From: an uncultured Traorella sp.
GTDB lineage: Bacteria; Bacillota_I; Bacilli_A; Erysipelotrichales; Erysipelotrichaceae
Reading direction: 5' to 3'
NCBI RefSeq assembly: GCF_944327115.1
Contig: NZ_CALVGS010000050.1
Coordinates: 1-39,767, forward strand
DNA length: 39,767 nucleotides
A program made the translations under genes and the position numbers. Positions 1 through 39,767 of the stretch are shown in pieces. A model generated the notes under the pieces. That model made no database searches. It worked only from the letters and a program-made list of their open reading frames with translations, and had not been told where the DNA came from. How positions within the stretch are numbered: position 1 is the first letter of the stretch; each line of letters opens with the position of its first letter.

Positions 1-166
1 CGCCGCCTCCGGCTAAGATGAAGCCGTCACATTCATAAAACTGAGTTTCTTCAAACAGAAACAAGGGAATCACATTATACGCTCTCATCTTATCAATCAG
101 ATAAGAGGAAAAGACATAGCGGTGCAGATCTTTGTTAAGACGGGGGAGGATACCTATTTTTATCAT
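1..166 (-). CDS. Class I glutamine amidotransferase-like (peptidase C26) protein, N-terminal part
   Basis: An open frame runs from an ATG at 164-166 on the minus strand to the window edge, giving about 55 residues that begin MIKIGILPRLNKD and end CDGFILAGGG. The 'cDGfil.GGG' ending resembles the early part of the peptidase C26 / gamma-glutamyl-gamma-aminobutyrate hydrolase fold, where the same pattern precedes the oxyanion loop. The catalytic Cys and His would lie outside the window. The gene is divergent from the acetyltransferase at 228, with 61 bp between the two starts. Family assignment rests on this one motif and the start of a Rossmann-like strand (MIKIGILP), so it is tentative. Confidence 0.55.
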   Translation of the reverse strand, partial: MIKIGILPRLNKDLHRYVFSSYLIDKMRAYNVIPLFLFEETQFYECDGFILAGGG

Positions 167-192
167 ACTCTAGTTTATGCATAATTTTTGTT

Positions 193-221
193 TTGACAAC
201 ATCTTTGTATTGTTCTATCAT
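193..221 (+). promoter_or_regulatory. Sigma-A type promoter of the GNAT gene
   Basis: TTGACA at 193-198, a 17-bp spacer and TATCAT at 216-221. Transcription would start near 228, which is the A of the chosen ATG, so the message is probably leaderless. Confidence 0.7.
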
Positions 222-227
222 AGAATC

Positions 228-737
228 ATGGAAGCAGAAAGACTGATATTAAGAAAATTAAAAAAGAATGATGCTTATGATATTTATCGGAATATTTTTC
301 ATGATAAAAAGGTCTTGCAGACTTTTTTGGGCCGTTATGCAACAACCTTCGATACGTTTGATTTTGATGGAATGTTGGCTTTTTTTGAGAAAAAGATCTT
401 TAGTTATGGAATCGAATTAAAAGAAAATCATGCATGTATCGGAATTGTTTTTGAGAATCAGCATGATGATGAAAATATTGAAATCGGGTATGCCTTATCT
501 TCTAAATATTGGAACAGGGGGTATATGAGTGAAGCTTTGGGGGCTGTTTTGAAGGAATTGATGAAAAAGGATGAGGGATATGTTTTTTCTGCGGCTGCAT
601 TCAAAGAAAATATTGGTTCATGGCGGGTGATGGAGAAGTGCGGCATGAAGTATTCACATACCGTAAAGGATGAAATTGAATGGCAGGGGAAAGCACATGA
701 TGTCGTTTATTATGAAATAAGAAAAGGAGATCAGTAA
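228..737 (+). CDS. GNAT-family N-acetyltransferase (RimJ/RimL-like)
   Basis: The product is about 169 residues and starts MEAERLILRKL, the usual opening of RimJ/RimL-type acetyltransferases that move an acetyl group from acetyl-CoA to a protein N-terminus or small amine. The acetyl-CoA loop region is visible as IGYALSSKYWNRGYMSEAL, with the N-R-G-Y form of the Q/RxxGxG/A motif. The later NIGSWRVMEKCGMKY matches the conserved 'N..S..v.ek.GF' block. An upstream ATG at 177 adds 17 residues unlike the family and lies before the promoter, so 228 is preferred. There is no Shine-Dalgarno before 228. The stop overlaps the start of the membrane protease at 737, suggesting one transcript. The substrate is unknown. 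Confidence 0.85.
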   Translation: MEAERLILRKLKKNDAYDIYRNIFHDKKVLQTFLGRYATTFDTFDFDGMLAFFEKKIFSYGIELKENHACIGIVFENQHDDENIEIGYALSSKYWNRGYMSEALGAVLKELMKKDEGYVFSAAAFKENIGSWRVMEKCGMKYSHTVKDEIEWQGKAHDVVYYEIRKGDQ

Positions 738-1639
738 TGTTTGATTTGTTTAAGAAGGAAAGTAAATATAAGGATGGGATTTCAAAGATAAAAAGTCCGG
801 CGACCTATTGTTTGATCATAGCGGCAGTGATGCTGATCGGCAGTGTCGTGCAATCGGTTCTTGTCCTTCCGTTGGTGATCGGTGATCTTGATTCTGTGGA
901 AGCGATTGATACGGTCTTGGCTTCTCAGTCGATGACGCTTTATAACTTGTATTTGACGATCGTGATGTCATTGATGATCCTGTATGTCGGCATTAAGATG
1001 CATGGCCGCAGCTTTGAATCGATGGGATTAAGCAGTCATCATGCCTTGAAGCATTATTTGATAGGGTTAGCAGTCGGCTTTTTGACGCTTTCAGGAGCGA
1101 TGCTTATCACATATGTGTCAGGTGGAGCACGATTTGCAGGTATTGATCTCAGTAATCTTGTTTTACTTTTATTGTATTTTGTCGGCTTTTTGTTTCAGGG
1201 ATTTGAGGAAGAACTGATGTGCCGCGGCTTCATGATGTTTGGGTTGAGCAAAAGTTATTCCGTATTTTTCAGTATGATGTTTAATTCATTGCTTTTTGCG
1301 GCTCTTCACATAGGAAATCCGGGTGTTTCGCCATTAGCGCTGGTCAATCTCTTTCTGGCGGGTCTTTCTTTTAGCTGCATGGCTGTATATTTTGATGATA
1401 TCTGGGCAGCCAGCGGTGCCCATTCCATGTGGAATTTTGCCCAAGGTAATTTTTATGGTATCCTGGTTTCCGGTATGAGCATGGGACCTACGGTATTTAA
1501 ATTTGAACTTGTCGGGAATGCATTGGTCAGTGGCGGCAGTTTTGGACTTGAAGGCGGTATCGGTGTCTTTTTGATAGAAATTATAACGATTCTTATTTTC
1601 TGTCTTTTATATAAACGCAAAAAACAAAAAGGAGCATAG
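737..1639 (+). CDS. CPBP-family intramembrane metalloprotease
   Basis: This is a 300-residue polytopic membrane protein with about eight hydrophobic segments. It carries the motifs of the CPBP (CAAX protease and bacteriocin-processing) family: FEEELMCRG (EExxxR), FAALHIGNPG (FxxxH) and HSMWNFAQG (HxxxN/D). These supply the glutamates and histidines of the intramembrane active site. Bacterial members often process peptides, give bacteriocin self-immunity or act as envelope proteases; the substrate here cannot be told. An AGGAGA Shine-Dalgarno lies within the end of the GNAT gene and the two genes overlap, so they are probably translationally coupled. A hairpin terminator follows at once. Confidence 0.85.
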   Translation: MFDLFKKESKYKDGISKIKSPATYCLIIAAVMLIGSVVQSVLVLPLVIGDLDSVEAIDTVLASQSMTLYNLYLTIVMSLMILYVGIKMHGRSFESMGLSSHHALKHYLIGLAVGFLTLSGAMLITYVSGGARFAGIDLSNLVLLLLYFVGFLFQGFEEELMCRGFMMFGLSKSYSVFFSMMFNSLLFAALHIGNPGVSPLALVNLFLAGLSFSCMAVYFDDIWAASGAHSMWNFAQGNFYGILVSGMSMGPTVFKFELVGNALVSGGSFGLEGGIGVFLIEIITILIFCLLYKRKKQKGA

Positions 1640-1640
1640 A

Positions 1641-1665
1641 TGTCCGAAGAATTTCGGGCATTTTA
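1641..1665 (+). terminator. Hairpin terminator after the CPBP protease gene
   Basis: TGTCCGAA, loop GAA, TTTCGGGCA (one G-U pair), then TTTT. It lies just past the stop codon at 1639. Confidence 0.7.
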
Positions 1666-1688
1666 CTTTATAGTCGTGCTGATTTCAA

Positions 1689-1694
1689 TATAAT
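1689..1694 (+). promoter_or_regulatory. -10 element of the class I ribonucleotide reductase operon
   Basis: A consensus TATAAT lies 19 bp before the alpha-subunit start, followed by a GAGGTG ribosome binding site. No good -35 hexamer is visible 16-18 bp upstream, which fits an activated or otherwise regulated promoter. Confidence 0.5.
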
Positions 1695-1713
1695 AGAAAT
1701 ACGAGGTGTTACT

Positions 1714-4236
1714 ATGAAAATCATAAAACGGGATGAGCGGCTTGAGGATTTTAATGCACAAAAAATTAGAAATGCAGTTCAAAAAGCTTTTGAAAGTACG
1801 CAGAACAGTATCTTGGATGAGCATATGGAAGAGATATGCCGGTCTGTAGAAAAAAGGGTTCATGAAGAAGAATTACATGGAAGATTATGCAGTGTTGAAG
1901 ATATTCAGGATCAGGTAGAAGAGATATTGATGAAGCTTCAATATTTCAAAGAGGCAAAAAGTTATATTCTCTATCGTCAGAAACGTCAGAAGATCAGAGA
2001 AGAAAGAAGAATGATTCAGAATCTTATTCCGGATGAAAGAATCGTTTTATTGTTAGATAAAATTGAAAAAGAGTTTGATGAAGTATCTTTTCAGCCATTG
2101 TTTTTAAAGTATCAGTCTTACTATGATGAGGGTTTGGATACGATCAGATGTCTGGATATTCTGATGCGCTGTTGTGTTGAACTGATCAGTGTTGAAGCAC
2201 CACAGTGGGAGAAGATCGCTGCTCGCTTTTTAAATTTAAAACTTCATCTTCTGGTTGATGAACAGTGTGAACGTCATCACCTTATGAGCTTTTATGATAA
2301 GCTTTGTTTTTTGGAAAAAGAAGGCTATTATGGAAGCTATATCTTGGAAAATTATTCTAAGGAAGAAATTGATGAGCTGGAGTCTTGTCTGAAGGAAGAA
2401 AATGATGATTTATTTACATATAGCGGTCTGGATCTGCTTTATAAGCGTTACCTGATCAGCTCTCATGCACATGAGCTTTTGGAAACACCGCAGGAAATGT
2501 TCATGGGCATCGCAATGCATTTGGCAATGGCCGAGAAAGAAAAGCGTCTTTTTTGGGCAAAGCAGTTTTATGAGTTGTTAAGTTCTTTGAAGGTGACGAT
2601 GGCTACACCAACGATGGCGAATGCCCGTAAACCGTTTCACCAGCTGTCAAGCTGTTTTATTGATACGGTAGATGATTCGCTGGATGGTATTTATAAGAGC
2701 TTGGATAATTTTGCGAAGGTATCGAAGCATGGCGGCGGCATGGGTCTGTATTTTGGAAAGGTACGGGCGAATGGTTCCGATATCCGTGGCTTTCAGGGGG
2801 CAGCCGGTGGTGTGATCCGTTGGATCAAATTAGTGAATGATACGGCGACAGCCGTGGATCAGCTGGGTGTCCGTTCAGGAGCGGTTGCTGTTTATTTAGA
2901 TGCATGGCATAAGGATCTGCCGGAGTTTTTGGCATTGCGTACGAATAATGGTGATGATCGTCAGAAGGCTCATGATGTTTTTCCGGCTGTCTGCTATCCA
3001 AATTTATTCTGGAAAATGGTAGAAGAAGATATTTCACAGACATGGTATCTGATGGATCCTCATGAAATTGAAAAGGTGAAGGGATACTGTCTGGAAGATT
3101 TTTATGGGGAAGAATGGGAAAGACGTTATGAAAGCTGTGTTGCTGACAGCCGTATTTCAAAAAGAGCGATTGTTTTACGAGATCTTGTGCGGTTGATCAT
3201 CAAGAGTGCAGTAGAAACCGGTACACCTTTTACTTTTAACCGTGATATCGTGAATGAAGCGAATCCTAATGCCCACAAGGGAATGATCTATTGCAGTAAT
3301 CTATGTACGGAAATTGCACAGAATATGAGTGCCCTATCCCACCGTTCACAGAAAATTGTAGAGGTAGACGGTGAAAAGATCATTGTTGATGAATATGTAC
3401 CGGGTGATTTTGTGGTATGTAACCTTGCTTCACTGACACTGGGTAAGATCAATGTAAATGATGAGCGTGAACTGAAACAAATCATCTCTCTTACGGTACG
3501 AGCCTTGGATAATGTCATCGATCTTAATTATTATCCATTACCTTTTGCCCGGATCACCAATCAGCAATATCGTCCGATCGGACTGGGAACCAGTGGTTAC
3601 CATCATATGTTAGCGTTACAGGGCATTGCCTTTGAAAGTGAAGATCATCTTCAGTTTGTCGATCAGCTTTATGAAAAAATCAATTATTATGCAATTGAAG
3701 CCAGCTGTGCATTAGCCAAAGAAAAAGGTTGCTATGATTTCTTTGAAGGCAGCGATTGGGATACGGGAGCATATTTTGAAAAGCGTGGCTATACTGATGA
3801 AAAATGGCAAAAGTTAAAAGAAAAAGTACATCAGGATGGATTGCGCAATGCGTATCTTTTGGCGATCGCACCGACTTCTTCGACGTCGATCATCTCGGCT
3901 ACGACAGCAGCGGTCGATCCGATCATGAATCGATATTTCTTGGAGGAAAAAAAGGGCAGCATCATTACCCGTATTGCTCCGGATCTGAATCCAAAAACTT
4001 TCTGGCTTTATAAGCAGGCGCATCAGATCGATCAGACATGGCTTGTGAAAGCAGCCGGTGTGCGACAGCGTCATATCGATCAATCACAATCTGTAAATCT
4101 ATATATTACCAACGAATTTACGATGCGTCAGGTCTTGAATCTTTATCTGCTGGCTTATCATGAAAAAGTAAAAACATTGTATTATGTCCGTTCCCGTTCA
4201 TTGGAAGTCGAAGAATGTGAATCATGTGCATCTTAG
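1714..4236 (+). CDS. nrdA: Class I ribonucleoside-diphosphate reductase, alpha (catalytic) subunit
   Basis: The 840-residue protein reduces ribonucleoside diphosphates to deoxyribonucleotides in complex with the beta subunit that follows. Residues 1 to about 95 (MKIIKRDERLEDFNAQKI...) form an ATP-cone, predicting allosteric control by ATP/dATP. The active site is visible: SSCFID near 313, NLCTEIAQN near 529-537 (radical-site Cys with flanking Asn and Glu), VVCNLASLTLG near 569, a TyrTyr pair in LYYVRSRS near 825, and redox cysteines CESC in the last six residues. It starts at an ATG with a GAGGTG site and is followed after 9 nt by the beta subunit. No nrdI or nrdH is adjacent. The nrdA/nrdE naming is uncertain. 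Confidence 0.95.
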   Translation: MKIIKRDERLEDFNAQKIRNAVQKAFESTQNSILDEHMEEICRSVEKRVHEEELHGRLCSVEDIQDQVEEILMKLQYFKEAKSYILYRQKRQKIREERRMIQNLIPDERIVLLLDKIEKEFDEVSFQPLFLKYQSYYDEGLDTIRCLDILMRCCVELISVEAPQWEKIAARFLNLKLHLLVDEQCERHHLMSFYDKLCFLEKEGYYGSYILENYSKEEIDELESCLKEENDDLFTYSGLDLLYKRYLISSHAHELLETPQEMFMGIAMHLAMAEKEKRLFWAKQFYELLSSLKVTMATPTMANARKPFHQLSSCFIDTVDDSLDGIYKSLDNFAKVSKHGGGMGLYFGKVRANGSDIRGFQGAAGGVIRWIKLVNDTATAVDQLGVRSGAVAVYLDAWHKDLPEFLALRTNNGDDRQKAHDVFPAVCYPNLFWKMVEEDISQTWYLMDPHEIEKVKGYCLEDFYGEEWERRYESCVADSRISKRAIVLRDLVRLIIKSAVETGTPFTFNRDIVNEANPNAHKGMIYCSNLCTEIAQNMSALSHRSQKIVEVDGEKIIVDEYVPGDFVVCNLASLTLGKINVNDERELKQIISLTVRALDNVIDLNYYPLPFARITNQQYRPIGLGTSGYHHMLALQGIAFESEDHLQFVDQLYEKINYYAIEASCALAKEKGCYDFFEGSDWDTGAYFEKRGYTDEKWQKLKEKVHQDGLRNAYLLAIAPTSSTSIISATTAAVDPIMNRYFLEEKKGSIITRIAPDLNPKTFWLYKQAHQIDQTWLVKAAGVRQRHIDQSQSVNLYITNEFTMRQVLNLYLLAYHEKVKTLYYVRSRSLEVEECESCAS

Positions 4237-4245
4237 GAGGAAATC

Positions 4246-5286
4246 ATGGAATTAAAGAAAAAAGCGCTGTTTAATGAAAATGGCGATATTGAAGTAACAA
4301 AGAGAAGAATGATCAATGGAAATACGACTAATCTGAATGATTTCAATAATATGAAATATAAGTGGGTCAGTGACTGGTATCGTCAGGCGATGAATAATTT
4401 CTGGATACCGGAGGAAATTAATATGAATCAGGATATCAAGGATTATCGCCTTTTAAGTAAAGCTGAAAGGACGGCTTATGATAAGATACTTTCCTTTCTG
4501 ATCTTTCTTGATTCATTACAGACGGCAAATCTACCGAATGTAGGCGAATATATTACTGCCAATGAAGTGAATCTTTGCTTGACGATTCAGGCTTTTCAGG
4601 AAGCTGTTCATTCACAAAGCTACAGCTATATGTTAGATACGATCTGTGCTCCACAGGAAAGAGAAGATATCCTCTATCAATGGAAAAATGATGAAAAGCT
4701 GTTGAATCGCAATAAGTTTATTGGTGATCTTTATAATGATTTCCAAGAGCATAAGGATGCCTCAACTCTTGTAAAGATGATGATTGCCAACTATATCCTT
4801 GAAGGTATTTATTTCTATTCAGGTTTTATGTTTTTCTATAACCTTGGAAGAAATGGCAAGATGCCGGGTTCAGTACAGGAAATCCGTTATATCAATCGTG
4901 ATGAAAATACGCATCTTTGGTTATTTAGAAGCATTCTTTTGGAATTACAAAAGGAAGAGCCGGAGCTTTTTGATGAAGAAAAGAAAGAAGTATATCGTAA
5001 TATGATCCGTAAGGGTGTTGAAGAAGAGATCAAATGGGGCGAATATGCCATCGGGAATGAGATTGAAGGATTGACACCAACGATGATCCATGATTATGTA
5101 AAGTATTTAGGTAATTTAAGAAGTCAGGGCATAGGTCTTGGAATCTTGTATGAAGGATATGAAGAAGAACCAAAATCAATGGAATGGGTTTCTCGTTATT
5201 CCAATGCCAATATGATCAAAACAGATTTCTTTGAAGCACGTTCCAGTGCTTATGCAAAGTCAAGTGCCTTGGTGGATGATCTATAA
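4246..5286 (+). CDS. nrdB: Class I ribonucleoside-diphosphate reductase, beta (radical-generating) subunit
   Basis: The 346-residue ferritin-like protein houses the dimetal centre that generates the radical used by the alpha subunit. All six expected metal ligands can be read: Asp89 (FLDSLQT), Glu119 and His122 (EAVHSQSY), Glu186 (ILEGIYFY), Glu220 and His223 (RDENTHLW). Tyr126 sits four residues after His122, the place of the radical tyrosine in class Ia/Ib, so this is not the Phe-containing class Ic type. The C-terminus SSALVDDL is the acidic tail that docks on the alpha subunit. An AGGAGG site lies in the 9-nt gap after the alpha gene. Metal use (Fe or Mn) is not decided; no nrdI is adjacent. 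Confidence 0.94.
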   Translation: MELKKKALFNENGDIEVTKRRMINGNTTNLNDFNNMKYKWVSDWYRQAMNNFWIPEEINMNQDIKDYRLLSKAERTAYDKILSFLIFLDSLQTANLPNVGEYITANEVNLCLTIQAFQEAVHSQSYSYMLDTICAPQEREDILYQWKNDEKLLNRNKFIGDLYNDFQEHKDASTLVKMMIANYILEGIYFYSGFMFFYNLGRNGKMPGSVQEIRYINRDENTHLWLFRSILLELQKEEPELFDEEKKEVYRNMIRKGVEEEIKWGEYAIGNEIEGLTPTMIHDYVKYLGNLRSQGIGLGILYEGYEEEPKSMEWVSRYSNANMIKTDFFEARSSAYAKSSALVDDL

Positions 5287-5288
5287 TG

Positions 5289-5310
5289 AAAAGGAGCCAT
5301 CGCTCCTTTT
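5289..5310. terminator. Bidirectional terminator between the RNR operon and the HIT gene
   Basis: AAAAGGAGC, loop CATC, GCTCCTTTT. The A-tract and T-tract serve both converging genes, and the right arm overlaps the stop codon of the HIT gene. Confidence 0.85.
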
Positions 5311-5704
5311 ATTTTAATAATGCACACAATTCTTCAAGATTTTGTTTTTCAGATTCATGAAATTCAATTTGAATCGCATCGTTTTCATCATAGCGTGGAA
5401 TGATATGAAAGTGCAGATGCATCACGGTTTGTCCGGCAGCTTCGTGAGTGTTATTTAAAATATTGATGCCTTTGGCATTTGTTCGTTCCATGATCCTTTT
5501 TGCCAGCATCTGGGTAACTTGAATCAGATGGGACAAGGTATCCGGATCACATTCCAGAATATTGGCAACATGCTTTTTAGGAACAACCAAGGTATGTCCT
5601 CTGGTTACTTGTGATACGTCTAAAAATGCGATGACACTTTCATCTTCATAGATAACAGATGAAGGAATTTCATGATCGATGATCTTACAAAATATACATG
5701 ACAT
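5309..5704 (-). CDS. HIT-family nucleotide hydrolase/transferase (HinT-like)
   Basis: The product is 131 residues, beginning MSCIFCKIIDHEIPS. It has the HIT signature HLHFH near residues 98-102 and a CxxC pair at the N-terminus typical of zinc-binding HinT/YcfF proteins. Family members hydrolyse purine nucleoside phosphoramidates and related AMP conjugates; the physiological substrate is usually unknown. The frame can be read 17 codons further upstream, but the Shine-Dalgarno AGGAGAG sits directly before the ATG at 5704, the family starts there, and the minus-strand promoter lies within the longer version. It is divergent from hflX and convergent with the RNR operon. Confidence 0.92.
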   Translation of the reverse strand: MSCIFCKIIDHEIPSSVIYEDESVIAFLDVSQVTRGHTLVVPKKHVANILECDPDTLSHLIQVTQMLAKRIMERTNAKGINILNNTHEAAGQTVMHLHFHIIPRYDENDAIQIEFHESEKQNLEELCALLK

Positions 5705-5726
5705 AGTTTTCTCTCCTTTTTTTATT

Positions 5727-5755
5727 ATCATAATCCAACTTACGAAAAGTTTCAA
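5727..5755 (-). promoter_or_regulatory. Promoter of the HIT gene
   Basis: On the minus strand, TTGAAA (5755-5750), 17-bp spacer, TATGAT (5732-5727). It is back to back with the hflX -10 TATAAT at 5766-5771, so the two promoters share a short divergent region. Confidence 0.6.
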
Positions 5756-5787
5756 GAATCTATGGTATAATAAATACAGGTGATGCT

Positions 5788-7011
5788 ATGAATCATAAAA
5801 TTGTATGTGCAGGATTGTATTTAGAAAAAGAAAAAGATGTCGAGGGCCAGTTTGAAGAAACGAAGGGTCTGGCGAGAGCCTGTGATTATGAAATCGTAGG
5901 AGAGATCATTCAAAGAAGAAGGACCCCTCATCCGGCCACTTATTTTGGTGAGGGAAAAATCTACGAGATCAAACAAATGATCGAAGAAACGCATGCTTCG
6001 GCATGTATGATTGCGGCACCGATCACGCCCAGTCAGATGCGTACTTTAAAAGAGATGTTAGGTGTGCGGGTATTTGACCGTAATGACTGTATACTTGAGA
6101 TTTTTGGTAAACGGGCACATACGAAACAGGCGAAGCTTCAGGTTGAATTGGCTACCTTGAAGCATGAGCTGCCTTTTGTCATCCATACTCAGCAAAATTT
6201 CTCCAGAATGCGTGGAGGCAGCAAGAATAAAGGTGAGGGTGAAAAGCAGTATCAATTAGACCGCAGAAAATATGAAATTCGTATTCAAAGAGTAGAAAAG
6301 GAACTGAAAGAAGTAAAAAAATCATTAGCGGCAATGAAAAGAAAACGCCATCGTTCTGATTTGAAAATGGTATCTTTGGTCGGTTATACCAATGCCGGAA
6401 AAAGCAGCTGTATGAATGAGATCCTCCGTTATTGTGAAATTGATGATGATAAGCATGTTTATGTCAAAGATATGTTGTTTGCGACCCTGGATGCTTCCAT
6501 TCGTCATGTTTCTTATAAAGGAGTTGAATTTTTGATATCGGATACGGTAGGCTTCGTATCCCATCTTCCGCATGAATTGATCGATGCCTTTCACTCAACG
6601 CTGGAAAGCGTCAATGATGCTGACCTGATCCTGCAAGTCGTTGATGAGAGCAGTGAGCATGTTTTGGAACATATGGACGTAACACAAAAAACATTACAAA
6701 AGTTATCTGTCGAAGATACGCCGATGTGGGTGCTCCATAATAAGTGTGATTTATGTGAATACAAGAAAAATGAAAAAGATCATTTTTATATCAGTGCTGA
6801 AAAAGGCGTAGGTATCCGTGATGTCCTGGATGCGATCGCAGAGATGATTCGCAAGGAAAAAACGATGATGGAAATAAGTGTTGATTATGAGGATGTTGAT
6901 TTGAATGCAAAGGTTCATCGGTTTGCCAATATTCTTTCTTGTGTAGAAAAACAGGATCATTGGGAGTATCAGATCGAAGTTGATCATCGTTATGTATCTT
7001 TATTTCAATAA
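5788..7011 (+). CDS. hflX: GTPase HflX
   Basis: The 407-residue protein is an HflX-type ribosome-associated GTPase; characterised members split or rescue stalled 70S ribosomes under stress. The N-terminal HflX domain (RRTPHPATYFGEGKI near residue 46) and a coiled stretch around 150-190 precede the G domain. Motifs are P-loop GYTNAGKSS (about 198-206), DTVGF with following SHLPHELIDAFHSTLE, and NKCD for guanine recognition. The HSTLESV block after G3 is typical of HflX. The start has an AGGTGAT site and a TATAAT upstream. The gene ends in a hairpin terminator embedded in the adhE control region. Confidence 0.95.
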   Translation: MNHKIVCAGLYLEKEKDVEGQFEETKGLARACDYEIVGEIIQRRRTPHPATYFGEGKIYEIKQMIEETHASACMIAAPITPSQMRTLKEMLGVRVFDRNDCILEIFGKRAHTKQAKLQVELATLKHELPFVIHTQQNFSRMRGGSKNKGEGEKQYQLDRRKYEIRIQRVEKELKEVKKSLAAMKRKRHRSDLKMVSLVGYTNAGKSSCMNEILRYCEIDDDKHVYVKDMLFATLDASIRHVSYKGVEFLISDTVGFVSHLPHELIDAFHSTLESVNDADLILQVVDESSEHVLEHMDVTQKTLQKLSVEDTPMWVLHNKCDLCEYKKNEKDHFYISAEKGVGIRDVLDAIAEMIRKEKTMMEISVDYEDVDLNAKVHRFANILSCVEKQDHWEYQIEVDHRYVSLFQ

Positions 7012-7083
7012 GTTGTGAATTAAGGTTAAAATTCACAAAAATGATATTTGGAAAACGACGGTTTGTGAAATCATAAATATAAC

Positions 7084-7110
7084 AAAAAGCCCTAAAAAAA
7101 GGCTTTTTTT
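7084..7110 (+). terminator. Terminator of hflX
   Basis: AAAAAGCC, nine-base loop, GGCTTTTTTT. It lies about 70 bp after the hflX stop codon, inside the adhE upstream region. Confidence 0.75.
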
Positions 7111-7123
7111 AATGCTTATAAAC

Positions 7124-7137
7124 TGAAAGTGTTTTCA
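7124..7137. promoter_or_regulatory. cre-like site 1 (CcpA)
   Basis: TGAAAGTGTTTTCA matches the Gram-positive cre consensus TGWAARCGYTWWCW at 13 of 14 positions; the core CG is TG. It abuts a TTCACAA heptamer. Confidence 0.45.
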
Positions 7138-7218
7138 TTTCACAAATACTTGAAAAATAAAAATGAAAAATTTCACAAACGATAAAAAGGAAGAAAAGAA
7201 TTTGATGAAAAACCCGGG

Positions 7219-7232
7219 GGTAAACGTTTTCA
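7219..7232. promoter_or_regulatory. cre-like site 2 (CcpA)
   Basis: GGTAAACGTTTTCA matches the cre consensus TGWAARCGYTWWCW at 13 of 14 positions, with the central CG intact; the first base differs. It lies 91 bp before the adhE start and 9 bp before the Rex-type site, suggesting carbon catabolite control of fermentation. Confidence 0.55.
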
Positions 7233-7241
7233 TTTTACGAT

Positions 7242-7259
7242 ATGTGAAAAAAATAACAA
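7242..7259. promoter_or_regulatory. Rex-type operator upstream of adhE
   Basis: ATGTGAAAAAAATAACAA fits the general Rex pattern TTGTNA-N6-TNACAA at all but the first base. Rex is the NADH/NAD+-sensing repressor that commonly controls adhE in Firmicutes. No rex gene is in the window, so the assignment rests on the site and the target gene. Confidence 0.6.
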
Positions 7260-7322
7260 ATAATGCTTTACAAGTCCATTCACAAATGATATCTTTTGTG
7301 TGTGAAAAAAAGGAGAAGTAAA

Positions 7323-9971
7323 ATGGCTGAAAAAACAGAAAAAAAAGAAGTAGTAGAAGAAGTTAAAGAAGAAGTAAGTCCTGCTGTTCAAGAAGTGAAT
7401 AGACTTGTTGCGAATGCAGTAGAAGCTTTAGACGAATTTATGAAGCTTGATCAGGAACAGGTAGATTATATTGTTGCGAAAGCATCTGTAGCTGCTTTGG
7501 ATCAGCATGGTGTTTTGGCAATGGCTGCTGTTGAGGAAACAGGACGAGGCGTCTTTGAAGATAAGGCAACGAAGAATTTGTTTGCTTGTGAGCACGTTGT
7601 AAACAATATGCGTCATACACGTACGGTTGGTATCATCAAAGAAGATGATGTCGATGGTATCGTTGAGATCGCAGAGCCGGTAGGTGTCATCTGTGGTATC
7701 GTACCAACAACAAACCCGACATCCACGGCCATCTTTAAATCATTGATTTGTTTGAAGACAAGAAACCCGATCGTTTTCTCATTCCATCCAAGTGCGGTAG
7801 AATGTTCCATCATGGCAGCACAGATCGTGTATAAGGCTGCAGTTGCTGCCGGTGCACCTAAGAACTGTATCCAGTGGATCGAACATCCAACGATGGAAGG
7901 AACGAATGCTCTGATGAACCATCCGGATGTTTCAACGATCCTGGCAACCGGTGGAAATGCAATGGTACGCGCTGCTTATTCATGCGGTAAACCGGCGTTA
8001 GGTGTTGGTGCCGGAAACGTTCCTGCTTATGTTGAAAAGACTTGTAACTTAAGACAGGCTGTCAATGATATCGTCTTGTCAAAGGCTTTTGATAACGGTA
8101 TGATCTGTGCCAGCGAGCAGGCTGCTATCGTAGATAAAGAAATCTACAACGATTTCGTGAAAGAAATCAAAACGTATGGCGTTTACTTTGTCAATAAAAA
8201 AGAAAAAGAATTGCTTGAAAAATATATGTTCGGTGTAACGGCTTATTCAAAAGACGTTGACAGTGCGAAGCTGAATAGTGTCATGGTTGGAAAGGACGCT
8301 ACATGGATTGCAAAGCAGGCCGGATTCGAAGTACCTGAAAAGACGGTCATTTTGTGTGCTGAATGTAAAGAAGTCGGACCAAAAGAACCTCTGACACGTG
8401 AAAAATTGTCACCGGTATTGGCAGTATTAAAGGCAAATTCAACAGAAGAAGGTATGACATTGGCAGAACAGATGGTTGAATTTAACGGTCTTGGTCATTC
8501 AGCTGCAATTCATACAAAAGATGAAGCCCTTGCAAAAGAATTTGGATTACGTGTGAAAGCGATCCGTGTCATCTGGAATTCACCGGCAACCTTTGGCGGA
8601 ATCGGAAATGTATATAATGCCTTCCTTCCTTCATTGACATTGGGCTGTGGTTCTTATGGACATAACTCTGTAGGTAATAACGTCAGTGCAATCAATCTGT
8701 TGAATATCAAACGACTGGGGAGAAGAAATAACAATATGCAATGGTTCAAGGTTCCATCAAAGATTTATTTTGAAAGAGATTCTATCAAATACTTACAGGA
8801 TATGCGTGAAATGACCCGTGTGTTCATCGTAACAGACCGTTCAATGGTTGATTTGGGATTTGTTAATAAGGTAACGGATCAGTTAAATCTGAGAAGAAAC
8901 AAGGTACAGTACCAGCTTTTCTGTGATGTAGAACCGGATCCATCAATCGCAACGGTACAGCGCGGTGTAGAAGTTATGAGAAGCTTCCAGCCGGATACGA
9001 TCATTGCTCTTGGCGGTGGTTCTTGTATGGATGCTGCAAAGGGAATGTGGCTGTTCTATGAACATCCTGAAGTAAACTTCGATGATTTGAAACAGAAATT
9101 TATTGATATCCGTAAACGTGCTTTCCGTTATCCTGAATTAGGAAAGAAAGCCAATCTGGTATGTATCCCGACAACAAGTGGTACAGGTTCAGAAGTAACA
9201 CCATTTGCCGTTATTTCAGATAAGATCGCAAATAAGAAATATCCATTGGCAGACTACTCGCTGACACCAACGATTGCCATCGTAGACCCTGCCTTTACGA
9301 CAAATCTTCCGGCTTCAATTACAGCTGATACAGGTATGGACGTATTGACACATGCTACGGAAGCTTATGTTGCAACCTTAGCTAATGATTATACGGATGG
9401 ATTATGCTTACAGGCTATCAAGATGGTATTCAAATATCTTCCTAGAGCTGTCAAAAATGGTAAGAATGATCCGGAAGCCAGAGAAAAGATGCACAATGCC
9501 AGCTGTATTGCAGGTATGGCATTCGCTAATGCGTTCTTAGGTGTCAACCACTCATTGGCACATAAGATCGGAGCTGAATTCCATGTTCCTCACGGACGTG
9601 CCAATGCTATTCTATTACCACACGTCATTCGTTACAATGGTACAAAACCACAGAAAAACTCTGTATGGCCAAAATACAACTACTACAAAGCTGATGAGAA
9701 ATATCAGGAAATTGCAAAGCTGTTAGGTCTTCCTGCATCAACACCTGCAGAAGCAGTAGAATCTTATGCAAAGGCATGTGCTGAGTTAGGTGCAGAAGTC
9801 GGCATCAAGATGAACTTTGCTGATCAGAATATTGATGAAGCTACATGGAAGGCTACTGAAAGAAAGATTGCTCTTCTTGCTTATGAGGATCAGTGTTCAC
9901 CGGCAAACCCTAAACTGCCAATGATCAATGATATGATCGATATCCTTGAAAAATCTTATAAAGGAAACTAA
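7323..9971 (+). CDS. adhE: Bifunctional acetaldehyde-CoA/alcohol dehydrogenase
   Basis: The 882-residue protein reduces acetyl-CoA to acetaldehyde and then to ethanol, oxidising two NADH. It has an N-terminal CoA-acylating aldehyde dehydrogenase half (about 25-450), with VGVICGIVPTTNPTST, LATGGNAMVRAAY and the catalytic Cys in NGMICASEQ. A linker leads to an iron-type alcohol dehydrogenase half with GGGSCMDAAKG, PTTSGTGSEVTPF and iron-ligand histidines in NHSLAHKIGAEFHVPHG. The start at 7323 is chosen because AGGAG lies just before it; an in-frame start 9 codons upstream lacks one. The first 25 residues are a highly charged Lys/Glu-rich extension not typical of the E. coli enzyme. Nearby cre and Rex-type sites suggest control by carbon source and redox state. 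Confidence 0.97.
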   Translation: MAEKTEKKEVVEEVKEEVSPAVQEVNRLVANAVEALDEFMKLDQEQVDYIVAKASVAALDQHGVLAMAAVEETGRGVFEDKATKNLFACEHVVNNMRHTRTVGIIKEDDVDGIVEIAEPVGVICGIVPTTNPTSTAIFKSLICLKTRNPIVFSFHPSAVECSIMAAQIVYKAAVAAGAPKNCIQWIEHPTMEGTNALMNHPDVSTILATGGNAMVRAAYSCGKPALGVGAGNVPAYVEKTCNLRQAVNDIVLSKAFDNGMICASEQAAIVDKEIYNDFVKEIKTYGVYFVNKKEKELLEKYMFGVTAYSKDVDSAKLNSVMVGKDATWIAKQAGFEVPEKTVILCAECKEVGPKEPLTREKLSPVLAVLKANSTEEGMTLAEQMVEFNGLGHSAAIHTKDEALAKEFGLRVKAIRVIWNSPATFGGIGNVYNAFLPSLTLGCGSYGHNSVGNNVSAINLLNIKRLGRRNNNMQWFKVPSKIYFERDSIKYLQDMREMTRVFIVTDRSMVDLGFVNKVTDQLNLRRNKVQYQLFCDVEPDPSIATVQRGVEVMRSFQPDTIIALGGGSCMDAAKGMWLFYEHPEVNFDDLKQKFIDIRKRAFRYPELGKKANLVCIPTTSGTGSEVTPFAVISDKIANKKYPLADYSLTPTIAIVDPAFTTNLPASITADTGMDVLTHATEAYVATLANDYTDGLCLQAIKMVFKYLPRAVKNGKNDPEAREKMHNASCIAGMAFANAFLGVNHSLAHKIGAEFHVPHGRANAILLPHVIRYNGTKPQKNSVWPKYNYYKADEKYQEIAKLLGLPASTPAEAVESYAKACAELGAEVGIKMNFADQNIDEATWKATERKIALLAYEDQCSPANPKLPMINDMIDILEKSYKGN

Positions 9972-10006
9972 TTTAAAAAACACCATACGATAGGGTATAT
10001 ATCGAA

Positions 10007-10039
10007 AAAACATCTGTTCACATGATGAACAGATGTTTT
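10007..10039. terminator. Terminator after adhE, likely bidirectional
   Basis: AAAACATCTGTTCA, loop CATGA, TGAACAGATGTTTT: a perfect 14-bp stem. It also lies downstream of the convergent membrane gene ending at 10114. Confidence 0.88.
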
Positions 10040-10113
10040 CTTAAGCAAATCTTTATCTAATTCAATGACTATAATAAATTCTATCTTCCTGTTGATGAAT
10101 AAAGGAAGATATT

Positions 10114-10794
10114 TTATTCTTCTGCAATTACTTCCTTAACATCAAGAAGGATTTTCAATTCAAACAGAAATAAGATGAAAATACGCAAAATACCTCCGAC
10201 AAAAGGAATATATCCAACCAATACGATCAGGCTCATAAAGATACAGTCTTTTCTCTTTGCACGGATATCATCATTACCAAGAATATATCCATATACTTTA
10301 TAATAGGCCATAAATATGACAAATTCAAATAAGTAGGCAGCAAATATCATAATTGCGGAAATGAACAGCATAAAAGATGTATTGGGTGTAAAAGTAATCT
10401 GATCAGTCCCCATTATCAGGCTTTGAATGTTAGGGGTAGAGTTTACGATCTGCATGACGAAACCGGTAGCAATCAGAATAATTATAAATCCAATTCCAAA
10501 CGCTTTTAAAAATGTAACGGCAATTTTAGTCCAACTGCTCTTAATTAGCTCAAAGGATTGCGTAAAACATGTCTGAAGTCCTAAATCTCTTTTTTCAACA
10601 AGCAGTACATTCAAAAGATACCCAATCAAAACAACCATATAGAAAGATACGATGATAGAAAGCAATGAACCAATCATTCCTAGCTGATTCAATACATATT
10701 CCAAAACGGTTCCAATTAATACGATCACAAATATCTTGAATGCGATACCTGTATTACTGAAGATTAAGTTTACAGCTTCCTTTAAATTTTTCAT
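10114..10794 (-). CDS. Polytopic membrane protein of unknown function
   Basis: The 226-residue protein has about five or six hydrophobic helices (near 17-35, 40-66, 93-112, 142-170, 187-212) and a Lys/Glu-rich C-terminal tail. I do not recognise the family. A strong AAAGGAGG Shine-Dalgarno supports the ATG at 10794. It is the last gene of a leftward series of small membrane proteins, with a 126-bp gap from the 82-residue gene upstream, so it may have its own promoter. Its position beside the PadR-controlled genes suggests, but does not show, a common role. Confidence 0.7.
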   Translation of the reverse strand: MKNLKEAVNLIFSNTGIAFKIFVIVLIGTVLEYVLNQLGMIGSLLSIIVSFYMVVLIGYLLNVLLVEKRDLGLQTCFTQSFELIKSSWTKIAVTFLKAFGIGFIIILIATGFVMQIVNSTPNIQSLIMGTDQITFTPNTSFMLFISAIMIFAAYLFEFVIFMAYYKVYGYILGNDDIRAKRKDCIFMSLIVLVGYIPFVGGILRIFILFLFELKILLDVKEVIAEE

Positions 10795-10920
10795 AAATGA
10801 TCCTCCTTTCTCTGAATGTTACGTTTCAATAAAACAATATAGAAACAACAAGATAGTCATGCATGTAATAACTGATCATACCCACGATTATTTTATAAAT
10901 CCAAAAAGTTATATTTATTG

Positions 10921-11169
10921 TTAAAGCCTTTTTCCTTTCAATAAATAATATAAGTAATCTGCGATAAATAAATAATATAAGTAATCTGCGATAAATACGA
11001 TAGAACCCGTAATTTGAATCCAAACTTCCCATGAATAATTGTTATCGATGATTATTTTATATGACCAATAGAATAAACCAAGTAATCCGATAATTCCAAA
11101 AATCTTGATTCCAAGAGGTATTTTTTGATCATTATCTTTTAATTGATTCTTATTTATATATATTTTCAT
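10921..11169 (-). CDS. Small membrane protein with internal 9-residue tandem duplication
   Basis: The 82-residue protein has two hydrophobic segments (about 21-42 and 50-75). The C-terminal part contains FIADYLYYL twice in tandem, encoded by an exact 27-bp DNA repeat, so its last membrane segment has recently grown by nine residues. The start overlaps the stop of the upstream 144-residue gene (ATGA overlap), which indicates an operon and translational coupling. No family recognised. It could be a small two-helix membrane component working with its neighbours. Confidence 0.65.
   Translation of the reverse strand: MKIYINKNQLKDNDQKIPLGIKIFGIIGLLGLFYWSYKIIIDNNYSWEVWIQITGSIVFIADYLYYLFIADYLYYLLKGKRL
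10944..10997. repeat. Exact 27-bp tandem duplication
   Basis: Two identical 27-bp copies at 10944-10970 and 10971-10997. The length is a multiple of three, so the reading frame of the 82-residue gene is kept. Confidence 0.95.
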
Positions 11170-11600
11170 GAAGATATTCCTTTCTTTTTTATAAATTTCA
11201 CTCTTTTATTAGAAATGACAGAAATGAATATAAGAATTAAGCACCAAATCAGAAATGTAACAATTATGGGTAATCCTAACAGAAAGTTTTTATACCCAAG
11301 TGAAATAATAATGACGAAGAGAATCAATTGAAGTAAGTAGATGACATAAAGGAATTTTAAAGCCTTGCTTACCTTCATTTCTTCAGCTGTTAATGAGTAT
11401 CTATCTAAAATGTTCAGAAGCCTAAAGCACCATAATAGCTCTATGACTCCTCCGATAAGAGCTATGATACGAATTATGATAAAATAGATTTCATCAGTTT
11501 TCCAAATACTTATAGAATTTAGTAAAAGGATCATCCAAATAAAATTTAAAGAATTGGCTCTTAAGAAATTATTGCATGTTTTTAGGATGTTTTGGCTCAT
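11166..11600 (-). CDS. Small polytopic membrane protein, first gene of the leftward operon
   Basis: The 144-residue protein has four hydrophobic helices (about 18-34, 37-58, 84-104, 107-130) and a basic C-terminus (NKRVKFIKKKG). I do not recognise the family. The ATG follows an AAAGGAG site. It is the first gene after the TTGACA-17-TATTAT promoter at 11757-11729 and is preceded by about 120 nt of untranslated leader. It overlaps the next gene by four bases. The promoter is divergent from padR and shares its operator, so repression by that PadR protein is the simplest inference. Confidence 0.7.
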   Translation of the reverse strand: MSQNILKTCNNFLRANSLNFIWMILLLNSISIWKTDEIYFIIIRIIALIGGVIELLWCFRLLNILDRYSLTAEEMKVSKALKFLYVIYLLQLILFVIIISLGYKNFLLGLPIIVTFLIWCLILIFISVISNKRVKFIKKKGISS

Positions 11601-11728
11601 TTTATACTCCTTTCAAAATATTAAGAAGCAAGGCTGATATTCAACATTAAAAGTAGCAAGATAACCATAAAATTGATGATATATAACTCTTTATATATTT
11701 TCACTTTTCATTGGATTATTACATTTAT

Positions 11729-11757
11729 ATAATAACTTACTGAAATTTATCTGTCAA
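11729..11757 (-). promoter_or_regulatory. Leftward promoter of the membrane-protein operon
   Basis: On the minus strand, TTGACA (11757-11752), 17-bp spacer, TATTAT (11734-11729). The 21-bp PadR-type operator lies immediately upstream of the -35. Confidence 0.8.
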
Positions 11758-11760
11758 TCT

Positions 11761-11781
11761 ATACCTATAAAAAATATGTAT
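11761..11781. promoter_or_regulatory. PadR-type operator, copy A
   Basis: ATACCTAT, AAAAA, ATATGTAT: an inverted repeat with one mismatch. It lies between the two divergent -35 hexamers (11752-11757 and 11781-11786), so a bound regulator would block both. Copy B at 13594-13614 is the same sequence apart from one base and is a perfect palindrome. ATGTAT/ATACAT half-sites are usual for PadR-family proteins. Confidence 0.65.
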
Positions 11782-11809
11782 TGAATATAATATAATTATA
11801 TTGTATCAT
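11781..11809 (+). promoter_or_regulatory. Rightward promoter of the padR operon
   Basis: TTGAAT at 11781-11786, 17-bp spacer, TATCAT at 11804-11809, followed by a GAGGTG ribosome binding site before padR. The -35 touches the operator. Confidence 0.65.
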
Positions 11810-11827
11810 TCTTTATAGAGGTGACGT

Positions 11828-12145
11828 ATGTCAAAAAGAAATAATCTGTTTAAAATTGAAATGCTTCTTTTGGGTGTTTTAAAGCATAGAGATTATTATG
11901 GTTATGAGCTTGCTTCGACGATTAGAGAAGTGACTGATGACGTTTTTGATGTAAAAGAAGGAGTTATGTATCCGATCCTTTATCGTATGTTAGAAGAGGG
12001 ATATGTATCTACCAGAGAAGAAATCGTGAATCGAAAGGTTAGGGTTTATTATCATCTTGAAGAAAAGGGAATTCAATATTTTAACGATATGGTTGAAGAT
12101 TATCGTAAGATGTGTAGACAAATTGAAAAGATCATTAAGTTTTAG
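11828..12145 (+). CDS. PadR-family transcriptional regulator
   Basis: The 105-residue protein is a small winged-helix PadR regulator. It shows the family pattern LLLGVLKHRDYYGYELASTIRE, then VKEGVMYPILYRMLEEGYVSTRE (recognition helix and wing) and VRVYYHLEEKG (the usual 'r.YY.lT..G' wing). The C-terminal helix (about 80-105) would form the dimer. PadR proteins typically repress membrane or efflux genes and autoregulate. Here the gene opens a four-gene rightward run and sits divergent from a membrane-protein operon with a shared operator between them. It is followed after 11 bp by a HAAS-like gene, a common companion of PadR regulators. Confidence 0.92.
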   Translation: MSKRNNLFKIEMLLLGVLKHRDYYGYELASTIREVTDDVFDVKEGVMYPILYRMLEEGYVSTREEIVNRKVRVYYHLEEKGIQYFNDMVEDYRKMCRQIEKIIKF

Positions 12146-12156
12146 GGGTGTAAGCA

Positions 12157-12525
12157 ATGAATTCTAAAGAGCAATATATTCGAGATATCAAGTATATTTT
12201 TCCTTTGAGAGATAAAAAGGTGAAAAGGTTTATTCGTCAATTTTCGAAAAGTGTCGAAGAATCCGCAAATGGAACAATGACCTATGAGGACTATGTAAAT
12301 CAGTTTGGATCGCCTAATGAAGTCGTTGCTTCCTTTTATTATGAAAGTAATTACGATTATCTATATAAACAGATGAATCGTAAAAAAGTGTTGGCTCTGT
12401 CATTTGGGATAATGGCAATCTTATTGATTTTAATTGGTGCGAAATTTCAAGATATGAAATGGGATTATCAAGTATATTATAATGATAATATCGTACCTCA
12501 TATTTATATTGATCAAGAGGGTTGA
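12157..12525 (+). CDS. HAAS-like (DUF1700/DUF6120-type) single-pass membrane protein
   Basis: The 122-residue protein has a cytoplasmic helical domain of about 70 residues containing YEDYVNQFGSPNEVVASFYYE, which resembles the 'fG.P.EvA..y' block of HAAS (HTH-associated alpha-helical signalling) domains. One membrane segment follows (about 76-93), then a short external tail. HAAS proteins usually occur next to PadR regulators and are thought to couple them to a membrane effector. The next gene is a paralogue with the same layout. A GGGGTG site precedes the ATG. Family assignment is by pattern and context only. Confidence 0.7.
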   Translation: MNSKEQYIRDIKYIFPLRDKKVKRFIRQFSKSVEESANGTMTYEDYVNQFGSPNEVVASFYYESNYDYLYKQMNRKKVLALSFGIMAILLILIGAKFQDMKWDYQVYYNDNIVPHIYIDQEG

Positions 12526-12527
12526 TT

Positions 12528-12929
12528 ATGACATACGGAAGAAAGGACTATATTAAAAACATTAAAAAAATCTTTCCGGTATATGGAAAGAAAGAAAAGC
12601 AATTTTTAAGAAAACTCATTGAAACGATCAACAATGAAATGGATGAAGCAGCTTCTTATTATGAATGTAGAGATCGTTTTGGCGAACCGCAGGAAATTGT
12701 TGCGAATTATTATGAATCAATAAGCTTTGATTATATAAAACAACAGATTCATAAACGTAATATCATCCGAAATGGTTTGATTGGTATCATATCCGTAGCA
12801 GTCATTAGTTTTACGGCATGGAGAGCTTATGATTACATGGAGTTTGTGAAAAATTATCAGTCGGTATGTCCGGATTGTTATTTTGAAATCGAAATGGGAG
12901 AGTCTGTATTTTTAGGAGAAAAAAAATGA
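12528..12929 (+). CDS. Second HAAS-like single-pass membrane protein with external EIEMGESVF tail
   Basis: The 133-residue paralogue of the preceding protein shares the opening (DYIKNIKKIFPVYGKKEKQF versus YIRDIKYIFPLRDKKVKRF) and the block CRDRFGEPQEIVANYYE. A membrane helix lies at about 82-98 and an external tail of about 35 residues has a CPDC pair and EIEMGESVF. That last motif recurs as EIEIGEPVY just after the signal peptide of the next gene. ATG at 12528 is preferred over TTG at 12522 because AGAGGG is correctly spaced for it. The upstream stop (12523-12525) falls just before this start, and the downstream gene overlaps by four bases (ATGA), so the genes are coupled. Confidence 0.7.
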   Translation: MTYGRKDYIKNIKKIFPVYGKKEKQFLRKLIETINNEMDEAASYYECRDRFGEPQEIVANYYESISFDYIKQQIHKRNIIRNGLIGIISVAVISFTAWRAYDYMEFVKNYQSVCPDCYFEIEMGESVFLGEKK

Positions 12930-13390
12930 AAAAATTATTAAAATATTTATTATGTTTAGTTTTATCAATAAGTATATTACCAAGTATATTACCGAATAAT
13001 ATTTATGCAAATGATGATATTATCCAAGATGAAAATTTCAATGTAGAGATTGAAATAGGAGAGCCTGTATATCAAAAGGGTATTAGTACATACAGTACTA
13101 CAAAAACAGTATCAAATTATAAAAAATATTACTACAAAAACGATAAAGGTGAAACATTATGGATAGCAACGCTTACAGGTACATTTGAATATAACGGCAG
13201 TACATCAAAGTGCCTTTCCGCTTCTGTATCAGTATCCAATATCAGCAGTGGCTGGCAGGTATTCAGCAAGAAGGCTTCCACAAGCGGCAATCAGGCAAAG
13301 GCATCAGTCATCATGCGTTACACTCCTGCAATGTCATTATATCCGGTCAATTTCACATTATCGTGTTCACCAACAGGATCATTTTATTAA
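12926..13390 (+). CDS. Small secreted protein with signal peptide
   Basis: The 154-residue product has a clear signal peptide (MKKLLKYLLCLVLSISIL...) with likely cleavage after NIYA near residue 28. The mature part of about 126 residues contains EIEIGEPVY at 41-49, and a C-terminal region with GTFEYNGSTSKC, SSGWQVFSKKASTSGNQA and FTLSCSPTGSFY. The two cysteines could form a disulphide. The 'GW...k.as.SGn.A......L.Cs..G' pattern resembles small secreted proteins common in gut Firmicutes, and loosely lactococcin-972-like bacteriocins, but I cannot name the family. It is coupled by ATGA overlap to the second HAAS-like gene and ends at a terminator. A secreted signal, bacteriocin or surface protein is possible. 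Confidence 0.72.
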   Translation: MKKLLKYLLCLVLSISILPSILPNNIYANDDIIQDENFNVEIEIGEPVYQKGISTYSTTKTVSNYKKYYYKNDKGETLWIATLTGTFEYNGSTSKCLSASVSVSNISSGWQVFSKKASTSGNQAKASVIMRYTPAMSLYPVNFTLSCSPTGSFY

Positions 13391-13556
13391 ACAAAAAGCA
13401 TCAAAAAGATGCTTCTTTTCATATCCTCACATATAAAAATCTATTTTAATTTTTATGGAACATAAAATAGTTATAAGTGAAAATTATGCTGTTATTATGA
13501 TTTTATTTATATTTGATTTCTCTATCTTCCCATGTGAATCAACGTTGTGTTATCAC
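13390..13556 (-). ncRNA. Candidate small RNA from an orphan PadR-controlled promoter
   Basis: A consensus-quality minus-strand promoter at 13591-13563 predicts a transcript starting near 13556 and ending at the bidirectional hairpin at 13394-13419, about 165 nt. No convincing coding frame lies in it; the longest candidate with any upstream GAGG is an 11-codon frame that runs into the terminator. This could be a regulatory RNA whose 3' part overlaps the end of the secreted-protein transcript, or the remains of a lost gene. It is a prediction from promoter, operator and terminator only. Confidence 0.4.
13394..13419. terminator. Bidirectional terminator after the secreted-protein gene
   Basis: AAGCATC, loop AAAAA, GATGCTT, with an A-tract before and CTTTTC after. 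On the minus strand it would also end a transcript from the orphan promoter at 13591-13563. Confidence 0.75.
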
Positions 13557-13562
13557 AAGACT

Positions 13563-13591
13563 ATAATATCAAAAGGATATATCTTTGTCAA
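13563..13591 (-). promoter_or_regulatory. Orphan leftward promoter beside operator copy B
   Basis: On the minus strand, TTGACA (13591-13586), 17-bp spacer, TATTAT (13568-13563). Hexamers, spacer length and operator placement are the same as for the leftward membrane-operon promoter at 11757-11729. Confidence 0.7.
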
Positions 13592-13593
13592 TG

Positions 13594-13614
13594 ATACATA
13601 TAAAAAATATGTAT
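13594..13614. promoter_or_regulatory. PadR-type operator, copy B
   Basis: ATACATAT, AAAAA, ATATGTAT: a perfect 21-bp inverted repeat two bases upstream of the orphan -35. It differs from copy A at one base. The resemblance extends over about 40 bp, including the TTGACA. Confidence 0.65.
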
Positions 13615-13646
13615 ATAATATAGTCATTATTTAAGAAGCAAAAAAT

Positions 13647-14732
13647 TTATTCAAGTGTAATCAGATAATATTCAGCCGGATGAATGTCATCCGTGATACA
13701 TGCGATTAATTGATGATCGCTGATCTTAAAGAAATATGCTAATTCCTGAAATGGAAGAAGAGTTTTAGTGATTAGAAAATCATTGATTTCAATGATACTA
13801 TAAGAATATTCATCATAACTGATCGATTCTTTGTTTAAGAAAGTATTATCACCAAGATAAATTTCAGCGTAAACTCTTTCACTTATATCAATATCATATT
13901 CTTTTTCATCATCAATCGTAATAATTTTGGTCAACATGCGTTCAGTTGTCTGTTTCTGAGTGATGATGTAGTCTTGAAGCGGTTGAAAAAAGTTTGTAGG
14001 TTCAATATAAAATGAAGATTGATTGCTTGTAACAACTTCAAAACCTTTCTGTCCGTATATTTTTTCATAAGTTACAAAGAATGGATGGGCTAAATGAAAA
14101 TTTTTTAGAAAAGCGAAATTGTAATTTTCTTGAATGATACCATCAATCGTATTTAATTGGAAGTGATCCCCATGAGTAATATCTGATAAGATATAAGGTC
14201 TTTCGATATATTGCTTATATTCTAAATAAATATGATCATTCTGGTGATAAAAATCATCATATGAATAAAAATCCATGACTTTTTTTACTTCATTTGCAGT
14301 TTCATAGTAAAGAATATAACGCTCATCTGTCTTATTAATATAATAAAGACCATCTTGTGTTTTGATATATTCAATGAGTTGTGGATGGGTTATCAGAAGG
14401 TTCTCGGCTTCTGTAAGCGAAAGAGAGGATAAATTAAATTCATAAAAATTTTTGAAATTTGTATAGGCGATATCAGAAGTATAATGTACATGATTTGCCT
14501 GAGTTGCTGTTAATGGGAGATGAGCATAGGAGTGGCTGATATAATCGATGTTCAAGGTATCTTCTGATTGCACGGAAAAAAGCAGATGATTGATCGTATT
14601 GTTGTTTAGTTGATTTAAAACATGCAGGGAAGTGATCGTATAGCCTGTTTCTTTTGTTTGGACTTCCCATTGATCCTGATGACAGCCTGTAAGTAATAAA
14701 ATGATTAAAATGATGGTATGATATTTTTTCAT
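13647..14732 (-). CDS. Lipoprotein of unknown function
   Basis: The product is 361 residues. It starts MKKYHTIILIILLLTGCHQ, a type II signal peptide with lipobox LLTGC, so the mature protein is anchored outside the membrane at Cys17. The frame extends 15 codons upstream, but AAAGGGGA lies directly before the ATG at 14732. The rest is rich in Tyr, Asp and aromatic residues with no motif I recognise. The gene is alone, with the orphan PadR operator just beyond its 3' end. No terminator is obvious before that operator. Confidence 0.75.
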   Translation of the reverse strand: MKKYHTIILIILLLTGCHQDQWEVQTKETGYTITSLHVLNQLNNNTINHLLFSVQSEDTLNIDYISHSYAHLPLTATQANHVHYTSDIAYTNFKNFYEFNLSSLSLTEAENLLITHPQLIEYIKTQDGLYYINKTDERYILYYETANEVKKVMDFYSYDDFYHQNDHIYLEYKQYIERPYILSDITHGDHFQLNTIDGIIQENYNFAFLKNFHLAHPFFVTYEKIYGQKGFEVVTSNQSSFYIEPTNFFQPLQDYIITQKQTTERMLTKIITIDDEKEYDIDISERVYAEIYLGDNTFLNKESISYDEYSYSIIEINDFLITKTLLPFQELAYFFKISDHQLIACITDDIHPAEYYLITLE

Positions 14733-14880
14733 ATGGTTCCCCTTTCCTGTATGACTATTACAATTATTGTATATCATATTGATTCATCATTTGCAATCAT
14801 TGTTTCGATAGAAGTTTAAATTAATATATTCATAGAAATCTTCTCTTATATTTAGTATAATAAATACCGAGGTGATTTTT

Positions 14881-15654
14881 ATGGAAAGGTTTTGTTTTTG
14901 TTTCGATATTGATGGTACTTTATATCCGAGTAATCATGTGATTTCTAAAAGAACATTGGAAACGATCGAGCAATTAAGAAAAAAAGGTCATAAGATCGTA
15001 GTTGCCACAGGGCGTAACTTAAGCTCAGTAAAGGAAAGTGGTCTATTGGATCAGATTTGTTTTGATGCTTTGGTGCTGAATAATGGACAGTGTGTATTAA
15101 ATGAGAAACATGAAGTGATTTATACGGCATATTTGCCTACTGATCTTGTCTGGCAGGTCATAGATGTATGCAACGCCAATAAGCTTGTGTGTTCACTGGA
15201 AACGCTTGATGACTGGTTTTGTGTCCAGCAGCCCAATGAATATGTGAAAATCACCCATGAGTTTTTTCGTGAAACAGCTCCCAGCCAGGGGGAATATAAT
15301 CCTTCGATGAAGATCATCATGGCGATGGCATATGCACCTAAAGGTTATGATTATGCTCCGCTAAAGGAAATAGAAGGCTTAAATGTTGATATTGGGAACA
15401 GCTGTTATGCTGATTTAGGAATCAAGGGATTTCATAAATATAAAGGTATTGAAAAGTGTCTGGATTATTTTCATCTGACTAAAACAGTCTGCTTTGGTGA
15501 TGGCAGAAATGATGTAGAAATGATACGGCAGGCAACGATCGGTATTGCCATGGGACAAAGCGTCGATGAGGTCAAAGAGGTCAGCGATTTTGTAACTGAA
15601 AGCTGTGATCATGATGGAATCGTTCATGCCTGTGAGCATTATGGATTTATATAA
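14881..15654 (+). CDS. HAD-superfamily phosphatase, Cof type
   Basis: The 257-residue protein is a Cof-type HAD hydrolase, which removes phosphate from sugar phosphates, nucleotides or flavin precursors. Motif I is FDIDGTLYPSN (catalytic Asp pair near 9 and 11), motif II is IVVATGRN near 42, the conserved Lys lies in HKYKGIEKCLDYF, and motif IV is FGDGRNDVEMI near 205. A C2-type cap fills the middle. The ATG at 14881 is chosen; the GTG nine bases earlier belongs to the GAGGTG Shine-Dalgarno. A TATAAT lies upstream. The gene converges with glnN and shares its terminator. Confidence 0.9.
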   Translation: MERFCFCFDIDGTLYPSNHVISKRTLETIEQLRKKGHKIVVATGRNLSSVKESGLLDQICFDALVLNNGQCVLNEKHEVIYTAYLPTDLVWQVIDVCNANKLVCSLETLDDWFCVQQPNEYVKITHEFFRETAPSQGEYNPSMKIIMAMAYAPKGYDYAPLKEIEGLNVDIGNSCYADLGIKGFHKYKGIEKCLDYFHLTKTVCFGDGRNDVEMIRQATIGIAMGQSVDEVKEVSDFVTESCDHDGIVHACEHYGFI

Positions 15655-15655
15655 T

Positions 15656-15682
15656 AAAAGTGGTTGTACAACAACCACTTTT
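15656..15682. terminator. Bidirectional terminator between the HAD gene and glnN
   Basis: AAAAGTGGTTGT, loop ACA, ACAACCACTTTT: a perfect 12-bp stem with A and T tracts for both converging genes. Confidence 0.9.
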
Positions 15683-15696
15683 ATTTATCGTTATCA

Positions 15697-17787
15697 TTAT
15701 TCAGTAAATAATAAATCAGTATAGTTTGGCATCGGCCAGTTTTCTTTTGGTGTCAATGTTTCCAGAGCATCAGCTGCTTTTCTTAAATCGGCCATGCATG
15801 CCAGAATCAATGTTGAATAAGCTTTGCCTTGTTCCTCAAGGGTTGGCAATGCTTCAGCCTTAGCATTCTCTTCTTCCAGACGTTTCATGGCATCGACCAT
15901 TTCTTTTGTCAGTGCATCCATTTTCTTGAGTGTGTCAATTTCCATTGAGCAATCGAAGCAGTCGCATACCGCTTTTTTATTTAAGATAATATCTGTCATT
16001 TCTTTTTGGGTCTTCAAGACAGCAGGAAGAATTTGTGTTTTGGCCATATCCAGCATTGTTAATGCTTCGATATGAATGATCTTGCAGTAATTTTCAAGAA
16101 GGATTTCTTTTCTTGAATACATTTCATCAACTGTGAAGATCTTATGCTTTGTGAAAAGACGGATATTCTTTTCACTTGTATAATAAGGAAGGGCTTCGGT
16201 TGTCGTTCTTAAATTCAATAGACCACGTTTTTCTGCTTCTTCTACCCATTCATCCGTATAGCCATTTCCGGAGAATAGGATTCGTTTATGCTCTTTGATC
16301 GTTTTGCGGATCAAATCATTGAGGGCTTTATTGAAGTCAGGTGCCGTTTCTAACACGTCAGCAAACTGCTGGAGCTCTTCCGCAACGATTGTATTTAATA
16401 TAAGGTTTGGACAAGCGATAGAGAGTGCTGATCCAAGCATTCTGAATTCAAATTTATTACCGGTGAAGGCAAAAGGAGAGGTACGGTTACGATCCGTTGT
16501 GTCCTTTGGGAAGGAAGGCAGGATATCAACACCGATTTCCATGACTTTATTAAATGTTTTATTGTAAGGTACACCTTTTTCAATTGCTTCAAGGATGGCA
16601 TTGAGCTCATCACCTAAATGAATGGATAAGATTGCCGGAGGAGCCTCATTGGCACCAAGACGATGGTCATTGCCGGCTGTTGCGACAGAAATTCTTAACA
16701 AATCCTGATATTCATCAACACCTTTGATCAAAGCAGTCAGTATCAGTAAGAACTGGGCATTTTCTGCCGGAGAATCACCCGGTTCAAGAAGATTGATACC
16801 GGTATTGGTCGACATTGACCAGTTGTTATGCTTACCGCTGCCGTTGATGCCGTCAAAAGGCTTTTCATGAAGCAGACAGGCAAACTTGTGCTTTTTCGCA
16901 ACCTTTTTCATAAATTCCATGGTTAATTGATTGTGATCGGTTGCGATATTGCTGGAGGTAAAAACAGGAGCCAATTCAAATTGTCTTGGAGCAACCTCTT
17001 TATGCTCGGTTTTTGCGTAAACGCCCAGCTTCCACAACTCATCGTCCAGATCACGCATATAATCGCTGACTTTTTTATCCAGCATACCAAAGTAGTGATC
17101 CTCAAGCTCTTGTCCTTTTGGAGGTAAAGCACCGAATAAGGTACGTCCGCAAAGCTTAAGATCTTCTCTTTGTTCATATAGATCCTGATCGATCAAAAAG
17201 TATTCCTGTTCACATCCTACGGTTGTCGTAACACGGGTGACATCATCATTACCAAACAGTTTTAAAATACGGAGTGCCTGATCATTTAATGCCTGCATCG
17301 AGCGTAACAGCGGGGTTTTCTTATCTAATGAGCTTCCATCAAAGGAACAGAAGGCTGTCGGAATACAAAGCGTATTGTCTTTGATAAAGGCATACGAAGT
17401 AGGATCCCATGTCGTATATCCTCTTGCTTCAAAAGTGGCACGTAATCCGCCATTTGGGAAGCTGGAGGCATCCGGTTCACCTTTGATCAGCTCTTTACCG
17501 CTAAACTCTAAGATGACTCCTCCATTACCATCCGGGGTAATGAAGCTGTCATGCTTTTCTGCAGTGATACCGGTCATCGGCTGGAACCAGTGTGTAAAAT
17601 GGGTCGCACCTTTTTCGATCGCCCAGTCTTTCATGGCATTTGCCACTGTATTCGCAACATTGACGTCCAAAGTTTTGCCTTCATTGATCGTTGCCTTTAA
17701 TTTCTTATAGACATCCTTAGGCAGCTTTGCACGCATAATGGCATCATTGAATACCAGACTTCCAAACGTTTCTTGAATTTTGGTCAT
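15697..17787 (-). CDS. glnN: Type III glutamine synthetase
   Basis: The 696-residue protein is a GSIII enzyme, the long form (about 700 residues) found in Bacteroides, cyanobacteria and some Firmicutes, making glutamine from glutamate, ammonia and ATP. Evidence is the length, the family-specific N-terminus ([14 protein letters not shown]), the HWFQPMTG segment, the nucleotide/glutamate region [15 protein letters not shown] and the [16 protein letters not shown] block. It starts at an ATG after AAAGGAGGG. A consensus promoter lies 74 bp upstream of the start, with a hairpin terminator in between, suggesting attenuation. It lies downstream of a LexA-like gene on the same strand, but its own promoter makes it a separate unit. 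Confidence 0.96.
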
Positions 17788-17806
17788 ATTTACCCTCCTT
17801 TAAATG

Positions 17807-17845
17807 AAAAAGGCGCTAAAATACTCCCTCATATTTAGCGTCTTT
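17807..17845 (-). terminator. Intrinsic terminator or attenuator in the glnN leader
   Basis: On the minus strand, AAAG-A-CGCTAAATA, an eight-base loop, TATTTTAGCGCCTTTTT: a stem of about 14 pairs with one mismatch and one bulge, then a T-tract. It lies between the glnN promoter and its ribosome binding site, so it would stop transcription before glnN unless it is prevented from folding. It could also stop read-through from the upstream repressor gene. Confidence 0.7.
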
Positions 17846-17854
17846 GCATTTCAT
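17816..17854 (-). CDS. Putative 12-codon leader peptide, possibly leaderless
   Basis: An ATG lies six bases after the -10 TATAAT, so transcription would begin at or next to the initiation codon. The frame encodes MKCKDAKYEGVF and stops with TAG inside the right arm of the terminator hairpin. A ribosome translating it would sit on the hairpin and prevent it from folding. There is no Shine-Dalgarno. The peptide has no glutamine codons, so classical amino-acid starvation attenuation is not obvious. It may be chance. Confidence 0.35.
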   Translation of the reverse strand: MKCKDAKYEGVF

Positions 17855-17860
17855 ATGCGT

Positions 17861-17889
17861 ATTATAGAACTATGAAAAAACATTGTCAA
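17861..17889 (-). promoter_or_regulatory. Consensus promoter of glnN
   Basis: On the minus strand, TTGACA (17889-17884), 17-bp spacer, TATAAT (17866-17861). Both hexamers match the sigma-A consensus exactly. Confidence 0.9.
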
Positions 17890-17915
17890 TAATTTTTTTA
17901 CTAAAATTTCCTGTC

Positions 17916-18512
17916 TTAAAAGCGCACCTTATTATAAAGGACCCTGCCAATGATGCGAACCGGAAGCTCCTCAATATCCTTTTCATTAAAATAACGATTT
18001 TCAACATTAGGATTAGCAGCTTCCAAAATCAATAAATGATCTTTTTTGATAACACGTTTAACAGTAGCTTCATTATCACCGATCAATACGATCGCAATCT
18101 GTCCGCTTTCGACATCACTGCAAGATTTCACATATAATAAATCTCCGTCACAGATACGGGCATTGACCATCGAATCCCCGCTGACTCGAAGATAGAAATC
18201 CCCCTGCCTGCTTTCATCTTCGCTGACTTCCTCATACCCCATGATATTTTCTTCGGCATACATATCATAACCTGCTTTCACGATACCCAAGATCGGTTTC
18301 ATGGTGCTTACATTATCTTTTCCCAACAGATGATCCGGTGTCGTTTGAAGGATATCTGCCAGCTTTTGCAGCTTCTCAGGAGAAATACGTTTCGTATCTC
18401 CGGCTAGCCAGCGGCATACGCTGGGACGGGAAGCGCCTGTGGCCTCCATGATATCATCGATCTTTAATCTTAATTGTTTTTTTCTTTGTTTAATGATCTG
18501 ATTTTGCAGCAT
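17916..18512 (-). CDS. LexA/CI-like repressor (XRE HTH plus S24 peptidase)
   Basis: The 198-residue protein joins an XRE helix-turn-helix (about 10-62, with IMEATGASRPSVCRWLAGDTKRISPEKLQKLADIL) to a peptidase S24 domain (about 75-198). The S24 domain shows the self-cleavage site KAG near 79-80, the catalytic Ser in SGDSMVNARI and the catalytic Lys in EATVKRV. Such repressors cleave themselves when RecA is activated by DNA damage. It is divergent from a Y-family polymerase, with TGATA-type half-sites between them, so it probably controls that mutagenesis cassette. It is not canonical LexA, whose N-terminal domain is a winged helix. It could be a domesticated phage repressor. Confidence 0.9.
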   Translation of the reverse strand: MLQNQIIKQRKKQLRLKIDDIMEATGASRPSVCRWLAGDTKRISPEKLQKLADILQTTPDHLLGKDNVSTMKPILGIVKAGYDMYAEENIMGYEEVSEDESRQGDFYLRVSGDSMVNARICDGDLLYVKSCSDVESGQIAIVLIGDNEATVKRVIKKDHLLILEAANPNVENRYFNEKDIEELPVRIIGRVLYNKVRF

Positions 18513-18530
18513 TCTCTCACCTCATGTTTA

Positions 18531-18623
18531 TGATATCAAAAAAAAGCAAAAGATGCAATATGATAATTATCAAGTAAAATATTACCAGTTAAAAGATATC
18601 AAAATGTGTTGTAAAATGATATT
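18531..18623. promoter_or_regulatory. Repeated TGATA-type operator sites between repressor and polymerase genes
   Basis: TGATATCA at 18531-18538, the perfect palindrome TGATAATTATCA at 18561-18572, AGATATCA at 18594-18601 and TGATATT at 18617-18623. The first three centres are 32 and 31 bp apart, about three helical turns. A plausible polymerase promoter is TTGTAA (18609-18614), 17-bp spacer, AATAAT (18632-18637), which the last site would cover. Confidence 0.5.
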
Positions 18624-18655
18624 GGAAATGAAATAATGAAAGCGGAGGCGGGAAG

Positions 18656-19900
18656 ATGAAAGAAAGAGTAATTTTGCACTGTGATATCAATCATTGTTAT
18701 GCACAGATAGAGGAAATGATGGTGCCTGAGCTGCGTCATGTACCGATGGCCGTGGGCGGTAAGAGCGAAATGCGGCATGGAATCATCTTGGCAAAAAATG
18801 ATCCGGCAAAGAAGTATCGGATTCAGACAGGTGAATCAGTGCATGAAGCATATCAGAAATGTCAGGATCTGGTCATCATTCCTCCTCATTATGAAGAATA
18901 TCTTTATTATACGGAAAAGGTAAAGGATATCTATCGGGAATATAGTGAGTGGGTAGAGAGTTTTGGCTTGGATGAGGCATGGATCGACGTAAGTGACTGC
19001 CTGTCTTTATTTGGAAGCGGCTTAAATATCGCCCGGACGATTCAAAAAAGGGTATGGGAAGAGATCGGTCTAAGCATTTCGGTCGGTATCAGCTTCAATA
19101 AGATATTTGCCAAGCTTGGCAGTGATATGATCAAACCGATGGGATTGGTAGAAATCAGTCGTGATAATTTTAAGGAAAAGGCATGGCAGCTGCCTGTGGG
19201 CGATCTTTTATATGTTGGAAGAGCGACCTTAAAGAAGCTGGAAATCTTCGGTATTCATACGATCGGTGATCTGGCACGGTTTGATGTAGAAATATTGAAG
19301 CGGCATTTAGGTAAAATGGGAGAAATCATTTATTGGTTTGCCAATGGTTATGATCAAAGTGAGGTAGCACGTATAGATGCCTGTCAAGAAGTAAAATCAA
19401 TCGGTAATGGTATCACGACGCCCAAGGATATAAAAAATCTACGAGATGCCCAAAGTGTTTTCTATGTCCTTTGTGAGTCGGTAGCTTCACGTGCGAAGGA
19501 AAAAGGAATGGCAGGAAGATGTGTCAGCATCCAGCTGAGAAATACAGATCTGAAAAGCTTTTCCCGTCAGAAAACGCTGGTAAGAGCAACCAATTTAAGT
19601 GATGAACTGATGGAAATCGTGACAGAGCTAATAAAAAACAATTATGATTTTTCTATACCGTTAAGAAGTGTTAGTGTTTCTCTTTCACATTTATGCTTTG
19701 AAAGTGAAAAAGTACAATTTTCCTTATTTGAAGATGAAATGAGCCGTCAGAAACGATACTGCCTTGAAAAAACGATCGATCAGATTCGTTTACGATATGG
19801 CTTTGGAAGCGTGAAACGGTGCAGCATGCTGCTTGATGAAGAATTGAGTGATTTTGATCCTAAGGGCAGTCATATCATCTTTCCGGTAGGATATTTCTAA
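18656..19900 (+). CDS. Y-family DNA polymerase (Pol IV/UmuC-like)
   Basis: The 414-residue translesion polymerase copies damaged DNA at the cost of mutations. Catalytic carboxylates are visible in HCDINHCYAQIEE (residues 8-20) and FGLDEAWIDVSD near 103-114. The fingers/palm region has GIILAKNDPAKKYRI and SVGISFNKIFAKLGSDMIKP. A helix-hairpin-helix follows near 190-215 and a little-finger domain to about 360. QFSLFED near 361 fits the QxxLF beta-clamp-binding motif. A GGAGG site precedes the ATG. It is divergent from the S24 repressor, and the next ORF starts within its stop codon (TAATG). Damage-inducible expression is the likely control. Confidence 0.92.
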   Translation: MKERVILHCDINHCYAQIEEMMVPELRHVPMAVGGKSEMRHGIILAKNDPAKKYRIQTGESVHEAYQKCQDLVIIPPHYEEYLYYTEKVKDIYREYSEWVESFGLDEAWIDVSDCLSLFGSGLNIARTIQKRVWEEIGLSISVGISFNKIFAKLGSDMIKPMGLVEISRDNFKEKAWQLPVGDLLYVGRATLKKLEIFGIHTIGDLARFDVEILKRHLGKMGEIIYWFANGYDQSEVARIDACQEVKSIGNGITTPKDIKNLRDAQSVFYVLCESVASRAKEKGMAGRCVSIQLRNTDLKSFSRQKTLVRATNLSDELMEIVTELIKNNYDFSIPLRSVSVSLSHLCFESEKVQFSLFEDEMSRQKRYCLEKTIDQIRLRYGFGSVKRCSMLLDEELSDFDPKGSHIIFPVGYF

Positions 19901-20139
19901 TGCTGTACAAGAGATATGTGGATGTCATTACATTGATTGATAAGCAAGGCAGATTAACACCTTTGATCTTAAGATGGGAGAATGGGGTTCAATATCCGAT
20001 CGACCGGATATTAGAAATTCGTAAAGCAGTGAGCGAAGTGGGCGGTTGCGGGATCTTATACCGCTGTCGCATTCAAGACCAGGAAAGAAAGCTTTTTTAT
20101 GAAAAAAATCGCTGGTTCATTGAAAGCACCAAGCCTTGA
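19900..20139 (+). CDS. Small protein coupled to the Y-family polymerase
   Basis: The 79-residue protein begins MLYKRYVDVITLIDKQG and has a beta-rich, basic composition with GGCGILYRCRI and ERKLFYEKNRWFIES. The ATG overlaps the stop of the polymerase gene by one base, so it is translationally coupled. I do not recognise the family. The position is like that of small accessory proteins (YolD type, for example) found beside UmuC-like polymerases, but it does not clearly look like YolD. A role in translesion synthesis is inferred from context only. Confidence 0.7.
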   Translation: MLYKRYVDVITLIDKQGRLTPLILRWENGVQYPIDRILEIRKAVSEVGGCGILYRCRIQDQERKLFYEKNRWFIESTKP

Positions 20140-20171
20140 ATCATGTGTAAGTCATAATGTAAGCTCATGTA

Positions 20172-20200
20172 TTGATTTATTAATAAAATTGGCATATAGT
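20172..20200 (+). promoter_or_regulatory. Promoter of the ABC exporter operon
   Basis: TTGATT at 20172-20177, 17-bp spacer, TATAGT at 20195-20200. The ATG at 20207 lies exactly six bases after the -10, as for the GNAT gene at 228, so the mRNA is probably leaderless. Confidence 0.65.
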
Positions 20201-20206
20201 TAAATT

Positions 20207-21901
20207 ATGAATAAAAATGTTCGTCCTGATAAAATTAAAAGTTATTTTTATATGGAAAAAAAGCTGATCCTTGCGATCGTCATCACAGGGACGCTTTGTT
20301 CCTTGTTTATGGTATCCATCAATGTAGAACAGGGACGTCTTTTAGATGTCCTGCTTGAGCATCGATCTCTTTCTGCGCTGATTGCCCAGTCATTTATTTT
20401 TATCGCTATCGTCAGCGCGATCCAGATCCTCCGCCTGTTGAAGCGTTATTATACGCGAAGATTTGCCAATCGGACGACCCTGCATATGCGTTCGATCATG
20501 TTCTCGCAGATGATTGCGGAGCCATTGGCAGAAATGGAAAAGAATGAATCCGGTGATATGATCACGAAGATATTGGGTGATGTTGATTTATGTGCAGAAG
20601 GTATGCGTAAGGTCATGACAGAAGTCTTTGATACAGGGATGCTGATCATTTCTTACTTTTTCGGTCTTTTGATGTATGATGTAAAATGTACCCTTCTTGC
20701 CTGTCTATGCATTCCGGTGGCTTCTTTTTTAGCGACGCTGATGAAAGGATATGTGGAGAAAAAGACTGCTATTTATCGTAAGGCTTCCTCCGATATGGCA
20801 AATCTTACTATTGAGCAGTGTTCCAACGTCCTTTTGTTTCGGGCTAATTCTGTGGAAGATAAAGCAAAGCGCAGGTATTATCATTCATTGGAGGATCTGA
20901 AGAAGAAGGCAGTGCTTGTTGCTGTATTGGAAAATGCATTAACTCCGTTCTATCAGATCATTTCGATGATCGGTATCTTAGTGATTCTTGTCATGGGTGG
21001 TCAGTATGTGATCGATGGGAATTGGAGCCTGGGTGATTTTACGGCTTATATCAGCATTTATGTGCTTTTGGCGGATAAGGCAAGCAAGGCTGCGAAGATC
21101 TTTAATATTACACAGAAGGCGCAGGTTTCATGGATGCGTGTAAAAGAATATATGAAAGATAATGTAATGCTTCATGAAAATAAACAATGTGCATGGGTCA
21201 ATGAGATGCGTGTCGAACATCTCTTTTTCGCATATCCCAATGGTGATTGGATCATCAAGGATATGAATTTTACTTTAAGAAAAGGGGAAATCGCAGGTCT
21301 TTGTTCACCGATCGCCTATGGGAAATCTACTCTGTTATTGGCCCTCTTAGGTCAATATCCATATGAGGGGAATATATATTTTGACATGCAAGAGGGACGC
21401 AGCTTAAAAGCAGATCAGTTAATCGGCTATATGGGACATCATCCTTATCTGATGAGTGATTCGATTTTAGAAAATATTAAAATGGGTCGTGATGGTGATT
21501 TGCGTAAAGCGTTAGAAGATGCACAGTTTGAGGAAGATCTTGCGAATATGGCAGATCGTGAAAAAACGGAAGCCGGAAGCGGGGGAAGTGCATTATCAAA
21601 CGGACAGCAGCAGCGTTTGGCATTGGCAAGGGCTCTTTTCAGCAAGACGAATTTCTTGCTTCTTGATGATCCCTTTGCGGCTTTAGATGAGCGTACGACA
21701 TTACAGATCATGCATAATCTGAGGGAGCATTATCATGATTCAGGGATCTTGATCAGCACGCATAAGATGCAGCTGATGCCTTTATTTGACTGGATCATCG
21801 TTTTAGAGGAAAATGGTTCGTATCAGATAGGAACACATGAAGAGCTGTTAAAGAAGAGTCCTACTTATCGAACATTGGTAATGCAGGAGGAAAAAGTATG
21901 A
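20207..21901 (+). CDS. ABC exporter half-transporter, subunit 1 (degenerate ATP site)
   Basis: The 564-residue protein has an ABC type I exporter membrane domain with six helices (about 15-310) and a nucleotide-binding domain (about 330-564). Walker A is SPIAYGKST, with Ser in place of the first Gly. The signature is LSNGQQQR. Walker B is FLLLDDPFAALD, with Asp instead of the catalytic Glu. The H-loop His is in ISTHKM. The gene has no Shine-Dalgarno before its ATG. Its stop overlaps the start of the second half-transporter (ATGA). The pair resembles multidrug or lipid exporters of the MdlAB/BmrCD/LmrCD group; the substrate is unknown. Confidence 0.92.
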   Translation: MNKNVRPDKIKSYFYMEKKLILAIVITGTLCSLFMVSINVEQGRLLDVLLEHRSLSALIAQSFIFIAIVSAIQILRLLKRYYTRRFANRTTLHMRSIMFSQMIAEPLAEMEKNESGDMITKILGDVDLCAEGMRKVMTEVFDTGMLIISYFFGLLMYDVKCTLLACLCIPVASFLATLMKGYVEKKTAIYRKASSDMANLTIEQCSNVLLFRANSVEDKAKRRYYHSLEDLKKKAVLVAVLENALTPFYQIISMIGILVILVMGGQYVIDGNWSLGDFTAYISIYVLLADKASKAAKIFNITQKAQVSWMRVKEYMKDNVMLHENKQCAWVNEMRVEHLFFAYPNGDWIIKDMNFTLRKGEIAGLCSPIAYGKSTLLLALLGQYPYEGNIYFDMQEGRSLKADQLIGYMGHHPYLMSDSILENIKMGRDGDLRKALEDAQFEEDLANMADREKTEAGSGGSALSNGQQQRLALARALFSKTNFLLLDDPFAALDERTTLQIMHNLREHYHDSGILISTHKMQLMPLFDWIIVLEENGSYQIGTHEELLKKSPTYRTLVMQEEKV

Positions 21902-23571
21902 AACGTTCATTTATGATGCAATGTATCCGCCGGCTGATCAAAGAGCATCTCTTCTTTACAATCTTATTGATCATTCTTTTGATTGGTTCTATCTTGCTTT
22001 CACTCTTGCCGGCACAACTGTTGCGCTACATCATTGATGATATCTTAAAACCGATGAATCGTTCCATGCTTTTGGCAGGAGCCGCTGCTTATTTTGTCGT
22101 TATCATAGCCGTTAATATCGTCGAGATGGCAAAGGAAACAAGCTTTGTATGGATCGGGCAGTCATTGACACAGAAAATATGCAGTGAGATGATGGAAAAG
22201 ATCCAGCGTATTCAGACATCGTATTTCACAAGCGTTGATCCATCGCTGATTTCATCTTATTTTCTAAATGATGCGCAGACGATTTCTTCTGTGTTCAGCA
22301 GTGGTGTCATTGCGATGGTCGTCAACTGTTTCAAGATCATAGGGATCATTATTTCAATTGCAATGTTTTCGACAACGCTGGCGATCCTGCTGATCATTTT
22401 ATTGCCGCTATTAATAGCTTTCACGCGACTGGTCCAGAAAAAAATGCTGAAGGTACAGATGAAAAGTCGTATCTATACCGCTGATCTGACAAAGATGATT
22501 CATGATGCCCTTCGTAATGCCCGTATCATGAAGGTCTTTCATACGCAGAAGTATCACGTCGATAAATTTGAAAATAAATTAGATGAAACCTATAAAAATA
22601 ATGAAAGAATCAACTTCTATGATTCTCTTTATTCACCGCTGACACAGATCCTGCGTGCATTTGTCATCGTTTTTATCGTTTTTTTAGCGAGTGATTATCT
22701 TTCTTTTTCATCGCTTACGATTGGTATGTGTGCGGCCAGCATTGAATTGATGAGCCAGCTATTTACACCTATTGAAGATCTTGGCAATGAGCTCCAGTCG
22801 ATCCAGCAGGCCGTATCCGGTATGAAAAGAATTGAGGATTTTTATCAGCTTCCTGAAGAGAAGGTGGAGCGGACTTTGACTTATGACATGCTTTTTGATA
22901 AGCCGGATATCGAACTTGTGTTTGATCATGTGTCTTTTGCCTATCAACAGGATTCTTTGGTCTTACAGGATATATCCTTTAGATGTGATCAAAACAGAAG
23001 AAATATGATCATAGGACGTACAGGAGTCGGAAAGAGTACCCTCTTTCATCTGATCATGGGTTTCTATCAGCCGACATTAGGAGAAATCACGATCAATGGC
23101 TATCATCCTCATGAAATCAAAAGAGAGGACATGCGCCGTATTTTCGGGTTGGTGGATCAGAATTTCGTATTTATCAAAGGAAGCATCTTTGATCAAATAA
23201 CATTACGGGATGAGCGTTATTCTCTTGAAGATGTCAAGCGGGTGATGAAGCTTTGCGGTTTGCATGAAAAGGTGCTTTCTTTTGAAAATGGCTATGATAC
23301 TGTTGCGGATGAAAGCATGTTTTCGAAAGGGGAATGTCAGCTTCTTTCGATTGCCAGGGCACTGTTGGCAGATCCAAAGATCCTTTTGTTGGATGAGATG
23401 AGTGCCAATTTGGATTCGTTGAATGAAAACAGGATGCTGGAGGTAATCGATGCGATCAGCAAGGATCGTCTGATATTGTCAATTACGCATCATAAGGAGA
23501 TCTTGCGTTCAAATGATCAGATCATCTGCCTTAAAAATGGAAAACGAGTAGCTTCACTTGATGATATTTAG
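21898..23571 (+). CDS. ABC exporter half-transporter, subunit 2 (canonical Walker motifs)
   Basis: The 557-residue partner has six membrane helices (about 18-300) and a nucleotide-binding domain with canonical Walker A GRTGVGKST, Walker B ILLLDEMSANLD (catalytic Glu present) and H-loop ITHHKE. Its signature is degenerate (FSKGECQLL instead of LSGGQ). Put together with subunit 1, the site made from subunit 1 Walker motifs and this signature is degenerate. The site made from these Walker motifs and the near-normal LSNGQ is competent. That complementary pattern is the mark of an obligate heterodimer. A GGAGG site lies within the end of subunit 1. Confidence 0.92.
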   Translation: MKRSFMMQCIRRLIKEHLFFTILLIILLIGSILLSLLPAQLLRYIIDDILKPMNRSMLLAGAAAYFVVIIAVNIVEMAKETSFVWIGQSLTQKICSEMMEKIQRIQTSYFTSVDPSLISSYFLNDAQTISSVFSSGVIAMVVNCFKIIGIIISIAMFSTTLAILLIILLPLLIAFTRLVQKKMLKVQMKSRIYTADLTKMIHDALRNARIMKVFHTQKYHVDKFENKLDETYKNNERINFYDSLYSPLTQILRAFVIVFIVFLASDYLSFSSLTIGMCAASIELMSQLFTPIEDLGNELQSIQQAVSGMKRIEDFYQLPEEKVERTLTYDMLFDKPDIELVFDHVSFAYQQDSLVLQDISFRCDQNRRNMIIGRTGVGKSTLFHLIMGFYQPTLGEITINGYHPHEIKREDMRRIFGLVDQNFVFIKGSIFDQITLRDERYSLEDVKRVMKLCGLHEKVLSFENGYDTVADESMFSKGECQLLSIARALLADPKILLLDEMSANLDSLNENRMLEVIDAISKDRLILSITHHKEILRSNDQIICLKNGKRVASLDDI

Positions 23572-23581
23572 GTATTATAAA

Positions 23582-23609
23582 TTGACAACATTCAAAATCG
23601 AGTTATACT
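23582..23609 (+). promoter_or_regulatory. Promoter of the ferritin gene
   Basis: TTGACA at 23582-23587, 16-bp spacer, TATACT at 23604-23609, followed by GAGGAGG before the ATG. No Fur or PerR box was recognised. Confidence 0.7.
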
Positions 23610-23632
23610 TAAGATAAAGAGGAGGTATTTAT

Positions 23633-24148
23633 ATGTTAAATGAAAAAGTAAGTGCTTTATTGAATGATCAGATCAATAAAGAATTGTATTCTGCCTATCT
23701 GTATCTTGATTTTTCGAATTATTATAAGAACAAAGGTTTGGATGGCTATGCAAACTGGTTTGACATTCAGGCAAAAGAAGAGATGGATCATGCGATGCTG
23801 TTTATGAAGTATCTTCAAAACAATGATCATGCAGTGACCTTAGAGGCGATCGCAAAGCCGGACAAGGAGCTAAAAGAGTTTTCTGATGCTTTGCATGCGA
23901 GTCTTGAACATGAACGTTATGTAACCTCTTTGATTCATCATATTTACGAAACAGCTGCTGATGTGAAAGATTATCGAACGATGCAGTTTTTAGACTGGTT
24001 CATTGATGAACAGGGAGAAGAAGAAAAGAATGCCATGGATATGATTACCCGGTTTGAATTGTTCGGTACGGATCCAAAGGGCTTATACATGTTAGATAAC
24101 GAGTATAAGTCACGTGTTTATTCAGCTCCTTCCTTAACATTGGATTAG
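23633..24148 (+). CDS. ftnA: Non-haem ferritin
   Basis: The 171-residue protein is a FtnA-type ferritin, forming a 24-subunit cage that oxidises Fe(II) and stores iron. Ferroxidase ligands read directly include Glu17 (INKELYSAY), Tyr24, Glu50 and His53 (AKEEMDH), a later Glu in ASLEHERYV near 94, and the Glu/Gln group in FIDEQGEEEKNA near 123-133. Length and spacing are normal for the family. The start follows GAGGAGG and its own promoter. The gene converges with the CoA-disulfide reductase gene, and a shared hairpin separates them. Confidence 0.95.
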   Translation: MLNEKVSALLNDQINKELYSAYLYLDFSNYYKNKGLDGYANWFDIQAKEEMDHAMLFMKYLQNNDHAVTLEAIAKPDKELKEFSDALHASLEHERYVTSLIHHIYETAADVKDYRTMQFLDWFIDEQGEEEKNAMDMITRFELFGTDPKGLYMLDNEYKSRVYSAPSLTLD

Positions 24149-24164
24149 TTGAGAAAAAACAAAC

Positions 24165-24203
24165 AAAAAAATACAGGGATCAATAGTGATTCCTGTATTT
24201 TTC
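24165..24203. terminator. Bidirectional terminator between ferritin and CoA-disulfide reductase genes
   Basis: AAAAAATACAGGGATCA, a short loop, TGATTCCTGTATTTTT, with one mismatch and A/T tracts on both sides. Confidence 0.85.
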
Positions 24204-24206
24204 ATG

Positions 24207-25895
24207 TTAATTGAAATTATAAGCAGTTACGATAGGTTTGCGATTTTTGCTCACATCATTAAAGTATTCATATAAACAGATACCGAGGAAACTTCCTGAA
24301 ATATTATATACATTTTTATATCCATAGCCCTGTAAAGCCATGACGGCATTATAGCTTCTCTGAGCGCTTCGGCAGTGTAAATAGACAGGACGATCCTTAG
24401 GTATCTCATCCATGCGTTGCCGTAACTGGCTAAGCGGTATATTGATTGCGGAAACAAGGTGTCCCTGTGCGTATTCGCCTTCTTCACGGACATCAATAAT
24501 ACAAGCCTTGGCTTCCACCAGCTCTCTTACCTTATCGACATGAACTTGGGAAAAACGATTTTCTAATAGATTGCCTGCAACCAGACCGGCATAGTTGACA
24601 GGATCTTTGGCAGTTGAGAAAGGTGGTGCATAACAAAGCTCCAGATCCTTTAGATCATCAATCGTTCCGTTAAATTTGATAAGCGTTGCAATCACATCAA
24701 TTCGTTTGACTGCTTCACCTTTGGAAATGGCTTGTGCACCGAGGATTTTTCCCGTAGGAACTTCAAAGATCAGTTTTAAATGTAAGGGATAGCTATGTGG
24801 CATGATGCTTACCTTATCCTGAGGTATGATATAAACAAAATCATAGCTAAATCCTAATGCCTCACATTGGGCAGCATTCAAACCGGTACAAGCGGCCTGA
24901 TAGTCAAATACCTGAATACAGCTCGAACCGATATACCCGTGATTTCTTACGGCATGACCGTAGATATGATCCGCAGCAGCACGTGCTTCTTTCTGGGCAG
25001 GACCGGCAAGTGAAAGCATCATAGGCTGATGGGTCAGCGCATTAAACACTTCGATGGCATCACCTACGGCATAGATATCAGGATCGCTGGTACAGTAATT
25101 AGCATCCACTTTGATCGCCCCTCGCTCATTCAACAATAGCCCGGCTTCTTTCGCAAGCATCGTATCGGGACGTACGCCAAGAGCCAGGATCACGGCTTCA
25201 CTTTCGACAACTTTTCCTGATTCAAGAAGTACATTTGAATCATTAAAACCAATGGCTTTATCATTTACGACCAGCCGGACCCCTTTATCCATCATTTCTT
25301 TATGCAGGATCTGTACCATATCATAATCATATGTACGTAATATCTGTGGCATTGCCTCAATAAGCGATACTTCATATCCGGCATGGATCAGATTTTCACA
25401 TACTTCGACACCGATAAAGCCACCACCGAGGACAGCAGTCTTTTTGACCTTGTTTTCCTTTAGAAATGAATAAAGCATGGATACATCCGCCACATTTTTC
25501 ACTACAAATGTATGGGCCTTTTCTATTCCGCTGATCTTAGGTACGATAGCACTGGCTCCGGGAGCAAGAATGAGCTTATCATAGCTTTCTTCAAAAGTTT
25601 CTCCACTGATTAAATTTTTAACACAAACCTTCTTTTCATTTCTGTGAATGGATAAGACTTCATGATTCGGACATGCCTGGATGTTATATTGATGGGCAAA
25701 TCTTTCAGGTGTCATCATGATAAGCCTTTGGTCACTGTTGATCTCATCACTTAGACGATAGGGAAGAGCACAATTTGAAAAAGAAACATGAGGGCCTTTT
25801 TCAAACATGATGATCTGTGCATGTTCATCAAGACGTCTTATGCGGGCAGCGGCACTTGCACCGCCGGCCACACCGCCAACTATTACAATTTTCAC
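24207..25895 (-). CDS. CoA-disulfide reductase with C-terminal rhodanese domain
   Basis: The 562-residue flavoprotein has an N-terminal FAD site (VGGVAGGASAAARIRRL), the single catalytic Cys42 in SFSNCALPYRLS, an NAD(P) site (VLGGGFIGVEVCENL) near 155 and a dimerisation domain. The C-terminal rhodanese domain (about 460-555) carries active Cys in VYLHCRSAQRS. This fusion is the CoADR-RHD / NADH-dependent persulfide reductase family, which reduces CoA disulfide, CoA persulfide or polysulfide. It probably serves low-molecular-weight thiol redox balance or sulfur reduction. Translation starts at GTG after GGAGGAAA. It is a single gene with its own promoter. Confidence 0.93.
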   Translation of the reverse strand: MKIVIVGGVAGGASAAARIRRLDEHAQIIMFEKGPHVSFSNCALPYRLSDEINSDQRLIMMTPERFAHQYNIQACPNHEVLSIHRNEKKVCVKNLISGETFEESYDKLILAPGASAIVPKISGIEKAHTFVVKNVADVSMLYSFLKENKVKKTAVLGGGFIGVEVCENLIHAGYEVSLIEAMPQILRTYDYDMVQILHKEMMDKGVRLVVNDKAIGFNDSNVLLESGKVVESEAVILALGVRPDTMLAKEAGLLLNERGAIKVDANYCTSDPDIYAVGDAIEVFNALTHQPMMLSLAGPAQKEARAAADHIYGHAVRNHGYIGSSCIQVFDYQAACTGLNAAQCEALGFSYDFVYIIPQDKVSIMPHSYPLHLKLIFEVPTGKILGAQAISKGEAVKRIDVIATLIKFNGTIDDLKDLELCYAPPFSTAKDPVNYAGLVAGNLLENRFSQVHVDKVRELVEAKACIIDVREEGEYAQGHLVSAINIPLSQLRQRMDEIPKDRPVYLHCRSAQRSYNAVMALQGYGYKNVYNISGSFLGICLYEYFNDVSKNRKPIVTAYNFN

Positions 25896-25924
25896 TTTAT
25901 TTCCTCCTTAAATCCTTATTTATA

Positions 25925-25954
25925 ATTATATTCTAAAGGAAAATAAAGTGTCAA
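25925..25954 (-). promoter_or_regulatory. Promoter of the CoA-disulfide reductase gene
   Basis: On the minus strand, TTGACA (25954-25949), 18-bp spacer, TATAAT (25930-25925), both consensus. Confidence 0.8.
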
Positions 25955-25971
25955 CGAATATACCTGGCAGA

Positions 25972-25999
25972 AAAAAAACAGTGTGATCACTGTTTTTTT
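25972..25999 (-). terminator. Terminator after the HAD hydrolase gene
   Basis: AAAAAAACAGTG, loop TGAT, CACTGTTTTTTT, just past the stop of the leftward HAD gene at 26008. Confidence 0.85.
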
Positions 26000-26007
26000 C
26001 AGATAGT

Positions 26008-26718
26008 TTATTTGACTTCAGGAAGTCCTTCTGCAAATGAAAGAAAATCCTGACTGCTTCCTTTCCATCGGCACTTGATTTCAAGATTGTCATGATTCAG
26101 CATATAATCCTCAACCAAATATAAAGGAATGCCCAGTGTTTCGATAACACCATCTTCTTTGACATCATTACCAACCATCATGCATTGATTGACATCCAGA
26201 TGCTGGCCTTGGATAACTTCTTGATAATAGTTAACAGAGGGTTTACTAAATGAAGAATTTTCATAGGTGGTGATCCATTCGAAATCGTCCGGATCAAGTC
26301 CGGCCCATCGAACTCTTTTTAAAGTGGCAACACGTGGAAACAATGGATTGGTTGTCAGGTATAAACGATATCCTTTTTCCTTTAAAAGCTTAGCAGCTTT
26401 GATCATATTTTGACTTTGGACACCACTGTTGATCTTATCAAAAACATTTTCATAGAAATCATAGAATTCAGGTTCAATTTCATCTTGAGGGATCTGGGTT
26501 GCTTCTACAAATGTTTCCCAGAAAACTTCTTCATTCGTATGACTGCCATCATTTCTTACCATCGCCATCGTACCTTTTAAGATGGCATCAAGGATCATCT
26601 TTCCGTCACGATTATTTTCGTTCATGGTCTGCATGATCAATCCAAAGTATTTTTTTGTAAATTCTTCGACATCCATTGGAAGCAAGGTTCCATCTAAATC
26701 AAATAAATTCGTATTCAT
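26008..26718 (-). CDS. HAD-superfamily hydrolase
   Basis: The 236-residue protein has HAD motif I NLFDLDGTLLPMD (catalytic Asp pair at residues 7 and 9), motif II LYLTTNPLF near 131, a Lys in SSFSKPSVNYY near 160 and motif IV MMVGNDVKEDGV near 183. An alpha-helical cap lies between motifs I and II (C1 type). Members dephosphorylate small phosphorylated metabolites; the substrate is not predictable. The ATG follows GAGGTG and a TATAAT lies about 20 bp upstream. The gene is downstream of the nrdG terminator, so it is a separate unit. Confidence 0.88.
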   Translation of the reverse strand: MNTNLFDLDGTLLPMDVEEFTKKYFGLIMQTMNENNRDGKMILDAILKGTMAMVRNDGSHTNEEVFWETFVEATQIPQDEIEPEFYDFYENVFDKINSGVQSQNMIKAAKLLKEKGYRLYLTTNPLFPRVATLKRVRWAGLDPDDFEWITTYENSSFSKPSVNYYQEVIQGQHLDVNQCMMVGNDVKEDGVIETLGIPLYLVEDYMLNHDNLEIKCRWKGSSQDFLSFAEGLPEVK

Positions 26719-26767
26719 TCTATCACCTCGTCTTGTCTATTATAACGGTTTTGCATTCATTTGTATA

Positions 26768-26800
26768 GAAAAACTGACAGGAAATATACTTCCTGTCAGT
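26768..26800 (-). terminator. Terminator of the nrdDG operon
   Basis: On the minus strand, ACTGACAGGAA, a six-base loop, TTCCTGTCAGT, then TTTTTC: a perfect 11-bp stem that overlaps the nrdG stop codon. Confidence 0.88.
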
Positions 26801-27287
26801 CTGTAAATAATACTATTTTATTTTCGTTTAATGATGCCTGTACATCAATGACCCGCTGGTTGGAAGAGCCACGCCATTTTAAGCGGAAGTCATGAAGCTC
26901 GTCCTTGTATAAACCATCTACCAGCACATCGATATGATGAAGGCCCTCTTTATCTTTCAAATCTTCAAACAGATATCCTGTCCATGACCAGATCGATTTA
27001 TTCGGATATTTTTCTTTAAAGGCTTTGGCAAGCGCACAGGTTCCGTCAATATTGATCGGATGCATCGGTTCGCCACCTAAGATAGATAAACCGACGATAT
27101 TGTCAGATTCGGCTAAGGATAAGACCTTTTGGATGGTCTGTTCATTAAATTCACTGCCACCTTGAAAATCATGGGTTTCGGGATTGAAACAGTTTGGACA
27201 ATGAAAGGCACAGCCTTGCATAAAGATCGAAACTCTGACACCGGGACCATTGGAAATATCCATTTTTCTTATTTTCGCATATCTCAT
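26796..27287 (-). CDS. nrdG: Anaerobic ribonucleotide reductase activating protein
   Basis: The 163-residue radical-SAM enzyme binds a [4Fe-4S] cluster through CAFHCPNC (CxxxCxxC, near residues 26-33) and uses S-adenosylmethionine to place the glycyl radical on NrdD. The SAM-binding GG region is LSILGGEPMHP near 82. The start is taken as ATG 27287 (MRYAKIRKMD). The ATG three codons earlier has AAGG directly against it, too close to serve as a Shine-Dalgarno, whereas that same AAGG is well spaced for 27287. The start lies one base after the nrdD stop, so the two are coupled. Confidence 0.94.
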   Translation of the reverse strand: MRYAKIRKMDISNGPGVRVSIFMQGCAFHCPNCFNPETHDFQGGSEFNEQTIQKVLSLAESDNIVGLSILGGEPMHPINIDGTCALAKAFKEKYPNKSIWSWTGYLFEDLKDKEGLHHIDVLVDGLYKDELHDFRLKWRGSSNQRVIDVQASLNENKIVLFTD

Positions 27288-27288
27288 A

Positions 27289-29442
27289 CTATGCATCCTT
27301 ATTGTCTATATGCAATACTCTTTCTTTGATTTCCTGGGTTCTTCCTTTGTTCCAGAAGTTGCTGCCGATATAACCGCAAGTCCTTCTTGCAACATTGAGC
27401 TTATCATGATCACGGTTACCACAGTTTGGACAATACCATTCCATATTGTCATCAATGAGGATTTCACCATCATAGCCGCATACCTGGCAATAATCGGATT
27501 TAGTATTTAATTCTGCATACATGATATTATCATAGATGAACTGGATGATCTGCAGAACGACATCGATGTTGTTTGTCAGGTTAGGTGTTTCTACATAAGA
27601 AACAGCTCCTCCCGGACTTAGCTTCTGGAATTCACTTTCCAGTTTCAGCTTAGTGAAGGCATCGATTTCTTCGAATACCGGTACATGATAGGAGTTAGTG
27701 ATGTAATCACGATCGGTAATGCCGCGGATCTTGCCGAAGCGATCTCGTAAGCATTTCGCAAACTTATAGGTCGTTGATTCGATCGGTGTGCCATAGACGC
27801 TGTAATCAATGTTTTCAGCCTCTTTCCATTCCTTACACTTATCATTCATCTTCTGCATGACTTCAAGACCGAATTCTTTTCCTTTGCCATTATCCGTATG
27901 GCTATGACCTGTCATATATTTGACACATTCATATAAGCCGGCATAACCTAAAGATATCGTTGAATATCCGTTGTGCAGCAAATCATGGATGCTGGCTCCT
28001 TTTGGAAGACGGGCAAGAGCACCATGCTGCCAGAGGATCGGAGCGGCATCTGAAGTGATGTTGCTTAAGCGTTTATGACGGATCTGTAAAGCCCGATGGC
28101 ACAGTTCCAGACGTTCTTCAAATATCTTCCAGAAAAGCTCTGGATCTTTTCCGCTGGATAAGGCCACATCGACCAAATTGATCGTGACCACGCCTTGATT
28201 GAAACGTCCATAATATTTTGGCTTACCGTTTTCATCAGCATAAGGCGTTAAGAAAGAACGACAGCCCATGCATGGATAGCAGGCGGCATTACCGTTTTTG
28301 TCAACCTTTAATTCTTTCATGACCTTTTCGGAAATATAATCCGGTACCATACGCTTTGCCGTACACTTTGCAGCCAGCTCAGTCAGATACCAGTATTTGC
28401 TTCCTTCTCGGATATTGTCTTCTTCAAGGACATATAACAGTTTTGGAAAAGCCGGGGTAATATATACATTCTTTTCATTTTTCATGCCCTGTGTACGCTG
28501 CTTCAGCACTTCCTCGATGATCATGGCCAGCTCTTCTTTATATTCATCTGTTTCACCTAAGTAAAGGCAAACACTTAAGAAAGGCGCCTGTCCATTTGTC
28601 GTTGTCATGGAATTGATCTGATACTGGAAAGTCTGCACACCATCTGTGATTTCTTTTGCCAGATCTTCTTTCGCAAATTTAACGGCCTGCTCATCATCAA
28701 AACCACGGTTTTTATATTTCTTCAGATAATAGTTATAACTATCCCTGACAAAAGGTGCCAGATGTGTCATCGTGATCGTGGCGCCGCCATACTGGCTGGA
28801 AGAAACAGCCGTGATCAGCTGGGTCGCAATCGTCATGGCCGTAAGGAAACGATGCGGTTTTTCAATCATGACCCCATTGATGTTCGTACCGTTTTGAAGC
28901 ATATCCTCCAAATTGATCAGATCGCAGTTGTGTAAAGCGTTTTGCGCAAAGTAATCAGCATCATGGAAATGAATGATTCCTTCATCGTGTGCCTGGACGA
29001 TATCTTCAGGCAATAAAAAACGACGTGTGATATCTGTACTGGTGATCCCTGCCAGATAATCTCTTTGAGTTGTTACAACTTTTGCGTTCTTATTGGAATT
29101 TTCACTGTTCCAATATTCACTTTCTCCTTCAATGAGCTCTTTGATCGCCAAATCGGTCGTATTTGCTTTTCGTACTAATTCACGCTTGTAACGATACGTA
29201 ATATATTTTTTTGCCAAGGCATATTTTCCCAAAGCCATTAATTTAATTTCGATGATATCCTGGATATCCTCTACTAAGATTCTTTTTTTATTTAAGCTTT
29301 CGATATATTTGATGATCGCGTTGATCTGCTCTTCGCTTACACGATCCTCCTCTCTTACCTCTGCGTTGGCCTTACCGATCGCAACGGCAATTTTCTCAGG
29401 AAAATAATCGACAACATGTCCATCTCTCTTAATAATTTTCAT
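27289..29442 (-). CDS. nrdD: Anaerobic (class III) ribonucleoside-triphosphate reductase
   Basis: The 717-residue glycyl-radical enzyme reduces ribonucleoside triphosphates without oxygen. It has an N-terminal ATP-cone (MKIIKRDGHVVDYFPEKI, about 1-90), like that of the class I alpha subunit in this window. The catalytic region includes CYPCMGCRSFLTPY and FNQGVVTINLVDVAL. The C-terminus has a zinc site (CQVCG ... CPNCG, about 655-680) and the glycyl-radical loop RTCGYIGSNFWNKGR near 687-701, with the radical Gly near 690. It starts at an ATG after AGAGG and is followed by nrdG. The start faces a Crp/Fnr gene across 112 bp holding a palindrome. Confidence 0.96.
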   Translation of the reverse strand: MKIIKRDGHVVDYFPEKIAVAIGKANAEVREEDRVSEEQINAIIKYIESLNKKRILVEDIQDIIEIKLMALGKYALAKKYITYRYKRELVRKANTTDLAIKELIEGESEYWNSENSNKNAKVVTTQRDYLAGITSTDITRRFLLPEDIVQAHDEGIIHFHDADYFAQNALHNCDLINLEDMLQNGTNINGVMIEKPHRFLTAMTIATQLITAVSSSQYGGATITMTHLAPFVRDSYNYYLKKYKNRGFDDEQAVKFAKEDLAKEITDGVQTFQYQINSMTTTNGQAPFLSVCLYLGETDEYKEELAMIIEEVLKQRTQGMKNEKNVYITPAFPKLLYVLEEDNIREGSKYWYLTELAAKCTAKRMVPDYISEKVMKELKVDKNGNAACYPCMGCRSFLTPYADENGKPKYYGRFNQGVVTINLVDVALSSGKDPELFWKIFEERLELCHRALQIRHKRLSNITSDAAPILWQHGALARLPKGASIHDLLHNGYSTISLGYAGLYECVKYMTGHSHTDNGKGKEFGLEVMQKMNDKCKEWKEAENIDYSVYGTPIESTTYKFAKCLRDRFGKIRGITDRDYITNSYHVPVFEEIDAFTKLKLESEFQKLSPGGAVSYVETPNLTNNIDVVLQIIQFIYDNIMYAELNTKSDYCQVCGYDGEILIDDNMEWYCPNCGNRDHDKLNVARRTCGYIGSNFWNKGRTQEIKERVLHIDNKDA

Positions 29443-29477
29443 AATCTGTACCTCTTTTTTTCGTGTAAATATAGTTT

Positions 29478-29536
29478 ATCATAATAAAAAAAGATATACT
29501 GTTGCATTTGCAACAATATTGAAAACGTGATATGAT
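29478..29536. promoter_or_regulatory. Divergent nrdD / Crp-Fnr promoters around one palindrome
   Basis: TGTTGCATTTGCAACA at 29500-29515 is a palindrome (seven-base arms, two-base centre). Rightward, TTGCAA (29508-29513), 17-bp spacer and TATGAT (29531-29536) would serve the regulator gene, with its -35 inside the palindrome. Leftward, TATGAT (29483-29478) would serve nrdD, and its weak -35 position also falls on the palindrome. One dimeric regulator, most simply the Crp/Fnr protein, could control both. Confidence 0.6.
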
Positions 29537-29554
29537 TTTTTTGAAGGTGATAAG

Positions 29555-30184
29555 ATGGCACTCGACATATTTAAAAAAATAGATTCTGAGGATAAAACTT
29601 TATTATTAAAGGATTTAGAGGCAAATATAGTATATTTCGAGAAAAATGACAGCATATCAGCGATAAGGTTGAATCAGGTCATAGGAATCGTGAATGAAGG
29701 TTATATACAGATCGTTAAGAGTGATTATTATGGTAATAATGTTATTATAGAAGAATTATATAAAGATTCGGTCTTTGGCAGCAACATTTCCTTTTCGATC
29801 AATGAAGGGTGTGAGATTCTGGCAAAAGAGGACAGTGAGATCTTACTTTTTGATATGGCTGCTGTCCGCAACCTTTCAAATGATAAAGAATATCACTATC
29901 AGTTTCTGTTGAATATTTCGGAGATATTTATGGGAATCATAAGTCAACGCAATGAAAGGATCCGCATTTTGACCAATAAAACGATTCGTAATAAGCTTTT
30001 GGAGTATTTTGATATATTGTCGAAAAAAACAGGATCCAGAATGATCCGGCTTCCTTTTTCATATACGGATATGGCCGATTATCTGGCAGTAGATCGAAGT
30101 GCGATGAGCAGGGAATTAAAAAAACTGAAAGAAGAAAAGATCATTGAAGTAAAGTCACGGAGAATTACGCTGTTAAACAGATAG
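29555..30184 (+). CDS. Crp/Fnr-family transcriptional regulator
   Basis: The 209-residue protein has an N-terminal cyclic-nucleotide-binding-like beta barrel (about 15-110) and a C-terminal Crp-type winged helix (about 140-205) with YTDMADYLAVDRSAMSRELKKLKEEKIIEV, the usual recognition helix. No N-terminal cysteine cluster for an Fnr [4Fe-4S] centre is present; the sequence has no cysteines around residues 1-30. Oxygen sensing by that route is therefore unlikely and the signal is unknown. An AAGGTG site precedes the ATG. It is divergent from nrdDG and shares a palindrome with it. Confidence 0.88.
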   Translation: MALDIFKKIDSEDKTLLLKDLEANIVYFEKNDSISAIRLNQVIGIVNEGYIQIVKSDYYGNNVIIEELYKDSVFGSNISFSINEGCEILAKEDSEILLFDMAAVRNLSNDKEYHYQFLLNISEIFMGIISQRNERIRILTNKTIRNKLLEYFDILSKKTGSRMIRLPFSYTDMADYLAVDRSAMSRELKKLKEEKIIEVKSRRITLLNR

Positions 30185-30268
30185 CAATGAAAAAATTTTT
30201 ATTTTTTGAATTATTTTTGGGAAAAATGACGATTGACTGCATATATAAGAGTAGGGAGGTACTCATTT

Positions 30269-31294
30269 ATGCATCAAAAGATTCTGCTCGACCAACATTT
30301 CAAGAATATCTTAAGGAGCAAGCTGGTCCTTGCTTATATCATGAAGGACAATCTTGATGAATACGCAAACTCTTCTATTGGTGAAATCATGAAATGTATC
30401 GAGCCTAAAGGAGATGTCCCTTTACATACACACCTTATTTCCGGGCATCGAAATGAAAATAATGAAGATGACGTCAGCGTCGTTTTCGATTCGCTCATCT
30501 ATGCATCCCTGCCCCATGATGACAAAAGAAAAATCGCTATGATCATCAATCTGGAGGCCCAGGGAGAATTGAAAGGAAGAAGCCATGTCTTAAGCAGGGC
30601 CAACTATTACAATTCCCGCAATGTATCAATGCAGGTGGAAGAGGTATTCAATCATGCACAGTATGACGATATCGTAAAGGTGGTATCGATCTGGATCGTC
30701 TTTAATGCGCCAAAGCACAAGCAAAATTGTATCAATCGCTATCGGATGGTGGAGGAACATATCATCGGGAATGCGTGCGAAGAGGAAAAATATTTTGATA
30801 AGCAGCAGATCATTGTGCTATACTTAGGATGTAAGGAAAACGAAAAAGTATCGATGAATATCCTAAGGATATTGGCGGACCAAGGGATGAATTATGAAAC
30901 GAAAAATCAAGCATTAAAGAAGTATAATTTCAGGCTAAAAGGAGGACTGGCGAAGGAGGTAAGAAGCATGTGCGATTATGGAGCCTATGTGGAAGAGATG
31001 TGTATGAAAAAAGGTATGAAAAAAGGTATGAAGGAAGGTAGGAAAGAGGGCATAAAAGAAGGTATAAAAGAAGGTAGAAAAGAAGGTAGAAAAGAAGGTA
31101 GAAAAGAGGGCATAAAAGAAGGCATAAAAGAAGGTATGAAGGAAGGCATGGAGAGAGGAAGACAGGAAGGATTCTATACTTCCTTGTGTTCGCTGATGGA
31201 GAATATGAAGATCAATCTGCATGATGCCATGAAGCTATTGAACATTCCTGAAAGTGAATATGATAAGTATATGGAATTGATGAATCATTCGTAA
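30269..31294 (+). CDS. Rpn-family / PD-(D/E)XK nuclease-type putative transposase with KEG tetrapeptide repeats
   Basis: The 341-residue protein starts MHQKILLDQHFKNILRSK at an ATG after AGGGAGG; a TTG 12 codons earlier opens the frame but precedes the Shine-Dalgarno. Residues about 50-110 hold a PD-(D/E)XK-like core: an Asp in VSVVFDSLIYA and Glu-x-Gln in IAMIINLEAQGE. This matches the Rpn / PDDEXK_2 proteins, which promote RecA-independent recombination. Residues about 246-301 are 14 tandem tetrapeptides of the form (M/R/I)K(E/K)G, a charged helix or linker typical of this family's C-terminus. A short domain follows. No terminal inverted repeats or partner ORFs were seen, so it is treated as a resident gene. 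Confidence 0.82.
   Translation: MHQKILLDQHFKNILRSKLVLAYIMKDNLDEYANSSIGEIMKCIEPKGDVPLHTHLISGHRNENNEDDVSVVFDSLIYASLPHDDKRKIAMIINLEAQGELKGRSHVLSRANYYNSRNVSMQVEEVFNHAQYDDIVKVVSIWIVFNAPKHKQNCINRYRMVEEHIIGNACEEEKYFDKQQIIVLYLGCKENEKVSMNILRILADQGMNYETKNQALKKYNFRLKGGLAKEVRSMCDYGAYVEEMCMKKGMKKGMKEGRKEGIKEGIKEGRKEGRKEGRKEGIKEGIKEGMKEGMERGRQEGFYTSLCSLMENMKINLHDAMKLLNIPESEYDKYMELMNHS
31004..31171 (+). repeat. 14-unit, 12-bp tandem repeat inside the Rpn-family gene
   Basis: Fourteen consecutive 12-bp units encode MKKG, MKKG, MKEG, RKEG, IKEG, IKEG, RKEG three times, IKEG twice, MKEG, MERG and RQEG. A block of units also recurs with a 60-bp period, a sign of past unequal exchange. Each unit is four codons, so gain or loss keeps the frame. 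Confidence 0.95.
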
Positions 31295-31324
31295 ATGTTT
31301 TTGTGTTTTTTAATATCATGAAAT

Positions 31325-31358
31325 AAATCTTCGCAGAAAATGATGCGAAGATTTTTTT
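31325..31358 (+). terminator. Terminator after the Rpn-family gene
   Basis: AAATCTTCGCA, loop GAAAATGA, TGCGAAGATTT with T-tract to 31358. Confidence 0.88.
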
Positions 31359-31387
31359 GATGCTGGAATTGATTTTTATTTCATGTT

Positions 31388-31412
31388 AAACTCTATATAT
31401 ACATTAGAGTTT
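31388..31412. promoter_or_regulatory. Dyad overlapping the merR-type gene promoter
   Basis: AAACTCTA, nine bases, TAGAGTTT: a perfect 8-bp inverted repeat just before the GGAGG of the regulator gene. A possible promoter is TTGATT (31369-31374), 19-bp spacer, TATATA (31394-31399). The dyad could be an autoregulatory operator. Confidence 0.4.
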
Positions 31413-31422
31413 TGGAGGAATT

Positions 31423-32271
31423 ATGAAGGAAGATTTACTATCGATCGGAAAAATGGCAAAGTTGAATCGGGTATCGATCCCTACACTGCGTTTATATGAT
31501 GAAATGGGTTTGCTGAAACCGCGATATGTCGATCCGGACAGCGGTTATCGATATTATGATATTCATCAGAATGCGCGGCTGGATATGATTGCTTATATGA
31601 AAGAATTAGGCATGAGTCTTTCAGAAATCGCAGAGGCTTTTCAAAAAGAAGATCTGGATATGATCGAATCTTTGCTGGTCCAAAAAAGCGAACAGATCCA
31701 TGAACAGATTCGTCAGTTAAAAGCACGCCATGATGCCGTTGATCGGGCCATCATGTCGATAGAGCGTTATCGCAAATCGCCCTCTACCGGTACGATATCG
31801 CTTGAATTTATCGATCAGCGCTATATTTGGGGCATTCCTTGTTCTTCCAATTTCTACAACAGTGATATCAGCAGTTATGAAAAAGTATTATTAGAGCTGC
31901 GTGAAGCTTTAGAAAAGAATGAATTCAGACAGATACATTCTTATAATGTCGGTACTTCAATTACCAAGGATGATTATATTCATGATCGTTATATTGCGAA
32001 TCAGATCTTTATTTTTGCGAACCGTCATGATCAAAACTCCCATGTCCATCTGCAAGTTATCGAAAGTGGTATGTATGCCTGTATCTATTTGGATCGATAT
32101 GATGATGAAATTATGTATGCGGAAAAGCTGAAGCAGTTCTGTGAAGAACATCGATATCAGATTGCCGGTGATTATATCTGTGAAATCATGACAGAGTTTA
32201 ATGTCTTTGACAGTGAACAGAGAAGCATGTTTATGAGGCTTCAGATTCCTATTAGTTTCCTAAAAAGATAA
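31423..32271 (+). CDS. MerR-family regulator with effector-binding domain (BmrR-like layout)
   Basis: The 282-residue protein has a MerR winged helix at the N-terminus (LSIGKMAKLNRVSIPTLRLYDEMGLLKPRYVDPDSGYRYYD, about 6-47), a dimerisation coiled coil (about 78-115) and a C-terminal effector domain of about 160 residues (GyrI/BmrR-like layout). Such proteins activate promoters with overlong 19-20 bp spacers when a small molecule binds. A promoter of just this kind lies between this gene and the next. The ATG follows TTGGAGG. The ligand is unknown; a substrate or relative of the downstream dehydrogenase is a reasonable guess. Confidence 0.9.
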   Translation: MKEDLLSIGKMAKLNRVSIPTLRLYDEMGLLKPRYVDPDSGYRYYDIHQNARLDMIAYMKELGMSLSEIAEAFQKEDLDMIESLLVQKSEQIHEQIRQLKARHDAVDRAIMSIERYRKSPSTGTISLEFIDQRYIWGIPCSSNFYNSDISSYEKVLLELREALEKNEFRQIHSYNVGTSITKDDYIHDRYIANQIFIFANRHDQNSHVHLQVIESGMYACIYLDRYDDEIMYAEKLKQFCEEHRYQIAGDYICEIMTEFNVFDSEQRSMFMRLQIPISFLKR

Positions 32272-32288
32272 AAAATTCACAAATTCTG

Positions 32289-32319
32289 TTGACTCTCACC
32301 TTAGATGATAGTTTAAACT
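32289..32319 (+). promoter_or_regulatory. MerR-type promoter with 19-bp spacer and dyad
   Basis: TTGACT at 32289-32294, spacer 32295-32313 of exactly 19 bp, TAAACT at 32314-32319. The whole spacer is a 9+1+9 imperfect palindrome (CTCTCACCT, T, AGATGATAG; 7 of 9 pairs match). This is the classic arrangement untwisted by MerR activators, and it follows directly after a MerR-family gene. Confidence 0.8.
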
Positions 32320-32336
32320 AAAGTCATAAGGAAAAG

Positions 32337-32355
32337 CTCCTGCAATGATCAGGAG
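32337..32355 (+). other. Leader hairpin that may compete with the ribosome binding site
   Basis: CTCCTG, loop CAATGAT, CAGGAG lies directly before the AAGGAGG Shine-Dalgarno (32356-32362). The CTCCT arm can pair either with CAGGAG or with the Shine-Dalgarno itself, so two exclusive structures are possible. Confidence 0.4.
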
Positions 32356-32370
32356 AAGGAGGTTAATTTT

Positions 32371-33396
32371 ATGGAGAAAATTAAAGTAGTTCAGTATGGT
32401 TGCGGTAAGATGGCGAAATATACGCTTCGTTATCTTTATGAGCATGGTGCACAGATCGTTGGTGCTATCGACGTCAATCCGGCAGTAGTTGGACAGGATG
32501 TTGGTGATTTTGCTGGTCTGGGCGTTAAGACAGGTGTTCTTATTTCTAATGATGCCGATAAGGTGCTTGATGAATGTGATGCTGATGTGGCAATCGTTAC
32601 CTTATTCAGCTTTATCAATGATATTTATGATCATGTAGAAAAGTGCGTATCTCGAGGTATCAATGTAATCACAACTTGTGAGGAAGCAATTTATCCTTGG
32701 ACAACATCAGCTGCTCAGATCAATCGTTTGGATGCATTGGCAAAAGCGCATAATTGTACGATTACCGGATCGGGAATGCAGGATATTTTCTGGATCAATA
32801 GTGTGGCGATGATTGCCAGCGGTTGTCATAAGCTGACAAAGATCAAGGGAGCTTACAGCTATAATGTTGAAGATTATGGTTTAGCTTTAGCGAAGGCTCA
32901 CGGATGTAATCTGACGAAAGAAGAATTTGAAGAAACGATTGCTCATCCGACTGAATTTGAACCTTCTTATGCTTGGAATGCCAGTGAAGCTCTTTGCAGC
33001 AAACTTGGATTAACGATCAAATCAATCACCCAGAAGCATGTTCCTTATACAAGTGATCATGATGTATATAGTGAAACTTTGGGTGAAACGATCAAGGCCG
33101 GTAAATGTATCGGTATGTCAGCAGTCGTAACAATTGAAACGATGCAGGGCATTACGATTGAAGAAGAAACAATCGGTAAGGTATATGGACCGGAAGATGG
33201 TGATATGTGTGACTGGTGGCTGACTGGTGAACCGAATACAGAATTCCATGTTGTCAAGCCGGCAACGGTTGAACATACTTGCGCAACAGTCGTAAATCGT
33301 ATTCCATCATTACTTAAAGCACCTAGCGGATATGTAACCTGTGATCAGCTTGAGCCACATTCATATCTGACATATCCGATGGAATTTTATAAATAA
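32371..33396 (+). CDS. 2,4-diaminopentanoate dehydrogenase-like NAD(P)-dependent oxidoreductase
   Basis: The 341-residue protein has an N-terminal Rossmann fold ([17 protein letters not shown], then [17 protein letters not shown]), the conserved [15 protein letters not shown] segment and a C-terminal domain resembling that of 2,4-diaminopentanoate dehydrogenase (Ord), distantly related to dihydrodipicolinate reductase. Ord acts in clostridial ornithine fermentation, deaminating diaminopentanoate with NAD(P)+. No other ornithine-fermentation gene is nearby, so the substrate here may be a different amino compound. Expression is probably driven by the MerR regulator just upstream. A hairpin and an AAGGAGG site precede the ATG. 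It ends in a strong terminator. Confidence 0.72.
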
Positions 33397-33413
33397 TAAT
33401 AGATAGAGAATAG

Positions 33414-33448
33414 AGCGTTAACTTAAAAAAATAAGTTGACGCTTTTTT
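33414..33448 (+). terminator. Terminator after the dehydrogenase gene
   Basis: AGCGTTAACTTA, six-base A loop, TAAGTTGACGCT (one G-U pair), then TTTTT. Confidence 0.88.
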
Positions 33449-33479
33449 AGATGGGTCAGTTTTACTTAGTTTTGTTTCA

Positions 33480-33532
33480 TTTTTGTAATGTTACCTCTCA
33501 CATGTTGAAAATCAGATCATAATTTATATAAT
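33480..33532 (+). promoter_or_regulatory. Promoter of the two-component genes with upstream GTAATG box
   Basis: TTGAAA (33505-33510), 16-bp spacer, TATAAT (33527-33532). TTTTTGTAATG at 33480-33490 recurs exactly at 35236-35246 before the ABC genes, suggesting a shared response-regulator site. Confidence 0.6.
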
Positions 33533-33550
33533 TAAAGATGAGGTGGAAGC

Positions 33551-34228
33551 ATGGATAAAATGAAGATCATGATCGTTGAAGACGATGCTCGCTTAGCAAC
33601 AGAGCTTCAGGAATATTTATCAAAATGGGGCTATGATACTATTTGCACAGATAAATTTGATGATATATTTCAAAGCTTTGTTTCAATAGATGCACAATTG
33701 GTACTCATGGATATCAATCTTCCTTTTTATGATGGGTTTTATTGGTGCTTTAAGATCAGAGAATTTTCTAAGGTTCCGATTCTTTTCATCAGCAGTCGCA
33801 GTGATGATAAAGACAAGATCATGGCCATTGCACAAGGCGGAGATGATTATATTGAAAAACCATTTAATCTTCCTTTGCTGAGGGCTAAGATCGAAGCCAT
33901 CTTAAGAAGAACCTATCAGTATAAGATAAAACAGAAGATTTATTTAAAAGAAGAATTATTTTTTGATGAAGAAGCGGGTTGTTTATATTATAAAAAACAA
34001 AAAGTTGAATTAACAAAATCAGAAAATATCGTTCTCCATGAACTGATTGAAAATCGTAGCTCTATCGTAACCCGTGACACCTTGATGGATGCTTTATGGA
34101 ATACGAATGAGTTTGTCAGTGATAATACACTGAATGTCTTGATTTCCAGACTTAGGACAAAGCTAAAAGAAATGACAGGATATGATGTCATATTGACAAA
34201 GAAAGGACAGGGGTATTATATAGAATGA
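33551..34228 (+). CDS. OmpR-family response regulator (BceR-like)
   Basis: The 225-residue protein has a receiver domain (about 4-115) with acidic pocket VEDDARL, phospho-acceptor Asp near 53 in LVLMDINLPFYDG, conserved Ser/Thr in LFISSRS and Lys in DDYIEKPF. An OmpR/PhoB winged helix follows (about 130-225; ENIVLHELIENRSSIVTRDTLMDALW, LNVLISRLRTKL, ILTKKGQGYYIE). The start of the kinase gene overlaps its end. Neighbours place it in the BceRS group, which activates a peptide-antibiotic ABC transporter. GAGGTGG precedes the ATG. Confidence 0.93.
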   Translation: MDKMKIMIVEDDARLATELQEYLSKWGYDTICTDKFDDIFQSFVSIDAQLVLMDINLPFYDGFYWCFKIREFSKVPILFISSRSDDKDKIMAIAQGGDDYIEKPFNLPLLRAKIEAILRRTYQYKIKQKIYLKEELFFDEEAGCLYYKKQKVELTKSENIVLHELIENRSSIVTRDTLMDALWNTNEFVSDNTLNVLISRLRTKLKEMTGYDVILTKKGQGYYIE

Positions 34229-35208
34229 AATATATCAAAAAGAAAGGTAAATATCTTCTGTTACTCTTGTTTTTAGCGATATCTTACAATTCATATTTTA
34301 TCTTTTTGATTCCACAAACAAATCTTCAGATTTTGATTTATATTGATGTTGTACTTGTCGTTTGTGTCTTGATGGTCATAAGTATGGATGCTTATACATT
34401 TTATAAAAAGGAAAGAAAAAAGCAGGAGCTTCTTTCATCGGAAGAAATTATTTCCTCGGAAATGGACGAGTATGAAAATGTTGATATTGCTTATCATGAT
34501 GGAAGGGTATATCAGCAGCTGCTTGATGAACAGATTGAAATGAATCACAATCTTGAGGATTATATTGCGAAATGGTGTCATGAAGTAAAACTTCCTTTAA
34601 GTGCTTTAATGATGATGAATGAGAAAAATACTTCTGAATTAAAGGATCAATATAAAGAACAGCTGGAAAAGATCAATTTGTATTTAAATAATGCACTTGA
34701 GGGCTGTAAGGTTCAAAGCAATCTCTATGATATTCAAATAAAAAAGCTTCGTTTACGGGATTGTATTCATACTGCAATTAAAAACAGTCGTTATTTTCTT
34801 ATTAAAAATCATTTTGATATAAAAATTGAAAATGCAGATGAGGAGGTATATTCTGATAGTGAATGGTTAACTTATATATTAGACCAGCTTATCAGCAATG
34901 CTATCAAATATGCTTCTGATGAGCCTGAGATTCATATCTGGTGTGAAAAGCAGCAGGAATGTGTCCGTTTATATTTTGAAGATACTGGGGAAGGTATTTG
35001 TGATACTGATATGCCACGCATCTTTGAAAGAGGCTATACGGGCAGTAATCATCATAATGGTCGCTATAAATCAACCGGAATGGGTCTTTATATGGTGAAA
35101 TTGATGATTGATAAACTGGGTCATGAAATTGATGTCAAAAGTGAATTTCATCATTATACTCGTTTTTGTATTACCTTCAAAAGCAATGCGAAATTTTTCA
35201 ATCTCTGA
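34225..35208 (+). CDS. Intramembrane-sensing histidine kinase (BceS-like)
   Basis: The 327-residue kinase has two membrane helices near the N-terminus (about 9-27 and 37-55) joined by an external loop of about ten residues, too short to bind a ligand. This is the mark of BceS-type kinases, which sense through their partner ABC transporter. The H box is DYIAKWCHEVKLPLSALMMM near 113-132. ATP-lid motifs are DQLISNAIKYASDEPE (N box), FEDTGEGICDTD (G1) and STGMGLYMVKLM (G2). ATGA overlap with the response regulator gives translational coupling. Confidence 0.92.
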   Translation: MKYIKKKGKYLLLLLFLAISYNSYFIFLIPQTNLQILIYIDVVLVVCVLMVISMDAYTFYKKERKKQELLSSEEIISSEMDEYENVDIAYHDGRVYQQLLDEQIEMNHNLEDYIAKWCHEVKLPLSALMMMNEKNTSELKDQYKEQLEKINLYLNNALEGCKVQSNLYDIQIKKLRLRDCIHTAIKNSRYFLIKNHFDIKIENADEEVYSDSEWLTYILDQLISNAIKYASDEPEIHIWCEKQQECVRLYFEDTGEGICDTDMPRIFERGYTGSNHHNGRYKSTGMGLYMVKLMIDKLGHEIDVKSEFHHYTRFCITFKSNAKFFNL

Positions 35209-35209
35209 G

Positions 35210-35283
35210 TTACAAAAAAGTAATGTTAGAGATTGTTTTTGTAATGAGAGCGTAAGTATTTTTTATTTTCACTCATTTATAAT
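35210..35283 (+). promoter_or_regulatory. Control region of the BceAB-like transporter genes
   Basis: TTACAAAAAAGTAA (35210-35223) is an inverted repeat close to the BceR-type TTACA-N4-TGTAA. GTAATG occurs at 35220 and 35241, 21 bp apart (two helical turns), and TTTTTGTAATG at 35236-35246 repeats the box upstream of the regulator genes. A -10 TATAAT lies at 35278-35283 with no good -35, as expected for an activator-dependent promoter. Confidence 0.6.
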
Positions 35284-35306
35284 AAGTGCGTAAGGAGGAA
35301 TAACAA

Positions 35307-36062
35307 ATGAAAAAAGTGCTTGAAATAAAAAATCTGGTGAAAAATTATGGAACCAGAGGATTCCAGAGCCGGGTCTTAAAAGGTATCGATCTTACGATCT
35401 ATCAGCATGATTTTATTGCTGTCATGGGCCCGAGCGGTTCCGGCAAAACAACATTATTAAATCTTTTATCAACGATTGATAAACCAACACAGGGTTCTGT
35501 CTTTTTGGATGGAACAGATATTACCCGTTGCAGCAATACCCAGCTTTCACAGATCCGTAAGGATAAGATCGGGTTTATTTTCCAGGATTATAACTTGCTA
35601 GATACGATGACTTTACAGGACAATATTGCTTTGCCCCTTTCTTTAAATGGTGTATCGTCCAAAGAGTGTATTCAAAAAACAAAAAAGCTGGCAGAGATGT
35701 TTGGTTTAAGGGAGCATCTCAGTAAATACCCATATCAGCTTTCAGGCGGACAGAAACAGCGAGGGGCAACTTGTCGGGCACTTATCAGTGATCCGGAAAT
35801 TATCTTTGCGGATGAGCCGACAGGTGCTTTGGATTCTAAATCAAGTCGTGATCTATTGGAGTGCTTAAAGATGGTGAATGACAATGGGCAGGCAACGATC
35901 GTCATGGTGACACATGATGCCTTCAGTGCCTCTTATGCAAAAGATGTCTACATCTTAAGTGATGGTATGATCAAATGTAAGCTGACAAAGGGAAGTGACC
36001 GTAAGGAGTTTTATGATCGCATCATTGATATGCAGGCATCTATGGGGAGTGATTTTTCATGA
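35307..36062 (+). CDS. Antimicrobial-peptide ABC transporter ATPase (BceA-like)
   Basis: The 251-residue ATPase belongs to the MacB/LolD/BceA group. Walker A is GPSGSGKTTLL near 40, Q-loop FIFQDYNLLD, signature LSGGQKQRGATCRAL, Walker B IIFADEPTGALD and H-loop VMVTHDAF. All catalytic residues are present. It pairs with the FtsX-type permease that follows (overlap at 36059-36062) and is preceded by a response-regulator/kinase pair. This is the standard layout of Bce modules giving resistance to bacitracin, lantibiotics or defensins; the actual peptide is unknown. An AAGGAGG site precedes the ATG. Confidence 0.94.
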   Translation: MKKVLEIKNLVKNYGTRGFQSRVLKGIDLTIYQHDFIAVMGPSGSGKTTLLNLLSTIDKPTQGSVFLDGTDITRCSNTQLSQIRKDKIGFIFQDYNLLDTMTLQDNIALPLSLNGVSSKECIQKTKKLAEMFGLREHLSKYPYQLSGGQKQRGATCRALISDPEIIFADEPTGALDSKSSRDLLECLKMVNDNGQATIVMVTHDAFSASYAKDVYILSDGMIKCKLTKGSDRKEFYDRIIDMQASMGSDFS

Positions 36063-37942
36063 GCATGTTGAAACTGGCTTTTCAAAACTTCAAATCAAGC
36101 TTTAAAAGCTATCTTTCTTTGATTATCTCCCTTTCCTTTACGACGATGATCCTTTGCAATTTTATGAATCTGGTCGATTCAGGTATCTTGAATCAGTTAG
36201 GTGAGAGCAATGCGAGAAATGTTGCTGTCATCATTCAGGTTCTCTCTTTTGTGATTGGCTGTTTCATGCTTTTCTTTGTATGGTATTCAACCAATGTGTT
36301 TTTGACAAAAAGGAAAAGAGAAATCGGTATTTATGTGTTTATGGGATTGACCAATCAAAGGATCGGTAAGTTATATGCAATTGAAACAATTTTTATTGGA
36401 TTGACTTCACTCATCTTAGGGATTGGCTTTGGAGCTTTAACGTCACAATTGTTTATGATGATCCTGATGCGTATTTCAGAAATTACTGTTGAAATTCATT
36501 TTCAGTTTTCTTTGCAGTCAGGAATTACGACCGCTTTGATTTTTAGTGGGATTTATTTACTTTTTGTGATCAAGGGATATATCAATATTGTCAGAAGCAG
36601 CGTATTGGACATGGTATCTGCCAATCGTCAAAATGAATATGTGAAACAGAGAAAAATACTTTTAGTATTTAAGGCAATTGCAGGTGTGATCATTCTTGTT
36701 TTAGGATATTATATGGCCATCAAAGAAGCTGGTATAGAAGTCATGGGAAATGTCTTTATTGCTGTCGTATTGGTCGTAGCCGGTACTTATTTGCTTTTTG
36801 GTGGGCTGATTCCGCTTATCTTTCAGAGCCTTGCTGCTCATAAGCGTTTCTTATATAAACGTGAACGAAATCTTTGGATCAATAATGTGGTCTTTCGGAT
36901 CCGTAAAAATTATCGTACCTATGCCATGGTCTGCGTTTTGATGCTTTGTTCGGTGACAGCTTTAGCTTTTGGCTTTGCGATGAAAAACAGATATGATGGT
37001 ATCGTTCATTTTGAAAATACATATACGTTTCAGGTCATAAGTGATGCTTCCGGATATCGTCAGGAATTTGCATCATTGATTGAGAAAAACAATGATATTG
37101 ATGTATCTTCGGATATTGAGATTTTGACGATTGATTCCGGTAATACGGATAATCCATATGCAATGCCTTATGCGTTATTGGCCTATTCACAAGTCAAAAA
37201 AGTGGCTGAAGATACAGGAATGGATTTTGATTTGCCAGAGCCTGGCGATGAAGAATTTATTTCTTTGAATCGTCTATATTTGATGTCACTGACTAATGAT
37301 CTGGTGGAAGAGATCGATACGATCAATAGGCAGGACTACCGTTCAATTGCTTCTACGGATACGCCTTATTTGGGCTATATGCAGGAAAATATGGATTATA
37401 TGATCGTCAATGATCGTGTATATGATGAATTACAGATTTATGGGCAGAAGATGCATCTGTATAATTACAAGATCACTGATGCAAGTCATTTTGAAACTTC
37501 TGTAAAAGATATTCAGTCAAGTGAACATTGCTTAGGACTTGTGAAGATTGATCCTGAAAGAGAGGAGATCGCTTGGATCAAGATCTTGTATAGCGTTTCG
37601 ATCTTTATGTTTATGGTATTTGTATTTGCCGGAGGCTGTATCCTGTTTATGAAACTGTACAATGATGCCTTTGAGGAAAAAGAACGCTATGCGATCTTAT
37701 TGAAGCTGGGTATCAGCAAAAAGTCATTGAAGAGATCGATTGCGGATGAACTGCTCTTTGCTTATGTTACACCACTAGTAGTTATGAGTATTTCTTCTTA
37801 TTTTTCGGTAAAGGCTTTGGGTAATGTGATGCATACATCCTTACTTTCAGTGAATATCGTCAGTGTTCTTGTGATTGTTATTTTCTTTGTTATTTGTTAT
37901 TTGTTGTCATTGGTGATTTATCGGAAAAATGTAGGAATATAA
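36059..37942 (+). CDS. Antimicrobial-peptide ABC transporter permease (BceB-like, FtsX domains)
   Basis: The 627-residue permease has ten predicted membrane helices in the BceB order: helices 1-4 with an FtsX domain, further helices to about residue 310, then a large external domain of about 190 residues (roughly 320-510), then a second FtsX domain with three helices. The external domain is the peptide- or target-sensing part of Bce permeases, which also signals to the BceS kinase. Length is normal for the family (about 620-660). A GGGAG site lies in the end of the ATPase gene. A strong hairpin follows. Confidence 0.93.
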   Translation: MSMLKLAFQNFKSSFKSYLSLIISLSFTTMILCNFMNLVDSGILNQLGESNARNVAVIIQVLSFVIGCFMLFFVWYSTNVFLTKRKREIGIYVFMGLTNQRIGKLYAIETIFIGLTSLILGIGFGALTSQLFMMILMRISEITVEIHFQFSLQSGITTALIFSGIYLLFVIKGYINIVRSSVLDMVSANRQNEYVKQRKILLVFKAIAGVIILVLGYYMAIKEAGIEVMGNVFIAVVLVVAGTYLLFGGLIPLIFQSLAAHKRFLYKRERNLWINNVVFRIRKNYRTYAMVCVLMLCSVTALAFGFAMKNRYDGIVHFENTYTFQVISDASGYRQEFASLIEKNNDIDVSSDIEILTIDSGNTDNPYAMPYALLAYSQVKKVAEDTGMDFDLPEPGDEEFISLNRLYLMSLTNDLVEEIDTINRQDYRSIASTDTPYLGYMQENMDYMIVNDRVYDELQIYGQKMHLYNYKITDASHFETSVKDIQSSEHCLGLVKIDPEREEIAWIKILYSVSIFMFMVFVFAGGCILFMKLYNDAFEEKERYAILLKLGISKKSLKRSIADELLFAYVTPLVVMSISSYFSVKALGNVMHTSLLSVNIVSVLVIVIFFVICYLLSLVIYRKNVGI

Positions 37943-37944
37943 TT

Positions 37945-37990
37945 AAAAAGGCATAACATCAACATGTATTGTTTGATGTCATGCCTTTTT
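37945..37990. terminator. Bidirectional terminator between the Bce operon and the lipoprotein gene
   Basis: AAAAAGGCAT then ACATCAA, loop, TTGATGT then ATGCCTTTTT: a long stem with A/T tracts in both directions. Confidence 0.88.
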
Positions 37991-38005
37991 CTGTTTTTAT
38001 ATGTA

Positions 38006-38650
38006 TTACTGGATTCTCACTATTTCACCATCGCTTTGTTCGAAGATGATATTGACATCATTAATTTGATAGAGATGTCCTAATTGATAGGCTTGGTAAT
38101 ATTTATAATCTTCATGAAGATTAAAACCAAAATAAATTCTTCTAATATAATTTAGAATTTCTTCATCGGTAGCATCGCCAATATAATAAGCGGCAGCATA
38201 AAAACAATTTCTAAAATAATCAACTTTACAGGAAGAACAAAAATCAAAATTATGACTGCTCTCTCTATCATAAAAATATAAAGGATCCGGCAATATATCT
38301 TCAAATTCTTTTTTCCAAGGGTTATAAGGTATTTCAGCACCATTTAAATAGAAATCATTTGTCTTTGTATCAATAAGAAAAAGCATCGTTAATCCAAAAT
38401 CAGGTATTTTTTCAAAATCAGCAGTCAGATATAATAGACGGAAATCATCTAAGGAAATATCAACATCAGGATCAATATTATAAAATTTCTTAAACTCCTC
38501 ATCAGTATGTCCTTTTGGTTTATAAATATAAGCATAGAAGTTTTCAGTGTAGATATCACGTACAGGTTCATCTAATTCCTGCATGACATATTTAGAAGAG
38601 GAGCAAGCTGTCAAACTAATTACTAATATAATGAATAATATTTTTTTCAT
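38006..38650 (-). CDS. Lipoprotein of unknown function
   Basis: The 214-residue protein starts MKKILFIILVISLTACSSS, with lipobox LTAC giving a lipidated Cys16. The mature part is acidic and rich in Tyr, Phe and Asp, with a CSSCK motif near 140. No family was recognised. It is the last of a leftward set of small lipoprotein genes. A start-proximal Shine-Dalgarno (AGGAGAA) supports the ATG. Confidence 0.75.
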   Translation of the reverse strand: MKKILFIILVISLTACSSSKYVMQELDEPVRDIYTENFYAYIYKPKGHTDEEFKKFYNIDPDVDISLDDFRLLYLTADFEKIPDFGLTMLFLIDTKTNDFYLNGAEIPYNPWKKEFEDILPDPLYFYDRESSHNFDFCSSCKVDYFRNCFYAAAYYIGDATDEEILNYIRRIYFGFNLHEDYKYYQAYQLGHLYQINDVNIIFEQSDGEIVRIQ

Positions 38651-38748
38651 GTTAATTTCTCCTAATTATATATATTAAGTTCTTTACATAAAGACAAAAT
38701 TGATATTTGTAATTTTAGAATTTCATTTATTCATTTGAAGGAACAAAA

Positions 38749-39328
38749 CTAAAAGAGATATATTCCATCAAAAATTGTATCAACGATTTGTTGATTACTT
38801 GCCACTGGGTGATGAATGACTTCCATGAGCTGCCACTCTGAATTATTCTTCAGACAAAAATAGAAATCAATTCTATCAAGGGTGACAGAGTTATAATAGA
38901 TATAAAAAATTGTAGGAACTAACTGATTTGTATAAAGACCCTCATAATATGTTATATAAGGATAATTGATATTTTCAAAACGTATAATGTTTACGTCTTC
39001 ATTAGTTGTATTTGTTTGTTGATTTAATGTACTGTAATCAGATAGATCCAATTTAAATTCTTCATCGATAACAAAACCACTGAGGATTGAAAGAGAATAT
39101 TCATTCATGGTATCAGTAAGAGTCTGAAGATCATTATCTTCAACAAACTCACGATTATTCAATATTTAGTCAGCGTGAAAATGATTTTTCTAATGTTTCG
39201 TCACCATAGAAATTATCCAGACTATCGTATTGTAGACTTACTTCATTGGTTGGAGATATTTGATCATTTTGACATCCTGTCAATAAGAAAATCATAAATA
39301 TACAAATAATGACAATAATTTTTTTCAT
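38749..39328 (-). pseudogene. Broken lipoprotein gene (two fragments in different frames)
   Basis: An ATG at 39328 opens a 52-codon frame with signal peptide and lipobox (MKKIIVIICIFMIFLLTGCQ) that stops with TGA at 39172-39170. A second frame of about 137 codons follows from 39162 (TTG) to 38749, without a Shine-Dalgarno or signal sequence. Joined, they would make a lipoprotein of about 190 residues, similar in size to its neighbour. The second frame has its own TAA at 39168-39166, so a single indel cannot join them; at least two lesions are needed. Alternatives are two separate genes or sequencing error. Confidence 0.6.
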
Positions 39329-39330
39329 AT

Positions 39331-39615
39331 TTATTCATTATTAATTTTAATACTGTTTCCATCGAGATCCATGATTGAAGTAGGATCATATTTCATCATT
39401 TCTTCATAGATTTCATGATATTTCTTATTCTGATAATCTTCTAAATATTCTTCCTTGAACTCATCCGTAATATTTTGTTGATTCTCATCTGTGAGCCATA
39501 CTTCATCAGCATACAAAGCTTCTACTAAATCAATTTCTTCCTGTGTAGCACTATTCGTGCAGCCACACAATATCATACTGATAGTAAATAAAGATAGTAT
39601 TCTTTTCTTTTTCAT
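39331..39615 (-). CDS. Small acidic lipoprotein
   Basis: The 94-residue protein starts MKKKRILSLFTISMILCGCTNS, with a lipobox-like LCGC giving Cys19. The mature part is very acidic (many Glu/Asp) and ends KINNE. No family was recognised. A GGGAGA site precedes the ATG. Its stop lies two bases before the start of the broken lipoprotein gene, which suggests one operon. Confidence 0.7.
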   Translation of the reverse strand: MKKKRILSLFTISMILCGCTNSATQEEIDLVEALYADEVWLTDENQQNITDEFKEEYLEDYQNKKYHEIYEEMMKYDPTSIMDLDGNSIKINNE

Positions 39616-39671
39616 TATTATTTTCTCCCTTTTCTTTTAGAAATATCTTTAGATTCTTTTGTTAGCACACA

Positions 39672-39767
39672 TTATTCTTTGTTTCTATCTTTAAGTGGCA
39701 ATATTTGCCCGATCTCATATACATGAGATTCAATGACTAATTGATCTTGCTTACCTTGTTCAACTAA
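39672..39767 (-). CDS. C-terminal end of an unidentified gene
   Basis: An open frame enters from the right edge on the minus strand and ends at a TAA (39674-39672). It gives 31 residues, including HVYEIGQILPLKDRNKE. It lies 56 bp upstream of the lipoprotein gene and in the same direction, so it may be in the same operon. Too short to identify. Confidence 0.45.
   Translation of the reverse strand, partial: LVEQGKQDQLVIESHVYEIGQILPLKDRNKE

Follow-up and report, generated by a model that had tools for sequence, protein, structure and literature searches.

The window analysed here, a stretch of 39,767 nt from an uncultured Traorella sp., carries a glnN gene whose short leader packs together a perfect promoter, a 12-codon ORF opening at the predicted transcription start and a terminator hairpin (Table 1). 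This arrangement raises the question of what decides whether a transcript passes the hairpin and reaches glnN. The original prediction proposed that a ribosome translating the short ORF could play this role.

Table 1. Features of the glnN leader and the linked gene discussed in the text; positions are those of the window unless another locus is named.
Feature	Position	Strand	Basis
-35 hexamer TTGACA	17884..17889	-	sequence; recurs in family leaders
-10 hexamer TATAAT, 17-nt spacer	17861..17866	-	sequence; promoter 12/12 sigma-70
Predicted transcription start, 7 nt past the -10 hexamer (A of ATG)	17854	-	promoter spacing
12-codon ORF MKCKDAKYEGVF + stop, probably incidental	17816..17854	-	kept only in sister species L010
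ORF stop TAG, inside right arm of hairpin	17818-17816	-	sequence
ANTAR-type hexaloop hairpin GC-AAAGAC-GC (A1, G4), U-U flanking, overlapping terminator 5′ arm	17838..17847	-	sequence; family motif
Intrinsic terminator hairpin, mutually exclusive with hexaloop hairpin	17814..17840	-	folding; same-genus orthologues L010-L013
Terminator arms	5′ arm ~17840-17831, 3′ arm ~17824-17814	-	sequence
U-tract TTTTT	17807..17811	-	sequence
glnN ribosome binding site AAGGAGGG	17793..17800	-	sequence
glnN, type III glutamine synthetase (GSIII), 696 aa	15697..17787, start 17787	-	Pfam GSIII_N 2e-81
Own GSI-like gene before ANTAR gene	L149:3155-4272 (G000:C122, ~23.15-24.27 kb)		

The glnN leader and its short ORF

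The layout behind the original prediction was confirmed in the sequence throughout: TTGACA-17-TATAAT, an ATG after six bases, the ORF with its stop in the right arm of the hairpin, and five T ahead of the glnN ribosome binding site. Its view that the leader holds a regulated terminator, with the predicted transcription start at or near the ATG, was also judged to be right, the start by promoter spacing. Nine perfect promoters with this spacing were found in the 2.23 Mb genome, against none for the reversed control pattern. The terminator hairpin is moderately better than shuffled sequences (z = -1.4 over 68 nt, -2.2 over 57 nt) and is also seen in the leaders of relatives; a simple terminator scan missed it, presumably because a bulge breaks the stem. 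Rfam covariance models, riboswitch and T-box families included, gave no match at the gathering score in the window or at seven loci, and an Rfam riboswitch or T-box was therefore ruled out as the identity of the leader.

Control by a leader peptide would require the leaderless ORF to be translated from its 5′-terminal AUG, so that the ribosome blocks the terminator. The AUG sits exactly at the predicted start, the stop falls within the right arm, and the ORF of the sister species differs by a single replacement (E to D). However, the ORF was found only in the window species and this one sister species. It is missing from the same-genus leaders L011, L012, L013 and L017, from the ilvE and glnA-like leaders of the same genome and from most of 63 elements, where early AUGs open other frames with other stops, and it contains no run of regulatory codons. 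Across relatives the hairpin is thus retained and the ORF frame lost, which is the outcome that the original prediction had itself named as counting against it. Leader-peptide control was rejected on these grounds and is now very improbable.

It is similarly improbable that the hairpin serves only to end transcription of the LexA-like gene upstream (17916-18512, minus strand), which is codirectional and ends ~26 nt before the -35 hexamer. The terminator follows a perfect promoter, L011 and L013 keep both although their upstream neighbours differ, and the same layout occurs at the ilvE, glnA-like-ANTAR and gdhA leaders. The LexA-like S24/HTH repressor gene and a gene for a Y-family DNA polymerase (IMS) are transcribed divergently (17916-19900) and look like a small SOS-type pair beside glnN. 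Elsewhere in the window, a 376-aa ORF (13647-14777, minus strand) gave no Pfam match.

A hexaloop hairpin in the leaders of nitrogen genes

GSIII upstream regions were compared across genomes of the same genus and family and 80 loci from public genomes. Many of them share the promoter and terminator; also recurrent is a hexaloop hairpin, C-AANGNN-G, placed right at the 5′ end of the RNA and within the 5′ arm of the terminator. Examples are GGC-AAAGGC-GCC, AGC-AAAGGC-GCU, CGGC-AAUGGC-GUCG and AAAC-AAAGGC-GUUU, and most relatives have a stem of at least 3 bp. An initial, loose search for A1/G4 hairpins, with a shuffle rate of 19%, gave way to a stricter scan (2%). The motif CAANGNNG (C-AANGNN-G) was found 9-22 nt past a strong promoter in 66 leaders of GSIII and other genes, against 0-5 for seven altered motifs. 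These 66 were picked by the motif near a promoter only, with pairing ignored. For the four pairs of the hexaloop stem (P1), 90% of cells can pair, compared with 77.5% when shuffled. Covariation of P1 is 0.476 against 0.259 in shuffled sets (reached in 0/500) and far above slid controls, and changes on both sides of the stem number 34 against 13.7. The third pair, for instance, alternates between G-C (27) and A-U (21).

A covariance model (R1) was built without the window and sister leaders. Its significant matches in the window's own genome were glnN (36.2 bits), ilvE (35.2) and the glnA-like-ANTAR operon (31.5). By comparison, C47, another site with a perfect promoter, scored 22.2 bits against 36.2 for the window. 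A fourth leader, AAAC-AAAGAC-GUUU with a terminator, precedes a GATase_2 (glutamate-synthase-like) gene (L262, G000:C41:26542-26593, E = 0.08). One further match, at C16:16494 (rubrerythrin-like start), lacks a terminator and was rejected. Relatives add the leaders of gdhA, amtB, purC and purF, and all of these, in this genome and in relatives, belong to nitrogen or glutamine genes. This names a nitrogen regulon (GSIII, GDH, AmtB, BCAT, purC/purF) for the family of the window and for Clostridia. In one related genome a second GSIII copy behind gdhA is split into two overlapping frames (L150:5270-7365, G002:C15), either by a frameshift or by an assembly error.

The single hexaloop and canonical ANTAR targets

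Published ANTAR targets carry a hexaloop with A at position 1 and G at position 4, and AGCAANGRRGCUY is common to the eut leaders, where it overlaps the 5′ part of the terminator (PMC3369931). The window reads UGCAAAGACGCUA, which fits this consensus at 10/13 positions; its loop, AAAGAC, has the expected A and G (family AANGNN), its hairpin overlaps an intrinsic terminator with which it is mutually exclusive, and its genome encodes one ANTAR protein (G000:C122). The second hairpin of a canonical target, joined to the first by a short linker, was not found. In 59 leaders the predicted start is followed by the hexaloop stem at a distance of -1 to 10 nt, which leaves no room for the upstream hairpin of the dual motif. 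Downstream, 6/59 leaders have a second A1/G4 hexaloop on a stem of 3 bp or more, which is at chance level and not above other loop letters; the strongest candidates for a dual arrangement are L101 and L082. The candidate second hairpin of the window, AUG-AGGGAG-UAU, is closed by G-U and was treated as chance.

The structural study of EutV bound to RNA redefined the minimum needed for binding as a single hexaloop, yet it holds that preventing termination requires the dimer to contact each hexaloop (PMC8934654). The single-hexaloop leaders therefore represent either a natural exception to the EutV model or an extension of it. They resemble the EutV leaders of the Enterococcus faecalis eut operon in the A1/G4 hexaloop, the AGCAANGRRGCUY consensus, the overlap with the 5′ arm of the terminator and the ANTAR antiterminator (PMC3369931, PMC8934654). 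The eut leaders, however, have two hairpins, P1 and P2, both needed, whereas glnN-type leaders have one, a few nt from the start. The ANTAR receiver here also lacks the phospho-acceptor Asp, and the genes are those of glutamine and ammonia. Also similar are the ANTAR nitrogen regulons predicted for Desulfotomaculum and others (Ramesh 2012), in which genes for glutamine/glutamate synthesis and for ammonium transport have leaders with overlapping terminators. That work used the dual-hairpin model, and its accessible text describes neither single-hexaloop start-site leaders nor a GS-like partner (PMC3369931). The statement that no GSIII attenuator of this form had been described thus needs a qualifier, as ANTAR targets before glutamine/glutamate synthesis genes were already predicted in 2012. 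No matching account of the single-hexaloop type was found in the open literature searched, supplements and subscription papers lying outside that scope.

Judged by sequence, the glnN leader looks like a single-hexaloop variant of the ANTAR-type leader, a variant widespread before nitrogen genes. From the observed anatomy, conservation, covariation, co-occurrence and gene linkage we infer ANTAR binding, readthrough and their signal, and consider it fairly probable that the leader is an ANTAR-type transcription attenuator, still an active target in the window and read by the ANTAR protein encoded behind the GS-like gene. RNA polymerase would start at ~17854, and the first ~10-16 nt would fold into the small hexaloop hairpin (A1, G4). 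Left unheld, the loop and its 3′ side would pair onward into the terminator and transcription would stop at ~+47; the REC-like/ANTAR protein (G000:C122), by binding the hexaloop, would block the terminator and permit glnN transcription, probably under nitrogen shortage. An antiterminator protein was among the alternatives listed in the original prediction, and that part agrees with the ANTAR reading; its leader-peptide part is unsupported. The leader family also offers many natural single-hexaloop terminators of ~50 nt as easy material for in vitro tests.

The window copy is itself a weak example of the hairpin. Its stem, like that of the sister species, consists of two G-C pairs plus U-U, below the published minimum of 3 bp, and is worth -0.7 kcal/mol alone, compared with -1.9 for ilvE and -4.3 for the glnA-like leader. 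The same-genus glnN orthologues L011, L012 and L013 have lost the loop and kept promoter and terminator, and their terminator may work without ANTAR; the hexaloop is intact in L017, the second GSIII copy of G003. In G016, which has no ANTAR domain match, the terminator is kept with a degenerate loop. These cases suit the main rival explanation, namely that the glnN leader in this genus descends from an ANTAR target and has decayed into a constitutive attenuator lowering glnN transcription by a fixed factor. The comparison with the sister species argues against decay. The 83-nt leader differs at a single base, in the apical loop, and the hexaloop core GCAAAGACGC is unchanged, whereas fourfold sites of GSIII are 54% different; thus the leader, as it now stands, is strongly constrained. 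Moreover, both species keep an ANTAR gene. We regard decay as unlikely, and an active ANTAR target remains the preferred reading.

Co-occurrence with ANTAR genes and the linked GS-like gene

Among genomes of the same genus, each of four has exactly one ANTAR gene and the fifth, 79% complete, has none. Among family genomes whose GSIII upstream regions were inspected, the element was found there in 29/43 with an ANTAR gene and in 3/50 without (Fisher's test, 3e-10, uncorrected for relatedness); the latter three are 78%, 66% and 66% complete. Genome-wide matches to R1 (E<=0.01) occur in 33/46 genomes with and 6/150 without an ANTAR gene, four of the six being marginal, and these counts are lower bounds, since R1 searches score pre-selected candidates only. 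Alignment-based ANTAR matches in G004 and G016 cover the receiver half only and were discarded.

Outside the family, an ANTAR gene is present in 22/24 element-bearing genomes. The domain was not found in the genome of L047 or in the complete genome of Treponema ruminis (L102); the latter has tandem hexaloop leaders, and neither the Pfam model nor the A3 profile found an ANTAR domain. T. ruminis has either a divergent regulator or is a counterexample. These two genomes, together with the atypical receiver described below, would suit a different protein or a small molecule reading the hexaloop (GlnR, PII or an RNA ligand). The match to the ANTAR consensus, the co-occurrence and the gene linkage point away from such a reader, as do the zero Rfam matches, and we give it the slightest chance of the explanations considered. 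Tandem arrangements of two single-hexaloop + terminator modules, ~50-135 nt apart, were seen in clostridial and Treponema GSIII leaders (L047, L053, L054, L055, L071, L076, L079, L085, L102, L104 and L117).

The ANTAR protein of the window's genome (G000:C122) is predicted to consist of a receiver, a coiled coil and an ANTAR domain (pLDDT 92.6), and the nearest PDB structures to the model are EutV, Rv1626 and AmiR. The phospho-acceptor Asp of an EutV-type receiver is Met in this protein and Asp in 3/12 aligned relatives. At 39/44 loci the ANTAR gene lies directly behind a GSI-like gene, and the five loci without this neighbour belong to genomes where the hexaloop leader was not found; GSIII is the divergent neighbour in ~21 genomes. 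Two to four of ten canonical metal/substrate residues have been lost in 12/36 GSI-like proteins, that of the window's own genome included, and the tree calls for at least 3-4 independent losses. Missing from the own protein are R339, R344, E357 and R359 (enterobacterial GS numbering). Its gene is nonetheless under purifying selection in the genus (second codon positions 8.7% different, fourfold sites 51%), and the sister GS-like proteins share 78.4% identity. Besides GSIII and this active-site-degenerate GSI-like gene, no GS-family gene was found in the genome.

A receiver without the phospho-acceptor Asp and a GS-like protein that has lost active-site residues, seen beside the analogous AmiC-AmiR and NasS-NasT pairs, lead us to infer that the linked GS-like protein may be a nitrogen sensor gating the ANTAR protein. 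It provides a concrete sensor candidate, often active-site-degenerate, for the nitrogen regulon. Tentatively, one start-site hexaloop could be enough for ANTAR antitermination, against the rule that both are needed, and the ANTAR protein could be gated by a linked GS homologue that acts as a non-catalytic sensor in several lineages; we hold this combined proposal with less assurance than the attenuator itself. AmiR, reportedly crystallised together with AmiC (1qo0), shares with the own ANTAR protein the A-H variant of the RNA-binding helix, and AmiR and NasT are likewise receiver-like ANTAR proteins. NasT is released by its cognate sensor (PMC3795266). Unlike in AmiR/AmiC and NasT/NasS, the candidate sensor here, with its putative gating role, would be a glutamine synthetase homologue. 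In Bacillus, GlnR and TnrA are controlled by feedback-inhibited glutamine synthetase, a case in which a GS protein serves as sensor for a nitrogen regulator, as is proposed for the candidate here. The Bacillus regulators, however, bind DNA and work with an active GS, whereas the present system pairs a putative RNA-binding ANTAR protein with a GS homologue that is often active-site-degenerate.
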